Origin: Burkholderia sp. 9120
GTDB lineage: Bacteria; Pseudomonadota; Gammaproteobacteria; Burkholderiales; Burkholderiaceae
Direction: 5' to 3'
Assembly (NCBI RefSeq): GCF_000745015.1
Contig: NZ_JQNA01000001.1
Coordinates: 620,001 to 684,000, forward strand
DNA length: 64,000 nucleotides
In this document: piece by piece, positions 1-64,000 of the stretch
Layout of the letters: each line of letters starts with the position of its first letter
Numbering within the stretch: the first letter of the stretch is position 1
Program-made: the position numbers and the translations under genes
Notes under the pieces: generated by a model
Databases searched by the model: none
What the model was told of the DNA's origin: nothing
The model's input: the letters and a program-made list of their open reading frames with translations, nothing else

Positions 1-1
1 G

Positions 2-244
2 ATCGTTCGCCAGCAAGCCTCCGCGCGCGACAACGAAGAGCTTGAACTGGGCGTGCGCTGTATCGCGGCCGGCATTTACGACGACACCGGCAAGCTGGTC
101 GCCGGGCTGTCGCTGTCCGCGCCGGCGGATCGTCTGCAGGACTCCTGGCTCGGCCAGCTCAGCCAGACCGCGCTGCTGATTTCCGCGTCGCTCGGGTATC
201 GGCCGCAAATCCCGCAGGACCATTCGCACGGCCATCACGCGTGA
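2..244 (+). CDS. IclR-family transcriptional regulator, C-terminal part (5' end outside window)
   Basis: The frame is open from the first bases of the window and ends with TGA at 242-244, so this is the last 80 or so residues of a larger protein. The sequence carries the end of the IclR effector-binding domain: an acidic stretch, ELELGVRCIAAGIYDDTG, a LSLSAPADRL segment, and a closing helix. IclR proteins bind DNA through an N-terminal winged helix, which is not visible here, and sense small molecules with this C-terminal GAF-like domain. A His-rich tail follows the domain. The regulated pathway cannot be told from this fragment. A bidirectional terminator follows directly. Confidence 0.75.
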   Translation: MVRQQASARDNEELELGVRCIAAGIYDDTGKLVAGLSLSAPADRLQDSWLGQLSQTALLISASLGYRPQIPQDHSHGHHA

Positions 245-283
245 GTCTTCGGTAACGAGAGTTCGCGCCGAAACGCAGGATAG

Positions 284-323
284 AAAAAAGCCTCGCAGCA
301 CATACATGCTGCGAGGCTTTTTT
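284..323. terminator. Bidirectional rho-independent terminator
   Basis: A perfect 11-bp inverted repeat (290-300 against 307-317, GCCTCGCAGCA/TGCTGCGAGGC) is flanked by six A on the left and six T on the right. It can therefore end both the IclR gene on the plus strand and the peptidase gene that arrives on the minus strand. Confidence 0.85.
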
Positions 324-365
324 CATGGCGCGGCCGGTTCACGAAGAACCGGCCGCTGAACCGCT

Positions 366-1553
366 TCAGGTGCCCGGACCGCCGGCATCCGCGCTGGTAA
401 TACGCGCCTGATCGCCGCCATTGTCGAGCCACGTGCGCAGACGCGTCGCGTCCGCGAAACGCGAGTACTTACCCGACGAATCGAGCAGCACCATGATCAT
501 CGGACGGCCGTGAATGGTTGCCTGCATCACCAGACACTCGCCTGCTTCGTTGATGAAGCCGGTCTTCTGCAGACCGATGTCCCACGTCGGGTTACGCACC
601 AGCGCATTGGTGCTGTTGTATGCCAGCGAACGCTTGCCGGTGTACACCTCGTAGCTGTGATCGGTCGAGAACTTGCGGATCAGCGGATATTGATACGCCG
701 CGTTGACCATCTTCACGAGGTCGCGCGCGCTCGACACGTTCTGGCTCGTCAAACCCGTGGGGTTTTCAAAGTGCGTGTCGGTCATGCCGAGTTGCTTGGC
801 CTTCGCGTTCATCGCCGCGAGGAACGCCGGACGGCCGCCCGGGAAGTAGCGCGACAACGCAGCGGCGGCACGGTTTTCCGACGCCATCAGCGCGATGTGC
901 AGCATGTCTTCACGCGACAGCACCGAGCCCACCGACAGACGCGAGCCGGTGTTCTTCTCGTAGTCGCGGTCTTCGTCCGTGACTTCGATCTGGTCGGTCA
1001 TCGGCTCTTTCGAATCGAGCACGACCATCGACGTCATCAGCTTGGTGATCGACGCGATCGGCACCACGGCGCGCGAGTTCTTGTCGAACAGCGATTCGCC
1101 GGAATTCTGATCGATCACGTACGCGACGCTCGAACGCAGCATCAGCGCGTCCGGCGTTTCGTGCAGACCGAATGCCTGGCCGACGGTCGGCTGACGCGGT
1201 TCGTACGCGACGCGGCGCACCACCGTATGACGGCGGCCGTTCGACGTGTATGTCACGCGCTTGCGCTTGACGCTCGCGCGGGGCGCGTCGTCGTCCGCGG
1301 CGACGGCCTTCACGGCCGCGCCTTTACCGGCCTTGGCCGACTTGCTCGCTACCTTGGCGGTAGCGGCGGCCGGCTTTTTGGCGGTTTTAGCGTGTTTGGT
1401 GGTTTTTGCGGGTGCTGCGGCGGGTGTGGCGGCAAAAGCGCTGACGGGCGTGGCGAACGCCGCTGCGATGACCATGGAGGCGGCCACCGACAGAGCGGTG
1501 CTGCGGGCCGCGCCGTGGATCACTTTTAGCGACGAAAACATGTCGGTTTTCAT
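366..1553 (-). CDS. pbpG: D-alanyl-D-alanine endopeptidase/carboxypeptidase (PBP7-like, peptidase S11)
   Basis: This 395-residue protein has the three S11 penicillin-binding motifs in order. They are SITK (nucleophile Ser near residue 168), SEN near 223, and KTG near 330. The family cuts D-Ala-meso-DAP cross-links or terminal D-Ala in periplasmic peptidoglycan. The N-terminus has a signal sequence (a hydrophobic run ending ATPVSAFAA) followed by about 70 residues of Ala/Lys/Thr-rich linker, so the mature enzyme is exported and its basic linker may contact the wall. I place the start at the ATG at 1553 (MKTDMFSS). The longer frame begins with TTG and adds 12 residues that do not look like a signal peptide. 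The gene ends against the shared terminator at 284-323. Confidence 0.85.
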   Translation of the reverse strand: MKTDMFSSLKVIHGAARSTALSVAASMVIAAAFATPVSAFAATPAAAPAKTTKHAKTAKKPAAATAKVASKSAKAGKGAAVKAVAADDDAPRASVKRKRVTYTSNGRRHTVVRRVAYEPRQPTVGQAFGLHETPDALMLRSSVAYVIDQNSGESLFDKNSRAVVPIASITKLMTSMVVLDSKEPMTDQIEVTDEDRDYEKNTGSRLSVGSVLSREDMLHIALMASENRAAAALSRYFPGGRPAFLAAMNAKAKQLGMTDTHFENPTGLTSQNVSSARDLVKMVNAAYQYPLIRKFSTDHSYEVYTGKRSLAYNSTNALVRNPTWDIGLQKTGFINEAGECLVMQATIHGRPMIMVLLDSSGKYSRFADATRLRTWLDNGGDQARITSADAGGPGT

Positions 1554-2167
1554 GGGTGTTCGGTAGGGAGCGGCGAGAGGTTTCCGCAAGTGTAGTAAAA
1601 CAACGAAAAATTAGCAATTTTAAGCACTTATACGCGCTCCTTAAACCGGCTTGTAAGCTCCGATCGCAAAAACACAAATAAGTGCCACCGGTCGATCGAA
1701 AAAAACAATCGCTACCGGGCATCGCCCCGTCGTCGCCGTCATGCACTCGAATCGAGATGATTCTTCCAGCATAACGGCAATATCGAGACAACCTTGATCA
1801 GGGGAAATACGGTCCGAGCACAGGCGGGTGACGCATTGCCCGTGCCATGGAACGTCGCTGGGGTCTCGCTGCGCCGCTGTTAAACGCCTGCTGGAAACCG
1901 CCAACGCGCATTCGACACGCATAGCGCATTAACGTTCCGTGACAGTTTCCGGTTTACATCGATTTGTCGATTACGGATTTTTTGTCACAGATCAGATGTT
2001 ACCGCCTCGCACCATTTCTCGCTGCCGGATGGTCAAAACACCTCATGGGATCGGTAACAAATGCGGATCTATCGCGCACCAGCGCAGTGCGACAGTCAAT
2101 TTAACTTGCGTCATACGATCATCATGCTGGCTGCATAAGGTATTGTTTTATCAACACTTTCTTAATA

Positions 2168-2182
2168 TTGTGCGGCGCACAA
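2168..2182. promoter_or_regulatory. Operator-like palindrome upstream of the phaP -35 box
   Basis: TTGTGCG-G-CGCACAA is a perfect 7-1-7 inverted repeat ending 7 bases before the -35 hexamer. Its core TGC-N3-GCA resembles sites bound by PhaR, the repressor of phasin genes in PHA-producing proteobacteria. Binding by PhaR is inference. Confidence 0.5.
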
Positions 2183-2189
2183 AAAGCGC

Positions 2190-2217
2190 TTGACATTCCT
2201 CACAGCCATCCTAAAAT
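2190..2217 (+). promoter_or_regulatory. Sigma-70 type promoter of phaP
   Basis: TTGACA (2190-2195) is followed after 16 bases by TAAAAT (2212-2217). The -35 is perfect and the -10 matches five of six. Transcription would start near 2224, which gives a leader of about 110 nt before phaP. The strength fits the very high abundance of phasins. Confidence 0.7.
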
Positions 2218-2225
2218 GGGAACCA

Positions 2226-2241
2226 TTGCTGCGATGCACAA
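2226..2241. promoter_or_regulatory. Second operator-like site at the phaP transcription start
   Basis: TTGCTGCGATGCACAA repeats the TTG..TGC-N3-GCA..CAA half-sites of the upstream palindrome with one extra base. It lies right after the -10 box. Together the two sites bracket the promoter, with centres about 58 bases apart. Confidence 0.45.
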
Positions 2242-2333
2242 TACATCGCGGTTCGGCGGGACGAGCTTCAAGGCGTCTCGCCACTTACCCAAAGCGGTCC
2301 GCACAGACAGACCGCAATCCAGGAGCGTAAACC

Positions 2334-2906
2334 ATGACTCTGCTGACCCCTGAGCAATTCGCTGCAGCCCAGAAAGCCAACTTTGAAACGCTGTTCGGCC
2401 TGACGACCAAGGCATTTGAAGGCGTCGAAAAGCTGGTTGAGCTGAACCTGCAAGTTGTGAAGTCGACGATTGCGGAAAGCCAGGAAAATGCCCAACGCGC
2501 GCTGTCGGTCAAGGACGGCCAGGAATTGCTGGCACTGCAAGCCAGCCTCGCGCAACCGGTTGCTGAGAAGGCGCTGTCGTACGGCCGTCACGTTTATGAA
2601 ATCGTCTCGGCAACGCAAGGTGAATTCACCCGCGTCGCTGAAGCGCAATTCGAAGAGCAAAACCGCAAGGTTCAGTCGCTCGTCGAAAACGTTGCGAAGA
2701 ACGCACCGGCTGGTTCGGAAACGGCTGTCGCCGTGATCAAGTCGGCGATCACCGCCGCTAACACGACGTACGAAACGGTTCACAAGGCAACGAAGCAAGC
2801 TGTTGAAATCGCCGAAAGCAACTTCAATGCAGCCGCAACGGCCGCTTCGAAGGCTGCTTCGCAAGCCGCTGCACAAGCATCGCGCTCGGCCAAAAAGGCC
2901 GTCTAA
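2334..2906 (+). CDS. phaP: Phasin, polyhydroxyalkanoate granule-associated protein
   Basis: This is a 190-residue, almost entirely helical protein opening with [20 protein letters not shown], the typical start of betaproteobacterial phasins. The conserved middle ([18 protein letters not shown]) and the Ala/Lys-rich end ([20 protein letters not shown]) are also typical. Phasins coat intracellular PHA granules, control granule size and number, and shield the polymer surface. There is no signal peptide or membrane segment. An AGGAG sits 8 bases before the ATG. The gene is monocistronic, with its own strong promoter and a stem-loop after the stop. Codon use is strongly biased, as expected for a highly expressed gene. 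Confidence 0.93.
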
Positions 2907-2949
2907 GTTTTTAGACAGCACTAGTTTCAGGCAGCATTCGTAGCACTAC

Positions 2950-2987
2950 ACGCCGGCCCCCGCTCTTTCGCGGCGCCGGCGTTATCT
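2950..2987 (+). terminator. Possible terminator after phaP
   Basis: ACGCCGGC (2950-2957) pairs with GCCGGCGT (2975-2982), and an inner stem is possible around CCGC/GCGG. The following T-tract is short (TATCTT), so termination strength is uncertain. Confidence 0.5.
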
Positions 2988-3191
2988 TAAGCAACAGCGT
3001 CGCGCCGTTGCCGCTCACACGGTGTTAATTGGCTGGACGCTCCGATACGTTGAACGACGTATCGTTTGCCCGGCGAATGGCCGGGATTTTTTTGGGCGCC
3101 TGGCCTGATGTGTCCTGCGTCGAACGGTGTCACGGCAGTTGGACGGCAACGCGGTGCGGGTGGGTGACTTTTGGTTGGTACGTACGTGCGT

Positions 3192-3232
3192 AAAAGAAAA
3201 CGGCGCGCCCTTTGCGGGGCGCGCCGTTTTTT
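3192..3232. terminator. Strong bidirectional terminator of the aceE-aceF-lpdA operon
   Basis: AAAACGGCGCGCCC (3197-3210) pairs with GGGCGCGCCGTTTT (3217-3230), a 14-bp stem with runs of A on the left and T on the right. It lies about 60 bases past the lpdA stop on the minus strand. Confidence 0.8.
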
Positions 3233-3290
3233 CATGGGCTTGAGCTTTGTCGAGCCCGCCTGCATGAAGCAGGCGAGCCGAACCGCCCTA

Positions 3291-5096
3291 CTACTTCTTT
3301 TTCACCGGCGGCAGATCCGTACAGACGCCTTCGTACAACTCGGCGGCCATGCCGACCGATTCGCCGAGTGTCGGATGCGGGTGAATCGTCTTACCGATAT
3401 CCGTTGCATCCGCACCCATTTCGATCGCAAGGCAGACTTCGCTGATCAGGTCGCCCGCATTCAGACCGACGATACCGCCGCCGATCACGCGATGCGTTTC
3501 CTCGTCGAACAGCAGCTTCGTGAAGCCTTCGTCGCGGCCGTTGGCGATCGCGCGGCCTGACGCGGCCCACGGGAACACCGCTTTACCGAACTTGATGCCG
3601 GCGGCCTTCAACTGGTCTTCCGTCTTGCCGGCCCACGCCACTTCCGGATCGGTGTAGGCCACCGACGGAATCTGCAGCGCGTCGAAGTACGCCTTTTCGC
3701 CATGAGCGGCTTCGGCGGCGACGTGACCTTCGTGCACGGCTTTGTGCGCGAGCATCGGCTGACCGACAATATCGCCGATTGCGAAGATGTGCGGCACGTT
3801 GGTGCGCATCTGCTTGTCGACGTCGATAAAGCCGCGATCCGTCACGGCGACGCCGGCCTTATCCGCGCCGATCTTCTTGCCATTCGGCGTACGGCCGACG
3901 GCGACCAGCACGAGGTCATAGCGCTGCGCTTCGGCCGGGGCTTTTTCGCCTTCGAACGACACGTAGATACCGTCGTCTTTCGCTTCCGCCGCGGTGGTTT
4001 TGGTCTTCAGCATGACGTTGGCGAAACGCTTGCTGTTGTACTTTTCCCAGACCTTGACGAGATCGCGATCCGCGCCGGCCATCAGACCGTCGAGCATTTC
4101 GACCACGTCGATTTTCGCGCCGAGGGTCGCGTACACCGTGGCCATTTCCAGCCCGATGATGCCGCCGCCGATCACCAGCATGCGTTGCGGAATCTGACGC
4201 AGTTCGAGCGCGCCGGTCGAGTCGATCACGCGCGGATCTTCTGGAATGAACGGCAGCTTCACCGCTTCCGAGCCCGCCGCGATGATCGCCTGCTTGAACT
4301 TGACGACCTTCTTGCCCGCTTCCGTCTGCACTTCCATGTGATTCGGATCGACGAACGCGCCGGTGCCCGTCACCACTTCGACCTTGCGCATCTTGGCCAT
4401 ACCGGCGAGACCACCGGTGAGCTTCTTGACGACGCCTGACTTGAAGTCACGGAGTTTGTCGAGATCGATCTGCGGCTTGGCGAACGTGATGCCGTGCGCG
4501 CCGAGCGCTTCGGCTTCGTCGATAACGAGCGCCGTATGCAACAGCGCCTTCGACGGAATACAGCCGACATTCAGACAGACGCCGCCGAGCGTCGAATAAC
4601 GCTCGACGAGCACCGTCTTCATACCCAGATCGGCGGAGCGGAACGCAGCCGAATAACCGCCCGGGCCCGAACCGAGCACGAGCATGTCGCATTCGATATC
4701 GGCGCTACCGGAGAAGCTACCCGCTTGCGGAGCGGGCGCAGCGGCCTTCGGTGCAGCAGCAGCTTGCGCTGCCTGCGGCTTCGCTTCGGCTTGAGCCGGA
4801 GCCTTTTCGGGTTCTTTGGCGGGCGCTTTGGGCGCATCTTTCGCGGGCGCCGCATCGGCCGACGACTCGACCAGAGCGATGACAGTGCCTTGCGAGACTT
4901 TGTCACCGGCTTTGACGCGGACTTCCTTGACGGTGCCGGCGATATCGCTGGGCACTTCGATGGAGGCCTTATCGGACTCCAGGGTCATGAGAGCCTGTTC
5001 GTTCTCGATGACATCGCCCGGTTTGATATTGACTTCGATGACATCGACGTCTTTGAAGTCACCGATATCCGGCACTTTAACTTCGACGAGACTCAT
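3291..5096 (-). CDS. lpdA: Dihydrolipoyl dehydrogenase (E3) with N-terminal lipoyl domain
   Basis: This 601-residue E3 subunit of pyruvate dehydrogenase re-oxidises dihydrolipoamide with FAD and NAD+. Residues 1-75 are a biotinyl/lipoyl domain (lipoate Lys in ESDKASIEV, about residue 43). An Ala/Pro linker follows, then the flavoprotein with GSGPGGY and the redox disulfide GGVCLNVGCIPSK near residues 170-180. The protein ends with the dimer-interface HPHPTLGE motif, whose His-Glu pair acts in catalysis. The start is the ATG at 5096 (MSLVEVKVPDIGD), preceded by AAGGGG. The 15 residues upstream in the frame are not conserved in character. It is the last gene of the operon. An E3 carrying a lipoyl domain is known in Neisseria and Burkholderiales and differs from the shorter enterobacterial Lpd. 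Confidence 0.95.
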   Translation of the reverse strand: MSLVEVKVPDIGDFKDVDVIEVNIKPGDVIENEQALMTLESDKASIEVPSDIAGTVKEVRVKAGDKVSQGTVIALVESSADAAPAKDAPKAPAKEPEKAPAQAEAKPQAAQAAAAPKAAAPAPQAGSFSGSADIECDMLVLGSGPGGYSAAFRSADLGMKTVLVERYSTLGGVCLNVGCIPSKALLHTALVIDEAEALGAHGITFAKPQIDLDKLRDFKSGVVKKLTGGLAGMAKMRKVEVVTGTGAFVDPNHMEVQTEAGKKVVKFKQAIIAAGSEAVKLPFIPEDPRVIDSTGALELRQIPQRMLVIGGGIIGLEMATVYATLGAKIDVVEMLDGLMAGADRDLVKVWEKYNSKRFANVMLKTKTTAAEAKDDGIYVSFEGEKAPAEAQRYDLVLVAVGRTPNGKKIGADKAGVAVTDRGFIDVDKQMRTNVPHIFAIGDIVGQPMLAHKAVHEGHVAAEAAHGEKAYFDALQIPSVAYTDPEVAWAGKTEDQLKAAGIKFGKAVFPWAASGRAIANGRDEGFTKLLFDEETHRVIGGGIVGLNAGDLISEVCLAIEMGADATDIGKTIHPHPTLGESVGMAAELYEGVCTDLPPVKKK

Positions 5097-5217
5097 AGTG
5101 TCCCCTTCTCTTATTGATCGGTGATGGAAAGAACAAGCCACAAAACAGCCTAAAAGCTGGCAGAAACAAGGACAGAATCAGCCTTTGCTGTCCGCCCAAG
5201 GACGCGCCTTTTTTTTG

Positions 5218-5250
5218 CTTACTTTTCTTTGGAAGACAAAGAAAAGTAAG
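5218..5250. repeat. Long perfect hairpin in the aceF-lpdA gap
   Basis: CTTACTTTTCTTTG (5218-5231) is followed by a 5-base loop and its exact complement CAAAGAAAAGTAAG (5237-5250). From memory, this stem and the conserved sequence after it (to about 5285) resemble a dispersed intergenic element of Burkholderia genomes. Only one copy is present in this window. Confidence 0.6.
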
Positions 5251-5356
5251 TGCCGCCCCGCACAGGGACGACGCTAATAGACCGCCATGAAATCAGGTTC
5301 TACAGCGAGACGCGGATAACAACCAAACCCGCGCCCCCGCCCACAACATCACTCGA

Positions 5357-7024
5357 TCAAAGAATCACACGCCGAAAATCGGCAAGAATCGCACCCAGAT
5401 ACGCATTAAACCGAGCCGCCGAAGCCCCATCGATCACTCGATGGTCATACGACAAAGACAGCGGCAGAGTGAGACGCGGAACAAACTGCTTCCCATCCCA
5501 AACCGGCTTCATCGCACCGCGCGACAACCCGAGAATAGCGACTTCAGGCGCATTGATAATCGGCGTGAAGTTGGTACCGCCAATCCCACCCAAAGACGAG
5601 ATCGAGAAGCACCCACCTTGCATCTGATCCGGCTTCAACTTGCCATCACGAGCAAGCTTCGACAGCTCGGCCATTTCCTTGGCGATATCGATCAACCCCT
5701 TCTTGTCCGCATCGCGAATAACCGGAACGACCAACCCATTCGGCGTATCAGCAGCAAATCCGATATGGAAGTACTGCTTGAACACCAGGTTATCGCCATC
5801 GAGGCTGGCATTGAACGTCGGGAACTGCTTCAACGCGGAGACGACCGCCTTGATAACAAAAGCCAGCATCGTGATCTTGACGCCCGACTTTTCGTTTTCC
5901 TTGTTCAACTGCACGCGCAGCGCTTCGAGGTCGGTGATATCCGCTTCGTCGTTATTGGTGACGTGCGGAATCATGACCCAGTTGCGGTGCAGGTTCGCGC
6001 CCGAGATCTTCTTGATACGCGACAGCGGCTTCGGATCGACCGGACCGAACTTCGTGAAGTCGACCTTCGGCCACGGCAGCAGATTCAGCTCGCCGCCACC
6101 TGCGGCAGCCGGTGCAGCCGCACCCGCCGGCGCAGCACGCTGACCGGTCATCACACCCTTGATGAAGGCGGTGACGTCGGCCTGCGTAATACGACCCTTC
6201 GGCCCCGTGCCTTGCACCTGCGCGACATCCACGCCGAGTTCGCGCGAGAACTTGCGCACGGACGGCGACGCGTGGCTCGCGTGACGCGAACCTTCGCCTG
6301 CCTGAATCACCGGTGCCTGAGCCAGCGCCGACGGTTGCGCCGGTGCGGGCGACGGCGTGGCCGGCGCGTCGGACGGTTTCTCGACGGCCTGCTTCGGCGC
6401 GGGCGCCGCAGCCGGGGCAGCCGCGCCGCCTTCGGCTTCGACCACCACGATCACCGAGCCTTCCGACACGTTGTCACCGACCTTGACCTTCACTTCCTTG
6501 ACGACGCCGGCGACCGAGCTCGGCACGTCCATGGTCGCCTTGTCGGATTCGAGCGTCACCAGCGACTGCTCTTTCTCGACGCGATCGCCAACCTTCACCG
6601 AGACTTCGATCACGGGAATGTCTTTGTAGTCGCCGATATCCGGCACCTTCACGTCCTGCAGACCGCCACCGCTTGCAGCAGGCGCGGCGGCCGGCGCAGG
6701 CGCAGCAGCCGGTGCGGGCGCCGGAGCCGGTGCAGCAGCGGGGGCCGGAGCCGGAGCCGGAGCCGGAGCCGCCGCACCACCTTCAGCCGCTTCCAGCACG
6801 ACGATCAACACGCCTTCCGACACGTTGTCGCCGACCTTGACCTTCACTTCCTTGACGACGCCGGCGGCCGAACTCGGCACGTCCATGGTCGCTTTATCGG
6901 ATTCCAGCGTAACGAGCGATTGCTCTTTCTCGACGGTATCACCCGCCTTCACCAGCACCTCGATCACAGGAATGTCCTTGTAATCGCCGATGTCCGGCAC
7001 CTTGACTTCGATCGCTTGACTCAT
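5357..7024 (-). CDS. aceF: Pyruvate dehydrogenase E2, dihydrolipoyl acetyltransferase, two lipoyl domains
   Basis: This 555-residue core enzyme transfers the acetyl group from lipoamide to CoA. In order it has lipoyl domain 1 (residues 1-75), an Ala/Pro linker, lipoyl domain 2 (about 125-200), and a second linker. A peripheral-subunit-binding domain with the HASPSVRKFSRELGV signature follows (about 260-300). The catalytic domain comes last, with SYDHRVIDGA (HxxxDG) near residue 527. Both lipoyl domains contain LESDKATMDVPSS with the modified Lys, and they are nearly identical, so one is a recent copy. AGGAGA precedes the ATG by 8 bases. The gap to aceE is 86 bases and contains a stem-loop, which fits one operon with some differential expression. 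Confidence 0.95.
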   Translation of the reverse strand: MSQAIEVKVPDIGDYKDIPVIEVLVKAGDTVEKEQSLVTLESDKATMDVPSSAAGVVKEVKVKVGDNVSEGVLIVVLEAAEGGAAAPAPAPAPAPAAAPAPAPAPAAAPAPAAAPAASGGGLQDVKVPDIGDYKDIPVIEVSVKVGDRVEKEQSLVTLESDKATMDVPSSVAGVVKEVKVKVGDNVSEGSVIVVVEAEGGAAAPAAAPAPKQAVEKPSDAPATPSPAPAQPSALAQAPVIQAGEGSRHASHASPSVRKFSRELGVDVAQVQGTGPKGRITQADVTAFIKGVMTGQRAAPAGAAAPAAAGGGELNLLPWPKVDFTKFGPVDPKPLSRIKKISGANLHRNWVMIPHVTNNDEADITDLEALRVQLNKENEKSGVKITMLAFVIKAVVSALKQFPTFNASLDGDNLVFKQYFHIGFAADTPNGLVVPVIRDADKKGLIDIAKEMAELSKLARDGKLKPDQMQGGCFSISSLGGIGGTNFTPIINAPEVAILGLSRGAMKPVWDGKQFVPRLTLPLSLSYDHRVIDGASAARFNAYLGAILADFRRVIL

Positions 7025-7052
7025 TGTTAGTGTCTCCTGGGCCGCGCACGCA

Positions 7053-7079
7053 GCCTGCTCCCGGCAATCGGGAGCAGGC
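7053..7079. repeat. Stem-loop in the aceE-aceF gap
   Basis: GCCTGCTCCCG (7053-7063) pairs perfectly with CGGGAGCAGGC (7069-7079) across a 5-base loop. No T-tract follows on the minus strand, so this looks like an mRNA-stability or processing element within the operon, not a terminator. Confidence 0.6.
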
Positions 7080-7110
7080 GCGCACGCCGTGGCACACGGG
7101 GAAGGATGCC

Positions 7111-9807
7111 TTAGACGGTCATCGGGTTGGGTTTGGCGGGATCAAGGTTGTACTTCTTGAGCGCCTCGGCGACGACCTTGCGTTCGATCGTGCCTTCATC
7201 TGCCAGTGCATTCAACGCGGCAACCGTGACCCAGTAGCGGTCGACTTCGAAGAAGTGACGCAGCTTTTCACGCGTGTCCGAACGACCGTAGCCGTCCGTG
7301 CCTAGCACGACGAATTTCTGCGGCACGAACGCGCGGATCTGCTCGGTCAGCGCGCGCACGTAGTCGGTCGATGCGATGACCGGGCCTTGTGCGTCCTTGA
7401 GCAGCTTCTCGACGTGCGAGAGCTTCTTTTCTTCGTTCGGGTGCAGCAGGTTGTAGCGCTGCACTTCGTGACCTTCGCGCGCGAGTTCGGTGAAGCTCGG
7501 CACGCTCCACAGGTCGGCGGCGACGCCCCAGTCGTTCTTCAGCAGCTCGGCGGCGGCGATCACTTCGTTGAAGATCGTGCCTGCGCCCATCAGCTGAACG
7601 CGCGGCGCCTTCGCATCGGCTTCCGCCTTGCTGAACGCGTACATGCCCTTGATGATGTCGGCCGCTACAGCGTCGCCCTGCGGAATCGCCGGGTGCTCGT
7701 AGTTTTCGTTCATCACCGTGATGTAGTAGTACACGTCTTCCTGATCCGCGACCATGCGTTGCAGGCCGTCCTGCACGATAACCGCGAGTTCGTAACCGAA
7801 CGTCGGGTCATAGCTGATGCAGTTCGGCACCGAAGCGGCCCACAGCAGCGAGTGGCCGTCTTCGTGTTGCAGACCTTCGCCGTTCAGCGTCGTACGGCCC
7901 GCGGTGCCACCCAGCAGGAAGCCGCGCGAACGCATGTCGCCCGCTGCCCAGCACAGGTCGCCGATACGCTGGAAGCCGAACATCGAGTAGAAGATGTAGA
8001 ACGGGATCATGGTCTCGCCGTGCGTCGAGTACGACGTCGCGGCAGCGATCCAGTCCGCCATACCACCGGCTTCGTTGATGCCTTCCTGCAGAATCTGACC
8101 GGTTTCCGACTCGCGGTAGAACATCAGCTGGTCGGAATCTTCCGGCACATACTTCTGGCCGTCCTGATTCCAGATACCGATCTGGCGGAACAGGCCTTCC
8201 ATACCGAAGGTACGCGACTCGTCCGGCACGATCGGCACGATGCGCTTGCCGAGGGCCTTGTCCTTCAGCAGGATGTTCAGGATCCGCACGAACGCCATCG
8301 TCGTGGAGATCTCGCGGCCTTCGCCCGTGCCTTTCAGCAGCGGCTCGAATGCCGTCAGTGCCGGCACCGGCAGCGACTCAGCCTTCTGACGGCGCGCCGG
8401 CAGATAACCGCCCAGGTCCTGGCGGCGAGCGCGCATGTACTCGAGTTCCTTCGAACCTTCTTCGAACTTGAGGTACGGCACGTTGACGAGGTCTTCGTCG
8501 GTGATCGGCAGACGGAACTGATCGCGGAATTTCTTCAGCTGATCGACATGCAGCTTCTTCTGCTGGTGGGTGATGTTCATCGCCTGGCCAGCTTCGCCCA
8601 TGCCGTAGCCCTTGATCGTCTTCGCGAGAATGACGGTCGGCTGGCCTTGCGAGTTCGACGCTTCGGTGAACGCCGCGTAGATCTTGTGCGGATCGTGGCC
8701 GCCGCGGTTCAGGTTCCAGATGTCCTCGTCGGACCATTCGGCGACCAGCGCCTTCAGTTCCGGCGTGTTGAAGAAGTGTTCGCGCACATACGCGCCCGAC
8801 TCCGACTTGTACGTCTGGTATTCGCCGTCGACGACGTCCATCATGCGGCGCATCAGCGCGCCCGACTTGTCGCGTTGGAACAGCGCATCCCAGCGGCTGC
8901 CCCACACCACCTTGATGACGTTCCAGCCGGCGCCGCGGAATTCGCTTTCGAGTTCCTGGATGATCTTGCCGTTACCGCGCACCGGGCCATCGAGGCGCTG
9001 CAGGTTACAGTTGATCACGAACACCAGGTTGTCGAGGCGTTCGCGGCCGGCCATACCGATCGCGCCGAGCGATTCCGGTTCGTCCGTTTCGCCGTCGCCG
9101 AGGAAGGCCCAGACCTTACGGCCCGTGGTCTTCGCGATACCGCGCGCGTGCATGTACTTCATGAAGCGCGCCTGGTAGATCGCCATGATCGGGCCGAGGC
9201 CCATCGACACGGTCGGGAACTGCCAGAAGTCAGGCATCAGCCACGGATGCGGATACGACGAGATGCCCTCGCCGCCCACTTCCTGACGGAAGTTGTCGAG
9301 CTGGTTTTCGGTCAGACGGCCGAGCAGGAACGCGCGCGAGTAAACACCCGGCGACGAATGGCCCTGCACGAAAATCAGATCGCCGCCATGTTCGGGCGAC
9401 GGAGCGTGCCAGAAATGGTTGTAGCCGACGTCATACAAAGTGGCTGCCGACGCGAATGAAGCGATGTGGCCACCGACGTTGGTGTCCTTGCCGGCGCGCA
9501 GCACCATGGCAATGGCGTTCCAACGGGTGTACGAACGGATACGGTGCTCGATGTCCTGGTCGCCGGGGATCTTCGCCTGGCGCGCAACCGGAATCGTGTT
9601 GATGTACGGGGTGTTAGCCGAGAACGGCAGATGTTCGCCATGCACGCGGGCGAATTCGATCTGTTTCTCGATCAGGTAGTGGGCGCGATCGGGGCCCACA
9701 GCAGAAATCACGCCATCCAGCGCTTCCAGCCATTCGCCGGTTTCCTGGGGATCGTCGTCTTTTTCGGCGGCGACATATTTCATGACTTCGTCGGGTACAG
9801 CGGACAT
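7111..9807 (-). CDS. aceE: Pyruvate dehydrogenase E1 component, homodimeric type
   Basis: This 898-residue protein is close to the usual length of homodimeric bacterial E1 (about 890). It decarboxylates pyruvate with thiamine diphosphate and acetylates the lipoyl arms of AceF. The ThDP-Mg motif is visible as GDGETDEPE near residue 236, ending in NCNLQ about 30 residues later. The N-terminal E2-interaction region and the YYYITVMNENYEHP segment are also typical. An AGGAGA precedes the ATG at 9807. It is first in the aceE-aceF-lpdA operon. No regulator gene such as pdhR is next to it. Confidence 0.96.
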   Translation of the reverse strand: MSAVPDEVMKYVAAEKDDDPQETGEWLEALDGVISAVGPDRAHYLIEKQIEFARVHGEHLPFSANTPYINTIPVARQAKIPGDQDIEHRIRSYTRWNAIAMVLRAGKDTNVGGHIASFASAATLYDVGYNHFWHAPSPEHGGDLIFVQGHSSPGVYSRAFLLGRLTENQLDNFRQEVGGEGISSYPHPWLMPDFWQFPTVSMGLGPIMAIYQARFMKYMHARGIAKTTGRKVWAFLGDGETDEPESLGAIGMAGRERLDNLVFVINCNLQRLDGPVRGNGKIIQELESEFRGAGWNVIKVVWGSRWDALFQRDKSGALMRRMMDVVDGEYQTYKSESGAYVREHFFNTPELKALVAEWSDEDIWNLNRGGHDPHKIYAAFTEASNSQGQPTVILAKTIKGYGMGEAGQAMNITHQQKKLHVDQLKKFRDQFRLPITDEDLVNVPYLKFEEGSKELEYMRARRQDLGGYLPARRQKAESLPVPALTAFEPLLKGTGEGREISTTMAFVRILNILLKDKALGKRIVPIVPDESRTFGMEGLFRQIGIWNQDGQKYVPEDSDQLMFYRESETGQILQEGINEAGGMADWIAAATSYSTHGETMIPFYIFYSMFGFQRIGDLCWAAGDMRSRGFLLGGTAGRTTLNGEGLQHEDGHSLLWAASVPNCISYDPTFGYELAVIVQDGLQRMVADQEDVYYYITVMNENYEHPAIPQGDAVAADIIKGMYAFSKAEADAKAPRVQLMGAGTIFNEVIAAAELLKNDWGVAADLWSVPSFTELAREGHEVQRYNLLHPNEEKKLSHVEKLLKDAQGPVIASTDYVRALTEQIRAFVPQKFVVLGTDGYGRSDTREKLRHFFEVDRYWVTVAALNALADEGTIERKVVAEALKKYNLDPAKPNPMTV

Positions 9808-10021
9808 GCTCGTCTCCTGGATTTAGAGGAACGCTCTTTGAACAGACGACGCGGACGAAGCACGGCCGCGGCAGCTTCGGCCGATTGTAAAAGGGGGCCC
9901 GACGTCCGCGCAACAAAATTTTCGAATTGCGAGATCACTTCTCATAATGCGGAAAATTGCTGCGGCGCAACCTGAATTGACTGCCCTTCGACGGATACGT
10001 CGGCTAGTTTGCGCCGATTAA

Positions 10022-10037
10022 TGGCACTTTCAGCGCT
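10022..10037 (+). promoter_or_regulatory. Candidate sigma-54 type element upstream of the kinase
   Basis: TGGCAC-TTTCA-GCGCT has the full -24 half and the invariant GC at the -12 position with correct spacing. The -12 half lacks the usual TT. It is a weak candidate. Confidence 0.25.
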
Positions 10038-10069
10038 TTTTTGCGCCATTTGCTAGCGACCTGCTGCGC

Positions 10070-10075
10070 TACAAT
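10070..10075 (+). promoter_or_regulatory. Candidate -10 box (TACAAT) just before the kinase start
   Basis: TACAAT ends 7 bases before the ATG at 10083. Transcription from it would start at or next to that ATG and give a leaderless or nearly leaderless message. No good -35 is seen. Confidence 0.35.
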
Positions 10076-10082
10076 GCCACGC

Positions 10083-11453
10083 ATGTTGACCGAACGGCTT
10101 TTCGCTCGCTCGGCGCGCACCGCTGGTTCGCCGGCGGATTCGACGCCGTCCTCCCGCTGGCACCATGGACCATGGTGGTCGAATTCCTATTTGCTGACGC
10201 CGCTCCTGTCGATCCTGGTGTTCCTGGTCGTCATGAGTCTGATTTTGTGGAGCCTGAATCGGCGGGAACAGCAACAGCAGGAAGACACGCTTTACCGTAA
10301 TGTCGCGTGGGCGCAGCAGCAGATCCGCCTGTCCATGACGGGCGCGCAGGAACAGATTCAGGCGCTGGCCCGCGATCTGGTCGCCGGCCACGCCGATCCG
10401 CATTCGTTCCAGGTGTCCACAACAGACATCATGCAGGGGCATCCCGAGATCCTCTACATGAACTGGTATACGAGTCAGCAGCAGCCGCGCTGGCCCAATA
10501 CTGCATTGCCCGTGTTCGGCCAGCGTCTCGCCAAACCGAACGACGCGCAAATGGACGAGGCGGTCAAAGCCGCCTTCACCGAGGCGCGCAACACGCGCCG
10601 CCAGGTCTACTCCCCGCTGATCTACGACGACGTCGGCAACGGCTACATCACGCTGCAAACGCCGGTGTTCCGCGACCGCGACTTTCTCGGCACGATTGCC
10701 GCCGTGTTCTCGGTCGAAGGCATCCTGAAGCACGACATTCCGCCCGAGTTGTCGGCTAAATACAAAATCTCGATCATCGACGTGAACAACCGCGAGTTGA
10801 CCACCACGTCGACCCGCCCGCGCCTGCCGCGCGACATGTTCTACGATCTGCCGCTCGACCCGCCGGGCCAAGGCGTCTCGGTACGCGTCTACGCGTTCCC
10901 GCAGATGACCAACTTCACCAACAACACGCTCGTCTGGCTGGTGGCCGGCCTGTCGTGCTTCGTGCTTCGTGCTGTGGAGTCTGTGGAGTTTGTGGAAGCA
11001 CACGCGGCAACGCTTCGAAGCGCAACAGGCGCTGTACGCCGAAGCGTTCTTTCGCCGCGCGATGGAAAATTCCGTGCTGATCGGTATGCGCGTGCTCGAT
11101 ATGCACGGCCGCATCACCCACGTGAATCCGGCGTTCTGCCGCATGACCGGCTGGGACGAAAGCGATCTGGTCGGCAAGAACGCGCCGTTCGCCTACTGGC
11201 CGCGCGATTCGTACCCGGAAATGCAACGCCAGCTCGATATGACGCTGCGCGGCAAGGCGCCGTCGTCGGGCTTCGAACTGCGGGTGCGCCGCAAAGACGG
11301 TTCGACGTTCCACGCCCGTCTCTATGTATCGCCGCTGATCGACAGCTCGGGCCGCCAGACCGGCTGGATGTCGTCGATGACCGACATCACCGAACCGAAA
11401 CGCGCGCGCGAAGAACTCGCCGCCGCGCACGAACGCTTCACCACCGTGCTTGA
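10083..11453 (+). CDS. Membrane sensor histidine kinase, 5' piece (frameshifted at about 10954-10974)
   Basis: The genuine part of this frame is about 290 residues. A first membrane segment (residues about 37-58, LSILVFLVVMSLILW) is followed by a periplasmic Cache-like sensor region (about 60-275). A second membrane segment (VWLVAGLSCFVL) then breaks off. At 10954-10974 there are three copies of CGTGCTT/G. Removing one 7-base copy joins this frame in phase to the kinase part downstream. Beyond about 10975 the frame is out of phase and codes only an Arg-rich shadow up to the stop at 11453. Start choice is uncertain: ATG 10074 and 10083 are both possible and neither has a Shine-Dalgarno. The frame may be a true mutation, a phase-variable switch or an assembly error. 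Confidence 0.7.
   Translation: MLTERLFARSARTAGSPADSTPSSRWHHGPWWSNSYLLTPLLSILVFLVVMSLILWSLNRREQQQQEDTLYRNVAWAQQQIRLSMTGAQEQIQALARDLVAGHADPHSFQVSTTDIMQGHPEILYMNWYTSQQQPRWPNTALPVFGQRLAKPNDAQMDEAVKAAFTEARNTRRQVYSPLIYDDVGNGYITLQTPVFRDRDFLGTIAAVFSVEGILKHDIPPELSAKYKISIIDVNNRELTTTSTRPRLPRDMFYDLPLDPPGQGVSVRVYAFPQMTNFTNNTLVWLVAGLSCFVLRAVESVEFVEAHAATLRSATGAVRRSVLSPRDGKFRADRYARARYARPHHPRESGVLPHDRLGRKRSGRQERAVRLLAARFVPGNATPARYDAARQGAVVGLRTAGAPQRRFDVPRPSLCIAADRQLGPPDRLDVVDDRHHRTETRARRTRRRARTLHHRA
10954..10974. repeat. Three tandem copies of a 7-bp unit causing a frameshift
   Basis: CGTGCTT, CGTGCTT and CGTGCTG lie end to end inside the second membrane segment of the kinase. With two copies the protein would read LSCFVLWSLWSLWKH without interruption. 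The third copy shifts the frame by one. Confidence 0.85.
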
Positions 11454-12606
11454 AAGTCTCGACGCGGCCGTGTCCGTGCTGGCCGCCGACGAAGCCGAAC
11501 TGCTGTTCGCCAACCGCTACTACCGTCATCTGTTCGGTATTCGTCCGGACGGCCATCTGGAATTGGCGGGCGGCGGGTTCGATAGCGCACAGGCCTCGTC
11601 CGATTCGATCGATATGGTGGATACCTATGCGGGCCTGCCCGCTGCGGCGCTGACCGAAAGCACCGCCGACGCACAGGAAATCTACGTGCAAAGCGCCCAG
11701 AAATGGTTCGAAGTGCGCCGCCAGTACATTCAGTGGGTGGACGGCCACCTCGCGCAGATGCAGATCGCGACCGACATCACCACCCGCAAGCAGGCGCAGG
11801 AACTGTCGCGCCAGCAGGACGAAAAACTGCAGTTCACCAGCCGCCTGATGACCATGGGCGAAATGGCCTCGTCGCTCGCGCACGAACTGAATCAGCCGCT
11901 CGCCGCCATCAATAACTATTGCTCCGGCACCGTGGCGCTGGTTAAATCCGGTCGAACCACGCCCGACAATCTGCTGCCGGTGCTCGAAAAGACGGCCCAA
12001 CAGGCGGTGCGGGCAGGCATGATCATCCGGCGGATTCGCGAGTTCGTGAAACGCAGCGAGCCGAAGCGGCAAGCCACGCGCGTCGCCGATATCGTCGCGG
12101 ACGCGGTGGGCCTGGCCGAGATCGAAGTGCGCAAGCGGCGGATTCGCATCGTCACCGATCTGCGCTCGCGTCTGCCGGTGATCTACGTCGACCCGGTGCT
12201 GATCGAGCAGGTGCTGGTCAACCTGCTGAAGAACGGCGCCGAAGCCATGGCCGAAGCGCGCCCGAATGCGGTCGATCCGGTGATCCGCGTGGTTGTGCGG
12301 CTGGAGAGCGGGTTTGTCTGCATCAGTGTCGTCGACCAGGGTCCGGGCGTCGACGAAGCGACAGCCGAGCGGCTGTTCGAACCGTTTTACAGCACCAAGT
12401 CCGACGGTATGGGCATGGGGCTGAACATTTGCCGTTCGATTATCGAATCGCACCGCGGTCGTCTGTGGGTGGTCAACAACGTCGAGTCCGACGGTCACAT
12501 CACAGGCGCCACGTTCCATTGCAGTCTGCCTATTGGAGAGCCTGACGGCCCGAGCAACGGCGGGTCAGAGGCGCCGACACCACAAACCGTTACGGGAGAG
12601 CTATGA
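10969..12606 (+). CDS. PAS-PAS histidine kinase, 3' piece of the same gene
   Basis: This 545-residue stretch contains the cytoplasmic part of the sensor kinase. It starts with the end of the second membrane segment (WSLWSLWKH). A PAS domain (about 27-145, VNPAFCRMTGWDESDLVGK) and a second PAS-like domain (about 150-265) follow. The dimerisation helix has the H-box SLAHELNQPLAAINN (phospho-accepting His near 305). The ATPase domain has NLLKNGAEA, DQGPGVD and GMGMGLNICRS boxes. The H-box type is that of FixL/DctB-like kinases. The GTG at 10969 lacks a ribosome binding site, so translation probably depends on the upstream piece. The stop overlaps the regulator start by 4 bases (ATGA), so kinase and regulator are translationally coupled. 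The signal is unknown. Confidence 0.8.
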   Translation: MLWSLWSLWKHTRQRFEAQQALYAEAFFRRAMENSVLIGMRVLDMHGRITHVNPAFCRMTGWDESDLVGKNAPFAYWPRDSYPEMQRQLDMTLRGKAPSSGFELRVRRKDGSTFHARLYVSPLIDSSGRQTGWMSSMTDITEPKRAREELAAAHERFTTVLESLDAAVSVLAADEAELLFANRYYRHLFGIRPDGHLELAGGGFDSAQASSDSIDMVDTYAGLPAAALTESTADAQEIYVQSAQKWFEVRRQYIQWVDGHLAQMQIATDITTRKQAQELSRQQDEKLQFTSRLMTMGEMASSLAHELNQPLAAINNYCSGTVALVKSGRTTPDNLLPVLEKTAQQAVRAGMIIRRIREFVKRSEPKRQATRVADIVADAVGLAEIEVRKRRIRIVTDLRSRLPVIYVDPVLIEQVLVNLLKNGAEAMAEARPNAVDPVIRVVVRLESGFVCISVVDQGPGVDEATAERLFEPFYSTKSDGMGMGLNICRSIIESHRGRLWVVNNVESDGHITGATFHCSLPIGEPDGPSNGGSEAPTPQTVTGEL

Positions 12607-13244
12607 ACAGCCCAGTCACCACACAGGAAACCGTCTTTGTCGTCGACGACGATGAGGCCGTACGAGATTCGCTGCGCTGGCTACTGGAGGCGAACGGCTA
12701 CCGCGTGCAATGCTTCTCCGGCGCCGAGCAGTTCCTCGACGCCTGGCATCCGCATCAGCAACCGGGCCAGATCGCGTGTCTGATTCTCGATGTACGGATG
12801 TCCGGCATGAGCGGACTCGAATTGCAGGAACGCCTGATCGCCGACAACGCTGTGTTGCCGATCATCTTCGTGACGGGCCACGGCGATGTGCCGATGGCGG
12901 TGTCGACGATGAAAAAAGGCGCGATGGACTTCATCGAAAAGCCGTTCGACGAAGCCGAGTTGCGCAAGCTGGTCGAGCGCATGCTCGACAAGGCGCGCAG
13001 CGAAAGCACCAGCGTCCAGCAACAGCGCGCCGCCGCCGAGCGCCTGGGCAAGCTGACCGCGCGTGAGCACCAGGTGCTGGAGCGCATCATCGCCGGCCGT
13101 TTGAACAAGCAGATCGCCGACGACCTCGGCATCAGCATCAAGACGGTCGAAGCGCATCGCGCGAACATCATGGAAAAGCTCAACGTCAACACGGTCGCCG
13201 ATCTGCTGCGACTGGCGCTGTCGAACAAGCCGCAACAGGCGTAG
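12603..13244 (+). CDS. FixJ-family response regulator (receiver plus LuxR-type HTH)
   Basis: This 213-residue protein has a receiver domain with the acidic pocket VVDDDEA, the phospho-acceptor Asp in LILDVRMSG (about residue 60), Thr in FVTGHGD and Lys in EKPFDE. A Q-linker and a LuxR/FixJ helix-turn-helix follow (LTAREHQVLERIIAGRLNKQ, then KTVEAHRANIMEKL). It is the cognate partner of the kinase upstream: the start codon overlaps the kinase stop. The target genes are not evident; the exported DUF3300/DUF2950 pair downstream is one possibility by proximity only. The regulator itself is intact even though the kinase frame is broken. Confidence 0.92.
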   Translation: MNSPVTTQETVFVVDDDEAVRDSLRWLLEANGYRVQCFSGAEQFLDAWHPHQQPGQIACLILDVRMSGMSGLELQERLIADNAVLPIIFVTGHGDVPMAVSTMKKGAMDFIEKPFDEAELRKLVERMLDKARSESTSVQQQRAAAERLGKLTAREHQVLERIIAGRLNKQIADDLGISIKTVEAHRANIMEKLNVNTVADLLRLALSNKPQQA

Positions 13245-13881
13245 TAAGACCGGCAGCGGCGCTCGCCGCTTCACGCCGATCTGAAATCTGAACTGTGGAA
13301 CACGGCCGGACTCGCAACAGGGTCCGGCCCAAGGCGCCCTCGCCCGCCATGCGTGCGCGCCGCTTTGCTTGCCAGCTTCCCGCCGCTTCTCTGCCCGCTT
13401 CTCCGCCGCTCTCCCGCACTGCAGTAAAAATTCAGCGCCTCGCGTCGACACGCCACCTCGTGTGAATCGTTACGCATGACTCAGCCATCGCTTACACCCG
13501 TTTGTAACCACGTTTTCCTCTGACGTGATTGACAAGCCTCGCTGCGCGCCCTAATTTAAACAGAGCGCCTTAACGGGAATGGCTGATGCACGATCAACAC
13601 GGAATGACGTGCCGCGAACGCCGCATGCAGGGTCGACCGACCGTGCAAAGCAACGGCCATCGCACATTCGGCCTATTCGTTCCCTTCCCGCGTCTCACCC
13701 GCCTTGCCGTCGCAACGCTAAACGCGTGCCGTCCCGCCTCGCCGCTGCCCGTTTTTAGGCAGTCGTTTGCTCCGCCGTTTGCTCCGCCGTTTGCACCGTC
13801 ATTTGCTCCATTGCCGTGAACCGGCGCAGCTGTAGCTGCGCATCGACGTCTCGCGTCTTATACAACCGGGAGGATTTCATC
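13245..13881. other. Intergenic region upstream of the DUF3300 gene
   Basis: About 640 bases with one good promoter (listed at 13529-13557). A short run of near-repeats of GTTTGCTCC lies around 13767-13808. A 77-codon frame across the repeats is Pro/Phe-rich and lacks a ribosome binding site, and I do not count it as a gene. Confidence 0.55.
13529..13557 (+). promoter_or_regulatory. Candidate promoter of the DUF3300-DUF2950 operon
   Basis: TTGACA (13529-13534) is followed after 17 bases by TAATTT (13552-13557). It would give a leader of about 315 nt to the GTG at 13882, long enough for post-transcriptional control. Confidence 0.5.
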
Positions 13882-15222
13882 GTGAAACGATCCGGAGCAC
13901 ACCGCTCGCGTGTGATGCTGGTTTGCGCCGCTCTGGCCGGGGCGCCACTCTTCGTCGGACTGCTCGCGCCGAGCGCGGTCCACGCGCAAAGCGCGCCGAA
14001 GATGTCGAACCAGCAACTCGACTCGCTGACCGCGCCGATCGCGCTGTATCCCGACGCGCTGCTCGCCCAGGTGCTGATGGCCTCGACCTTTCCGCAGGAC
14101 GTGCAGGCCGCGGCCGCGTGGTCGAAAGCGAACTCGAAGCTGCAAGGCGACGACGCGGTCAAGGCGGTCGCGTCCGAACCGTGGGATCCGAGCGTGCAGT
14201 CGCTGGTCGCCTTTCCCCAGGTACTCGCCACGATGGCCTCGAAACCCGACTGGGTCGCGCAACTGGGCACCGCTTTTCTCGGCCAGTCCAACGACGTGAT
14301 GGACTCCGTGCAACGCTTGCGCAAGCAGGCGCAGGCCGCCGGCAATCTGAAGACCAGCTCGCAGCAGAAGGTCGTGGTCGAACAGAGCACGATCCAGATC
14401 GTGCCGGCCAATCCGCAGGTGGTCTACGTGCCGACCTATAACCCGACGGTGGTGTACGGCACCTGGCCTTACCCGGCGTATCCGCCGGTGTATGTGCCGC
14501 CGCCGCCCGGCTATGCGATCGCGAGCGGTCTCGCCGCGGGGCTTGCGTTCGGCGCCGGTGTCGCCGTGGCCAATTCGCTGTGGGGCGGCTTCAACTGGAA
14601 TACGCATGACGTCAACATCAACGTCAATCGCTACAACAACGTCAACGTGAACAACCGGCTCAACGTCAACAGCAACACGACGAACTGGAACCGCAACGCC
14701 AACGTCAATCGCAACGTCAACAACGCGAATCTGAATCGCAACGGCAATAACAACCTCGGCGGTGCGCAGCGCGATGCCTACCGTGGCCGCGACGACGCCC
14801 GCGCCCAGGCGCAGCAAACCCTGCAGAACCGCACCGGGCAAAATCTGAGCGGCAATGCGAGCCAGCGCGTGCAAGGGATCCACCAGGGCGGTACGGCGAA
14901 CGCCGATTTGCAGAATCGCGCGCAGAACGTCAATCGAGATAACGCGCTGCGCGGCGCCGGCGACGGCAACAACGCCCGTCAGGATATGCAGCGCGGCCAG
15001 TCGAGCCGCGATTCGCTCGCGAATCGCGGCGGTCAGCAACGCACGGGAGGCGGCGTCGGCGCCAATGGCGGCGGTCAGCAACGTACGGGCGGCGGGCTCG
15101 GCGCGAATGGCGGCGGCGTCCAGCGTGGCGGCGGCGGTGGCGGTGGTGGCGGCAGGCTCGGTGGCGGGGGTGGGGGCGGCGCTGGTGGTGGCGGTGGACA
15201 CCATTTCGGCCGCGGCCGTTGA
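13882..15222 (+). CDS. Exported DUF3300-domain protein with Asn/Gly-rich tail
   Basis: This is a 446-residue protein. I choose the GTG at 13882 because GGGAGGA lies 8 bases upstream. The resulting N-terminus (VKRSGAHRS, then a hydrophobic run ending SAVHAQ) is a signal peptide. Residues about 35-180 are the DUF3300 domain (LTAPIALYPDALLAQVLMAS, later VVYVPTYNPTVVYG). A Pro/Tyr-rich segment and one hydrophobic Gly/Ala segment follow. The rest, from about residue 230, is low complexity: an Asn-rich stretch with NVN repeats, then Gln/Arg-rich, then poly-Gly. The function of DUF3300 is unknown. It is followed by a DUF2950 gene whose frame opens before this stop, a pairing that recurs in proteobacteria. 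An envelope role is inference. Confidence 0.85.
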   Translation: MKRSGAHRSRVMLVCAALAGAPLFVGLLAPSAVHAQSAPKMSNQQLDSLTAPIALYPDALLAQVLMASTFPQDVQAAAAWSKANSKLQGDDAVKAVASEPWDPSVQSLVAFPQVLATMASKPDWVAQLGTAFLGQSNDVMDSVQRLRKQAQAAGNLKTSSQQKVVVEQSTIQIVPANPQVVYVPTYNPTVVYGTWPYPAYPPVYVPPPPGYAIASGLAAGLAFGAGVAVANSLWGGFNWNTHDVNINVNRYNNVNVNNRLNVNSNTTNWNRNANVNRNVNNANLNRNGNNNLGGAQRDAYRGRDDARAQAQQTLQNRTGQNLSGNASQRVQGIHQGGTANADLQNRAQNVNRDNALRGAGDGNNARQDMQRGQSSRDSLANRGGQQRTGGGVGANGGGQQRTGGGLGANGGGVQRGGGGGGGGGRLGGGGGGGAGGGGGHHFGRGR

Positions 15223-15242
15223 ACGATCAAGAGGAGTCTCGA

Positions 15243-16187
15243 ATGATGCGCTTATCCCCACGCGGCGCGTTGCGCGCCCACCTTGCGACACTTGCCGCCG
15301 AGTTCGGCACGGCCGGCACGCTGCTGATGGCGTCGGCCTTGCTGATGGGCGCGCCGGCCGCGCACGCTCAAGCGGTCTACCCCAGCGCCGACGACGCCGC
15401 CAACGCGTTCGTCGACGCCCTCTCGCGTAACGACGAAGGGGCGCTCAAACACGTGCTCGGCAGCGACTACCATCGCTTCATTCCAACCGAAGGCATTGGC
15501 CAGGACGATATCTACGAGTTCCTCGGCGCATGGTCGAAGGGTCACCAGATCGTCGACGACCCGGCCACCGGCAACGGCCACCCGACCGCGCATCTGGCTG
15601 TCGGTGACAGCGGCTGGACCCTGCCGATTCCGCTCGTGCAGGCCGCGCACGGCTGGCGCTTCGATCCGCCCGCGGCGCGCAACGAGATGCTGACGCGCCG
15701 CATCGGCCGTAACGAGCGCGCGGCGATCCAGACCTCGCTCGCCTATCTCGACGCGCAAAACGATTATCACAACCTGACGCAGCGCTACGCCGAGCGCTTC
15801 GTCAGTACGGCGGGACAGCACGACGGCCTGTACTGGGCGACGGCGCCCGGCGAAACGGAAAGCCCGCTCGGCCCGCTCGCCGCGACGATGCCTAACGGCA
15901 CGCTGCCCAAAGAGGCCTATCACGGCTATCACTACCGGATCCTGACCGCGCAGGGCGCGCACGCGAAGGGTGGCGCGCAGAACTATGTGGTGAACGGATC
16001 GATGACCGGCGGGTTCGGGCTGATCGCGTCGCCGGCCGAGTATGGCAAAACGGGCGTGATGAGCTTTATCGTCAATCAGGACGGTCAGGTTTATCAGAAG
16101 AACCTCGGTCCGCAGACCGCACGAGCCGCGGCCGCGATCCGGGCGTTCGATCCGGACGATAGCTGGCAGGCGGTGCAGCAGCCTTAG
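15243..16187 (+). CDS. Exported DUF2950-domain protein
   Basis: This 314-residue protein starts at ATG 15243 with AAGAGGAG 7 bases upstream. The N-terminus is a signal peptide (hydrophobic run ending GAPAAHAQA). The remainder is a DUF2950 domain: YPSADDAANAFVDALSRND near the start, a central segment GWRFDPPAARNEMLTRRIGR, and a C-terminal half with YHGYHYRILTAQG and GKTGVMSFIVNQDGQVYQK. The biochemical role of DUF2950 is not known. The gene lies 20 bases after the DUF3300 gene, so the two are almost certainly co-transcribed. Both products are predicted to be periplasmic or outer-envelope. Confidence 0.85.
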   Translation: MMRLSPRGALRAHLATLAAEFGTAGTLLMASALLMGAPAAHAQAVYPSADDAANAFVDALSRNDEGALKHVLGSDYHRFIPTEGIGQDDIYEFLGAWSKGHQIVDDPATGNGHPTAHLAVGDSGWTLPIPLVQAAHGWRFDPPAARNEMLTRRIGRNERAAIQTSLAYLDAQNDYHNLTQRYAERFVSTAGQHDGLYWATAPGETESPLGPLAATMPNGTLPKEAYHGYHYRILTAQGAHAKGGAQNYVVNGSMTGGFGLIASPAEYGKTGVMSFIVNQDGQVYQKNLGPQTARAAAAIRAFDPDDSWQAVQQP

Positions 16188-16490
16188 AGGTGGCCATGGG
16201 TTGCGGTCGGGCACCTGCCGGCCGCAGCCGCCGCTCGCGGTCGGGCCGCCGGGCCCGCTCGAACCCCTCAAGCGTGCAACGCGTGATCTACGTCGCTCGC
16301 GACCGGGAATCCGTCCACGGCGCGTCATGTAGGGCCGGTATAATGTCGGACTTCGCAGTGGCGCCTATCTCCGATTCGCGCCGCGCGCTTTTCATGCGGC
16401 GACCCGCTCCCGTCGAAACGCGCCATTGCGTGGCGCGCTCCCGCGCCCGTGCCCTGCCCCGCTTTTCAAACTGCCCATCTCGACCCGACC
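16188..16490. other. Intergenic region upstream of folD
   Basis: About 300 bases containing a TATAAT -10 box (16339-16344) and nothing else recognisable. Confidence 0.5.
16339..16344 (+). promoter_or_regulatory. -10 box of a probable folD promoter
   Basis: A perfect TATAAT lies 146 bases before the folD ATG. No clear -35 hexamer is visible at 16-18 bases upstream. Confidence 0.4.
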
Positions 16491-17351
16491 ATGACAGCCA
16501 AACTGATCGACGGCCTAGCCCTTTCCCAGACCCTGCGCGCCGACGTCGCCACGCGCGCCGCCGCGTTGACCGCTCGCGGCCATCAACCGGGCCTAGCCGT
16601 GGTGCTGGTCGGCGACAACCCGGCTAGCGAAGTGTATGTGCGCAACAAGATCAAGGCCTGCCACGACAACGGCCTCGGTTCGTCGTTCGACCGTTATCCG
16701 GCCGATCTGCCGGAAGCCGATCTGCTCGCACGCATCGACGAACTGAACCGCGACCCGCGCATTCACGGCATTCTGGTGCAACTGCCGTTGCCGAAGCATA
16801 TCGACAGCCACAAGGTGATCGAGACGATCGCGCCGGAGAAAGACGTGGACGGCTTTCACGTCGCCAATGCCGGCGCGTTGATGACCGGCCAGCCGCTGTT
16901 CCGTCCGTGCACGCCCTACGGCGTGATGAAAATGCTCGCCGCCTACGAAATTCCGCTGCAAGGCGCGAACGCGGTGGTGATCGGCCGCTCGAACATCGTC
17001 GGCAAGCCAATGGCGCTGCTGTTGCTCGAAGCCGGCGCAACCGTCACGATCTGCCATAGCAAGACGCGCGATCTGGCCGCCCATACGCGCAATGCCGACG
17101 TGGTGGTCGCCGCCACCGGCCTGCGCAACATTCTGACGGCGGAGATGGTCAAGCCGGGCGCGGCGGTGATCGACGTCGGCATGAATCGCGACGAAAACGG
17201 CAAGCTGTGCGGCGACGTCGATTTCGCGGGCGTCAAGGAAGTGGCCGGCTACATCACGCCGGTGCCGGGCGGCGTCGGCCCGATGACCATCACGATGCTG
17301 CTGGTCAATACGATCGAAGCCGCCGAGCGCGAAGCGGCCGCGAACGCATAA
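16491..17351 (+). CDS. folD: Methylenetetrahydrofolate dehydrogenase / methenyltetrahydrofolate cyclohydrolase
   Basis: This 286-residue bifunctional cytosolic enzyme interconverts 5,10-methylene-THF and 10-formyl-THF and supplies one-carbon units for purine synthesis. Family signatures are clear: [16 protein letters not shown] with the catalytic Lys near residue 57, [25 protein letters not shown], the NADP-binding [16 protein letters not shown], and the closing [14 protein letters not shown]. The start is the ATG at 16491 (MTAKLIDG), which gives the usual family length. The longer frame adds 14 residues with no Shine-Dalgarno. The ribosome binding site is weak. It stands alone, with a minus-strand acyltransferase convergent to it. 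Confidence 0.95.
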
Positions 17352-17455
17352 CGCTGAAGGGAAAAGCCGGCGGAGTGGTTTCGCCGGCAAGCGGGCGAAA
17401 CGGCTGCCGCGAGTGCCGATTTCAAGATCCGCGCCATGGGCTCGGTATCGATGCC

Positions 17456-18568
17456 TCACCCCGCCTGATCCCCCGCCGCCATGCCCGTGGCAAGCGGCGC
17501 CTCACGGCGCGCAAGCCTTGCGCGGCACCACTTCAGCACCGGCCGCTCCACGCAGTGCCACGACAGCGCCGCGCACAGCAGGATCAGCGGCGCGGCGATC
17601 AGCACCGCCGTCACATGGCTCAACTGCGGCGCGATATTCGCAATGCATTGCTGAACCATGAAGCCGTACAGATAGATCCCATACGAGTAATCGTGGCGCG
17701 GCACCAGGCGGCGCAGCAACGGCGTCGTGCCGACCCACAGCACGCCGTACACGAAGGCCAGATAGAACAGCGGCTGCGCGCCGGCCGTATCGCGGAACAC
17801 GAGAAACACCATCATCAGCCCAAGCGCCGTCAGGCCGCTAATGTCGATCCGTTCGCGCCAGCCGTAGAGCAGCATTCCCAGCATGAAGAACGGCTCCGGC
17901 CAGAACGAATAGCCGCCGGGCGTTTCACTGAAATCGCGCAGCCCGATCTGCAGATGCGGCACATGCACACGCAGCACGAACGCCGCGCAACCCAGCGCCG
18001 CCGCCAGCGCCACGCCGCGCGCGCTGGACAGCAGTCCCAGCAGGCCGGTCACGAGCACGATCAGGTAGCAGCGCACTTCGAGCGGCAGCGTCCACAGCGG
18101 GCCGCAGATGTCGACGGGAAAGCGGTTGTGCTCGAACACGCCGGGCAGCGCCCAGCCGGTTTTCAGCACGATGGTCGAGAAGTTGTCGAGGTTGGTCCAC
18201 GTCATGCCCGACGCGAAATAGTCGCGCAGCGGCAGCGTGGTGAATAACGGCCCGATGATGAACACCGTCACCAGCGAGCCCAGCGCCACCGCCGGCCACA
18301 AACGCGCGATGCGCAACGCCGCGAAGCGCGGCACCGAGCGCTGCCGGTCGAAGCTCGCGGTCACCAGCATGCCGCTCAGCAGGAAAAACGCATACACGCC
18401 GAGCGCGCCGAAACCGTCGAAACCGAGCGCGTTCTGGATCCAGTCCGTGGTGCCGTCGGGCGCCTGCAGCAGATACGAGTGGCCATACACGACGGCCACG
18501 GCGGCCAGAAGCCGCACGAGGTCGAAGTTGTTGCCGTTGCGCGATAGAGCGTGCGAAAGCGGGTTCAT
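17456..18568 (-). CDS. Acyltransferase 3 family membrane protein (OafA-like)
   Basis: This 370-residue polytopic membrane protein belongs to the acyltransferase-3 family. It opens with NFDLVRLLAAVAVVYGHSYL, which has the Arg and His typical of the first membrane helix, then FFLLSGMLVTASF. About ten hydrophobic segments follow. Members O-acylate extracellular sugars or other envelope molecules, using acyl groups moved from the cytoplasm. The ATG at 18568 has GAGAGG upstream. No glycan biosynthesis cluster is adjacent, so the substrate is unknown. It faces folD tail to tail and diverges from prlC. Confidence 0.85.
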   Translation of the reverse strand: MNPLSHALSRNGNNFDLVRLLAAVAVVYGHSYLLQAPDGTTDWIQNALGFDGFGALGVYAFFLLSGMLVTASFDRQRSVPRFAALRIARLWPAVALGSLVTVFIIGPLFTTLPLRDYFASGMTWTNLDNFSTIVLKTGWALPGVFEHNRFPVDICGPLWTLPLEVRCYLIVLVTGLLGLLSSARGVALAAALGCAAFVLRVHVPHLQIGLRDFSETPGGYSFWPEPFFMLGMLLYGWRERIDISGLTALGLMMVFLVFRDTAGAQPLFYLAFVYGVLWVGTTPLLRRLVPRHDYSYGIYLYGFMVQQCIANIAPQLSHVTAVLIAAPLILLCAALSWHCVERPVLKWCRARLARREAPLATGMAAGDQAG

Positions 18569-18869
18569 CGATACCTCTCAGGCAGAAAGCGTCGCCCACC
18601 GGTAACTGATGACCGGCAGCGACACGTCACTTTGCGGCACGGCAGCAATTTGCACCGTTCGCTGTCGCACAAACGCGCGGCGGCTCTGCTCCGCGCGCGT
18701 GGGACAAGCTGATCTGATAATTTGTGTGCCCACGGATTGGAATCGGCGTGCCCTGCCCCAATAATGTCCATATCGGGTGTTTATCGCCGTCCCCTGAAGG
18801 GACGCCCGCCGATCCACCGATTCGCCGATGCATCGATTACCCGTTCACTCGCGTCAGACAGGAAGCCTT
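18569..18869. other. Divergent region between the acyltransferase and prlC
   Basis: About 300 bases. A GATAAT at 18716-18721 could be a -10 for prlC, but no -35 supports it. Nothing else is visible. Confidence 0.4.
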
Positions 18870-20978
18870 ATGTCCACTACCCCCTCGAAGCACGACAATC
18901 CGCTCCTCGATTTCTCCGACCTGCCGCGTTTTGGCGACATCCGCCCCGAACACGTCACGCCCGCACTCGACGTGTTGCTCGCCGACGCGGCCGCCGCCGT
19001 CGAACGCGCCGCGCAGCCGATCACCCCCGCTTCGTGGGCCGACGTGGTCGAACCGGTCGAGCGCGCCACCGAACCGCTGGCGCGCGCCTGGGGCGTGGTC
19101 GGCCATCTGAACGCCGTCGCCGATACGCCTGAGTTGCGCGCCGCGTACGGCGAGAACCTGCCGCGCGTCACCGAATTCTGGTCGAGCGTCGGTCAGAACC
19201 TGGCGCTGTACGAGAAATACAAGACCTTGCACGCCAGCAGCGACTTCGCGTCGCTGACCGGCGAGCGCAAGAAAATTCTCGGCAATGCGCTGCGCGATTT
19301 CCGTCTGTCCGGCGCGGAACTGCCGGAAGACCAGAAGCCGCATTTCGCCGAATTGCAGGAACGCCAGGCCGGGCTGTCGAAAGCGTTCTCCGACCACGTG
19401 CTCGACGCGACCAACGCTTACGCGTATCTCGTCGAAGAAGGCGCCACCGAGCAACTGGCCGGCCTGCCGGAAGACGTGATCGAAGGCGCGAAAGAAGCCG
19501 CCGAACGCGACGGCAAAACCGGCTACAAATTCACGCTGCACTTTCCGTCGTATTTCCCGGTGATGCAGTACTCGGAAAATCGTCCGATGCGCGAAACGAT
19601 GTATCGCGCCTACGTGACGCGCGCGTCCGAACTCGGGCCGCAATACGGCGGCGGCAAAGCGGAGTGGGACAACACCGCCGTGCTCGCCGACCAGTTGAAG
19701 CTGCGCGCGGAAGAAGCGCACATGCTCGGCTACAACAACTTCGCCGAAGTCTCGCTCGCGCCGAAAATGGCCGAGTCGCCCGCGCAGGTCATGGCCTTCC
19801 TCGAAGACCTCGCCACGCGCGCGCGTCCGCATGCCGAACAGGACTGGAAAGAGCTGCGCGAATTCGCCGCGAACGAACTCGGCATGAGCGAGTTGCAGCC
19901 GTGGGACATGACGTTCGCCGCCGAACGTCTGCGTCAGAAGCGCTATTCGTTCTCCGAGAACGAGGTCAAGCAGTACTTCCCGGAAGACACGGTGTTCAAG
20001 GGCCTCTTCAAGGTCACGGAAACGCTGTTCGGCGTGCGCATCCGTCGCGACGAAGCGGCCGTGTGGCATCCGGACGTGCGCTTTTTCCGCGTCGAGAATC
20101 AGGACGGCGGGCTGGTCGCGCAGTTCTACCTCGATCTGTACGCACGCGAAGGCAAACGCGGCGGCGCCTGGATGGACGACGCGCGCGGCCGTCACCGGCA
20201 CGCGCAAGGCGGCCTGCAGACGCCGGTCGCGTATCTGACCTGTAACTTCTCGGCGCCGGTCGGCGGCAAGCCCGCCTGCTTCACGCACGACGAAGTCATC
20301 ACGCTGTTCCACGAGTTCGGCCATGGTTTGCATCACATGCTCACACGTGTCGACGAGCTGGGCGTGTCGGGCATCAATGGCGTGGAGTGGGACGCGGTCG
20401 AACTGCCGTCGCAATTCATGGAGAACTTCTGCTGGGAGTGGGACGTGTTGAGCGACATGACCTCGCACGTCGACACCGCCAAGCCGCTGCCGCGCGATCT
20501 GTTCGACAAGATGCTGGCCGCGAAGAACTTCCAGAGCGGCTTGGGCACGTTGCGCCAGATTGTGTTCTCAATGTTCGACATGCAACTGCATACCGGTTTC
20601 GATGCGTCCGGCACACAGAACGCCACCGAACTCGCAAGCGAGATCAACGAGCGTTTCCACGTGGTGCCGCAGGCTGCATTCTCGCGTTGGCCGAATACGT
20701 TCAGCCATATTTTCGCGGGCGGTTACGCAGCGGGCTACTACAGCTACAAGTGGGCCGAAGTGCTGTCGGCGGACGCGTACGCCGCGTTCGAAGAAGCGGC
20801 GCAAGCTGCGAGCGGCAGCGTGCTCGATCAGGCAACCGGCATGCGTTATCGCAAGGAGATTCTGGAGGTGGGCGGCAGCCGTCCGGCGATGGAATCGTTC
20901 AAGGCGTTCCGCGGGCGGGAGCCGAATATCGACGCGCTGCTGCGTCATAGCGGCATGGCGCCTGGCGCGGAGCATTGA
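18870..20978 (+). CDS. prlC: Oligopeptidase A (M3 family zinc metallopeptidase)
   Basis: This 702-residue cytosolic enzyme is close to E. coli OpdA (680). The zinc site HEFGHGLHH lies near residues 481-489 (HExxH). The downstream zinc ligand Glu is in the segment GINGVEWDAVELPSQFMEN, and the substrate-binding FAGGYAAGYYSYKWAE follows. The family degrades signal peptides and other oligopeptides. The start is the ATG at 18870 (MSTTPSKHDNPLLDFSDLP) with CAGGAAG just upstream; the longer frame has no such site. It is monocistronic, followed by a strong bidirectional terminator. Confidence 0.94.
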   Translation: MSTTPSKHDNPLLDFSDLPRFGDIRPEHVTPALDVLLADAAAAVERAAQPITPASWADVVEPVERATEPLARAWGVVGHLNAVADTPELRAAYGENLPRVTEFWSSVGQNLALYEKYKTLHASSDFASLTGERKKILGNALRDFRLSGAELPEDQKPHFAELQERQAGLSKAFSDHVLDATNAYAYLVEEGATEQLAGLPEDVIEGAKEAAERDGKTGYKFTLHFPSYFPVMQYSENRPMRETMYRAYVTRASELGPQYGGGKAEWDNTAVLADQLKLRAEEAHMLGYNNFAEVSLAPKMAESPAQVMAFLEDLATRARPHAEQDWKELREFAANELGMSELQPWDMTFAAERLRQKRYSFSENEVKQYFPEDTVFKGLFKVTETLFGVRIRRDEAAVWHPDVRFFRVENQDGGLVAQFYLDLYAREGKRGGAWMDDARGRHRHAQGGLQTPVAYLTCNFSAPVGGKPACFTHDEVITLFHEFGHGLHHMLTRVDELGVSGINGVEWDAVELPSQFMENFCWEWDVLSDMTSHVDTAKPLPRDLFDKMLAAKNFQSGLGTLRQIVFSMFDMQLHTGFDASGTQNATELASEINERFHVVPQAAFSRWPNTFSHIFAGGYAAGYYSYKWAEVLSADAYAAFEEAAQAASGSVLDQATGMRYRKEILEVGGSRPAMESFKAFRGREPNIDALLRHSGMAPGAEH

Positions 20979-21041
20979 TTGCGCGATTGCGCAAGCGCTC
21001 GAGCGGTCCGCTGAGCGTTTGCATGCCTGATCGCGTTCGAT

Positions 21042-21081
21042 AAAAAGCCGGTGATTTGCGCGAGCAAATCACCGGCTTTTC
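21042..21081. terminator. Bidirectional terminator between prlC and the cytosine deaminase gene
   Basis: AAAAGCCGGTGATTTG and CAAATCACCGGCTTTT (21065-21080) form a 16-bp stem around a short loop, with A-run and T-run flanks. It serves both convergent genes. Confidence 0.85.
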
Positions 21082-21101
21082 TTTTCCCGTACCACGTACG
21101 C

Positions 21102-22394
21102 CTAGCCGCGGTGCAGCTTGAAGTCCACCTGCTCAGGCCGCCCTTCGAGCGACAACGCCGCACGCGCAGCGGGCGCACGGCTCACCACCTTGCCGCGGCT
21201 CACCACCGCGAGCCGCGCGGCGCGCAAGCGGATCGCCTCGACCGGATCGCGCGCATCGAGCAGTACAAGATTCGCCGCGCATCCCGGTGCGACGCCGTAA
21301 CCCTCCAGACCGAGAATGCGCGCCGCATTCACCGTGACCGCGTCGAAGCACTTCTGCATGCCGTCGACGCCTGTCATCTGCGCGACGTGCAGGCCCATGT
21401 GCGCGACGTCGAGCATGTCGCCCGAGCCGAGGCTGTACCACGGGTCCATCACGCAATCGTGGCCGAACGCGACCGTGATGCCGGCGGCCATCATCTCCGG
21501 CACGCGCGTCATGCCGCGCCGCTTCGGATACGTGTCGCTGCGGCCTTGCAGCGTGATGTTGATCAGCGGATTCGCGATCGCGGCAACGCCCGCTTCGCGC
21601 ATCAGCGGCAGCAGTTTGCTGACGTAGTAGTTGTCCATGGAATGCATCGACGTCAGATGCGAGCCGGTCACGCGCCCTTGCAAACCGAGCCGGTGCGTTT
21701 CGGCGGCGAGCGTTTCGATATGGCGCGACATCGGGTCGTCGGATTCATCGCAATGCATGTCGACGCGCAGGCCCTGCTCCGCCGCGTATTCGCACAGCAG
21801 CCGCACGGACTGTGCGCCGTCGGCCATGGTGCGCTCGAAATGCGGAATACCGCCGACCACGTCGACGCCCATCGCGATCGCACGTTTCAGGTTCTCGAAC
21901 GCGCCCGCGCTGCGCAGCACGCCGTCTTGCGGAAAGGCCACGAGTTGCAGGTCGAGATACGGCGCGACGCGGCGTTTCACTTCGACCAGCGCCTCGACGG
22001 CGAGCAGGCGCGGATCGCACACGTCGACGTGACTGCGGATCGCCAGCAGCCCGCGCGCGACGGCCCAATCGCAATACTGCAGCGCGCGTTCGATCAACGC
22101 TTCCTGCGTCAGGTCCGGCTTCAGCTCGCCCCACAGCGCGATGCCTTCGAGCAAGGTGCCCGACGCGTTCACGCGCGGCAAACCGTACGACAGCGTCGCG
22201 TCCATGTGGAAGTGCGGATCGACGAACGGCGGCGTGACGAGCGAGCCGGCGGCGTCGATTTCTTCGGCGGCGTTGGCGGCCAGATTCGGCTCGACGGCGA
22301 CGATACGGCCCGCTTCGATGCCGATGTCGACCGTGTGCTTGTGCTGCGGCGCGGCGCCCGGCGGCAGCGTCGCGCGGCGGATGATCAGATCCAT
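21102..22394 (-). CDS. codA: Cytosine deaminase-type amidohydrolase (CodA family)
   Basis: This 430-residue cytosolic metal-dependent amidohydrolase aligns by eye with E. coli CodA along its length. The metal ligands are in DPHFHMDATL (about residue 60), VHCDESDDP-like MHCDESDDP, and GSHLTSMHSMDN. Asp 313 is in GHDCVMDPWY. The AFPQDG substrate loop and TYPKRRGMTRV are also present. CodA converts cytosine to uracil. At the position next to the catalytic Asp, E. coli has Asp 314 and this protein has Cys, so substrate range may differ. The ATG at 22394 has GAGGAG upstream; the 43 extra residues in the longer frame are not protein-like. No permease gene codB is adjacent. It diverges from the racemase gene. 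Confidence 0.85.
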   Translation of the reverse strand: MDLIIRRATLPPGAAPQHKHTVDIGIEAGRIVAVEPNLAANAAEEIDAAGSLVTPPFVDPHFHMDATLSYGLPRVNASGTLLEGIALWGELKPDLTQEALIERALQYCDWAVARGLLAIRSHVDVCDPRLLAVEALVEVKRRVAPYLDLQLVAFPQDGVLRSAGAFENLKRAIAMGVDVVGGIPHFERTMADGAQSVRLLCEYAAEQGLRVDMHCDESDDPMSRHIETLAAETHRLGLQGRVTGSHLTSMHSMDNYYVSKLLPLMREAGVAAIANPLINITLQGRSDTYPKRRGMTRVPEMMAAGITVAFGHDCVMDPWYSLGSGDMLDVAHMGLHVAQMTGVDGMQKCFDAVTVNAARILGLEGYGVAPGCAANLVLLDARDPVEAIRLRAARLAVVSRGKVVSRAPAARAALSLEGRPEQVDFKLHRG

Positions 22395-22619
22395 GTGTCG
22401 CTCCTCGGGTCTCATGCAACTTGTTTGTATTGACCCAATTCTATCGGCGTCAGAAACCCCGTGCCGGCGTTTTATCGCCTGGCCGTACCGGCGAGCAGCG
22501 GGCAATGCGTACCGGCTGACCACACCATCCGCCGCCTATACTCGGCCATTCAAACGGAGTGCGCGGGCGTGCCTGGCCTGCGCGCTGCCGCATCCGTCAT
22601 CTACTCGCGGAGCAGGACT

Positions 22620-23318
22620 ATGAAAACGATCGGTGTGATCGGCGGGATGAGTTGGGAATCGTCCGCCGAGTACTACAAGCTTATCAACCGCTACACGAAA
22701 GCACGCCTGGGCGGCCACCACAACGCGCGCAGCCTGATGGTCACGGTCGACTTCGCGCCGATCGAAGCACTGCAGCGCGCGGGCGACTGGCCTGCGCTCG
22801 GCGAGCAACTGGCCGATGCCGCGCGCCAGCTCGAACGCGGCGGCGCCGAACTCGTGATACTCGCGACCAACACGATGCATCGCGTATGCGAAGCGATCGA
22901 GCAGGCAATCGACGTGCCGTTCCTGCACATCGCCGATCCGACCGGCGCTGCATTGCGTGCCGCGGGCATCGAGCGGGTCGGTTTGCTCGGCACACGCTAT
23001 ACGATGGAACAAACGTTTTACACCGGCCGCCTGCGCGAGCGTCACGGGCTCGACACGCTGGTGCCCGATGAGGCCGAACGCGCGGACGTGCATCGCATCA
23101 TTTACGACGAGCTGTGCCACGGCACAGTGAAGGACGATTCGCGCGCGGTGTATCAGCGTGTGATCGAAACGCTGGCCGCGCGTGGCGCGCAAGCGGTGAT
23201 TCTCGGCTGCACCGAGATCTCGTTGCTGATCAAACCGGAAGATTCTGTGTTGCCCGTGTTCGATACCACGGCGCTGCATGCGCAGGCGGCGGTGGAATGG
23301 GCGATTGATGCAGCGTAG
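22620..23318 (+). CDS. ygeA: Amino-acid racemase of the Asp/Glu racemase family (YgeA-like)
   Basis: This 232-residue cofactor-independent racemase opens with MKTIGVIGGMSWESSAEYY. One catalytic position is Thr (ATNTMH) and the other is Cys (GCTEI). This Thr/Cys pair, where most family members have Cys/Cys, is also what E. coli YgeA has; YgeA is a broad-specificity racemase with low activity. LGTRYTMEQTFY is another shared segment. The ATG at 22620 follows GGAGCAGGA. D-amino acid production for peptidoglycan or signalling is the family role; the actual substrate is not known. The gene is single and divergent from codA. Confidence 0.85.
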   Translation: MKTIGVIGGMSWESSAEYYKLINRYTKARLGGHHNARSLMVTVDFAPIEALQRAGDWPALGEQLADAARQLERGGAELVILATNTMHRVCEAIEQAIDVPFLHIADPTGAALRAAGIERVGLLGTRYTMEQTFYTGRLRERHGLDTLVPDEAERADVHRIIYDELCHGTVKDDSRAVYQRVIETLAARGAQAVILGCTEISLLIKPEDSVLPVFDTTALHAQAAVEWAIDAA

Positions 23319-23407
23319 AGAGAGGTGATGACAGGCGGGCGTTGCCCGCCCCTGCAGTTGCCTATGACGCGCGTTTGCGTTCAGCAATTCACACGCCGAA
23401 AAGTCAA

Positions 23408-23439
23408 AAAGCCTGCATGACTTTCGTCATGCAGGCTTT
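23408..23439. terminator. Terminator downstream of the tRNA gene
   Basis: AAAGCCTGCATGAC (23408-23421) pairs perfectly with GTCATGCAGGCTTT (23426-23439) across a TTTC loop. A-rich sequence on the left gives T-rich RNA for the minus-strand tRNA transcript. Confidence 0.75.
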
Positions 23440-23449
23440 CAACAATACT

Positions 23450-23526
<77 letters not shown>

Positions 23527-23629
23527 TCAGAGAAAAAGAGTATATCTTGCTGTCATCTAAACGTCAAACATTCGTGCGAATTATTTCACTCAACTGCTTC
23601 GCGCGACTGCCTATATGTCCGTGCAACGC

Positions 23630-23917
23630 TTAAAGATCCTGCACCGTGGCGCCTTCCACTTTGCCGTCGATGATGTCCGCGCCGTACTGGCTCGCGCTGC
23701 GTTTGGCGACGCCGAAATCGGAGAAGGTGGCAGGCAACACGAGACGGAACACACGGCTCGCTGTCGAGCCGCTGATCGCGCCCGGCCGACACACGCGGAC
23801 AGCGACGTCGTAGCCTTCCGCATGACGCTTGTGGCCGTCGAATTTGTCGAAGGCCCGCGAGAACACCAGCGGGTGCACTTCGAAGTCCTTATAAAGCGCT
23901 GGATACCGTTCCGCCAT
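23630..23917 (-). CDS. Hypothetical protein, 95 residues
   Basis: The frame has a strong ribosome binding site (GGGGAGG, 4-9 bases before the ATG at 23917) and ordinary codon use, so I take it as real. The product is soluble, without signal peptide or membrane segment, and mixed alpha/beta in appearance (DFEVHPLVFSRAF, EGYDVAVRVCRP, RVFRLVLPATFSDFG). I do not recognise the family. It lies alone between the initiator tRNA and xth. Confidence 0.6.
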   Translation of the reverse strand: MAERYPALYKDFEVHPLVFSRAFDKFDGHKRHAEGYDVAVRVCRPGAISGSTASRVFRLVLPATFSDFGVAKRSASQYGADIIDGKVEGATVQDL

Positions 23918-24101
23918 GATGCCTCCCCGATGCGCATGATCGCGCGTATGTGGTGTCTCACTATACGCCGCGCCTCAAGTCGGCCACGCTTTTATTTTCC
24001 GCTCGCCGCGCGGCATTTTTTCACTGCGCCGCCTTCACCGCCAGTTCTGCCGCACGATAAGATGCGGGACTATCGGAATCCCGCAGGAATGTGAGAGAAA
24101 C

Positions 24102-24878
24102 ATGAAAATCGCAACGTGGAACGTCAACTCCCTGAAAGTGCGTCAGCAACACGTGATCGACTGGCTCGAAGCCAGCGGCACCGACGTGCTGTGCCTGCAG
24201 GAACTGAAACTGACCGACGACAAATTCCCGCGCGCCGAACTCGAAGAGAAAGGCTACCGAAGCTGGTTCGCCGGCCAGAAGACCTATAACGGCGTCGGCA
24301 TCGTGGTGCGTGCGGGCCTGAACGTCGACGAAGACAGTGTGGTGCGCAACATTCCTGGCTTTGAAGATCCGCAGCAGCGCGTGATTGCCGCGACGATCGA
24401 AGGCGTGCGCATCGTCTCCGCCTATTTCCCGAACGGCCAGGCGCCGGGCACCGACAAATTCGCGTACAAGCTGCGCTGGCTCGCCGCGCTGCACGACTGG
24501 GTCGCGAGCGAGATGGCGCTGTATCCGAAGTTCGCGCTGCTCGGCGACTACAACATCGCGCCCGAAGATCGCGACGTGCATGATCCGAAAGCGTGGGAAG
24601 GCCAGAATCTGGTGTCGCCCGAAGAACGCGCCGAGTTCGTGCGGCTGATCGCGCTCGGTCTCACCGACGCGTTCCGTCAGTTCGAGCAGCCGGAGAAGAT
24701 CTACTCGTGGTGGGACTACCGGATGATGGCGTTCCGCCGCAACGCGGGAATGCGTATCGACCATATTCTGCTGTCGAAGGCGCTCGCGGATATCTGTACC
24801 TCGTGCGAAGTCGACAAGGTGCCGCGCAAGTGGGAACAGCCGTCGGATCACGCGCCGGTGGTGGCCCAACTCGGTTGA
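24102..24878 (+). CDS. xthA: Exodeoxyribonuclease III (AP endonuclease, EEP family)
   Basis: This 258-residue enzyme begins MKIATWNVNSLKVRQQHV, the classic start of exonuclease III, with the first metal-site Asn. Other active-site segments are CLQELKLTDDKFP (metal Glu), GDYNIAPEDRDVHDP and the terminal SDHAPVVAQL (catalytic Asp-His). The family cleaves abasic sites and removes 3' blocking groups in base-excision repair. A GAGAGAA lies before the ATG. The length is normal for the family. It is monocistronic with a stem-loop terminator downstream. Confidence 0.93.
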   Translation: MKIATWNVNSLKVRQQHVIDWLEASGTDVLCLQELKLTDDKFPRAELEEKGYRSWFAGQKTYNGVGIVVRAGLNVDEDSVVRNIPGFEDPQQRVIAATIEGVRIVSAYFPNGQAPGTDKFAYKLRWLAALHDWVASEMALYPKFALLGDYNIAPEDRDVHDPKAWEGQNLVSPEERAEFVRLIALGLTDAFRQFEQPEKIYSWWDYRMMAFRRNAGMRIDHILLSKALADICTSCEVDKVPRKWEQPSDHAPVVAQLG

Positions 24879-24921
24879 ATCCGCAGCCGAATGAATCAGG
24901 CTGACTGTTTTCGGGCAGACG

Positions 24922-24976
24922 CAAAAACGCCCGGTGTAGAGACTTCGCTAACCAGAAGTCCTGCACCGGGCATTTT
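24922..24976. terminator. Bidirectional terminator between xthA and the oligopeptidase gene
   Basis: GCCCGGTG (24929-24936) pairs with CACCGGGC (24964-24971). An inner stem GACTTC/GAAGTC (24941-24946, 24955-24960) extends it. AAAAA flanks the left and TTTT the right. Confidence 0.75.
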
Positions 24977-25002
24977 CGCCTGACAACCGTTCTTTCAGAC
25001 CT

Positions 25003-27099
25003 TTATCGCGCCGCCGACGCACCGCTCAACGTCCGCCACAGAAACTCGAACACCATCGCATCGTGCTCGGCCTGCTCCAGCTCATCGGAGCCGCCGTGGC
25101 CGCCCTCCGTATTCTCCCGATACCAGACGCGCTCATGTCCCTGCGCCTGCATGCGCGCGGCCATCTTGCGCGCGTGTCCGGGATGCACACGGTCATCGGC
25201 CGTCGAGGTGGTGAACAGCACCGGCGGGTACACCGCCTCCGCCGATACGCGGTGATACGGCGAATACGCGGCCAGCACGCGCGCTTCGTCGGGCTCGTCA
25301 GGGTCGCCGTATTCGTCGATCCACGACGCGCCCGCGTGCAGCAGGTGATAGCGGCTCATATCGAGCAACGGCACTTCGCAGACCACCGCGCCGAACAGTT
25401 CGGGACGCTGCACCATGCACGCCGCCACCAGCAAGCCGCCGTTGCTGCCGCCTTGAATGCCCAGTTGCGCGGCGCTCGTCACGCCGCTGGCGACGAGCGC
25501 TTCGGCCACCGCCAGAAAATCGTCGAATGCGCGCTGGCGCTGCGCGCCCTGCGCTTCCGTATGCCAGCGCGTGCCGAACTCGCCGCCGCCGCGAATATGC
25601 GCGACCACGTACACGCCGCCGCGCGCCAGCCAGCCGATGCCCTGCCCGGTCAGATAGCTCGGCAGCAACGGAATCGCGAAGCCGCCGTAGCCGCTCAGCA
25701 GACAGGGGCGAAGCGACGGTTGCCCGTCACGCGGACCGATCACGGTGTACGGCACGCGCGTGCCATCCGCGGAGACCGCATGGCCGCGCGTCACGGCGTA
25801 CTGCGTGGCGTCGAATTGCGTCGGCCAGCGGTCGAGCAATTCCCATTCGCTCAGGTTCTCGCGCGTGAGGTCGGTGAGCCAGTAGGCCGGCGGTTGCAGA
25901 TAGTCGTCGGTGTCGACGAACACTTCGTCGTTGAGGGTCGGCTCAACCGGTGAAACGTCGGCTTGCGTATCGTCGTGCGATGGGAAAAGACGTTGTGCCC
26001 AATGCCACGTTTGATCGCTGTGCTGCGACGGCGTCCACAACAGCGTCCGGTTCTGCACGTCGTCCAGATACGAGACGATCAGATGGTTGCGCGTGTGCGT
26101 CCACTCGCAGGCCGACGTGAGCGGCGTCGGCGTGAACAACGGCACGACCTCGCGCTCGCCGCGCAGAAACGCGTCCTCGCGAATGGCCAGCAACGAACCG
26201 CCCGGATGATGCACGCCGTTGCAATCCCAATCGAGGCGCGGTTCGAGCAGCAGCCAGCCGTGCCAGCCGCCGACCCCGACGTGCGACGGCACCTCGAATC
26301 GATGCCACACATTGGGCGCCCCGGCGCTGTCGAGGTAATACGTGTGCGAGTAGAAGAAATCGACGCTGCTCGCCACTGTGTGGCGTTGTTCGATCGGATC
26401 GTAATGCGCTTCCACGCCGATATCGCCGAACGCGGCCTTGAAGACGACGGGCGCATCGGCCAGTACTGTGCCGCGGGTCCAGCGCCGCACCTCGCGCGGA
26501 TAGCCGGAGCGCGTCAGCGTCTTGCGGCCGTTGTCCCAACCGACGTAAAGCGTGTCCCGATCGATCCACGACGCCGTGTGCTTGCCGGCCTTCGCGATCG
26601 CGAAACCGCCGTCGACAAACTGCTGCGCGTCGATATCGAACTCGCGCACCACCAGCGCATCCGAGCCGCCCGGCGACAGCGTGATCAACGCGCGGTCGCC
26701 ATCGGGATAAAGAATGTCGAGTTCAACGCAGACCCATGGCGTGCCTTCGGCGGCGCCGAGCGCGTCGAAGTCGAGCAGGGTCTGCCAGACGGGCGCGCCG
26801 CTGCGCCAGGCCGCCCATGTGGTGCGTCGCCAGATGCCTTTAGGGTTGCGTTCGTCCTGCCAGAGGTCGTACGCCCAATCCTTCCAGCGATCGGGAATCA
26901 CCGGACGTTCGCGCGGCAGATAGGCGTCGGCGAGTTGCTGTTTGAGCGCTTCGAATTCGGCGCTATCGCACCACGCGGCGCGCGTGCGCGCGTTTTGCCG
27001 CTCGACCCAGGCGAGAGCGTCGGGATCGTCGAGGTCTTCGAGCGACAGGAAAGGATCGGGGGAAAGCGGCCAGGAGAAAGAAGCGGGGGAAGCGGGCAT
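25003..27099 (-). CDS. Prolyl oligopeptidase family serine peptidase (S9A)
   Basis: This 698-residue protein has an N-terminal beta-propeller region (about 1-420), followed by the alpha/beta-hydrolase domain. The catalytic Ser is in GIQGGSNGGLLVAA (near residue 554), the Asp in TADDRVHPGHARKM and the His in TEGGHGG. It has no signal peptide, so it acts in the cytoplasm on short proline-containing or related peptides. Start codon ATG 27099; the upstream sequence has only a weak Shine-Dalgarno (GGAGGAAAA 12-20 bases away, read on the minus strand). It is a single gene at the border of an AT-richer stretch. Confidence 0.88.
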   Translation of the reverse strand: MPASPASFSWPLSPDPFLSLEDLDDPDALAWVERQNARTRAAWCDSAEFEALKQQLADAYLPRERPVIPDRWKDWAYDLWQDERNPKGIWRRTTWAAWRSGAPVWQTLLDFDALGAAEGTPWVCVELDILYPDGDRALITLSPGGSDALVVREFDIDAQQFVDGGFAIAKAGKHTASWIDRDTLYVGWDNGRKTLTRSGYPREVRRWTRGTVLADAPVVFKAAFGDIGVEAHYDPIEQRHTVASSVDFFYSHTYYLDSAGAPNVWHRFEVPSHVGVGGWHGWLLLEPRLDWDCNGVHHPGGSLLAIREDAFLRGEREVVPLFTPTPLTSACEWTHTRNHLIVSYLDDVQNRTLLWTPSQHSDQTWHWAQRLFPSHDDTQADVSPVEPTLNDEVFVDTDDYLQPPAYWLTDLTRENLSEWELLDRWPTQFDATQYAVTRGHAVSADGTRVPYTVIGPRDGQPSLRPCLLSGYGGFAIPLLPSYLTGQGIGWLARGGVYVVAHIRGGGEFGTRWHTEAQGAQRQRAFDDFLAVAEALVASGVTSAAQLGIQGGSNGGLLVAACMVQRPELFGAVVCEVPLLDMSRYHLLHAGASWIDEYGDPDEPDEARVLAAYSPYHRVSAEAVYPPVLFTTSTADDRVHPGHARKMAARMQAQGHERVWYRENTEGGHGGSDELEQAEHDAMVFEFLWRTLSGASAAR

Positions 27100-27450
27100 C
27101 GTCGGCTGTCGGAGGAAAACAGCGTTGATTATGCCTTGTGGGGCGTGGGGGACGTCGGAACGCGTGGAGTACGTTGCTACCAGGTGACCGCATTCGCTAC
27201 GATCAACTTCTCAACTCATTGCTCATTGCATCAATTTCGTCACAAAAGTGTGATGTTGTTGAAAATCTCAAGACGTGCATGATCTAATCGATCTTTCGAT
27301 TTAACCGAATCCGACCAAATGCGAATTGGATATTCCGTTTGAGCAAGCATGCACATAACCATCGTCAAATCAAACACAGCAAGAAGGGATGGATAGCAAA
27401 AAAATCCCGTCGCGGTCCCCGTTACTTCTCAAAACGCGCTGCGCACCGCG
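27100..27450. other. AT-rich border region
   Basis: From about 27180 the base composition falls sharply below the rest of the window. A purine-rich AAGAAGGG at 27381-27388 looks like a ribosome binding site but lies only one base before an ATG (27389), which opens a different frame from the lysozyme-like gene. A run of seven A is at 27398-27404. Confidence 0.5.
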
Positions 27451-27723
27451 ATGTCACTTGAGGGCGTCCCGCTCACCGATTTCAACGATTTACTCTGGAT
27501 CATGGCTCAAGAGTCAAGCGGCGTTGTCGGTACCCGCAATTCCGAATCGACTGCCCGAGGCCTCTTCCAATTGCTTCGCCCGCAATATGGACTGAATCCA
27601 AATGGTGAAAAATCATTTGGCAACGCGGTTGAAGAATGCCAAGGTGGAATTCGCTACTTGCCAGGCCGTTACCACACGGTTCAGGTCGCTCGAAAATTCT
27701 GGGAAAAACATCACTGGTATTGA
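27451..27723 (+). CDS. Small lysozyme-like (SLT-type) transglycosylase domain protein or fragment
   Basis: The 90-residue frame has the core of a lytic transglycosylase fold: catalytic Glu in IMAQESSG, followed by SESTARGLFQLL, which matches the family pattern ES...S.A.GL.Q. The end GNAVEECQGGIRYL and FWEKHHWY is like small phage-type peptidoglycan hydrolases. There is no signal peptide. Protein-like sequence seems to continue upstream in frame to a TAG at 27394 (ALRTA just before the ATG), so the true start may differ or the gene may be a truncated remnant. No ribosome binding site precedes the ATG at 27451. It ends 2 bases before the next gene. Base composition is lower in GC than its neighbours. 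Confidence 0.55.
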   Translation: MSLEGVPLTDFNDLLWIMAQESSGVVGTRNSESTARGLFQLLRPQYGLNPNGEKSFGNAVEECQGGIRYLPGRYHTVQVARKFWEKHHWY

Positions 27724-27725
27724 AT

Positions 27726-28199
27726 ATGAAAAGGCTATTCCTCGCGTTATTTGTTTTGGCAATGTGCGGCATCGGCCGAACCTTCGCGGACGAACCTCTG
27801 CCCCGCTTCGACGCTTTCCCGGTCGAAAACGTATTCAACGGTCAACCCGCAAAAGTGAAGATTATTTCGGCGCGGGATCGCAAATTCGCCACTCGCCTGC
27901 GTCAGTTAAGCGGCCAGAAACCAAACTACGCCGGGCACTACACGCTGGCGAGCTGGGGATGCGGTGCATCCTGCATTATGACTGTCGCGATCGACGCGAA
28001 AACCGGCGGTGTTATCTGGCTGCCGTTCACGGTCTGTTGCTGGGATGTCGACGTCAACGAACCGATTGAGTTCAGACGCGACAGCAGTCTGATCGTCGTG
28101 CACGGCAGTCGGAACGAGACCGGCGGCGGCACCTACTATTACCGGCTGGAGGGTTCGGAATTCGTTCTGGTGAAAGCCGTCGAAAAGACCGCGTCGTAG
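27726..28199 (+). CDS. Small exported protein of unknown function next to the lysozyme-like gene
   Basis: The 157-residue product has a clear signal peptide (MKRLFLALFVLAMCGIGRTFA, cut before DEP). The mature part of about 136 residues has four Cys, in SWGCGASC and FTVCCWD, so disulfides are likely in the periplasm. NYAGHYTLASWGCG and IDAKTGGVIWLPF are the most family-like segments; I have seen similar uncharacterised exported proteins in proteobacteria but cannot name a domain. The ATG is 2 bases past the stop of the lysozyme-like frame, so the two are transcribed and translated together. By position it could restrain or accompany that enzyme, which is inference. Confidence 0.75.
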   Translation: MKRLFLALFVLAMCGIGRTFADEPLPRFDAFPVENVFNGQPAKVKIISARDRKFATRLRQLSGQKPNYAGHYTLASWGCGASCIMTVAIDAKTGGVIWLPFTVCCWDVDVNEPIEFRRDSSLIVVHGSRNETGGGTYYYRLEGSEFVLVKAVEKTAS

Positions 28200-28268
28200 C
28201 GGCAGCGGCAAGACGTCAAAGGCCAAGGCGGTGTACGTACCGCCTTGGCCGATCAAACTATTCACGCA

Positions 28269-29780
28269 TCACGGCTCGAGATTCAACTCCTGAATCTTCC
28301 GCGTAATCGTATTCCGTCCGATCCCCAACCGTTCAGCCGCCTCCACCTTGCGGCCTCGCGTGAAATCCAGCGCCTCGCGAATCACCGCCGCTTCAAAGCG
28401 CCGCGCGAGTTCGTCCATCACGTCCGCGGCGTTTTCACGCAGCATGCGCGCGACTTCGGTACGCAAGCCGCCTTCCCAGGCGGCCACCGTCGACGCGACC
28501 GGCACGCCGCCCGCGGCCGGATGCGCCGCCGCGCTGACGCCGTTGATCGGCGCCGTGCCCGCCAGCCCCGCTTCGCCCGCGCCGAGCACCCCGCCACCGC
28601 CGCTCAGATCGGAGATACCCGCTTGCGCCGGACCGAGATCGGGCGGCAAGTCCTTGATCTCGATAGTCTGCGCGGGCGCCATCACCGTCAGCCAGTTGGC
28701 CAGATTCTCCAGTTGCCTCACGTTGCCCGGAAACGGCAACGACGCCAGATAAGCGAGCGCCTCTTCGGACACGCGCTTCGGCTCGACGCCGAGATCGCGC
28801 GCGCTCTTCTGCAAGAAGTGACGCGTGAGCAGCGGAATGTCTTCGCTGCGCTCGCGCAACGCCGGCAAGCGCAAACGGATCACATTGAGCCGGTGATACA
28901 AGTCCTCGCGGAACAAGCCCTGACGTACGCGCGATTCGAGATTCTGATGCGTCGCCGCGATCACGCGCACATTCGCGCGCAACGGATTGTGCCCACCGAC
29001 CCGATAAAACTGCCCATCCGACAGCACACGCAACAAACGCGTTTGCAGATCGAACGGCATGTCGCCGATTTCATCGAGAAACAGCGTGCCGTTTTCGGCC
29101 TGCTCGAAACGCCCCTGGCGCATGGCCTGCGCGCCGGTGAACGCGCCGCGCTCGTGACCGAACAGTTCGGATTCCAACAGATCCTTCGGAATCGCCGCGG
29201 TGTTCAGCGCGATGAAGGGACCGTTCGCGCGTGGGCTATGCCGGTGCAACGCGCGCGCGACCAGTTCCTTCCCGGTGCCTGATTCGCCGGTAATGAGCAC
29301 GGTGGCCGCCGAATGGGACAAGCGGCCGATCGCGCGAAACATGTCCTGCATGGCCGGCGCCTGGCCGAGCATTTCCGGCGCCTCGGCGGGACGGTCGTCC
29401 CACGTCTGCTCGCCGCGCATGCTTTCGTCGACCGCGCGACGGATCAGCTCGACCGCCTTGTCGACGTCGAACGGCTTGGCGAGATATTCGAACGCCCCGC
29501 CCTGAAACGCGGCGACCGCGCTGTCCAGATCCGAGAACGCGGTCATGATGATGACCGGCAAGCCCGGCACCTTGTCACGCACGGTTTGCAGCAATTCGAG
29601 GCCGGAACCGCCCGGCATCCTGATGTCGGACACCAGCACCTGCGGGCTGTCGTGATCGAGCGCGGCCGATGCCTCGCGCACGTTCGCGAAGCTGCGGGTC
29701 GCGAAGTTTTCGCGGGCGAGCGCTTTTTCAAGCACCCAGCGAATCGATTGATCGTCGTCTACTATCCAGATCGGCTTCAT
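28269..29780 (-). CDS. ntrC: Nitrogen regulation response regulator NtrC (sigma-54 activator)
   Basis: This 503-residue protein has three domains. The receiver (1-120) has phospho-acceptor Asp in [10 protein letters not shown]. The AAA+ domain (about 145-385) has the Walker [15 protein letters not shown], the sigma-54 contact loop GAFTGA, and Walker [11 protein letters not shown]. The C-terminal Fis-type helix-turn-helix is [19 protein letters not shown]. Phosphorylated NtrC drives sigma-54 promoters under nitrogen limitation. It lies 36 bases after ntrB, in one operon, and close to glnA, whose upstream region carries NtrC-like sites. The linker before the HTH is Gly/Ala-rich and longer than in enterobacteria. 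Confidence 0.95.
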
Positions 29781-29816
29781 ATAGGTCGGTCAGAAGTCTA
29801 GAGATACATTTTGGTT

Positions 29817-30959
29817 TTAGCAGTCGAGCGGCAGCAAAATCTGAAACTCGGTGTGGCCCGGCCGGCTATCCACTTCGATCAAACCGTCGTGCTGTTGCAC
29901 GAAAGTCTGCGCGAGCGTCAAACCGAGACCGCTACCGTCCTCGCGCCCCGACACGAGCGGATAGAAGATACGGTCACGGATTTCCTCGGGAATGCCTGGG
30001 CCGTTGTCAGTGATATGCAAGTCCAGTGCCAGCTTACATAAGCGTTTCGACACCGTGATCTTACGGGCAATGCGGGTGCGCAATTCGATCCGCGCATCGC
30101 CTTGCGAAATGCGTTCGCGCAGCGCTTCGGCCGCATTGCGCACGATGTTCAGCAGCGCCTGGATCAGTTGTTCCTTGTCGCCGCGCAAGTCGGGCACGCT
30201 CACGTCGTAATCGCGTTCGATCGTCAGGCCGCGCGGAAACTCCGCGAGAATCACCTGGCGCACGCGCTCGCAGACTTCGTGAATATTCACGTCGCCGACA
30301 ATATGCGGATGACGGTGCGGTTCGAGCAATCGGTCGACCAGCGTCTGCAGCCGATCCGACTCCTTGATGATGACCTGCGTGTACTCGCGCAACTCGTCGC
30401 GCTGACGCTCGCCGAGTTCGAACTCGAGCAGTTGCGCCGCGCCGCGAATCCCGCCGAGCGGGTTCTTGATTTCGTGCGCGAGATTGCGGATCAGTTGCTT
30501 GTTGACCGCCGTGAGGTCGTTGATGCGCTCTTCACGATCGGTGCGCAGATGCCGCTCGTTCTCGAACAGTTCGAGCAGCACATAATCTTGCGCGCTTTCC
30601 AGAAAGCCGACGATCGCATGCACATGCAGCGGCTCGTGGCCAGGGCGCTCGAGTACGGCGTCGAGATGGGTCGCGTGAAAACGGTTGGCGGCAATCGCGG
30701 AAATGGTCGCGACCAGTTCGTCGCCGTTGGAGAAGATGTCTCCCCACGCCATCTGCGTCAATTGCTTGCGCGAGAGTTCGAGCATCGACTCCGCGGACGG
30801 ATTCGCAAACGCGACGCGCAGCGTGCGCTTGTCGAGCACCAGCACGACTGTGGGCAACGCCTCGAAGCCCGGCAACAAACCGGAGCCGACGAGTTGGACG
30901 TCGTCCGACAGCGACTGCTCGTGCCCTTTCCTTGCCTTGATCAGATTCTTGAGAACCAT
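29817..30959 (-). CDS. ntrB: Nitrogen regulation sensor kinase NtrB
   Basis: This 380-residue soluble histidine kinase has an N-terminal PAS domain (about 25-130). The H-box is RNLAHEIKNPLGGIRGAAQL, with the phospho-His about residue 170. The ATPase domain has ALLNIVRNAAEAL, DNGPGIPEEIRDRIFYP and GSGLGLTLAQ. It phosphorylates and dephosphorylates NtrC in response to PII protein. There is no membrane segment, as expected. The start MVLKNLIKARKGHEQ has no strong ribosome binding site in its upstream 12 bases. A run of imperfect 9-bp repeats lies about 55 bases upstream. Confidence 0.94.
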   Translation of the reverse strand: MVLKNLIKARKGHEQSLSDDVQLVGSGLLPGFEALPTVVLVLDKRTLRVAFANPSAESMLELSRKQLTQMAWGDIFSNGDELVATISAIAANRFHATHLDAVLERPGHEPLHVHAIVGFLESAQDYVLLELFENERHLRTDREERINDLTAVNKQLIRNLAHEIKNPLGGIRGAAQLLEFELGERQRDELREYTQVIIKESDRLQTLVDRLLEPHRHPHIVGDVNIHEVCERVRQVILAEFPRGLTIERDYDVSVPDLRGDKEQLIQALLNIVRNAAEALRERISQGDARIELRTRIARKITVSKRLCKLALDLHITDNGPGIPEEIRDRIFYPLVSGREDGSGLGLTLAQTFVQQHDGLIEVDSRPGHTEFQILLPLDC

Positions 30960-31014
30960 CTTGCAGTCTGGCCGATAGGAGATGGTGATAAAACGGGGTG
31001 TCAGCTAATTCTCC

Positions 31015-31059
31015 TGCTTGTGCTGCTTGTGTTGCTTTTGCTACTTGTGTTGCTCCAAC
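31015..31059. repeat. Imperfect 9-bp tandem repeats upstream of ntrB
   Basis: Five successive 9-base units resemble TGCTTGTGT: TGCTTGTGC, TGCTTGTGT, TGCTTTTGC, TACTTGTGT, TGCTCCAAC. They are in the gap between glnA and ntrB, on the ntrB leader side. Confidence 0.55.
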
Positions 31060-31120
31060 CATGACGCTACGTGCAGGCCACGCCCATTGCGACGAAGCCG
31101 CAAACGTTGTGCGCGATCTA

Positions 31121-31149
31121 ACAAAAAAGGGACGGCGCCGCCGTCCCTT
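31121..31149 (-). terminator. Rho-independent terminator of glnA
   Basis: On the minus strand AAGGGACGGC and GCCGTCCCTT (31127-31136 and 31140-31149 on the plus strand) form a 10-bp stem with a 3-base loop, followed by six T. It lies about 65 bases after the glnA stop and separates glnA from ntrBC. Confidence 0.8.
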
Positions 31150-31213
31150 CGTGACCGATCGCGAGCGTCGGGTCAAGCGCTTCGCCGGGTGAAGGGCGAA
31201 GCGCCATGACCGC

Positions 31214-32629
31214 TTACAGCGAGTAGTACATTTCGAATTCGATCGGGTGCACCGACTGACGATAGCGTTGCAGCTCGCCCGTCTTCAGTTCGATGTACGC
31301 GTCGAGCATCGAGTCCGTGAACACGCCACCGCGCGTCAGGAATTCGCGGTCCGCGTCCAGCGCGTCGAGAGCCTGGTCGAGGCCGGCGCACACGGTCGGG
31401 ATCTTGGCATCCTCTTCCGGCGGCAGGTCGTACAGGTTCTTGTCGGCAGCTTCGCCCGGGTGAATCTTGTTCTGCACGCCGTCCAGACCCGCCATCATCA
31501 GCGCGGAGAAGCACAGGTACGGATTCGCCATCGGATCCGGGAAACGCGTTTCGATACGGCGGCCCTTCGGGTTCGACACGTGCGGAATGCGGATCGATGC
31601 CGAACGGTTGCGCGCCGAGTAAGCCAGCTTGACCGGTGCTTCGAAGTGCGGCACGAGGCGCTTGTACGAGTTCGTCGACGGGTTCGTGATCGCGTTCAGC
31701 GCGCGAGCATGCTTGATGATGCCGCCGATGTAGAACAGCGCGAATTCCGACAGACCTGCGTAACCGTTGCCCGCGAACAGGTTCGCGCCGTCTTTCCAGA
31801 TCGACTGGTGAACGTGCATGCCCGAACCGTTATCGCCGACCACCGGCTTCGGCATGAACGTTGCCGTCTTGCCGTACGTGTGCGCCACGTTGTGGATGAT
31901 GTACTTCATTTGCTGCAGCCAGTCGGCGCGTTGCACCAGCGTCGAGAACTTCGTGCCGATTTCGTTCTGGCCTTGGCCCGCGACTTCGTGGTGATGCACT
32001 TCGACCGGAATGCCGATCTGTTCGAGCAGCAGACACATTTCCGAACGGATGTCCTGGAACGTGTCGACCGGCGCGACCGGGAAGTAGCCGCCCTTGGTGC
32101 CCGGACGGTGGCCGGTGTTGCCGCCTTCGAAGTCCATCGACGACGACCACGGTGCTTCTTCCGAACCGATCTTGACGAACGTGCCCGACTGGTCCGTGCC
32201 CCACTTGATCGAATCGAAAATGAAGAATTCGGGTTCCGGACCGAAGAAAGCCGTGTCGCCGAGGCCCGTGCTCTTCAGGTACGCTTCAGCGCGCTTGGCG
32301 AGCGAACGCGGGTCGCGTTCGTAGCCCTTGCCGTCAGCCGGTTCGACGACGTCGCAGGTCAGTACGAGGGTCGATTCTTCGTAGAACGGGTCGATGAAGG
32401 CCGTGTTCGCGTCCGGGATCAGCAACATGTCCGATGCTTCGATGCCCTTCCAGCCGGCAATCGACGAACCGTCAAACGCATGGCCGCTTTCGAACTTGTC
32501 TTCATCGAATGCCGACACCGGCACCGAAACGTGTTGCTCTTTGCCGCGCGTGTCGGTGAAACGGAAGTCGACAAACTTGACGTCTTCGTCTTTGACGAGT
32601 TGAATGACGTCGGCCACGGATTTACTCAT
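31214..32629 (-). CDS. glnA: Glutamine synthetase type I
   Basis: This 471-residue protein has the standard length of GSI-beta. It makes glutamine from glutamate, ammonia and ATP and is the main entry for ammonium nitrogen. Visible signatures are [16 protein letters not shown], the ATP-binding [16 protein letters not shown], and the adenylylation-site Tyr in NLYDLPPEE, so control by an adenylyltransferase is expected. AGGAGA lies 7-12 bases before the ATG. Upstream are a sigma-54 promoter and NtrC-like sites. It is monocistronic with its own terminator, and ntrBC follows as a separate unit. Confidence 0.96.
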
Positions 32630-32763
32630 AACCTATCTCCTGATTAACGAATTCGGCGGATTCAGCCGCCGCCCAATCTAGCGGACCCGCCCCGGCACGT
32701 CCACCCCTCTATCGATGAGGAGGACCATAAGGAACTGCTGGAACAAATCGATCGGCACCAATA

Positions 32764-32780
32764 AAGCAGCTTCTGTGCCA
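32764..32780 (-). promoter_or_regulatory. Sigma-54 promoter of glnA
   Basis: On the minus strand TGGCAC-AGAAG-CTGCTT matches the consensus TGGCAC-N5-TTGCA/T in all of the -24 half and four of five positions in the -12 half, with the invariant GG and GC at exact spacing. Transcription would start near 32752, about 123 bases before the glnA ATG. Confidence 0.7.
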
Positions 32781-32878
32781 CCTATGCGCCAAGCCGGCGC
32801 AAAACCACACTGCACGCGCGTTTGCGGGGAATGGCCGCACCGCGCGATGAACCCCGTTGAAATCTTCAGGCCAAACGC

Positions 32879-32895
32879 CGCACCAAAGACGTGCA
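32879..32895. promoter_or_regulatory. Probable NtrC binding site, promoter-proximal
   Basis: CGCACCA-AAG-ACGTGCA matches the consensus TGCACCA-N3-TGGTGCA in 11 of 14 half-site positions. It lies about 130-140 bases upstream of the predicted sigma-54 start, a usual enhancer distance. Confidence 0.55.
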
Positions 32896-32929
32896 TCAGG
32901 TCGGCCGCATCCGACACCATCACCTATTT

Positions 32930-32965
32930 TGGTGCAGACGCGACATTCTGCACCATGATTGCGCG
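32930..32965. promoter_or_regulatory. Cluster of NtrC half-sites, promoter-distal
   Basis: TGGTGCAG (32930-32937) and CTGCACCA (32948-32955) are perfect NtrC half-sites in inverted orientation. The second also starts a full-length site, TGCACCA-TGA-TTGCGCG, that matches 11 of 14 positions. The cluster is about 180-215 bases upstream of the predicted glnA start. Confidence 0.55.
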
Positions 32966-33079
32966 CGCGACGGTTGAACGGCGATTGCTGCCGAACACGC
33001 GCTGCCCCGGACTTGCTGCCCCTGCGCACCGCACGCCGCGCGCTAGAATGATCATTTGGTCCGAAGGAGACTGACGCTC

Positions 33080-33544
33080 ATGGCCACGCTCGACCAGCTG
33101 TACGCTTTGGCGGACACCCGCCGCACCGACAACCAGTTGCCCTACGCCGGCGCGGTGTTGCCCGCCGAGGCGTTCGAACTGTTGCAACTCGATCCGCGTA
33201 CCCGTCTCGTCGACGTGCGCACCCGCGCGGAGCTCGACTGGGTCGGCCGGCCGGTGATCGGCGACGGGCAGTACGCACATGTGGAATGGACCCGCTATCC
33301 GGGCGCGGTGCCGAATCAGGCATTCCTTCAGCAGTTGAGCCAGGTGGCGTCGTCCGATACGCCGGTGCTGTTCCTGTGCCGCAGCGCCGCGCGCTCGAAG
33401 CTGGCCGCGATCGCCGCCACGCAGGCCGGCTTTACGAAGGCGTATGACCTGCTGGAAGGCTTCGAAGGCGACAAGGACGGCCAGGGGCATCGGAAGACGG
33501 TGTCGGGCTGGTGCTATCGGGGCTTGCCGTGGATCGGCGCGTGA
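33080..33544 (+). CDS. Rhodanese-like sulfurtransferase domain protein
   Basis: This 154-residue single-domain protein has LVDVRTRAELDWVGRP at the domain start and the active-site loop LFLCRSAARS, with the catalytic Cys followed by Arg and Ser as in active sulfurtransferases. GWCYRGLPW closes the protein. The ATG at 33080 is preceded by GAAGGAGA. Rhodaneses carry persulfide sulfur; some act on cyanide, others in cofactor or tRNA thiolation. The specific partner is unknown. It diverges from glnA. Confidence 0.88.
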   Translation: MATLDQLYALADTRRTDNQLPYAGAVLPAEAFELLQLDPRTRLVDVRTRAELDWVGRPVIGDGQYAHVEWTRYPGAVPNQAFLQQLSQVASSDTPVLFLCRSAARSKLAAIAATQAGFTKAYDLLEGFEGDKDGQGHRKTVSGWCYRGLPWIGA

Positions 33545-33750
33545 TGGCCGTGCGCTGCGCTCGTTGAGCGCGCCGCGGGTCGTAGCGGGAACGGAGTCTC
33601 ATCGTCGGCGCTGAATGTGACAGGCGGATGATCCGCCGAGGGCGCCGGGCGCAAGGCCGGTCGCGAGCACAATTGAAAACGGGCGCCGCAGCGCCCGAAT
33701 CGGGTCAAACTTCAAACGCCAAACGTGAAACGTGAAACCAACCGCGCGTA

Positions 33751-34596
33751 TCAGTCGCGCGGTTTAGCCGCAGCCACCGCCGCCGCCGCCACCTCGGGCT
33801 CGACGATATCGCCGCCCAGCAGATGCACCCCTTCGCGCAGTTTGACGAACGCCGCCGCCACCGCTTCCGGCTCGCCCTTCACCCCCAGGTCGATATGATG
33901 GCGCGCGTACACGCCGCCGCGCTCCGCGTCGCCGACGCTCGGCAGACTGAACACCCGCACGCTCGGGAAATCGTGTTCGATCTTCTCCATCAATGGCGTC
34001 AGACGCGACTCCGGCAACTCGAACACTAGAAGCGATTTCTCCGCATGCGGCATGGCGTGATGCAGATCCGCGTACTGCGTATCGAGCACCCATTCGATCA
34101 TCGGCCAGGCCATCACCGGAAAGCCCGGCACGAAGTGGTGCTGGTTGATCGAAAAGCCGGGAATCTTGTTGTAGCCGTTCGGAATGATCGACGCGCCCTG
34201 CGGATACGTGCCCATATTCAACCGATGCCGGTTCTCGGGCGAATCCAGATCGAGCGGCGTCGCCGCGTTTGCCGGATACATGTCGCGAATGCGCTCCTGA
34301 ATCAGCGTGGCGGCTTCCGGATGCAATTCGAGCGGCACGCCGAGCGCGGCCGCCGTGCATTGCCGCGTGTGATCGTCCGGCGTGGCGCCGATGCCGCCTG
34401 TCGAGAACACGATATCGCCCGACGCGAACGTGCGTCGCAGCGTCGCGGTAATGCGCTCGGGATCGTCGCCGATGTACTCCGCCCAGCCGAGCGACAATCC
34501 GCGCGCGCCCAGCAATTCGATGACCTTCGGCAGATGCTTGTCGACCCGTCTGCCCGACAGAATTTCATCGCCGATGATGATGACGCCAAATGCCAT
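33751..34596 (-). CDS. Molybdopterin-binding (MoCF/CinA-type) domain protein
   Basis: This 281-residue protein opens with a MoCF_biosynth domain: GVIIIGDEILSGRRVDKH, then VFSTGGIGATPDDHTRQ, the signature shared by MogA, MoeA and the N-terminus of CinA. The C-terminal half (from about 170) is not the CinA deamidase domain. It is a smaller region of the type found in short CinA-like proteins of proteobacteria. The function is not settled: nucleotide-pyrophosphatase activity is known for CinA N-domains. No moa or moe genes are next to it, although a molybdoenzyme gene lies about 26 kb away. The next minus-strand gene upstream begins at 35464. Confidence 0.8.
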   Translation of the reverse strand: MAFGVIIIGDEILSGRRVDKHLPKVIELLGARGLSLGWAEYIGDDPERITATLRRTFASGDIVFSTGGIGATPDDHTRQCTAAALGVPLELHPEAATLIQERIRDMYPANAATPLDLDSPENRHRLNMGTYPQGASIIPNGYNKIPGFSINQHHFVPGFPVMAWPMIEWVLDTQYADLHHAMPHAEKSLLVFELPESRLTPLMEKIEHDFPSVRVFSLPSVGDAERGGVYARHHIDLGVKGEPEAVAAAFVKLREGVHLLGGDIVEPEVAAAAVAAAKPRD

Positions 34597-34630
34597 TGCC
34601 GCCTCTTTTGCCTAGTCAGTAATTCATCAA

Positions 34631-35464
34631 TCAATAAGTAACCGGCGCCGTGTGCCGCACGCCGCCGTGCTCTTCCGCGCGCATGCGCTGCAGCGCGCGC
34701 AAACAGTAGTAGCCGAACCACAGCGCCGAAAACACGAGGATGAACGCGTAGATCCAGATCGTCACCGCGGTAATCACCGGAAACAGCACGATCAGCCACA
34801 CCGACGACGCCCACAACAAAGTGGGCAGCGAACCGAGCAGGCCGCTGGCCACGCCGATCAGCAGCAGCGGCAAGCGGAAGCGCCGCACCAGCGCGCGCCG
34901 TTCCTCGCGGGTGGCATGCAGCGCAAGCGCGTCGTAACTCATCACCCGGTAAGTCAACCAGCCCCACAGCAGCGGCGGAATCAGCGCGAAGAACGGCGGC
35001 ACCAGCCACAGCGGTAGCGTGACGATCAGCAGCACCAGACAGACCAGCGTGGTCCACAACGCATGGCCGAGGCTACCGTACCACGTTCCGCCGTGGCGCA
35101 TTTCGAGCCCTGCGAATTGCCGCGCCGCCAGGAAGCGGATCACGGACGGCATCGACAGCGTGGCGATCAGCAGCAACACCGTGACGACGATCAGCGGAAT
35201 CGCCATCGCGATCACGATAAACGGCGCGACCGCCGTGTGCAGCGCCGAAAAGCCGAGCCAGTCGAACAGCCGGTACAGCGTGAGCGTGAACGACCAGCTA
35301 TCGAGCCAGCCGCGCGTGGCGCCGATCAGCGTCTGCCACGAGAACCACAGAATCACGCCCCAGCCAACCGTTGCCGCGAAAAACGGCATGAAGGTCAGCC
35401 AGAGCATGCGCGGGTGGAGCGCGCTTGCCAGCGCGCGCCCGAACGAGCGCAACAGATCATTCAT
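34631..35464 (-). CDS. EI24-domain membrane protein
   Basis: This 277-residue integral membrane protein has about six hydrophobic segments (for example TFMPFFAATVGWGVILWF, IVIAMAIPLIVVTVLLLI and LWTTLVCLVLLIVTLPLWLV). The pattern and the ALWTTLVCLVLLIVTLPLW..GWLTYRVMSYDAL region are those of the EI24 family, which includes the sulfate permease CysZ. Whether it transports anything is unknown. The start is the ATG at 35464 (MNDLLRSFGRALASALHP), which fits the family; the frame extends 71 residues further without membrane or family character. The gap to the next minus-strand gene (33751-34596) is 34 bases, so they may be co-transcribed. Confidence 0.82.
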   Translation of the reverse strand: MNDLLRSFGRALASALHPRMLWLTFMPFFAATVGWGVILWFSWQTLIGATRGWLDSWSFTLTLYRLFDWLGFSALHTAVAPFIVIAMAIPLIVVTVLLLIATLSMPSVIRFLAARQFAGLEMRHGGTWYGSLGHALWTTLVCLVLLIVTLPLWLVPPFFALIPPLLWGWLTYRVMSYDALALHATREERRALVRRFRLPLLLIGVASGLLGSLPTLLWASSVWLIVLFPVITAVTIWIYAFILVFSALWFGYYCLRALQRMRAEEHGGVRHTAPVTY

Positions 35465-35609
35465 GCGAGCCAGTGCCGGTAAACATAACGATGGAATAAG
35501 GAAAGCCGCGCGCCGCGCCCCAAGCTTTTCTTCGGGGCGGGCGAAAACCTGAACAGGATAAACCACGTGACACGCCGCCGGGGAACCGGCGGCGCAAAGG
35601 AAGAGAGAC

Positions 35610-36617
35610 TCAAACGGCGCTGGCGTCGCTACCCGTGCCGCGTTCACCGTCGCGTTTCGACGCGAGGCGCCGGGCAATCCGCACGAACGCGAGCCCGTGC
35701 TGCGCCCAGAAGCCGTCGCCGTAGCGGCGGCCTTGCAGTTGATCGCTGATGCCGGTCGGCTCCATCACGCGGCTCCAGGAGGCGCTGCGAAACAGCATGT
35801 CCCACCACGGAAACAGCACGCCGAAGTTGCACCCGTACTTCAGCCCTTCATGGCCAACTCCGATTGCATGATGGCGGCGATGGAAAGTCGGACTAACCAG
35901 CAGGCGCTCGCCGAGCCAGCCGAAGTACAGGCGGATGTTCGCGTGCTGCACGCTCTGTGCAAGATTGGTGATCGCGACCAGCACGACGAATTGCGACGGC
36001 GGCACGCCGATCACCAGCGCGATCACCGCGAAGAACGACGCCTGAAGCAGATCGTCGAGCAGATGGTTGCGGTCGTCGGACCATAGCGACATCTGCTGCT
36101 GGCTGTGATGCACCGCGTGCAGCTCCCACCACACGCCGATACGGTGCTCCCAGCGGTGATACCAGTAGCCGGCGAAATCGAGCACCAGCAGATACATCAC
36201 GAACGTGACGAGCGGCTGCGTGGTGACGCCGGGCCACAGATTGTCGAACTCGAGATTCGCGATGTTATGCAGCCGCAGCCACGCCTGCACGTTGTCGAAC
36301 AAAGGCTGCAGCGCGAAGAAGAAAAACAGGTTGAGAATCCCGAGCTTGGCGATCCACGTGTAGATCACGTCGACGCGCACCGCACGCCGGTCGGGCCACC
36401 GCTCCACCGGACGCAGCGCCTCCAGCGGGCGCAGCACCGCGTACATGGCCAGCACTTCCAGTACGCCGACGATCACCCAGTAGAGGCTGTCGTAGGTGTC
36501 TTCGTCGTAATCCATCAGGTCGAAGCGGAACAGCAGCGGCTGCACCACGTCGACGTACAGCAACGTCTGCACGGCGGAGACGAAGCTGTCGAGGGAGGCG
36601 AAAATCAGATGGAACAT
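35610..36617 (-). CDS. Sterol desaturase / fatty acid hydroxylase family membrane protein
   Basis: This 335-residue membrane protein has the three histidine boxes of the family: HRWEH, HAVHH and HRRHH, which bind a di-iron centre. Several hydrophobic helices precede and separate them. Members hydroxylate or desaturate membrane lipids and sterol-like molecules. The substrate here is unknown. The ribosome binding site is weak. It lies between the EI24-type gene and the YncE-like gene on the same strand, with gaps of 145 and 50 bases, so transcription with the YncE-like gene is plausible. Confidence 0.85.
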   Translation of the reverse strand: MFHLIFASLDSFVSAVQTLLYVDVVQPLLFRFDLMDYDEDTYDSLYWVIVGVLEVLAMYAVLRPLEALRPVERWPDRRAVRVDVIYTWIAKLGILNLFFFFALQPLFDNVQAWLRLHNIANLEFDNLWPGVTTQPLVTFVMYLLVLDFAGYWYHRWEHRIGVWWELHAVHHSQQQMSLWSDDRNHLLDDLLQASFFAVIALVIGVPPSQFVVLVAITNLAQSVQHANIRLYFGWLGERLLVSPTFHRRHHAIGVGHEGLKYGCNFGVLFPWWDMLFRSASWSRVMEPTGISDQLQGRRYGDGFWAQHGLAFVRIARRLASKRDGERGTGSDASAV

Positions 36618-36667
36618 GGTGCTGGCCTGGTTACTTCATGCGTCGTTGCGCGCCTGGTCGGCAAGCG

Positions 36668-37687
36668 TCAAGCGCCGTTCGGCGCCGTGACCGGTGCGCG
36701 ATTGTAAAAATAGATTCCGTGCGGCGAACGGCCCACGGCGATCGTCTGGATCAGCTTGCGCGTGGTCAGGTCGATGATGCCGACGTGCTTCGCGAAGCGG
36801 AACGTGACCCACAGATAGCGTTTGTCGGCGGTCAGTTCCATGTCGTCCGGTCCCGGCATCAGACCGGTGATGTCGCCGACGTTGGTGAGCGTGTCTTCGT
36901 CGATGATGCTGATCGTGCTCGCCACCCGGTTCGACACCGCGACGTGTTTGCCGTCGGCAAGCGAGCGGAAGTTGTGCGCGCCCTTGCCGGTCTGGATGGT
37001 CTTGACGATCTTCTGGTTGCGCCAGTCGACCACCGCGACGTAATCCGAGCCGGTCATGCCGATCAGCAGATATTTTTCGCCCGGCGTCATCCACAGGCCG
37101 GCCGGCACCTTGCCGACCTTCATCTTCCACTTGACGGTTTGCGTGGCCAGATCGATCGCGGCCAGCTCGCCCGACACCTGCAGCGTGACGAACACCGTCC
37201 TGCTGTCGTTCGTGAACGCCATGTGGCTCGGCATGACCGCGAGCGGCAGGCGCGAGGCCAGCGTCATCTGGTTCTTCTGGCCGTCGTAGTGATAGATGTC
37301 GAGCCGGTCCAGACGCAGGCCGGTCGTGACCAGCCACTTGCGGTCAGGCGAAAAGCCGATCTGGTACGGGTCTTCGATGTTCTCGACCCAGCGCTGCACC
37401 TGGCCCGTTTTCGGGTCGACGAACATCAGATTGTTGGACACCGAATTCGCGACGATCAACGACGAATTGTCCGGCGTGGCCATCAGATGGTGCGGTTCCT
37501 TGCCGGTCGGCACCGTGCCGACGACCTGGTGCGTGGTTTCGTCGATCAGGCTGAGCGTGGCTTCGCCTGAATTGAGCACGATCACGTTGTTCGCGTGCGC
37601 CGCGGGAGAGAAAAAACCTGTTGCCGCGACCACTGCCGCGCCCGCCAGGACCGTGCCGGTCAAGCCGGAGAAGGAAAAATTGCGCAT
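36668..37687 (-). CDS. Periplasmic YncE-like beta-propeller protein
   Basis: This 339-residue protein starts with a signal peptide (MRNFSFSGLTGTVLAGAAVV, cut after AHA). The rest is made of seven-bladed propeller units with YVTN-type repeats, such as VGTVPTGKEPHHLMATPDNS, IGMTGSDYVAVVDWRNQKI and KLIQTIAVGRSPHGIYFYN. E. coli YncE and the propellers near PQQ-dependent enzymes are similar in build. YncE binds DNA in vitro, but a general periplasmic scaffold role is equally possible. No PQQ enzyme is nearby. The start codon has a modest GAAGTGAG before it. Confidence 0.82.
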   Translation of the reverse strand: MRNFSFSGLTGTVLAGAAVVAATGFFSPAAHANNVIVLNSGEATLSLIDETTHQVVGTVPTGKEPHHLMATPDNSSLIVANSVSNNLMFVDPKTGQVQRWVENIEDPYQIGFSPDRKWLVTTGLRLDRLDIYHYDGQKNQMTLASRLPLAVMPSHMAFTNDSRTVFVTLQVSGELAAIDLATQTVKWKMKVGKVPAGLWMTPGEKYLLIGMTGSDYVAVVDWRNQKIVKTIQTGKGAHNFRSLADGKHVAVSNRVASTISIIDEDTLTNVGDITGLMPGPDDMELTADKRYLWVTFRFAKHVGIIDLTTRKLIQTIAVGRSPHGIYFYNRAPVTAPNGA

Positions 37688-38240
37688 GAAAACTCACTTC
37701 GGGAGAACGTTCGTCATTGTAGAACGTTTACTGTGATGCAAGGTTGACATGGGTCGGGGGTTGGCTGGTTTGGCCCGCAACGCCGCTGAAAGGCGCGACG
37801 CATTCGCGCGGCGGATTTCGAAATATCGTAGGGGACGTTTCTTATTTCCTCTTGAAATAATGCGCCATCGATCATCGCAATTTAAATTCAGCATAAGTTA
37901 ATTGCGAATTGCCAGCCAAAACCATCATCACCCAAGCCTTCCGTCCTAATCAATTCTCCTTTAATAAGAATTAAAAAAATATCGCGGGCGAAGCAAAATT
38001 TTATTTTCGGATTTGTCCCATCACGGTTTTGGGCCAACATTATCCAAAATGACAACAGCTTGAGGCTCTTGCCACTGAGACAAAGGCCTGATCCGACGTC
38101 CGTTCGCGCGAGACCCACACCATTTCGCATGATTTTATCTCGCAGGCGATGAAAGCTCGCCCACTCCGTTAAAGAGCGAATTAAATCAGACCGGATTGCC
38201 ACCCCTCATTTCCTTTCCGATATCTGGAGCAAGGTAAAAA
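37688..38240. other. AT-rich intergenic region upstream of the autotransporter
   Basis: About 550 bases with markedly lower GC than the flanking genes, between a divergent pair. No convincing small gene was found. The promoter of the autotransporter should lie here, but I could not settle on a single -35/-10 pair. Confidence 0.5.
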
Positions 38241-40739
38241 ATGACCCAATTGATTGCATCGACATGGCAAGACGAGACCGGCAAATCGACCGGGTTAATA
38301 CAAAGCGTCCCGTTTAAAATCGGCACGGCTGTCGCGGTCCGATTGACGCTGTCTAGTGCCGCGCTGCTCGGCGGCATGACTGGCGCGCAAGCCGCCGTGC
38401 CTTGGGATACGGCGGAGCATTATCTCGACGTCGGCGCGCCCGCCACAGGCGCCGACGACGCTGCGGCAGCCGGTGAGAACGCCGTGGCTGTCGGCCCGAA
38501 CGCCCAGGCGAGCGCTACTGCGTCGATCGCGGTCGGCGACCAGGCCAGCACGACGACCGCCGGTTCAATCGCCATCGGCTACCTGGCCAGCGCATCCGGT
38601 TGGCAAAGCATGGCGCTCGGCGCCAAATCGAACGCAACCGGCGGTGCGGCCGTGTCACTAGGCCCCTACTCGGTGGCCAGCGCGGAAGAAGCCACGTCGG
38701 TCGGCTACGCGGCACGCGCCACCCGCGGAGGCGCGTCGGTCGTCGGCAGCAATGCCGAGGCTAACGGCATGGGCAGCATGGCGTTCGGCGCCTATGCATT
38801 CGCCATCGAAGACGCCGACATCGCGTTAGGTTTTCACGCAAGTGCGAGCGGCGGCGCCAGCATCGCGACAGGTCCGAGGTCGCGGGCGGCCGGTGCGCAA
38901 AGTATTGCGCTCGGCGCGGGCACGGTCGCCACCGCCGACCAGGCCGTCGCGTTAGGCGCCGGCGCTTTCGTCTCGGAAGCCAACAGCGTCGCGCTCGGCG
39001 GCGCCTCGATCGCGGCGCGGCTGGGCGGGCTCGCGTACGTTCCCGCCGGCGCGGACGCTGCGGCCATTCAGGGTGTCAATGCGGTGGGCCAGGTCTCGAT
39101 TGGCGCCGTGGGAAGCGAGCGTCGTCTGACTCACGTCGCGGCCGGCGCTAACGACACGGATGGGGTCAACGTCAGCCAGTTGAAGGCGGTGAACGACCGC
39201 GTCACGGCAGCCGCGAACAGCGCCGCGCCGCGCTACTTCAGCGCCACCGGCACCGACACCGGCGACGCCCAGCCGCTCGCGACAGGCAACGCCGCGCTGG
39301 CCATCGGCGTCGGCGCGATCGCGGACACAGACGGCACCATTGCGATGGGTCGCCGTGCGCTCGCGAGCGATCCGGGCTCGATTGCCATCGGCGACCTCGC
39401 TACGTCGACGGGCGCCAATGCGAGCGCGATTGGCACCAGCGCGCTCGCAGGCGGCACCGATGCGTTCGCGTTGGGCACGTGGGCCCGCGCCGCCGGCTCG
39501 GAGGCCGTCGCGATCGGCGGGTCCTCGGCGGCTACCGGCACGCAAAGCACCGCGATCGGCGCGGCTGCCGGGGCGACCGCCAACCAGTCGGCAGCGTTCG
39601 GCGCCGGCGCCTTCGCCTCGGAGGCCAACAGCGTCGCGCTGGGCGCCGCCTCGGTCGCGGCGCCGCTAGGCGGGGTCGCTTACGTTCCGCCCGGCGCGGA
39701 CGCCTCCGTCATCCGAGGGTTCAATGCGACTGGTCAGGTGTCGATCGGCTCAGCGGGCAACGAGCGCCGCCTCACCCATGTCGCCGCCGGCGCGAACGAT
39801 ACCGACGCCGTTAACGTGAGCCAGTTGAAGGCGCTGCAGACCCAGATCGACGGCAGCGCGGCGGCGCTCGATGGCGCGCTGTCCTATGCGCGCAATGCCG
39901 ACGGCAGTGTCGACCGGCATAACGTGACGCTCGGCGGCGATCCGGCCGCGAGCGGCACGCTGATTCACAACGTCGCGAACGGCGTCGAATCGAGCGATGC
40001 GGTCAACCTCGGGCAATTGAACGCGGCCATCAGCGGCGCGGTCAATAACGTCGCGGTGAACGGCGCGGGGGCTAATCCGCTGTTCGGCGCGGCGGGCGAT
40101 CCGACCGCAAGCGCCCTGGCGTCGGGCACGCTGTCGGTGGCGGCCGGCGCGAGCGCGCAGGCGTCGGGGACCGGCGCGGTGGCCGTTGGCGCAACGGCTA
40201 GCGCCACCGGCAGCAACGCCGCCGCGCTGGGCGTGAATTCGAGTGCGGGTGGCAGCAACGCCATCGCCCTCGGCGCCACGGCGAACGCGAGTGCGGATAA
40301 CTCGGTGGCATTGGGCCAGGGCTCAGTGGCCGACCGGGCCGGCACTGTGTCGGTCGGTGCTGCCGGGCAGGAGCGGCAGATCGCCAACGTCGCCGCTGGC
40401 GTGCAAGGCACCGACGCGGTCAACGTCAACCAGTTGCAGCAGAGCATGGGCGGCGCGGTCAGTCAGGCCAACAGCTATACCGACGACCAGGTCCGTTCCG
40501 CCCGCCGCGACGCCTACGGCGGTACAGCGGCCGCGCTCGCCGTCGCGGGCCTGCCGCAAGCGGTGCTGCCGGGACATGGCATGGTGGCGATGGCCGGCGG
40601 CACTTACGGCGGACAGTCGGCGGTTGCGATCGGTGTGTCGCAACTGTCGCCAACCGGCAAGTGGGTTTACAAGGTTCAAGGCACGACCGACTCGCGCGGG
40701 CAAATCGGCGCGTCGCTTGGCGCGGGCATGCATTGGTGA
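38241..40739 (+). CDS. YadA-type trimeric autotransporter adhesin, short head-only form
   Basis: This 832-residue protein has the SLG-rich head repeats typical of YadA (such as NSVALGAASVAAPLGG and SIALGAGTVATADQAVALG). They occur in three blocks, at residues about 65-290, 340-510 and 640-710. Neck or HIM modules close each block: AAGANDTDGVNVSQL near 300, AAGANDTDAVNVSQL near 520, AAGVQGTDAVNVNQL near 725. The C-terminal 90 residues are the YadA membrane anchor, ending GASLGAGMHW. Three copies form a beta-barrel that exposes the head. The N-terminus (MTQLIASTWQDETGKSTGLI) precedes a hydrophobic segment and differs from the usual extended signal. The stalk is almost absent. GGAGCAAGG lies before the ATG. 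The head is built from a 645-bp duplication. Confidence 0.9.
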   Translation: MTQLIASTWQDETGKSTGLIQSVPFKIGTAVAVRLTLSSAALLGGMTGAQAAVPWDTAEHYLDVGAPATGADDAAAAGENAVAVGPNAQASATASIAVGDQASTTTAGSIAIGYLASASGWQSMALGAKSNATGGAAVSLGPYSVASAEEATSVGYAARATRGGASVVGSNAEANGMGSMAFGAYAFAIEDADIALGFHASASGGASIATGPRSRAAGAQSIALGAGTVATADQAVALGAGAFVSEANSVALGGASIAARLGGLAYVPAGADAAAIQGVNAVGQVSIGAVGSERRLTHVAAGANDTDGVNVSQLKAVNDRVTAAANSAAPRYFSATGTDTGDAQPLATGNAALAIGVGAIADTDGTIAMGRRALASDPGSIAIGDLATSTGANASAIGTSALAGGTDAFALGTWARAAGSEAVAIGGSSAATGTQSTAIGAAAGATANQSAAFGAGAFASEANSVALGAASVAAPLGGVAYVPPGADASVIRGFNATGQVSIGSAGNERRLTHVAAGANDTDAVNVSQLKALQTQIDGSAAALDGALSYARNADGSVDRHNVTLGGDPAASGTLIHNVANGVESSDAVNLGQLNAAISGAVNNVAVNGAGANPLFGAAGDPTASALASGTLSVAAGASAQASGTGAVAVGATASATGSNAAALGVNSSAGGSNAIALGATANASADNSVALGQGSVADRAGTVSVGAAGQERQIANVAAGVQGTDAVNVNQLQQSMGGAVSQANSYTDDQVRSARRDAYGGTAAALAVAGLPQAVLPGHGMVAMAGGTYGGQSAVAIGVSQLSPTGKWVYKVQGTTDSRGQIGASLGAGMHW
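38898..39835 (+). repeat. Internal direct repeat of head-plus-neck module, period 645 bp
   Basis: The stretch from about 38898 to 39190 recurs at about 39543 to 39835 with the same frame and many identical codons. The shared CAACAGCGTC is at 38981 and 39626. Each copy runs from a head repeat through the ERRLTHVAAGANDTD neck. Confidence 0.75.
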
Positions 40740-40876
40740 GCGGAACAGGGCCGAGCCGGGGAGCCGGCTCGGGCTCGGCTAGCGCGGGGCGCGATTGACT
40801 CAGTCAAAACGGTCCGCCGCGTTGACCAGCGCCAGCACGGCGTAACCAGCCGAAACCGCCACCGCTAAACCACTAC

Positions 40877-43800
40877 TCAACGCTGCATCGACTCCCACAC
40901 CTTATAAAGCCGCTTCACCGAGACCGGCATCGGCGTACGCAACTCCTGCGCGAATAGCGAAATCCGCAGTTCCTCCAGCAGCCAGCGAAACTCCGACAAC
41001 CGCGTATCCAGCACGCCGCCGCGTTGCGCCACCGCGCGCTGGTAGTTCTGCAACAGCGGCTGAAACTCGACGAACTGCCGTGCGTCGCGTGCAGGGTCCG
41101 CTCGCAGCTTGTCGATACGCAGCACGATGCCCTTCAGATAGCGCGGAAAGTGCGCCAACTGCGAATACGGCGTGTCGACCACAAAGCGCTTGCCGATCAT
41201 CGCATCGAGCTGATTCTGAATGTCGGCGTGCGCGGCCGTGAACGTGCGGGCCTGCACCAGCTTCTTCGTCACCGTCGCGTATTCGGTGAGAATCTGCCCC
41301 ACCAGACGCGCGATCTCCTGGGCCAGCAAGGTCAGCCGGCTACGGCCTTCGTCGCGGCGCGTGTGGAACGACAGATCGTCGGCGGGCAGCGGGTCTTGCA
41401 GACACGCGCGATCCAGCGCGGTATCGATCAATTGATCGCGCAGTTCTTCCTGCGTGCCGCGCGGCATGAACTGCATCGCCATTTCGCGCAAGCCCGGCAG
41501 GTTCTTTTCCAGATACTTGATCGGCTCCTTCAACTGCAGCCCAAACAGTCGACGCAACCCCGCACGATGAATCCGCGCGGCTTCTTCCGGCGAATCGAAC
41601 ACTTCGACGTCGCAATGCGTGCCGCGATCCACCAGCGCCGGATAGCCGAACAACGTCTGGCCGCCGCGACGAATTTCGAGCAACTCGGGAAGCTTGCCGA
41701 AATTCCACGTGGTCAGTTTTTCGTACAGCGCGGTGCCGGCCGTGCCGCCTTGCGCGCCTTGCGCGGTTTGCGACATAGCAACGCCAGGCACACCCTTCCC
41801 ACCGCGCTGCGCCGCCGCGCCTGCCTTTCCTGCCGCCCCAGACTGCGCACCGGATTGGGCACCCGATTGCGCACCTCGCCCACCCAACTGCGCGGCCGCC
41901 GCGACGCTGCCGCCGCCCGCATCCGCCAGCGCCGCGCCCGCCGCGCTCGACGCGATCTTCTGGAAATGCTGCTGCGCCTGGCTGCCCAACTCCGAGCGCA
42001 ATTGCGCCATGTTGCGGCCCATCGCGAGCTGACGGCCGTGTTCGTCGACGACCTTGAAGTTCATGAACAGATGCGCCGGCAAGGTCTCGAGCTTGAAGTC
42101 GGCCTGCTTCATCGCGATCTGCTTCTGCTCGCGAACATCGGCGATCAGCGACTCGAGCAAACCGCCCGCACCGTAACGCGGCCCGCTATGCCGGTCGACG
42201 AAACCCGCCGCGTACTCGGGCAATGGCACGCAGTGGCGTCGCAATTTCTGCGGCAAGGATTTCAGCAGCAGTTGCGCCTTCTCTTTCAGCATGCCTGGCA
42301 CGAGCCACTCGCAGCGTCGCGCGTCGACCTGATTCAGCGCATACAGCGGCACGGCGAGCGTCACGCCGTCGCGCGGCGAACCCGGTTCGAAGTGATAGGT
42401 CAACGCCATCTCGACGCCCGACATCGTCATCCGCTTCGGGAACAGATCGGTCGTGACGCCGGCCGCCTCGTGACGCATCAGATCGTCGCGCGACAGGTAC
42501 AGCAGACGCAATTTGTCTTCGGTCTGGCCGGCCGCTTTCAACTCGTCGCGATACCAGCGCTCGAACGCCGCGCCGGTGTGGATGCCCTGCGGCACCGCCT
42601 GATCGTAGAAGCCGAAAATCAGCTCGTCGTCGACCAGCACGTCCTGCCGGCGCGACTTGTGTTCGAGTTGCTCGATGTCGGCGAGCAGCTTGCGGTTGTG
42701 CGCGAAGAACGCGAGCTTCGTGTCGAACTCGCCTTCCACCAGTGCGCCGCGAATGAACAGCTCACGCGCGCGCGCCGGGTCCTGATGGCCGAAGCTCACG
42801 CGGCGGCGGTGATAGATCGGCAGGCCGTACAGCATGGCCCGCTCGAACGCCGACACCTGCGCCGCGCGCTTCTCCCAATGCGGCTCGGACAGCGACTTCT
42901 TCAACAGATGCGCGCCGATCCGCTCGATCCACTCCGGCTCGATCTTCGCGATACAGCGCGCGTACAGCCGGCTTGTCTCGACCAGTTCGGCGGCCATCGC
43001 CCACTTGCCCGCCTTCTTCACCAGCGCCGAGCCGGGCCACAAATAAAACTTGATGCCGCGCGCGCCGAGGTAATACGGCTCGTCGTCGGCTTTCAGGCCG
43101 ATGTTGCCGAGCAGGCCCGTCAACAACGCGAGGTGGATCTGCTCGAAGGTCGCTTCCGCCTCGTTCAGACGCCAGCCGTGTTCGCGCACCACGGTCAACA
43201 GTTGCGAGTGCACGTCGCGCCATTCGCGCAGACGCATTTGCGACAGGAAGTTCTTGCGGCATTCCTCGTGCAACTGCTTGTTCGACTTCTTGTGCGTGAT
43301 CGCTTCTTCGAACCAGTTCCAGATTTTTAGCCACTGGAGGAATTCGGAGCGCTCGTCGGCGAACCGGCGATGCGCCTGGTCGGCCTGCTCCTGCGCTTCG
43401 ATCGGCCGGTCGCGCGGGTCCTGCACGGACAACGCGCTGGCGATGATCAGCACTTCCTTCAACGCCTGCTGATCGCGCGCGGCCAGAATCATTCGGCCGA
43501 CGCGCGGATCGAGCGGCAGGCGCGCGAGTTCGCGGCCGAGCGGCGTGAGCTGGTTGTCGTCGTCGACGGCGCCGAGTTCGTTGAGCAACTGATAACCGTC
43601 GGCCACCGCGCGGCCCGGCGGCGGTTCGATGAACGGAAACGTTTCGATCGCGGTCAGGTGCAGCGACTTCATCCGCAAAATCACGGACGCCAGCGACGAC
43701 CGCAGAATCTCCGGATCGGTGAAGCGCACGCGGCCCTGATAATCGCTTTCTTCGTACAGACGGATGCAGATACCGTCGGCAACCCGGCCGCAACGCCCGG

Positions 43801-45211
43801 CCCGCTGATTCGCAGCGGCTTGTGAAATCGATTCCACCTGCAACTGCTCGACCTTGTTGCGGTACGAATAGCGTTTCACGCGCGCGAGGCCGGTGTCGAC
43901 CACGTAGCGAATGCCCGGCACGGTCAGCGAGGTTTCGGCGACGTTGGTCGCCAGCACGATGCGGCGCGTATTCGAAATACGGAACACGCGTTCCTGTTCC
44001 GCGGCGGAGAGGCGCGCGAACAGCGGCAGAATTTCCGTGTGCGGCGGATGGTGTTTGCGCAGCGCTTCGGCGGCGTCGCGAATTTCGCGCTCGCCGGGCA
44101 GGAACACCAGCACGTCGCCGGGGCCGTCGCGGCACAGTTCGTCCACGGCGTCGACGATCGCGTCCATCAGGTCGCGGTCGGTTTCGCGCTGGGTTTTCGG
44201 ACGATCGGGCCGATCGCGCCCGCCGGCCTGCGAACCCGCCGCGCTCTTCGTGCCTTCCGCGGCCTTCACCGCCGGACTGTCTTCGACGACCGGACGGTAA
44301 CGCACTTCGACCGGATACAGACGGCCGCTCACTTCGATCACCGGTGCGGGTTTTTCGTCGCTGCCGAAATGGCGCGCGAACCGATCGGCGTCGATCGTCG
44401 CCGAGGTCACGATCAGCTTCAGATCGGGACGCTTGACGAGAATTTCCTTCAGATAGCCGAGCAGAAAATCGATGTTCAGGCTGCGCTCGTGCGCTTCGTC
44501 GATGATCAGCGTGTCGTAGGCCTTGAGCAGCGGATCGGTCTGCGTTTCGGCGAGCAGAATGCCGTCGGTCATCAGTTTGACCGACGCGCCCGGCGACAGA
44601 TTGTCGGTAAAGCGCACCTTGTAGCCGACCACTTCGCCGAACGGCGTACCGAGTTCTTCGGCGATCCGGCGGCCGGTGGCCGAGGCGGCGATCCGGCGCG
44701 GCTGCGTATGGCCGATCAGACCGGCGCCGCCCGCGCCGAGGCCGCGCCCCAGCGCGAGGCAGATTTTCGGCAGCTGGGTGGTTTTACCGGAGCCGGTTTC
44801 ACCGCAAACGATCACGACCTGGTTTCCCGCGATCGCTTTGGCGATCTCCTCGCGACGGCCGGAAACCGGCAGCGCTTCGGGGAAGGTGATCGGCGGAATC
44901 GGGTTCGGTTCGACGACACGCGGCGGGCGGGGAGCGCGCGGTTCACGGCGCGGCTGGTCGCTTCGGCCTTCACCGCGTTTCGGCTGATTCGGCGCCTGCG
45001 CGCCACTCGCACCACCCTCACGCGGCGGATTTTTTTTCTGCGCGTTCGCCTGCGCGCCCTGCTCCGGACGACGCGTTTCGCGCGCCTTGTGCGGCGTGTT
45101 TCGGTTGGCGTCCTGCGCAGGACGGCGCCCGGCGTCGCCGGTGTTCAACTGATCGGCGGCCGGCGCCGGATTCTCGTTCGCCGCAGCGGGACTTTTGGGT
45201 ACATTCGACAT
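40877..45211 (-). CDS. hrpA: ATP-dependent RNA helicase HrpA (DEAH box)
   Basis: This 1444-residue helicase is longer than E. coli HrpA (1300). After an unusual Ala/Pro/Lys/Arg-rich N-terminal extension (about 1-125) come Walker A GETGSGKTTQLPKI, the DEAH box IDEAHERSLN, TSATIDADRF, and QRAGRCGRVADG. The HA2/OB-type region and the long C-terminal DUF3418 domain follow. HrpA rescues stalled ribosomes and acts in mRNA processing in E. coli. Near residue 1085-1165 an Ala/Gly/Gln-rich insertion (with GAQSG repeats) splits the C-terminal region. The ATG at 45211 has no Shine-Dalgarno and lies 8 bases after a -10 box. It diverges from argA across 23 bases. Confidence 0.93.
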   Translation of the reverse strand: MSNVPKSPAAANENPAPAADQLNTGDAGRRPAQDANRNTPHKARETRRPEQGAQANAQKKNPPREGGASGAQAPNQPKRGEGRSDQPRREPRAPRPPRVVEPNPIPPITFPEALPVSGRREEIAKAIAGNQVVIVCGETGSGKTTQLPKICLALGRGLGAGGAGLIGHTQPRRIAASATGRRIAEELGTPFGEVVGYKVRFTDNLSPGASVKLMTDGILLAETQTDPLLKAYDTLIIDEAHERSLNIDFLLGYLKEILVKRPDLKLIVTSATIDADRFARHFGSDEKPAPVIEVSGRLYPVEVRYRPVVEDSPAVKAAEGTKSAAGSQAGGRDRPDRPKTQRETDRDLMDAIVDAVDELCRDGPGDVLVFLPGEREIRDAAEALRKHHPPHTEILPLFARLSAAEQERVFRISNTRRIVLATNVAETSLTVPGIRYVVDTGLARVKRYSYRNKVEQLQVESISQAAANQRAGRCGRVADGICIRLYEESDYQGRVRFTDPEILRSSLASVILRMKSLHLTAIETFPFIEPPPGRAVADGYQLLNELGAVDDDNQLTPLGRELARLPLDPRVGRMILAARDQQALKEVLIIASALSVQDPRDRPIEAQEQADQAHRRFADERSEFLQWLKIWNWFEEAITHKKSNKQLHEECRKNFLSQMRLREWRDVHSQLLTVVREHGWRLNEAEATFEQIHLALLTGLLGNIGLKADDEPYYLGARGIKFYLWPGSALVKKAGKWAMAAELVETSRLYARCIAKIEPEWIERIGAHLLKKSLSEPHWEKRAAQVSAFERAMLYGLPIYHRRRVSFGHQDPARARELFIRGALVEGEFDTKLAFFAHNRKLLADIEQLEHKSRRQDVLVDDELIFGFYDQAVPQGIHTGAAFERWYRDELKAAGQTEDKLRLLYLSRDDLMRHEAAGVTTDLFPKRMTMSGVEMALTYHFEPGSPRDGVTLAVPLYALNQVDARRCEWLVPGMLKEKAQLLLKSLPQKLRRHCVPLPEYAAGFVDRHSGPRYGAGGLLESLIADVREQKQIAMKQADFKLETLPAHLFMNFKVVDEHGRQLAMGRNMAQLRSELGSQAQQHFQKIASSAAGAALADAGGGSVAAAAQLGGRGAQSGAQSGAQSGAAGKAGAAAQRGGKGVPGVAMSQTAQGAQGGTAGTALYEKLTTWNFGKLPELLEIRRGGQTLFGYPALVDRGTHCDVEVFDSPEEAARIHRAGLRRLFGLQLKEPIKYLEKNLPGLREMAMQFMPRGTQEELRDQLIDTALDRACLQDPLPADDLSFHTRRDEGRSRLTLLAQEIARLVGQILTEYATVTKKLVQARTFTAAHADIQNQLDAMIGKRFVVDTPYSQLAHFPRYLKGIVLRIDKLRADPARDARQFVEFQPLLQNYQRAVAQRGGVLDTRLSEFRWLLEELRISLFAQELRTPMPVSVKRLYKVWESMQR

Positions 45212-45219
45212 GGGGGCGC

Positions 45220-45227
45220 ATTATAAT
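45220..45227. promoter_or_regulatory. Palindromic -10 box shared by hrpA and argA
   Basis: ATTATAAT is its own reverse complement and supplies TATAAT on both strands: plus strand 45222-45227, minus strand 45225-45220. It ends 7 bases before the argA ATG and 8 bases before the hrpA ATG. No strong -35 is visible on either side. Confidence 0.6.
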
Positions 45228-45234
45228 CCCCGGC

Positions 45235-46623
45235 ATGAATTCCCAAACCGACCTCGTCCCCGCGCCCGCGAGCGTTCCGGCCCCCGCCGGGGCAACGGAA
45301 AACCTCGCCCAGCATGCGCAATTCGTCGACTGGATGCGCTCAGTCGCCCCTTACATCCATGCATTCCGTAACAAGACCTTCGTCGTCGGTTTCGGCGGCG
45401 AGGTGGTGCATCAGGGGCTCCTGAATGCGCTCGTGTCCGATATCGCGCTGTTGCAGGCCATGGGCATCCAGATCGTTCTGGTGCATGGCTCGCGACCGCA
45501 GGTCGAAGAGCAGATGAGCCTGCACGGCGTGGAGTCCGAGTTTTCGCACGGCATGCGCATTACGGATGCCCGCGCGCTCGAGTCCGCGAAAGAAGCGGCC
45601 GGCGAAGTGCGTCTGGATATCGAAGCGGCGATCAGCCAGGGCCTGCCGAACACGCCCATGGCGCACGCGCACATCAGCGTGGTGTCGGGCAACTTCGTGA
45701 CCGCGCGGCCGGTCGGCATTCTGGACGGTGTCGACTTCGCCCACACCGGCGTGGTGCGCAAGATCGACGCGGATTCGATCCGCCATTCGCTCGCGAGCCG
45801 CAAGCTGGTGCTGTTGTCACCGCTCGGCTTCTCGCCCACCGGCGAAGCGTTCAATCTGTCCATGGAAGACGTGGCCTCGGCGGCGGCGATCGCGCTGCGC
45901 GCCGACAAGATCGTGTTCCTGACCGAAACGCCGGGCCTGATGGAAGAAGGCGAAGAAGGTCCCGAACTGGTGCGCGAACTGTCGCTCGACGACGCCTACA
46001 AGCTGCACGAAAGCGGCGAAGTCACCGGCGACGCGGGCTTCTACCTGAAGCACTCGATTCGCGCCTGCCGCGGCGGCGTGGCGCGGGCGCACATCATCCC
46101 CTACGCGCTCGACGGCAGCCTGCTGCTCGAACTGTTCCTGCACGATGGCGTCGGCACGATGATCTCGTACGAGAACCTTGAAAGCCTGCGTGAAGCCACG
46201 CCGGACGACGTCGGCGGTATTCTCGCGCTGATCGATCCGCTCGAATCGGACGGCACGCTGGTGCGGCGCGGCCGCCATCAGATCGAACGCGACATCGACC
46301 ATTTCTCGGTTATCGAGCACGATGGCGTGCTGTTCGGCTGCGCGGCGCTGTATCCGTACACGCAGGAGCGCATCGGCGAAATGGCGTGCCTCACGGTCGC
46401 CCCCGAAGCGCAAGGCACCGGCGACGGCGAGCGGCTGTTGAAGCGCATCGAGCAGCGCGCGCGCGCTCGCGGCCTCACGCGTATTTTCGTGCTCACCACG
46501 CGCACCGAACACTGGTTCCTCAAGCGCGGCTTCGTCAAGGCAACGGTCGACGACCTGCCGGAAGATCGCCGCCGACTTTATAACTGGCAGCGCAAATCGC
46601 TCGTGCTGATGAAACAGCTCTGA
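45235..46623 (+). CDS. argA: N-acetylglutamate synthase (amino-acid acetyltransferase), ArgA type
   Basis: This 462-residue cytosolic enzyme makes N-acetylglutamate, the first step of arginine synthesis. Residues about 45-300 form an amino-acid-kinase-like domain (VGFGGEVVHQG, LVHGSRPQVEEQM, FSHGMRITD). Residues about 315-460 form a GNAT acetyltransferase domain (MACLTVAPEAQGTGDGERLL, TTRTEHWFLKRGF). E. coli ArgA has the same two-domain layout and is inhibited by arginine. A flexible Ala/Pro stretch of about 30 residues precedes the kinase domain. The start is taken as ATG 45235, without Shine-Dalgarno and 7 bases after the -10, so the mRNA may be leaderless. It diverges from hrpA and is followed by yggX. 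Confidence 0.93.
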   Translation: MNSQTDLVPAPASVPAPAGATENLAQHAQFVDWMRSVAPYIHAFRNKTFVVGFGGEVVHQGLLNALVSDIALLQAMGIQIVLVHGSRPQVEEQMSLHGVESEFSHGMRITDARALESAKEAAGEVRLDIEAAISQGLPNTPMAHAHISVVSGNFVTARPVGILDGVDFAHTGVVRKIDADSIRHSLASRKLVLLSPLGFSPTGEAFNLSMEDVASAAAIALRADKIVFLTETPGLMEEGEEGPELVRELSLDDAYKLHESGEVTGDAGFYLKHSIRACRGGVARAHIIPYALDGSLLLELFLHDGVGTMISYENLESLREATPDDVGGILALIDPLESDGTLVRRGRHQIERDIDHFSVIEHDGVLFGCAALYPYTQERIGEMACLTVAPEAQGTGDGERLLKRIEQRARARGLTRIFVLTTRTEHWFLKRGFVKATVDDLPEDRRRLYNWQRKSLVLMKQL

Positions 46624-46689
46624 GCAGCGCCGCGATCAAGCGACTGCCCGCCCCCCACATCGACAACAGGATTCAAGGAGAAGCACAGC

Positions 46690-46965
46690 ATGACTCGTAT
46701 GGTTCAATGCGCGAAGCTCGGCAAAGAAGCCGAAGGCCTCGATTTCCCGCCGCTGCCCGGCGAACTCGGCAAGCGGATCTACGAAAGCATTTCGAAAGAA
46801 GCCTGGCAGGCGTGGTTGAAGCAGCAAACCATGCTGATCAACGAAAACCGTCTGAACATGGCCGATCCGCGCGCACGCCAATACCTGATGAAGCAGACCG
46901 AAAAGTTCTTCTTCGGCGAAGGCGCGGATACCGCGCAAGGGTATGTGCCGCCGACGGCGGAGTAA
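46690..46965 (+). CDS. yggX: YggX-family oxidative damage protection / Fe(II) trafficking protein
   Basis: This 91-residue protein starts [20 protein letters not shown], with the conserved Cys, and continues [17 protein letters not shown] and [15 protein letters not shown]. It is the usual length. YggX proteins protect iron-sulfur clusters from superoxide and help iron delivery in the cytosol. AAGGAGA lies 8 bases before the ATG. It follows argA by 66 bases on the same strand and may share its transcript. A strong terminator lies 65 bases after the stop. Confidence 0.93.
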
Positions 46966-47029
46966 GCCACACCGAAGTAAGCCTCGCTCCGCGCTGCAAA
47001 AAAGGGCTTAAAGCAGCCCGTGAAACCTG

Positions 47030-47062
47030 AAAAAAATCCGCGCCGCGTGCGCGGATTTTTTT
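47030..47062. terminator. Terminator after yggX
   Basis: AAAAAATCCGCG (47031-47042) pairs with CGCGGATTTTTT (47050-47061) across a short loop, flanked by A-run and T-run. It is a strong intrinsic terminator in either direction. Confidence 0.8.
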
Positions 47063-47531
47063 CGCCCCAAAACTCTCCAGATGGTCCATTTCAGGGCCAC
47101 TTTTAAGCCGTCTTTACATACCGTTTCAATTCGCTCAATCCCCCGCCCTGTAAGGGATTGAGTCGGTCCGCCAAGGCTTGCGCCGAGCCTTGGGTTTGCA
47201 CGATCCTCTGTCATCGTGCTAATATGTGCGTCGTTCCAACTGCATTTCACCTTCATTCGCGTTCTTTTCAACATGGCCTTGCGTGCAGATTTCGTGCTTA
47301 TTTTTGTGCACACGCAGACCTGAATCGAACAGTTTTTATACAAGAAGGCTCGTCGGTCGTTTCCCCGTCTCATGTCACTCAGTGAGCGGTGAATTTACAC
47401 CGGCCTTTTTCGTTTCAAGCCTTCCAGCGGCGCGTGGGCCAGCTTCCAGCCACCCCAGCGTCCTCATGTACCTGCCCCCCTTCCACGGCCACGCAGGTAC
47501 AACAGCAAGCACAATCTAGACGAGTGTTTTT

Positions 47532-47549
47532 TCGCGAGATGTCTCGCGA
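47532..47549. promoter_or_regulatory. Perfect palindrome upstream of the MFS gene
   Basis: TCGCGAGA-TG-TCTCGCGA is an 8-2-8 inverted repeat preceded by a T-run. No T-run follows the stem on the plus strand and the minus strand carries A after it, so it does not act as a terminator in either direction. It is about 160 bases before the chosen MFS start and could be an operator or a leader hairpin. Confidence 0.4.
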
Positions 47550-47708
47550 GGCACGGGCGTTTTCGTTTTGGCGCCCATTTCGCTCCTTCGCCGGTTCCGG
47601 CGACGAGCGCCGCCTTCGCTTTGGCTCGCGAAACTGCACTTCCCCAGCACCCGTGGCGGAACGTTCATGCGCATCATGAGTTTCGTCGCAGTCATTGGAG
47701 TTTTTACC

Positions 47709-49178
47709 TTGACCGCTTCCAGCAACGGCTTCTGGCGACACCATAAAGAAGAACAGCGCCTTTCTCTCGACGACATCACCGTCGTCGACAAATCTCTCCT
47801 CAAGCGGGCCGTCGGCGCCATGGCGCTCGGCAACGCGATGGAATGGTTCGATTTCGGCGTGTACAGCTACATCGCCGTCACGCTCGGCAAAGTGTTCTTC
47901 CCGTCGGCGAGTCCGGCCGCGCAGTTGATCGCCACGTTCGGCACGTTCGCCGCGGCGTTCCTCGTGCGCCCCGTGGGCGGTATGGTGTTCGGGCCGCTGG
48001 GCGACCGGATCGGTCGGCAACGCGTGCTAGCCATGACCATGATCATGATGGCGGTCGGCACCTTCGCGATCGGCCTGATTCCGAGCTACGGCACGATCGG
48101 CATTTTCGCGCCGATGCTGCTGCTGGTCGCGCGGCTGGTGCAAGGCTTCTCGACCGGCGGCGAATACGGCGGCGCGGCCACCTTCATCGCCGAATTCTCG
48201 ACGGATAAGCGCCGCGGCTTCATGGGCAGCTTTCTCGAGTTCGGCACGCTGATCGGCTACGTGCTCGGCGCGGGCACGGTCGCCGTGCTGACCGCGACGC
48301 TCTCGCACGACGCGCTGCTCTCGTGGGGCTGGCGTGTGCCGTTCCTGATCGCCGGTCCGTTGGGTCTGGTGGGTCTGTATATCCGCATGAAGCTCGAAGA
48401 AACGCCCGCGTTCAAGAAGCAGGCCGAGCAACGCGAAGCCGAAGACAAAGCGCTGCCGAAGCAGTCGTTCGGCCAGTTGCTCGCGCAACAATGGAAGCCG
48501 CTGCTGCTGTGCGTCGGCCTCGTGCTGATTTTCAACGTCACCGATTACATGGCGCTGTCGTATCTGCCGAGCTATCTGTCGGCCACGCTGCACTTCGACG
48601 AAACGCACGGCCTGTTCCTCGTGCTGCTCGTGATGGTGCTGATGATGCCGATGACGCTCGCCGCCGGCCGTCTGTCGGACACGATCGGCCGCAAGCCGGT
48701 CATGCTGTTCGGTTGCGTGGGTCTGTTCGCGCTGTCGATCCCCGCGCTGCTGCTGATCCGCATGGGCACCGTGTTGCCGGTGTTCAGCGGGCTGATGATT
48801 CTGGGCGTGCTTCTGTCGTGCTTTACCGGCGTGATGCCGTCGGCGCTGCCGGCTCTGTTCCCGACCAAGATTCGCTATGGCGCGCTGGCAATCGGCTTCA
48901 ATATTTCGGTGTCGCTGTTTGGCGGCACGACGCCGCTGGTGACCGCGTGGCTGGTCAACAGCACCGGCAATCTGATGATGCCCGCGTACTACCTGATGGG
49001 CGCGTCGCTGATCGGTATCGTGTCGGTGCTCGCCCTGCGTGAAACGGCGCGTAAGCCGCTGCTGGGCTCGGGTCCGTGTGTGGCGACGCGTGCGGAAGCG
49101 CATGCGGTGCTGCGCGGCGAGCGTGAAGCGGCGGAGATGGATGAAGGCTACGCGGCGGCGGCAACGGCACGTGCCTGA
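47709..49178 (+). CDS. proP: Major facilitator superfamily transporter, ProP-like (metabolite:H+ symporter family)
   Basis: This 489-residue inner-membrane protein has twelve hydrophobic segments. MHS-family motifs are GNAMEWFDFGVYSYIAVTLG in helix 1, GDRIGRQRVLAMTM in loop 2-3, RLVQGFSTGGEYGGAATF in helix 5, and the equivalent GRLSDTIGRKPVML in loop 8-9. ProP imports proline and glycine betaine with protons; among MHS transporters this one reads closest to ProP. The C-terminal coiled-coil of enterobacterial ProP is absent, so osmosensing may differ. I take the TTG at 47709 as the start because TTGGAG lies 8 bases upstream; the frame stays open to 47568. ATG codons at 47667 and 47676 are alternatives. 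Confidence 0.82.
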   Translation: MTASSNGFWRHHKEEQRLSLDDITVVDKSLLKRAVGAMALGNAMEWFDFGVYSYIAVTLGKVFFPSASPAAQLIATFGTFAAAFLVRPVGGMVFGPLGDRIGRQRVLAMTMIMMAVGTFAIGLIPSYGTIGIFAPMLLLVARLVQGFSTGGEYGGAATFIAEFSTDKRRGFMGSFLEFGTLIGYVLGAGTVAVLTATLSHDALLSWGWRVPFLIAGPLGLVGLYIRMKLEETPAFKKQAEQREAEDKALPKQSFGQLLAQQWKPLLLCVGLVLIFNVTDYMALSYLPSYLSATLHFDETHGLFLVLLVMVLMMPMTLAAGRLSDTIGRKPVMLFGCVGLFALSIPALLLIRMGTVLPVFSGLMILGVLLSCFTGVMPSALPALFPTKIRYGALAIGFNISVSLFGGTTPLVTAWLVNSTGNLMMPAYYLMGASLIGIVSVLALRETARKPLLGSGPCVATRAEAHAVLRGEREAAEMDEGYAAAATARA

Positions 49179-49220
49179 TTGATTAATCCGATTGCTCGAT
49201 TGATCGATTGAAAATCGTAC

Positions 49221-49256
49221 GAAACGGGTCGACAGACAGGTCGGCCCGTTTTTTTA
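49221..49256. terminator. Terminator after the MFS gene
   Basis: AAACGGGTCGAC pairs, with one mismatch, with GGTCGGCCCGTTT, followed by seven T. The A-flank makes it usable for the minus-strand phosphoesterase gene too, which ends at 49254. Confidence 0.65.
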
Positions 49257-49754
49257 TGTCAGCAGCAAATCGAACGTCGCGCTGGCGTGCGCGCCGTCTA
49301 CCCGCAATATGCCGGCGGAAATCGGCAGCTTGAAGCGCCGTGGGCCCGCGCTGCCGGGATTGACGAACAGCACGCCGTCACGCTCGCTGATCGACGGTTT
49401 GTGCGAGTGGCCGGTCACCACGACACCGATGCCTTCGCTGCGCGGGTCGGCGGGTACGTCGGCGATATCGTGCACGACGAGAATCGTCACCTGATGGACG
49501 GTTAGCCTGGCGTGCGTCGGCAGCGACGCGGCCCAGTCGCCCGTGTCGTTGTTGCCGCGCACGGCGGTGACGGGGGCGATTTGCATCAGCGCATCGAGCA
49601 CGGCCTGATTGCAGATGTCGCCCGCGTGGATGATCGCATCGCAACCCTTGAGATAGGGCAACGCCTCCGGACGCACGAGGTTATGCGTGTCGGAGATCAA
49701 GCCGATACGAGCGACTGCGGATGTTACGAGCTTGAGTGTGGCTGAAGACATCAT
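49254..49754 (-). CDS. Metallophosphoesterase, YfcE/MJ0936 type
   Basis: This 166-residue single-domain phosphodiesterase has the motifs in order: LISDTHN, HAGDICN, GNNDTG, VHDI and GHSHKP, whose Asp, His and Asn residues bind two metal ions. The length is that of YfcE-like proteins, which cleave phosphodiesters of unknown physiological nature. The start is the ATG at 49754 (a second ATG follows at once) with CAGGA upstream; the longer frame crosses into the next gene and is not real. The gap to the TMEM175-type gene is 26 bases and both are on the minus strand, so they likely form one unit. Confidence 0.85.
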   Translation of the reverse strand: MMSSATLKLVTSAVARIGLISDTHNLVRPEALPYLKGCDAIIHAGDICNQAVLDALMQIAPVTAVRGNNDTGDWAASLPTHARLTVHQVTILVVHDIADVPADPRSEGIGVVVTGHSHKPSISERDGVLFVNPGSAGPRRFKLPISAGILRVDGAHASATFDLLLT

Positions 49755-49780
49755 CGATTCCTGAGCGCCACCGCGCCGCC

Positions 49781-50356
49781 CTACGCTTCCAGCACGTGTT
49801 CGATGCGCCGGTCCGGCACCAGCCACCATGCGGCGGCGAGCGTATAAAGCGCCGCGGAAACCCACGGCGCGACAAACGCCAGCACGATCCCCGCGAGGTA
49901 GATGACCACCGAAACCTTGCCCTTGAAGTCGTTGCCGATCGCCTTGGCAAGCGTCGAGTCCCGCCCATGTTCGCGGATCAGCACGAGCGTCAGAATGAAA
50001 TACGCGATCGCCGACATGAACAGCACGACGCCGTACATCGCGGTGGGCCACGACGCCAGATGATTTTCGCCGACCCAGTGCGTGACGGCCGGCAGCAGCG
50101 ACAGCCAGAACAACAGATGCAGGTTGGCCCACAGCACCGCGCCGTTAACCTTCTGCACGGTATGGAACAGATGATGATGATTGTTCCAGTAGATGCCGAC
50201 GTAGATGAAACTCAGCACGTACGCGCAAAACACCGGCACCATGGGACGCAGCGCGGCCAGATCGAAACCGTCCGGCACCTTCAATTCGAGCACCATGATC
50301 GTGATGATGATGGCGATTACGCCATCGCTGAAGGCTTCGACGCGTCCTTTGCCCAT
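49781..50356 (-). CDS. TMEM175-family (DUF1211) potassium channel-like protein
   Basis: This 191-residue membrane protein opens MGKGRVEAFSDGVIAIIITI, with the R...AFSDGV signature of TMEM175-type channels in the first helix. About six hydrophobic segments follow (for example PVFCAYVLSFIYVGIYW, ANLHLLFWLSLLPAVTHWV, IYLAGIVLAFVAPWV). Bacterial members form tetrameric K+-leaning channels; selectivity here is not known. The start is the ATG at 50356, since the signature begins right after it; the 13 residues before it in the frame are not typical. It lies 26 bases before the phosphoesterase gene. Confidence 0.85.
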   Translation of the reverse strand: MGKGRVEAFSDGVIAIIITIMVLELKVPDGFDLAALRPMVPVFCAYVLSFIYVGIYWNNHHHLFHTVQKVNGAVLWANLHLLFWLSLLPAVTHWVGENHLASWPTAMYGVVLFMSAIAYFILTLVLIREHGRDSTLAKAIGNDFKGKVSVVIYLAGIVLAFVAPWVSAALYTLAAAWWLVPDRRIEHVLEA

Positions 50357-50532
50357 CGCTCGGGTTCCTGATGATGAATACGGTTGGGCGCACAACCCGC
50401 CAGTGTGTGACCCGTCACCGGCTGCTCGCGCCGAAGGCGATTATCAGCGATGGGGGAACGCTTTGTCGAATGCGGCCGGCCAGTCGCAACCATGGCGCGC
50501 GGCAATCGTTAAATACCGCGCGCGGGCAGGGT

Positions 50533-50943
50533 TCAGATCGACGCGTCTTCGGGACAGTACACCGCGAGCCACACGCTCGGCTCCGCCTCGCTCGTCCATG
50601 CCACCCGATGCCTGCGATGCGCGTCGATCAACACGTGATCACCGGGCTTCATGCGGTGTGGCTCCGCGTCGTCGTCGAATTCGAGCGTCGCGGCGCCGCT
50701 CAACAGGGCCACCCATTCAGCACGCGGACTGTCGTACCAGAAACCAGGCGGGCTAGCGTGGCCCCGCGACACGATCCGCTCGATGCTCACGCCGCTCTGC
50801 TCGACCAGGGCGTCGACCTGCTCGTCCGGGGACACCGTCGCGCCGAGTTCGAACACATTACCGCTGCTGATTGCGTGCTTCATCGACGGTCCCTGGTTGG
50901 TTGCGTCGTTCGCCGGGCTTTCGGGCGTGAAGTTCGCCGCCAT
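50533..50943 (-). CDS. Small cupin-domain protein
   Basis: The product has 136 residues from ATG 50943 (or 116 from ATG 50883, MKHAISSGNVFEL). It is a single cupin barrel: PPGFWYDSPRAEWVALLSGA and then PGDHVLIDAHRRHRVAW supply most of the usual metal-site region. The His/Glu pattern is partial, so metal binding is uncertain. Both possible starts have acceptable purine-rich upstream sequence. No enzymatic role can be assigned. It lies 21 bases after the flavoprotein gene on the same strand. Confidence 0.75.
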   Translation of the reverse strand: MAANFTPESPANDATNQGPSMKHAISSGNVFELGATVSPDEQVDALVEQSGVSIERIVSRGHASPPGFWYDSPRAEWVALLSGAATLEFDDDAEPHRMKPGDHVLIDAHRRHRVAWTSEAEPSVWLAVYCPEDASI

Positions 50944-50964
50944 CGCTCACCCCACTCACTCCGT

Positions 50965-52365
50965 TCACTCCATCGTCTTCAACCGGTCCAGCAATGTCGG
51001 CACCAGCTCGCTCACCGTCGGATGCACATGCATCGCGAACTGCAACGTCGGATACGCCGCCCCGGCCGTCATGATGTCGATAAACGTGTGGATCGCCTCA
51101 TCGCCTTCAATTCCGTGGATCGCCGCGCCGAGAATCTGCTTGCTGTGCGCGTCGACCATCACCTTCATGAAGCCGTCCGTCTCGCCGCGCTCACGCGCGC
51201 GGCCCACTCGCGACATCGGCATCGTCGCGATCAACGCGGCCCGCCCGTCCTGGCGCACCTCCGCCTCCGACATCCCCACCCGCGCCAGCGGCGGATCGAC
51301 GAACACCGCGTACGCCATGATGCGCGTGTCGACGCTGCGCGAACCCCCATCGATCAGATTGGCCGCGACGATCTGAAAATCGTCATACGACGTATGGGTG
51401 AACGCACCCCGGCCGTTGACATCGCCGATCGCCCAGACGCCCGGCACGTTGGTGCGCAGTTGTCCGTCGACGGGAATCGTGCCGTGCTTGTCTACAGCAA
51501 TGCCCGCAGCGGCGAGACCGAGGTCGTCGGTATTCGGCTCGCGCCCGGTCGCGAACAGCAAGTGCGACGCCTCCAGCGCGGGCACGTTCTGCTCGAAGCC
51601 GATACACACGTCGTTTTCGCGATGCGGATGCGGCTCGACCCGCGAAGGCTGCACGCCGAAGCGGAACTCCACGCCTTCCCGCGCGAGCACCTTGCGCACG
51701 GACTCGGCAAAATCCGCATCCTCGCGCGTCAGCACGCGTTCGCCACGCACGAGCAGCGTCACCCGGCTACCGAAGCGCCGGAAAATCTGCGCGAATTCGA
51801 GCGCGATATAGCTGCCGCCGACAATCACCAGATGCTCCGGCAATTCCGTCAGTTCAAGCAGATTGGAGTTGGTGTAGTAGCGAATCCGCTCGAGTCCTTC
51901 GAGCGGCGGCACGACGGCGCGTGTGCCGGTGTTGATGAAGATGTCGTCGGCGCTGATTTCGTCGATCACCGCGCCGTCCGGCCCGCTGATGGATAGCGTA
52001 TGGGCGCCGGTAAAACGTGCGTGGCCGTTGAATACCGTGACGTTGTCCGCGCCGCGCAGCCATTGTTCGACGCCGTCGCGTGACTGGCCGATGATGCGGT
52101 CCTTGCGCGCCCTGACGGCCGCCAGATCGACGCTGACGGTCCCGCTCACCTGCACGCCCAGTTCCGCGGCATGACGCGCCACATGCGCCGCGCGGGCGCT
52201 GGCCACATAAGATTTGGTCGGCGTACAGCCGACATTCACGCAGGTCCCGCCAAAGGCGCCCCGCTCGATCACCGCCGTTTGGCGGCCGCTTTCACCAAGG
52301 CGTACGGCCAGCGGCGAACCGCCTTGTCCCGTACCGATCACGACCGCGTCGAAGTGCTGTGGCAT
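50965..52365 (-). CDS. FAD-containing pyridine nucleotide-disulfide oxidoreductase (mercuric reductase/Lpd-like)
   Basis: This 466-residue flavoprotein has FAD-binding VVIGTGQGGSPLAVRLGESG, the redox disulfide GGTCVNVGCTPTK, a second nucleotide motif VIVGGSYIALEFAQIF, and the C-terminal dimer interface with MHVHPTVSELVPTLL. The overall plan is that of mercuric reductase and dihydrolipoyl dehydrogenase. It lacks the N-terminal metal-binding domain and C-terminal Cys pair of MerA. The disulfide spacing CxxxxC and the His-Glu pair are intact. The substrate is unknown. CAGGAGCG lies before the ATG. It is followed by the cupin gene. Confidence 0.82.
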   Translation of the reverse strand: MPQHFDAVVIGTGQGGSPLAVRLGESGRQTAVIERGAFGGTCVNVGCTPTKSYVASARAAHVARHAAELGVQVSGTVSVDLAAVRARKDRIIGQSRDGVEQWLRGADNVTVFNGHARFTGAHTLSISGPDGAVIDEISADDIFINTGTRAVVPPLEGLERIRYYTNSNLLELTELPEHLVIVGGSYIALEFAQIFRRFGSRVTLLVRGERVLTREDADFAESVRKVLAREGVEFRFGVQPSRVEPHPHRENDVCIGFEQNVPALEASHLLFATGREPNTDDLGLAAAGIAVDKHGTIPVDGQLRTNVPGVWAIGDVNGRGAFTHTSYDDFQIVAANLIDGGSRSVDTRIMAYAVFVDPPLARVGMSEAEVRQDGRAALIATMPMSRVGRARERGETDGFMKVMVDAHSKQILGAAIHGIEGDEAIHTFIDIMTAGAAYPTLQFAMHVHPTVSELVPTLLDRLKTME

Positions 52366-52465
52366 GGCAACGCTCCTGGGGCTTGAATGCAGGTCGTAGC
52401 ATCTTACCCTCAGCGCTTCAGGTTGCCTGTGCTGGGTGCGCTTAAGCTCTTAAGCCCTTACGCGC

Positions 52466-52693
52466 TCAAGCCTCGCAATGTGCCGCGGCGCAAATCAACC
52501 GGCGCGAGCGTTGCAACGCCGCCTGCGCACCGCGCGCCGCCACGACCCAGCCGACCTGGCCGAGATTGAAGTCCTGCGACACCATCACCTGCATGAGCGC
52601 GACCATCGGCAGAACCACCGACGGCCGGTAAAGCTGATCTCTGATCAAAGCTGGCATAACCACTCCCATCGCCCGGCGTCGCTTCGACGCCAT
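52466..52693 (-). CDS. Hypothetical small protein, 75 residues
   Basis: The frame starts at ATG 52693 (MASKRRRAMGVVMPALIRDQ) and has a hydrophobic middle (VVLPMVALMQVMVSQDF) and a basic, Arg-rich end. No clear ribosome binding site precedes it. It could be a real short protein, since the frame fills an otherwise empty gap and is protein-like in composition. I do not recognise it. It lies between the flavoprotein and the GGDEF-EAL genes, all on the minus strand. Confidence 0.35.
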   Translation of the reverse strand: MASKRRRAMGVVMPALIRDQLYRPSVVLPMVALMQVMVSQDFNLGQVGWVVAARGAQAALQRSRRLICAAAHCEA

Positions 52694-52815
52694 GCACCAT
52701 TTACGTTTCGATGGGTGAATTGTAGGGAGACCGCGCCTCCGGATAAATACCAGGAAAGCGAAGTCAGTTGTTTGCCAAACAGAACAATCGGCTTCAGCGC
52801 GGCTTAAGTGCCGCT

Positions 52816-55173
52816 TCAGCGCGTATGAATCGCACCCCGGACCGCGCCGTCGATCATGCCCAGTTGCGCTTCGCCCAGCCCGCGGGCGTAGGCGCTTGCG
52901 CCCACGGGCCGGCTGTACAGATAGCCCTGCTGCTTGTCGCAATGGATCGACCGCAGAAACGCCGCCTGTTCGACGGTCTCGACGCCTTCGGCGGTCACGT
53001 TCATGCCGAGCGAATGGGCCATGGCCACCACCGCCTGCGTGATCGCGATCGAATCGCGATGATCCGGCAAGCCGGCAACGAACGACCGGTCGATTTTCAG
53101 GTTATGCAGCGGGAAGCGCTTCAGATACGACAGCGACGAATAGCCTGTGCCGAAATCGTCGACGGAAATCCGCACGCCCATGCCGTTCAGCGCGCTCAGG
53201 ATCGGCAGCACGGAGTCGCTGTCGTGCATCAGCAGCCGTTCGGTGATTTCCAGCTCCAGCGCCGCCGGATCGAGCCCGGAGCGCGTCAGACAGCGTTCGA
53301 TGCGCTCCAGCAGGCCGTCGTTGAACTGCCGCGGCGACAGGTTCACCGCGACGATCAACTCGGGCGCCAGCGTCTGCCGCCACAGCGCGGCCTGTTCGCA
53401 AGCGCGCGCCAGCACCCACTCGCCGATCTCGGCGATCAGGCCCGAATCTTCCGCGACCGGAATGAATTCGACCGGCGACACGTTGCCCAGCTCGCCGTTG
53501 TACCAGCGCAGCAAGGCTTCCGCGCCGATCGTGCGGCCGTCCTGACTGTCGACGATCGGCTGATACACGAGGCTCAGCTCGTTGCCGGCGAGCGCGCGCC
53601 GCAACGCCTGCTCGATCACGAAGCGGCGTTGCAGATGCTGATTGAGCTCGGCGGTAAAAAACTGGAAGTTGTTCCGGCCGCGCTGCTTCGCGTGGTACAT
53701 CGCGGAATCGGCGTTGCGCATCAGCGTGGCGACGTCCTGGCCGTCTTCGGGAAACAGGCTGATGCCGATCGACGCCCCCAGGTAGTACTCGGTATCCGCC
53801 ACCGCGAACGGCAGCGCGATCATGTCGAGAATGCGCCGCGCGAGGCCGATCAGATGCGCGGAGTTGTCGTACGCGCTGACCACGATCACGAACTCGTCGC
53901 CGCCCACGCGCGCGAGCGTGTCGTCGCGGCCAATACAGGCCGACAGGCGCTCCGCGACGCTGCACAGCAAGGCGTCGCCGGCTTCGTGACCGGCGGTGTC
54001 GTTGACCTTCTTGAAGCTGTCCAGATCGACGAACAGCACCGCGACACTCGCCAGTTCCGGCATGCCGGGCGCCGAGCCCGGCTTGAACAGGTCGCGCATC
54101 CGCTCGGTCAGATAGGCGCGGTTATAGAGACCGGTCAGCGAATCGCGGGTGGCGAGAAACTTGAGTTGCCGTTGCGCCTCGCGCACCGGCCCGATGTCGG
54201 TAAATGAAATCAGCACCGAGGCCGCCACGGTGTCGCCCGGCTTGAAGATCGGCACGACGTTTTCGGTGAGCCAGACCACGTTGCCGTCGACCAGCTCCAG
54301 ACCGATCGTGACGCCCAGCATCGGCTTGCCGCTTGCCAGCACCCGCACGGTCGGACGCTCGGCCTCGGTCACGAGCGCGCCGTCTTCGTGATAGGCGCGC
54401 TTCATGACGCTCTGGATGCTGCGCCCGACGAGTTGCGAGGTCGTGCGCAACATGCGCTGCGCGCTCGGATTGCAGGCCAGCACAATACCCTCGCGCGACT
54501 GCACGACGATCCCCTCGATCAGATGATCGACCACCAGCCGGTGATGTTCTTCGCTTTGTTCGAGACGTTGCGAGATGGCGTCCTGTTGAACGGCCAGACC
54601 GACGCTGCGGCTGATGTCGCGCAGCATGGTTTCTTCTTCGGCGGTCGGCCGGCGCTGCGTGCGGTGATACACCGCGAACGCGCCGAGCACGACGCCGGCG
54701 TCGTTGTCGAACGGCACCGACCAGCAGGCGCGCAGGCCGAGCGGCAACGCCAGATGCCGGTAATCCGCCCACAGCGGATCGGTTTCGATATCGTCCACCG
54801 CGACGAGGCGACGCTCGTACATCGCGGTGCCGCAGGAGCCCACCTGCGGGCCGATCACGATGCCGTCGAGCGCGGCGCTGTAGTGCGCCGGCAGCGAAGG
54901 GGCGCCACCTACCCTGACATGCACACCGTCGGGGTCCAGTAGCAGGATCGAGCACAACGCGCCACCACCGAGCAACGCTTCCGCGTGACGGCAGACTTCG
55001 TCGAGCAGTTCGGGCAGCGGCGTATTGCGCGAGATCAGCCGCAACACGCTGCGCTCCGACGCCAGCACCTCCTCGGCCAGTTCCGGCCGATAGTGAGTGC
55101 TCTCAGGTGTGCTCCCGGATGTGCTCTCAGGCCTGGTTTCCGCCGCGCTACCAGATGTCGCTTCACAAGTCAT
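52816..55173 (-). CDS. GAF-PAS-GGDEF-EAL cyclic-di-GMP signalling protein
   Basis: This 785-residue cytoplasmic protein has, in order, a Ser/Thr-rich start and a GAF domain (about 40-195, with IGPQVGSCGTAMYERRLVAV). A PAS domain follows (about 215-330). The GGDEF domain has an intact VGGDEFVIV near residue 424. The EAL domain runs from EALLRWYN near 551 to DDFGTGYSSLSYLKRFP. All catalytic signatures are intact, so it may both make and degrade cyclic di-GMP. The inhibitory RxxD site before GGDEF is absent. There are no membrane segments. The start is the ATG at 55173 with GGGGGAG upstream; 68 residues further up in the frame are not protein-like. It stands alone. Confidence 0.9.
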   Translation of the reverse strand: MTCEATSGSAAETRPESTSGSTPESTHYRPELAEEVLASERSVLRLISRNTPLPELLDEVCRHAEALLGGGALCSILLLDPDGVHVRVGGAPSLPAHYSAALDGIVIGPQVGSCGTAMYERRLVAVDDIETDPLWADYRHLALPLGLRACWSVPFDNDAGVVLGAFAVYHRTQRRPTAEEETMLRDISRSVGLAVQQDAISQRLEQSEEHHRLVVDHLIEGIVVQSREGIVLACNPSAQRMLRTTSQLVGRSIQSVMKRAYHEDGALVTEAERPTVRVLASGKPMLGVTIGLELVDGNVVWLTENVVPIFKPGDTVAASVLISFTDIGPVREAQRQLKFLATRDSLTGLYNRAYLTERMRDLFKPGSAPGMPELASVAVLFVDLDSFKKVNDTAGHEAGDALLCSVAERLSACIGRDDTLARVGGDEFVIVVSAYDNSAHLIGLARRILDMIALPFAVADTEYYLGASIGISLFPEDGQDVATLMRNADSAMYHAKQRGRNNFQFFTAELNQHLQRRFVIEQALRRALAGNELSLVYQPIVDSQDGRTIGAEALLRWYNGELGNVSPVEFIPVAEDSGLIAEIGEWVLARACEQAALWRQTLAPELIVAVNLSPRQFNDGLLERIERCLTRSGLDPAALELEITERLLMHDSDSVLPILSALNGMGVRISVDDFGTGYSSLSYLKRFPLHNLKIDRSFVAGLPDHRDSIAITQAVVAMAHSLGMNVTAEGVETVEQAAFLRSIHCDKQQGYLYSRPVGASAYARGLGEAQLGMIDGAVRGAIHTR

Positions 55174-55580
55174 ATGTGCGCTCCCCCCAATCCAACATCG
55201 GCAGCTTAGTGTACGCGGCGCACCGGGGTTTACGCGAGTCTGTCGCGATTTAATCGCGACGCATAAATTTTGACGGGACTTGGCGGCTGACGGGCCGGTT
55301 ATGGGCGGGTGTGTGCCGTGTTGTGTCGAGCGAGGTGTTGGCTGGCGGCTGCCGGTGTCTGAGCGGGTGCAGGACACGCGGTTGAGCGATCCGCGTTCGC
55401 AGGAGACGCTGCGGGCGGTGAGTTCTGCATTTGTGAATGGGGCATATTGAACGCACCGCGGCTTACGGAGATCGACGGGGACAGAGTCGACGGCCCGCTA
55501 AGAAAGGGGCCGTCGCAGGTCTTCTGGTTGAGCGAGCGCGTCGAGTGGTTGTGTTCCACTCGCGAGCGCCGCTCCCGCAT
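55174..55580. other. Intergenic region between the GGDEF-EAL and SH3 genes
   Basis: About 400 bases. A 9-bp stem (CGACGGCCC 55488-55496 with GGGCCGTCG 55507-55515) could be an RNA hairpin after the SH3 gene, but it has no T-run. Short frames here are Arg/His/Pro-rich and unconvincing. Confidence 0.4.
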
Positions 55581-56420
55581 TCAGTGCTGATCGGGTGGAC
55601 GGCCACCGCCACCACCACCGCCGCCGCCGTTGCCGTTGCCGCCGCCCTGTGGCCGGCCTCCGCCACCTTGCGGAGGACCGCCTTGAGGACGGCCACCCGC
55701 ATTGCCCTGAGGACCGCCTGGACGACCGGCACCCCCATTCCCGGGCTGAGGCCCACCCGGTCGACCACCACCTGCACTCCCCGGCGGCGGACCACCCGGT
55801 CGACCACTACCTGCATTCCCCGGCGGCGGACCACCCGGTCGACCACCACCCGCATTCCCCGGCGGCGGACCACCCGGTCGACCACCACCCGCATTCCCTG
55901 GCGGCGGACCGCCCGGTCGACCACCACCTACATTCCCAGGCGGCGGACCACCCGGTCGACCACCACCCGGCGGCCGTCCCGCACCGGGTCGCGGCGGAGG
56001 CGGCGGCGGGTGATGCGCCCAGCGCGACTGCTGCCCATACCACGGCCGGCCGCGATAGTAATTCCCCCAGTAAGCGCCAATCGAAAACGTCACGATCGGC
56101 AGGCCGATCACCGTGCCGTAGTTCATCACCGGCACGTTGCCGCCCTGGTACGGATACGTGAGACGTCCCGCATACACCCAGCCGCGCAGATTCGGCGCGG
56201 CGACATCGCACCATTGATAGTTGCTGAGACACCCCATCACGGTCAGCGGCACGCCGCCGGGCAACTGCGTCACGACCGGGTAATCCGACGCGGGACCAGC
56301 ACGCACGTTAACCGTGCTGCTCGTATAAGCCTGCGACTGCGCTTGGGCCCCCGCGGACACAGCGAACAAACCGGCCGCTGCATAAAGACATCGAAAATGT
56401 CGAACGAGGTGCTGTTTCAT
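55581..56420 (-). CDS. Exported SH3-domain protein with Gly/Pro repeat tail
   Basis: This 279-residue protein begins with a signal peptide (hydrophobic run ending GAQAQ). A bacterial SH3 domain follows (about 30-95, STVNVRAGPASDYPVVTQL and the Trp-Cys pair WCDVAAPNLRGWVYAG). The family often binds peptidoglycan or other envelope ligands. A short Tyr/Gly segment then leads into a Pro/Gly-rich tail of six near-identical 13-residue units of the type RPGGPPPGNAGGG. The tail ends in poly-Gly and PPDQH. GGGAGACAG lies before the ATG at 56420. It probably forms an extended, flexible surface- or wall-facing stalk, which is inference. Confidence 0.8.
   Translation of the reverse strand: MKQHLVRHFRCLYAAAGLFAVSAGAQAQSQAYTSSTVNVRAGPASDYPVVTQLPGGVPLTVMGCLSNYQWCDVAAPNLRGWVYAGRLTYPYQGGNVPVMNYGTVIGLPIVTFSIGAYWGNYYRGRPWYGQQSRWAHHPPPPPPRPGAGRPPGGGRPGGPPPGNVGGGRPGGPPPGNAGGGRPGGPPPGNAGGGRPGGPPPGNAGSGRPGGPPPGSAGGGRPGGPQPGNGGAGRPGGPQGNAGGRPQGGPPQGGGGRPQGGGNGNGGGGGGGGGRPPDQH
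55745..55978. repeat. Six tandem 39-bp repeats inside the SH3 gene
   Basis: The landmark CACCCGG recurs at 55754, 55793, 55832, 55871, 55910 (one base changed) and 55949, exactly 39 bases apart. The units code for 13 residues and keep the frame. Confidence 0.9.
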
Positions 56421-56728
56421 TCTGTCTCCCGTTGCCTGCTGTTTTTCCTGCTTCTCAACGGCCGCGTTCCGACTGCCGGCCTATCTGCGCGGGTGATGAA
56501 GACCGTGGCATCCACCCATCCCCGTCCGCTGCTTCGTGAGTTGCACGGCGCATGCCTGAAAGCGTTCCGTCAACGCGCGGCGCCAAGTCGTTTAAGGCTT
56601 CGCATTCGTCTCGACCGGCAAGATTTCGTAATCACCCACCCGAACTCACGCGTTGTTCCGGCGTCCGGGTTGCGGCGACTCGACCGATCATCGACAACAT
56701 GAAAAAGCCATGCACTACCGGGACCGCC
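56421..56728. other. Divergent region between the SH3 and LprI-type genes
   Basis: About 300 bases, likely with both promoters. I could not identify a good -35/-10 pair. An in-frame ATG at 56699 could start the LprI gene 10 codons earlier. Confidence 0.4.
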
Positions 56729-57274
56729 ATGAAGAACCTTCGCCCTTGCCTGATCGCCGCGCTGATGCTCGCCAGCCTGCCCGCGCATGCGACCAGCTTC
56801 GACTGCAACAAGGGACGCTCGCTGACGGAGCGCATGATTTGCAACGACCCCGCGCTCTCGACGCTCGACGACACGCTAGGCCAACTGTACTGGAAAGCAC
56901 GACGGCGAGTCGTCAACCGGCGGGCCTTTCTCAACGACAGCGACAGTAAATGGGCGTGGCGGGAAGCGAACTGCCGCGATACGGCGTGCCTCTCGACGTG
57001 GTACGCGACGCGTATCGACGAACTACAGCGTTTGAACGCGAGCTTGCAGGCGGACACGCAAGCGCCGCTGCCACCCGCGCAAAAAACCACCACGGCGATG
57101 CTCCAATGCACCGCCGCGAATCCCGGGATCGTGGTGAACGATCAGTGTTCCACCGTGCTCAGCGAGAACGGCAGTCGATGGAAATACAAGCCGCATGGCG
57201 GCGACTGGTTCTGCGGCGTCGCGATGCTCGAACCCACCGCGACAACGGAGGTGGCAGCGGCCGCCGCGCCGTGA
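56729..57274 (+). CDS. LprI-family lysozyme-inhibitor-like exported protein
   Basis: The 181-residue protein (from ATG 56729) has a signal peptide MKNLRPCLIAALMLASLPAH, cut before TSFDC. The mature start FDCNKGRSLTERMICNDPAL and the spacing STLDDTLGQLY are the signature of the LprI domain (PF07007). That domain is named for a mycobacterial lysozyme inhibitor but is widespread with mixed roles. Four Cys in the domain fit disulfide bonding in the periplasm. A second, Trp/Cys-containing region (CTAANPGIVV to GDWFCGVAM) follows. An alternative start at 56699 would add ten residues. It faces the binding-protein gene tail to tail. Confidence 0.8.
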   Translation: MKNLRPCLIAALMLASLPAHATSFDCNKGRSLTERMICNDPALSTLDDTLGQLYWKARRRVVNRRAFLNDSDSKWAWREANCRDTACLSTWYATRIDELQRLNASLQADTQAPLPPAQKTTTAMLQCTAANPGIVVNDQCSTVLSENGSRWKYKPHGGDWFCGVAMLEPTATTEVAAAAAP

Positions 57275-57301
57275 CGCGGCCGCTCACACCAGGGTCTGCC
57301 T

Positions 57302-58432
57302 TCACTTAGGCAGCGACCCGTCCACGCCTTGCACGAACCAGTTCAGGCGCAGCAACTCGGGATCGCTCAACGATTTCCCAGCCGCCACCTTCACCGCGCC
57401 GGATTGATCCATGATCGGTCCCGCGAACGGATTGAAGCGGCCCGCGATGATGTCGTCGCGCTTCTGGCTCAACGCCTTTTGCGCGACCGGCGACACGGCG
57501 TCGGTATTGATGTCGGCGAGGTCGATCGCTTTCTCTTTCAGCCCCCACCAGACCGGCGTGTTATTCCACGTGCCCGCCATCACCTGATCCACCAGATGCG
57601 TGTAATACACGCCCCAGTTGCTCACGCACGCGCCGAGTTGCGCATTCGGCCCGAACTTCTTCATGTCGGAATCCCAACCGAACGCATGCACTTTCTTCTG
57701 CTCGGCGGTCTGCATGGTCGCGGTCGAATCGGTGTTCTGAATCAGCACATCGGCGCCCTGCCCGATCAGCGTTTCGGCGGCCTGTTTTTCGAGGCCCGGA
57801 TCGAACCAGCTATTGATCCACACCACCTTCACCCGCACCTTCGGATTGACCGAGCGCGCGCCCAACGTGAATGCGTTGATGTTGCGCACGACTTCGGGCA
57901 CCGGCACCGAGCCCACGAAGCCGAGCGTGTTCGACTTCGTCGTGTAACCCGCGACGAGACCCGCAAGGTACGCGCTCTGATAGGTGCGCACGTCATAGGT
58001 GCCAAAGTTGGCCGCCTTCTTGTAGCCGGTCGCGTGTTCGAACACGGTGTCCGGGAAATCTTTCGCGACCTTCAGTTCGAAGTCCTGGAAGCCGAAGCTC
58101 GAGCCGACCACGATCTTGTTGCCCTTGGACGCCAGATCGCGAAACACGCGCTCCGAATCCGCCGATTCCGGCACGTTCTCGACACGCGTTACCTTGACCT
58201 TGTCGCCGAACTTCGCCTCGACCGCTTTAACGCCCTGTTCGTGCGCGTAGGTCCAGCCGGCGTCGCCCGGATTGCCGAGGTAGACGAACGCGATGCCGAG
58301 CGGCTGCGCGGTGGCCGCGACCGCGACATGTACGGCGCTAGCCGCACCTAACGCAAGCGTCGCGGCCAGCAAGGCACGGACGCCTCTAATGCACAATGAA
58401 TGATGGAGGGCTCGCGCCAGCTTTGTTTTCAT
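57302..58432 (-). CDS. BMP-family (nucleoside-type) ABC transporter substrate-binding protein, orphan
   Basis: This 376-residue periplasmic binding protein starts with a signal peptide (hydrophobic run ending VAVAA). The body is a two-lobe BMP-type fold (PF02608): IAFVYLGNPGDAGWTYAHEQ, GNKIVVGSSFGFQDFELKVA, TYDVRTYQSAYLAGLVAG and GADVLIQNTDSTATMQ. Relatives bind nucleosides and purines and feed ABC importers. It is not a lipoprotein, since it has no lipobox Cys at the cleavage site. No permease or ATPase gene is next to it in this window, so the transporter is encoded elsewhere. The start is the ATG at 58432 with GGAG upstream. It is convergent with the LprI-type gene. Confidence 0.88.
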   Translation of the reverse strand: MKTKLARALHHSLCIRGVRALLAATLALGAASAVHVAVAATAQPLGIAFVYLGNPGDAGWTYAHEQGVKAVEAKFGDKVKVTRVENVPESADSERVFRDLASKGNKIVVGSSFGFQDFELKVAKDFPDTVFEHATGYKKAANFGTYDVRTYQSAYLAGLVAGYTTKSNTLGFVGSVPVPEVVRNINAFTLGARSVNPKVRVKVVWINSWFDPGLEKQAAETLIGQGADVLIQNTDSTATMQTAEQKKVHAFGWDSDMKKFGPNAQLGACVSNWGVYYTHLVDQVMAGTWNNTPVWWGLKEKAIDLADINTDAVSPVAQKALSQKRDDIIAGRFNPFAGPIMDQSGAVKVAAGKSLSDPELLRLNWFVQGVDGSLPK

Positions 58433-58547
58433 GGATTCTCCGAAGATGGATGAAGGTGCCCGCCACAGCGCCTGGCGTGGCTCGACATCACCAGGCAAGG
58501 CTCCAGCATAGGGGGCCATATTCGGAGGTCAATTTCAGCGCGAAAAT

Positions 58548-58581
58548 TTTTTTGCGGCTTTGTGCCGTTTTTTTGCGGCTG
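58548..58581. repeat. Direct repeat of TTTTTTTGCGGCT upstream of the BMP gene
   Basis: The 13-base unit occurs at 58548-58560 and 58569-58581, 21 bases apart (two helical turns), in AT-rich surroundings about 115 bases above the BMP start. It could be a double regulator site. Confidence 0.4.
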
Positions 58582-58681
58582 TGGCGCGCATTAATTTTTC
58601 GCGTATTGGCATGGGGCAAATGCGTATGGATAAGCCCGAATTGATAAGCGCGGCGCCTGGCATCGCGCTCGTGGAGATGAC

Positions 58682-59023
58682 TTAGTGGATCTTCGGCGGC
58701 GGGTCCGTCTGATCCTGATCGGGCGCATCGTCATCGCCATCGTCGTCATCGTCATCGCCCGCTCTCTCGCTGAACAACTCCGCGCACAACCCCTCGCCGA
58801 CCTCGCTCAGGCGCGCCGTGCCGGTGCCTTCCTCATTGAAGGTGGTCTCAACCAACCCGCCATCGGCTAACGCTGTCAGTTGCCGGCGCAGGCCGCTCAT
58901 CGGCACGCCGGCCTGCTTCGACAGTTTGGCGAGCGACCACGCGCCGCCCGGCGTTTCGCGATGCGCCCGCCACAACTGCGCCAGCACGGCCACCAGCACG
59001 GGATCGATTTCGTCGTCTTGCAT
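58682..59023 (-). CDS. Small winged-helix regulator with acidic C-terminal tail
   Basis: This 113-residue protein has a winged-helix segment at residues about 5-75 ([29 protein letters not shown], and [12 protein letters not shown] as the wing and last helix). The last 28 residues are almost wholly Asp, Gly and Pro ([12 protein letters not shown]). GGGAG precedes the ATG. A regulator role is likely but the target is unknown. The acidic tail resembles DNA mimics or protein-contact tails; no function is inferred from it. It lies between the BMP gene and the MocR regulator, all on the minus strand. Confidence 0.75.
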
Positions 59024-59083
59024 GGTTTGTCTCCCAGTCTCTCCGCCTAATCCGTCAATCTCATCAGATGCCGCTCCGTGGAC

Positions 59084-60562
59084 TCACGCCATCTGCGTGA
59101 CCAGTTCGCCCAAAGTCTTCAACGCCGCTTCCGTCTGCGCCGTCCACGGATAGCTGTAGTTCAGCCGGATGAAATGCCGGAAATCGTTACGCGTCGAAAA
59201 CATCATCCCCGGCCCCACCGTGATGCTACGCGCGAGCGCCGCCTGGTAGAGCCGCATCGAGTCCACCCGCTCGGGCAATTCCACCCACAGCACATAGCCG
59301 CCCTGCGGCGTCGACATCCGCGTGCCGGTCGGAAAAAACCGCTGCACCAGCGCCGTCATGATGCGCGCCTGCTGCCGGTAAACCTTGCGCACGTGCCGCA
59401 AATGCCGATCGTAACCATCGTTGCGCAGATAATCCGCCACGGCGACCTGCGGCACCGACGGCGTGGTCAGCGTGTTGAGAAACTTCAGCTTCTCGACCTG
59501 CGCGCGATACCGTCCCGGCAGCGCCCAACCGATCCGGTACGACGCGGTCAGACTCTTCGAAAACGACGCGCAATGCAGCACCAGGCCGCGCGTGTCGAAG
59601 CTCTTCAGCGTCGAAGGCCGCGTGTCGCCGAAATACAGTTCCTGATAGACGTCGTTCTCGATCACGGGAATGTCGTGCGCGCCGAGCAGTTCGACGAGTT
59701 GCTGTTTGCGCGCGTCGGGCATCTGGAAACCGAGCGGATTCTGGAAGTTCGGCATCACCATGCAGGCGGCGATCTTCTGTTCGGCAATCACTCGCGCCAG
59801 CGCGTCGATCTCGATGCCGTGCACCGGATGCGTCGCCACCTCGATCGCGCGCATGCCCAGACGTTCGATCGCGTGCAGCATTGCGTAGTAGGTCGGCGAT
59901 TCGACGGCCACCGTGTCGCCCGGTTTGGCGACGGCTTGCAGGCTGAGGTTGATCGCCTCGGTCGCGCCGAGCGTGATGACGATCTCGCCCGGATCGACCG
60001 GCACGCCGTTTTCGGCGTAACGCCGCGCGATCTGGCGAATCAGTTCGGGGTTGCCCGGCGGTAAATCGTCGATCAGATTCCAGCTCGCCTGACGTCGCGC
60101 GATCGCGTTCGCGTACTGGTTGATGCGCCGCCAGGGGAACAGCGACGGATCGGGATACGGCGAGCCGAACGGCACGGCGTCGTGCGCCCGAATGCTGCGC
60201 AGTGTGGACAGCACCAGCCGGCTCACGTCGACCGCGGCGGCTACCGGCGACGCCTGCGGCGCGGGCTGGCGGGTCAGGCGCTGCTGATCGAAGACGGCTG
60301 AGACAGCGGACACCGCCGAAACAGCCGCCCGGTCGAGCGCGGCGGCCGTGGCCGCGGCGTCGCGTACGAAATAGCCCGACTGCGGACGGGTCTCGACGAT
60401 CCCCAGGCTTTCCAGCAACGCATACGCATGCAGCACCGTCTTGATGCTGACGCCGTGCTGCTGGCTCGCTTGCCGCACCGACGGAATCCGCTCGCCCGGC
60501 GCGAACACGCCACGGCGTACGGCCTCCGTCATTTCCGCGGCAAGCTTTTCGTACAGTTTCAA
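59084..60562 (-). CDS. MocR/PdxR-type regulator (GntR winged helix fused to aminotransferase-like domain)
   Basis: This 492-residue protein has an N-terminal GntR helix-turn-helix (KLYEKLAAEMTEAVRRG, GERIPSVRQASQQHGVSIKT). An Ala/Val-rich linker leads to a fold-type I aminotransferase domain (about 130-490), with PLP site features GATEAINLSL, NPLGFQMP and the Schiff-base Lys in SFSKSL. MocR proteins sense PLP or amino-acid adducts and control nearby or remote genes. The first codon appears to be TTG at 60562; no ATG is available in frame and no clear Shine-Dalgarno precedes it. It is divergent from the molybdoenzyme gene across 221 bases, which makes that gene a natural candidate target. Confidence 0.88.
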   Translation of the reverse strand: MKLYEKLAAEMTEAVRRGVFAPGERIPSVRQASQQHGVSIKTVLHAYALLESLGIVETRPQSGYFVRDAAATAAALDRAAVSAVSAVSAVFDQQRLTRQPAPQASPVAAAVDVSRLVLSTLRSIRAHDAVPFGSPYPDPSLFPWRRINQYANAIARRQASWNLIDDLPPGNPELIRQIARRYAENGVPVDPGEIVITLGATEAINLSLQAVAKPGDTVAVESPTYYAMLHAIERLGMRAIEVATHPVHGIEIDALARVIAEQKIAACMVMPNFQNPLGFQMPDARKQQLVELLGAHDIPVIENDVYQELYFGDTRPSTLKSFDTRGLVLHCASFSKSLTASYRIGWALPGRYRAQVEKLKFLNTLTTPSVPQVAVADYLRNDGYDRHLRHVRKVYRQQARIMTALVQRFFPTGTRMSTPQGGYVLWVELPERVDSMRLYQAALARSITVGPGMMFSTRNDFRHFIRLNYSYPWTAQTEAALKTLGELVTQMA

Positions 60563-60783
60563 GGATTGGGCTCACAGAAAACGCCGGGGCGTTCAAAAGA
60601 ACACGCAGAGAACATTCAAAGAACGCTCACGCCGGCATGGGCTGGGACGCCAGTCTATGCCAAAAGCCCCGCAACTGTATCCCTCCCCTTTCCAATTTTC
60701 TGTATGCTGCGCGCTATTTGGAACACAGTAGGCTCACGGTATCGGCTTAAAAGCCATGTCGAGGCCCATCCGGCGGCAAGATC

Positions 60784-63135
60784 ATGAAGAAACCCGAAGC
60801 TCGCATCGAACCCTACACGCACCCCGCCGCCGGCTGGGGCGCGCTGAAATACGTCGCCATCAACCTGCTCAAGGAAAAGGTCGCGGGCGGCAACTACCGC
60901 ACGCTGCTCAAGCAGAATCAGCCGAACGGCTTCGACTGCCCGGGCTGCGCATGGCCGGACCGCGAGCACGCGTCCACCTTCGAGTTCTGCGAGAACGGCG
61001 TGAAGGCGGTCGCCGCCGAGGCGACCAGCAAACGCGTCACGCCCGCGTTCTTCGAAGAACACACGGTCGAAGCGCTGATGGCGCAGTCCGATTTCGAACT
61101 CGAACAGCACGGCCGCCTGACCGATCCGCTCGTCTACGACGCGCTGCGCGACCGTTACGTGCCGATCGGCTGGGACGAAGCGTTCGACCTGATCGCGCGC
61201 CATCTGAACGCGCTCGACCATCCCGACGACGCCGCCTTCTACACCTCCGGCCGCGCCAGCAACGAAGCCGCCTTCCTCTACCAGTTGTTCGTGCGCATGT
61301 ACGGCACCAACAACTTCCCCGACTGTTCGAACATGTGCCACGAAGCGACCAGCCGCGGTTTGCCAGGCACGGTCGGCATCGGCAAGGGCACGGTCACGCT
61401 CGACGATTTCGAACACGCCGACACGCTGCTGATCTTCGGCCAGAATCCGGCCACCAACCATCCGCGCATGCTCGGCGAACTGCGCGAATGCGCGAAGCGC
61501 GGCGCGACCATCGTGTCGATCAATCCGCTGAAGGAACGCGGGTTGGAACGCTTCGCGAGTCCGCAGCATCCAGTGGAAATGCTGACCATGGGGAGCACGA
61601 AGATCAGCTCCGTGTTCATTCGCCCGAAGGTCGGCGGTGACTTCGCGCTGATCAAGGGCGTGGCCAAACGCGTGATCGAACTCGACGACGAAGCGCAGGC
61701 CTCCAGTCTCGAACGCGTGCTGGACCTCGAATTCCTCGCGCAACACACCGTGGGCTTCGACGCGTTCGCCGACGACCTGCGCGCCGAAAGCTGGGACACC
61801 ATCGTCGCCGAAGCCGGCGTGCCGTTCGACGAGGTGCTGAAACTCGCCGACATCTACGTGAAGGGCCGCGCGGTGATTTCGACGTGGGGCATGGGTCTCA
61901 CGCAACACAAGAATTCGGTGCCGACGATTCAGTTGCTGTCGAACCTGATGATGATGCGCGGCAATATCGGCCGGCGCGGCGCGGGTCTGTGCCCGGTGCG
62001 CGGCCACTCGAACGTGCAGGGCGACCGCACGGTCGGCATTGAAGAACGGCCGACCCAACCGTTTCTCGACCGGCTCGGCGAGGTCTACGATTTCGAGCCG
62101 CCGCGCGAGCACGGACTCGACGTGGTCAACACGATTCAGGCGATGCTCGACGGCAAGGTGAAGGTGTTCATCGGCCTCGGCGGCAACTTCTCGATCGCGA
62201 CGCCCGACACGCCGCGTACGTGGGAAGCGATGCGTTCCTGCGCATTGACCGTACACATCACCACCAAGCTGAATCGCAGCCATCTTATTCACGGCCGCGA
62301 CGCGCTGATTCTGCCGACCCTCGGGCGCACCGAGATCGATCTGCAGAATGGCGTGGCGCAAGGCGTGAGCGTCGAAGACTCGATGAGCATGGTGCACATC
62401 TCGTACGGTATGAACAAACCGGCGTCGGAGAATCTGCTGTCGGAGATCGCGATCGTCGCGCGTATGGCGAAGGCCACGCTCGGCAGCGACAAAGTGGACT
62501 GGCTCGCGCAGACGGCGGATTACTCGCTGATCCGCGACGGCATCGCGCAAGTGATCGAAGGCTTTCACGATTACAACGAGCGGCTCAAGACCCCCGGCGG
62601 CTTTCACCTCGGTGTCGCGTCACGCGAGCGGATCTGGAAAACGCCGAGCGGCAAGGCGCAGTTTCTGGTGCATGCGATTGCGGTCGACACGCCGATTCAC
62701 CAGGCGCGCAAGCAATACGGCGAGCGTCTGATGACCTTGATGACGACGCGTTCGCACGACCAGTACAACACGACGATTTACGGCCTCGACGACCGTTATC
62801 GCGGCGTCTACGGACAACGGCGCGTGCTGTTCGCCCATAAGGACGATATCGCGATGCTCGGTTTCTCGGTCGGTCAGCGCGTGGATATCACGAGCGTGTG
62901 GGCCGACGGCATCGAGCGTCACGCCGACGGTTTCCTGCTGGTGGAGTACGACATTCCGCGCGGTTGCCTCGGCGCTTACTATCCGGAGACGAATCCGCTG
63001 GTGCCGCTCTCTTCCGTCGCCGACGGCGCGGGCACGCCGACGTCGAAGTCGATTCCGGTGCTGTTGAAAGCGTCGAAAGTCACTGTGAGTGAAACGGGTG
63101 AATTGCTCGAAACGCACGAGGCCGTGGCGGCCTGA
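60784..63135 (+). CDS. FdhF/YdeP-family molybdopterin oxidoreductase
   Basis: This 783-residue protein is of the formate dehydrogenase alpha-like family that includes E. coli YdeP. The N-terminal part has CPGCAWPD (two Cys, near residues 51-54), where classical enzymes have a four-Cys iron-sulfur site. The molybdopterin-binding core reads AFYTSGRASNEAAFLYQ, PDCSNMCHEATSRGL and IFGQNPATNHPRM. NMMMRGNIGRRGAGLCPVRGHSNVQGDRTVGI is represented by its segment GRRGAGLCPVRGHSNVQG near residue 400. The C-terminal molybdopterin domain closes with MTTRSHDQYNTTIYG. There is no Tat or Sec signal, so it is cytoplasmic. The physiological substrate is unknown. The start is ATG 60784 with GGCGGCAAG upstream. 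Confidence 0.9.
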   Translation: MKKPEARIEPYTHPAAGWGALKYVAINLLKEKVAGGNYRTLLKQNQPNGFDCPGCAWPDREHASTFEFCENGVKAVAAEATSKRVTPAFFEEHTVEALMAQSDFELEQHGRLTDPLVYDALRDRYVPIGWDEAFDLIARHLNALDHPDDAAFYTSGRASNEAAFLYQLFVRMYGTNNFPDCSNMCHEATSRGLPGTVGIGKGTVTLDDFEHADTLLIFGQNPATNHPRMLGELRECAKRGATIVSINPLKERGLERFASPQHPVEMLTMGSTKISSVFIRPKVGGDFALIKGVAKRVIELDDEAQASSLERVLDLEFLAQHTVGFDAFADDLRAESWDTIVAEAGVPFDEVLKLADIYVKGRAVISTWGMGLTQHKNSVPTIQLLSNLMMMRGNIGRRGAGLCPVRGHSNVQGDRTVGIEERPTQPFLDRLGEVYDFEPPREHGLDVVNTIQAMLDGKVKVFIGLGGNFSIATPDTPRTWEAMRSCALTVHITTKLNRSHLIHGRDALILPTLGRTEIDLQNGVAQGVSVEDSMSMVHISYGMNKPASENLLSEIAIVARMAKATLGSDKVDWLAQTADYSLIRDGIAQVIEGFHDYNERLKTPGGFHLGVASRERIWKTPSGKAQFLVHAIAVDTPIHQARKQYGERLMTLMTTRSHDQYNTTIYGLDDRYRGVYGQRRVLFAHKDDIAMLGFSVGQRVDITSVWADGIERHADGFLLVEYDIPRGCLGAYYPETNPLVPLSSVADGAGTPTSKSIPVLLKASKVTVSETGELLETHEAVAA

Positions 63136-63174
63136 AGCTTGAGGCTTGCGGGCTTGAAGCTTGCGGGCTAAAAC

Positions 63175-63693
63175 CTAAAGTACCGGGCGCGCGACCTGGC
63201 TCTTCGCCAGGTCGCGATGCGTCAGATACAGACGCAAATCAAATTCGATCTGGTGGTAACCCGGCTGCATGAACTCGCACAAGCGGTAGAAAGCCTTGTT
63301 GTGATCGCTTTCCTTCAGATGCGCGAGTTCGTGGACGACGATCATTTTCAGAAACTCCGGCGCCGCCGCCTTGAACAGCGACGCAACGCGGATTTCCTTC
63401 TTCGCTTTGAGCTTGCCGCCCTGCACGCGGGAGATGCTGGTGTGCAGCCCGAGCGCGTGACGGACGACGTCGAGCTTGCTGTCGTACGTAACCTTGTCGA
63501 TCTGCTCCGCGCTGCGCAAATGTTCTCGCTTCAGATCGGCGCAGTACGCATATAAGGCCCGGTCGGTTTGCACGTCGTGCGTGTTCGGATAACGCTCGGC
63601 GAGATACGCGCCGAGTTGCTCCTCGGCGATCAGCTTCTTGACCTTCTCCTGCAGCGGCGCCGGATAACCGGTCAGGTATTTCAGATGCGACAT
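63175..63693 (-). CDS. YgjP-type metallopeptidase domain protein
   Basis: The 172-residue protein has the zinc motif VVHELAHLKESDH (HExxH) and the downstream FYRLCEFMQPGYHQIEFDL segment, typical of the YgjP-like family (PF01863). Family members often accompany restriction or DNA-processing genes; no such link is visible here. There is no signal peptide, so it is cytosolic. The start has a weak ribosome binding site. It is encoded 13 bases after the next gene, a partial one, on the minus strand and is probably co-transcribed with it. Confidence 0.82.
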   Translation of the reverse strand: MSHLKYLTGYPAPLQEKVKKLIAEEQLGAYLAERYPNTHDVQTDRALYAYCADLKREHLRSAEQIDKVTYDSKLDVVRHALGLHTSISRVQGGKLKAKKEIRVASLFKAAAPEFLKMIVVHELAHLKESDHNKAFYRLCEFMQPGYHQIEFDLRLYLTHRDLAKSQVARPVL

Positions 63694-63706
63694 GGCAATG
63701 CGCGGC

Positions 63707-64000
63707 TCAGGCGGAGCGAACGTTGTCTTCGCAATCGTCCCAATAGCGGAGCGGGTCGCGGTGGGCGGGGTATTGCGTGTCGAGCCAGTCGGACAGCACC
63801 TTCCACTGCGGATGATTCGGGCCGCTGCGCGTGTCCCAGAACGATTCCTTGAGGATGGCGTTGTTACGCGCGCGGTCCCGCACGACGATCCGGCAGTGTT
63901 CGTTCAGGTCGTGGAACTCCGCCTTCAGGTAGTAACGCGGCAGGATCAGCAGCGTGGCGCCTTTCACCAGCCGGCCCTCGGCACGCACGATGCCGGCGCC
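63707..64000 (-). CDS. Unrecognised protein, C-terminal part (5' end outside window)
   Basis: The minus-strand frame is open to the right edge of the window and runs 97 residues to its stop at 63707. It includes LILPRYYLKAEFHDLNEH, RIVVRDRARNNAILKESFWD and HPQWKVLSDWLDTQYPAHRD. There is no membrane segment in the visible part. I do not recognise the family. The stop is 13 bases before the start of the YgjP-type gene, so the two likely form an operon. Confidence 0.6.
   Translation of the reverse strand, partial: GAGIVRAEGRLVKGATLLILPRYYLKAEFHDLNEHCRIVVRDRARNNAILKESFWDTRSGPNHPQWKVLSDWLDTQYPAHRDPLRYWDDCEDNVRSA

What the first reader, a model, noticed from the sequence alone, without database searches (positions are those of the whole stretch)
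10954..10974. A 7-bp tandem repeat switches a membrane sensor kinase out of frame
Three copies of CGTGCTT/G lie inside the second membrane helix. Two copies restore an uninterrupted helix and join the sensor to the PAS-kinase part, while three shift the frame by one. The response regulator and all kinase motifs are intact, so the break is recent or reversible. Simple repeats in coding DNA are classic sites of slipped-strand phase variation, which would make this a two-component system that can be switched on and off at the sensor. Assembly error is the main alternative.
Basis: partly seen in the sequence, partly recalled or inferred. Interest (0 to 1): 0.8.

Follow-up and report, generated by a model that had tools for sequence, protein, structure and literature searches.

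The report
Recent 7-bp duplication splits sensor kinase
In this Paraburkholderia genome a seven-base stretch is present once too often inside a conserved sensor gene and cuts its reading frame in two; it looks like a fresh one-off mutation rather than a built-in on/off switch.

Summary
(TCGTGCT)x3 at 10953-10973, inside the second membrane helix of a sensor kinase, breaks the reading frame. The sensor half runs out of frame to 11453; the PAS-kinase half is a separate frame, 10969-12606; the response regulator is intact.

Relatives settle the direction. Of 143 other Paraburkholderia genomes, 142 gave the site: none has three units and 140 have one uninterrupted gene. The 80 named loci kept (of 562 relatives) are uninterrupted. 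A three-unit pattern hit only the window's genome among 398 of the family. The two-unit form is just the codons for Ser-Cys-Phe-Val-Leu and is inexact in 84 of 142, so it is not kept as a switch.

Substitutions private to the window in the two halves are 21 synonymous, 0 non-synonymous: the break is very young, or an artefact.

The gene is the orthologue of the Burkholderia cepacia complex 'FixL' that mutates repeatedly in lung infections (851 aa, G345, R347, W439 match), yet its PAS lacks the histidine of true FixL.

Verdict: recent private slipped-strand duplication; reversal conceivable, evolved phase switch unsupported.

The parts
10953..10973 (+). (TCGTGCT)x3 tandem array, one unit more than relatives, inside the second membrane helix
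10074..11453 (+). Sensor half of the FixL-like kinase (start ATG 10074 or 10083; first membrane helix about 10191-10247; extracytoplasmic domain; start of second helix), then out-of-frame tail from about 10969 to the stop
   Evidence: ORF list gives the longest form from a TTG at 10041
10969..12606 (+). Kinase half as a separate frame: PAS (about 11053-11388), HisKA (about 11854-12057), HATPase_c (about 12190-12534); corresponds to residues 307-851 in the numbering of B. dolosa FixL
12603..13244 (+). FixJ-like response regulator (receiver plus LuxR-type DNA-binding domain); its ATG overlaps the kinase stop as ATGA
7111..9807 (-). Divergent aceE-like gene (898 aa), present beside the kinase gene in 80 of 80 named loci
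   Evidence: the name aceE is recalled from the sequence, not from a family search

Best explanation
A spontaneous slipped-strand tandem duplication of seven bases arose very recently in the lineage, or the cultured clone, that was sequenced. A 14-base stretch that by codon choice already held two copies of TCGTGCT served as template. The result is a split gene: a membrane-bound sensor half with a truncated second helix and a nonsense tail, and a PAS-kinase half without its own clear ribosome-binding site. Most likely (inferred, not shown) little kinase is made, translation no longer runs into the overlapping start of the response regulator, and the FixLJ-like pathway is down. Shown here: the array, the frame break, its absence from every relative examined, and purifying selection on both halves until very recently. 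Inferred: slippage as the cause, loss of function, youth in years or passages.
For: Array and frames. One copy of the gene in the genome (three other matches are short, 58-124 bases). The 801-base query matches about 793-794 bases in nearly all relatives. At the site 0 of 142 placed genomes have three units, 58 have two exact units and 84 inexact ones; 140 of 142 are uninterrupted. The two exceptions are G104, cut by a contig end, and G078, which has its own one-base frame break elsewhere in the sensor half. The closest genome, G105, is 98.3% identical over 3.8 kb and has one unit fewer. Window-only substitutions against G105, G016 and G094: 8 synonymous and 0 non-synonymous in 290 codons of the sensor half, 13 and 0 in 542 codons of the kinase half. 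Precedents for the mutation type: CTGG insertions and deletions at a three-unit repeat are the largest class of lacI mutations (PMC3485313, passages), and 11-base repeat insertions break the covS sensor gene (PMC4072638, passages).
Against: No reads could be examined, so an assembly error is not excluded. Only one genome per species is held, so it is unknown whether sister strains vary. Loss of function is not shown: the kinase half covers all of the soluble 329-851 fragment that was enzymatically active in vitro in B. dolosa (PMC8406202, passages and section 8).
Confidence: 0.72

Rival explanations
1. Assembly or sequencing error: the real chromosome has one unit fewer and the gene is intact.
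For: Every relative placed has one unit fewer, and both halves show no non-synonymous window-only change, just as an intact gene would.
Against: A perfect 21-base array is short enough for any read type to span, and a clean 7-base gain is not a typical single-base error (general knowledge). With a crude gene caller, the only other net frame-changing indels against the two neighbours inside called genes were 8 (4 against G105, 4 against G016). Seven of these lie within 150 bases of a called start, where the start may be wrong; the eighth lies in a poorly aligned stretch. So the assembly does not look generally broken. The caller missed some genes, including the sensor half itself.
Confidence: 0.17
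2. An evolved contingency locus: unit number changes back and forth by slippage and turns the sensor kinase on and off in the population.
For: A short tandem array whose unit length is not a multiple of three, in a regulator's coding sequence; reversible slippage at sensor or regulator genes is known (flgS/flgR of Campylobacter, PMC3930126, passages). Exact two-unit sequence is commoner (58 of 142, 41%) than the product of the gene's own codon frequencies (0.176), though the species are related and not independent. The same heptamer forms arrays of 3-7 units at one place each in 7 other Paraburkholderia genomes.
Against: Three units seen in no other genome at this site (0 of 142, 0 of 80; 1 of 398). 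The repeat is inexact in 84 of 142. Arrays of two scrambled heptamers of the same composition also occur, in 3 of 144 genomes each, so heptamer arrays are a general feature. Three units is far below the usual length of contingency repeats (recalled).
Confidence: 0.06
3. The split is functional: translation restarts at the GTG at 10969 or a later start and gives a kinase freed from its periplasmic sensor, so that signalling is altered and not lost.
For: The kinase frame holds everything in the 329-851 fragment shown to autophosphorylate and pass phosphate to FixJ in B. dolosa (PMC8406202, section 8); it starts at residue 307 in that numbering. The kinase half shows no decay.
Against: No ribosome-binding sequence is evident in the 20 bases before the candidate starts (by eye). 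The sensor frame runs 480 bases past the restart point. Lack of decay is explained by youth.
Confidence: 0.05

Closest known systems
Burkholderia cepacia complex FixL (BDAG_01161 / AK34_969), a sensor kinase under selection in chronic lung infection
   Same: Orthologous gene. The start that gives the published length of 851 aa in B. dolosa LMG 18943 puts W at 439, and G345 and R347 fall on G and R. The fixJ-like partner lies downstream and aceE-like divergently upstream in the named loci.
   Different: There the reported changes are mostly amino-acid substitutions in PAS/PAC (PMC8406202 section 5; PMC5234846 passages); here it is a frame break in the second membrane helix, in Paraburkholderia.
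Spontaneous small tandem duplications that break a sensor gene (covS of Streptococcus pyogenes, 11-base repeats)
   Same: A repeat of adjacent sequence in a sensor gene that shifts the frame (PMC4072638, passages).
   Different: Those arose under known selection in infected mice and patients; the selection here, if any, is unknown.
lacI CTGG x3 frameshift hotspot
   Same: Three short tandem units in coding sequence that gain or lose one by slippage (PMC3485313, passages).
   Different: Unit of 4 rather than 7 bases; three units is the intact state there.
Slipped-strand phase variation of FlgS/FlgR in Campylobacter jejuni
   Same: Two-component regulators put out of frame by repeat-length change (PMC3930126, passages).
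   Different: Homopolymer tracts with demonstrated reversion; here no second state has been seen in any strain of this species.

Membership tests
Phase-variable (contingency) locus | Repeat array conserved as such among relatives | tested here: not met
   Exact two units in 58, inexact in 84, three in 0 of 142 genomes placed
Phase-variable (contingency) locus | More than one unit number among isolates of the species | not testable with these tools
   One genome per species is held; no reads
Phase-variable (contingency) locus | High-frequency reversible switching with phenotype | not testable with these tools
   Needs cultures
FixL (haem oxygen-sensor kinase) | Score above the curated FixL cut-off | tested here: not met
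   NF041777 221 bits against 850 for the kinase half alone; 206.5 in the genome search; the model is of rhizobial FixL
FixL (haem oxygen-sensor kinase) | Haem-ligand histidine in the PAS domain (position recalled) | tested here: not met
   His of the annotated S. numidicum FixL (EHDGY) aligns with Arg in the window and B. dolosa, Pro in Robbsia, Lys in Pandoraea; one alignment, with gaps nearby
FixJ (response regulator) | Score above the curated FixJ cut-off | tested here: not met
   230.1 bits against 255; 43% identical to S. numidicum FixJ; receiver and GerE domains present
Bcc 'FixL' orthologue group | Length and diagnostic residues of B. dolosa FixL, with neighbouring fixJ | tested here: met
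   851 aa, G345, R347, W439 in L081 (B. dolosa LMG 18943), and the same residues in the window's kinase half; regulator downstream in 79 of 80 loci by a coordinate rule, which L077 fails because its locus is shorter on the left

The most novel reading that the evidence does not exclude
The duplication is a reversible two-state lesion under selection: cells with the extra unit make a kinase half cut loose from its membrane sensor (or none), retuning a global regulator, and back-slippage restores the other state. It would be the frameshift counterpart, in Paraburkholderia, of the recurrent fixL mutations of the B. cepacia complex.
Probability: 0.08. Interest if true: 0.55.

Novelty: new member of a known kind. 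Interest (0 to 1): 0.3.

Why it matters
The finding itself is an ordinary mutation type. It gains interest because the gene is a core Burkholderiaceae regulator whose orthologue is among the genes that mutate most in chronic B. cepacia complex infection (PMC5234846, passages). A broken copy in a Paraburkholderia genome (and a different frame break in G078) would suggest that fixL is also lost or retuned outside the lung, or during laboratory culture, if reads confirm it. It also warns that calling this protein an oxygen-sensing FixL rests on a PAS domain without the expected haem ligand.

Tried and rejected
Rejected: chance or trivial low-complexity repeat. Rejected: a second intact copy elsewhere in the genome (three other matches, 58-124 bases, 70-78% identity). 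Rejected as evidence: the built-in 'read backwards' control, because TCGTGCT is its own mirror image; two scrambled heptamers were run instead. Not informative: sigma-70 and terminator scans, 0 promoter-like sites and 1 terminator-like site against 3.7 expected. Raw indel listing was dominated by alignment noise and intergenic differences and was replaced by clustered indels in called genes. Pfam and NCBIfam gave nothing for the sensor half of the window, nor did sequence search of solved structures. Literature searches for a sensor-kinase switch by a short tandem repeat, for Paraburkholderia phase variation and for fixLJ with Paraburkholderia listed no report of this site; only titles and starts of abstracts were seen there, and subscription papers are not held. 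The Ralstonia phcA duplication and Bordetella bvgS precedents are recalled only; for phcA I saw only a reference-list entry.

Rows dropped before counts: G128 (no placed gene, fragmentary genome) is outside the 142; loci of the window's own genome and repeat fetches (L001, L031, L123-L125, L131, L249) are outside the 142 and 80, though they are among the 231 rows; one search used alignment pieces of 600 columns or more.

Full report
What is there. The window holds three perfect copies of TCGTGCT at 10953-10973. It is the only perfect 7-base x3 array in the 64 kb, and 200 simulated sequences gave a mean of 0.0. The array sits where a sensor kinase enters its second membrane helix. The upstream frame (start ATG 10074 or 10083) encodes a first membrane helix, an extracytoplasmic domain and the start of the second helix, then runs out of frame to 11453. 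The downstream frame is closed by a TGA at 10906, has its first ATG/GTG/TTG start, GTG, at 10969, and carries PAS, HisKA and HATPase_c to 12606. The response regulator starts at 12603 with an ATGA overlap.

Which state is ancestral. The same DNA was sought in 144 genomes of the genus (143 besides the window's own), and loci were read for 142 of the 143; G128, a fragmentary genome, gave no placed gene. None of the 142 has three units. 58 have two exact units and 84 have the same amino acids with inexact units. 140 have one uninterrupted gene; G104 is cut by a contig end and G078 has a one-base frame break elsewhere in the sensor half. A protein search of a second genome collection found 562 relatives, of which the best 80 were kept; all 80 are uninterrupted across the site, 43 with two exact units and 37 inexact. 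The two sets share species. A 30-base pattern for the three-unit site with up to 3 mismatches matched 1 of 398 family genomes, the window's own; diverged three-unit sites would be missed by that pattern. The closest genome, G105, is 98.3% identical over 3.8 kb and has one unit fewer. The extra unit is therefore derived and private.

The organism. G016 of the same genus has the contig length (801,010) and the junction sequence of Paraburkholderia bryophila LMG 23644 (L054), so the genus is taken as Paraburkholderia.

How old. Counting changes found in the window and in none of G105, G016 and G094, the sensor half has 8 synonymous and 0 non-synonymous changes in 290 codons, and the kinase half 13 and 0 in 542 codons; the first 93 codons of the regulator have none. 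A gene broken for long would not look so. The break is very young, or the gene is not truly broken in the living strain (artefact, or a reversible state).

Artefact or real. I could not see reads. Against the two nearest neighbours, net frame-changing indel clusters inside genes called by a crude third-position G+C rule numbered 8; 7 lie within 150 bases of a called start and one in a poorly aligned repeat stretch. So the assembly is not visibly full of frame errors. The caller picked 40 genes and missed some, among them the sensor half. The genome is in two contigs of 1.88 and 6.58 Mb.

Is it a switch? A phase-variable locus normally keeps its repeat. Here the two-unit form is the codon string for Ser-Cys-Phe-Val-Leu and is inexact in most relatives. 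In favour of a repeat-prone site: exact two-unit sequence is commoner (41%) than the product of the gene's own codon frequencies (17.6%), but the species are related and the figure is not independent evidence. The same heptamer also forms arrays of 3 to 7 units at one place each in 7 other genomes of the genus; two scrambled heptamers do so in 3 of 144 genomes each. Short heptamer arrays therefore arise in this genus generally. Reversal by slippage is plausible by analogy with lacI, where CTGG is tandemly repeated three times and gains or losses of one unit are the largest mutation class (PMC3485313, passages). Slipped-strand switching of a two-component pair is known in Campylobacter (PMC3930126, passages), and short repeat insertions that break a sensor gene are known in covS (PMC4072638, passages). 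None of this shows switching here.

What the gene is. The papers on B. dolosa FixL give residues 329-851 as the soluble construct and G345S, R347H and W439S as lung-infection alleles (PMC8406202, passages and sections 5 and 8). In B. dolosa LMG 18943 (L081) the start that gives 851 residues puts W at 439, Y at 329, G at 345 and R at 347. The window's kinase half has the same residues. The window's gene is thus the orthologue of that FixL. In B. dolosa the gene had 17 non-synonymous mutations among outbreak isolates (PMC5234846, passages), and a B. multivorans homologue had three mutations (PMC5069766, passages). The aceE-like gene lies divergently upstream in 80 of 80 named loci and the regulator downstream in 79 of 80 by a coordinate rule.

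Is it a FixL? By the tests made, not in the strict sense. The curated rhizobial FixL model gives 221 bits against a cut-off of 850, and FixJ 230.1 against 255. The histidine of an annotated Sinorhizobium FixL aligns with Arg in the window and B. dolosa, Pro in Robbsia and Lys in Pandoraea; that this histidine is the haem ligand is recalled. The sensor half is predicted (mean pLDDT 82.9) to fold as a dCache-like domain: the top solved structures include KinD of Bacillus subtilis (one entry with pyruvate, rank 7, E 5.8e-7, TM-score 0.47 by query length) and amino-acid chemoreceptors. Pfam dCache_1 matches 5 of 34 members of the alignment. With the divergent aceE-like gene, sensing of a small carboxylate is a lead, not a result.

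Likely mechanism. Shown: duplication, frame break, private to this genome, young. Inferred: slippage during replication; the sensor half inserts with a damaged second helix; the kinase half is poorly translated; translation no longer reaches the overlapping regulator start; the pathway is down. Deleting fixLJ in B. dolosa increased biofilm and reduced motility (PMC8406202, passages), so a growth-condition advantage of loss is conceivable but untested. The rival in which a restarted kinase half stays active cannot be excluded, because the purified 329-851 fragment was active (PMC8406202, section 8).

Verdict. A true and well-read observation whose best explanation is ordinary: a recent tandem-duplication frameshift in a conserved regulator. 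I put 0.72 on a real recent mutation, 0.17 on an artefact, 0.06 on an evolved switch and 0.05 on a functional split. Interest 0.3.

Noticed in passing
window 11053-11388 (PAS domain of 10969-12606); L081, L106, L114: The PAS domain of this Burkholderiaceae 'FixL', B. dolosa included, has Arg, Pro or Lys where an annotated Sinorhizobium FixL has the histidine I recall as haem ligand, so the oxygen-sensing label may be wrong.
   Followed up: partly
window 10134-10952 and 7111-9807: The sensor half is predicted as a dCache-like domain, with KinD (one entry with pyruvate) among the top structural matches, and the gene is divergent from an aceE-like gene in 80 of 80 named loci: a lead to carboxylate sensing.
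   Followed up: partly
L213 (genome G078): A second, independent frame break in the same gene: a one-base length difference in the sensor half, in 1 of 142 other genomes placed.
   Followed up: partly
window 10972-10996: Directly after the array lies an in-frame 9-base repeat (2.8 copies) that encodes the tryptophan-rich end of the second helix, LWSLWSLW.
   Followed up: no
L126-L130, L132, L133: The heptamer TCGTGCT (reverse AGCACGA) forms arrays of 3-7 units at other places in 7 other Paraburkholderia genomes; TGTCGCT also forms long arrays, at least 15 units, in G074.
   Followed up: partly
window 55711-55969 and 15018-15137: A 39-base array of 6.6 copies and a 42-base array of about 2.9 copies inside ORFs; possible length-variable proteins.
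   Followed up: no
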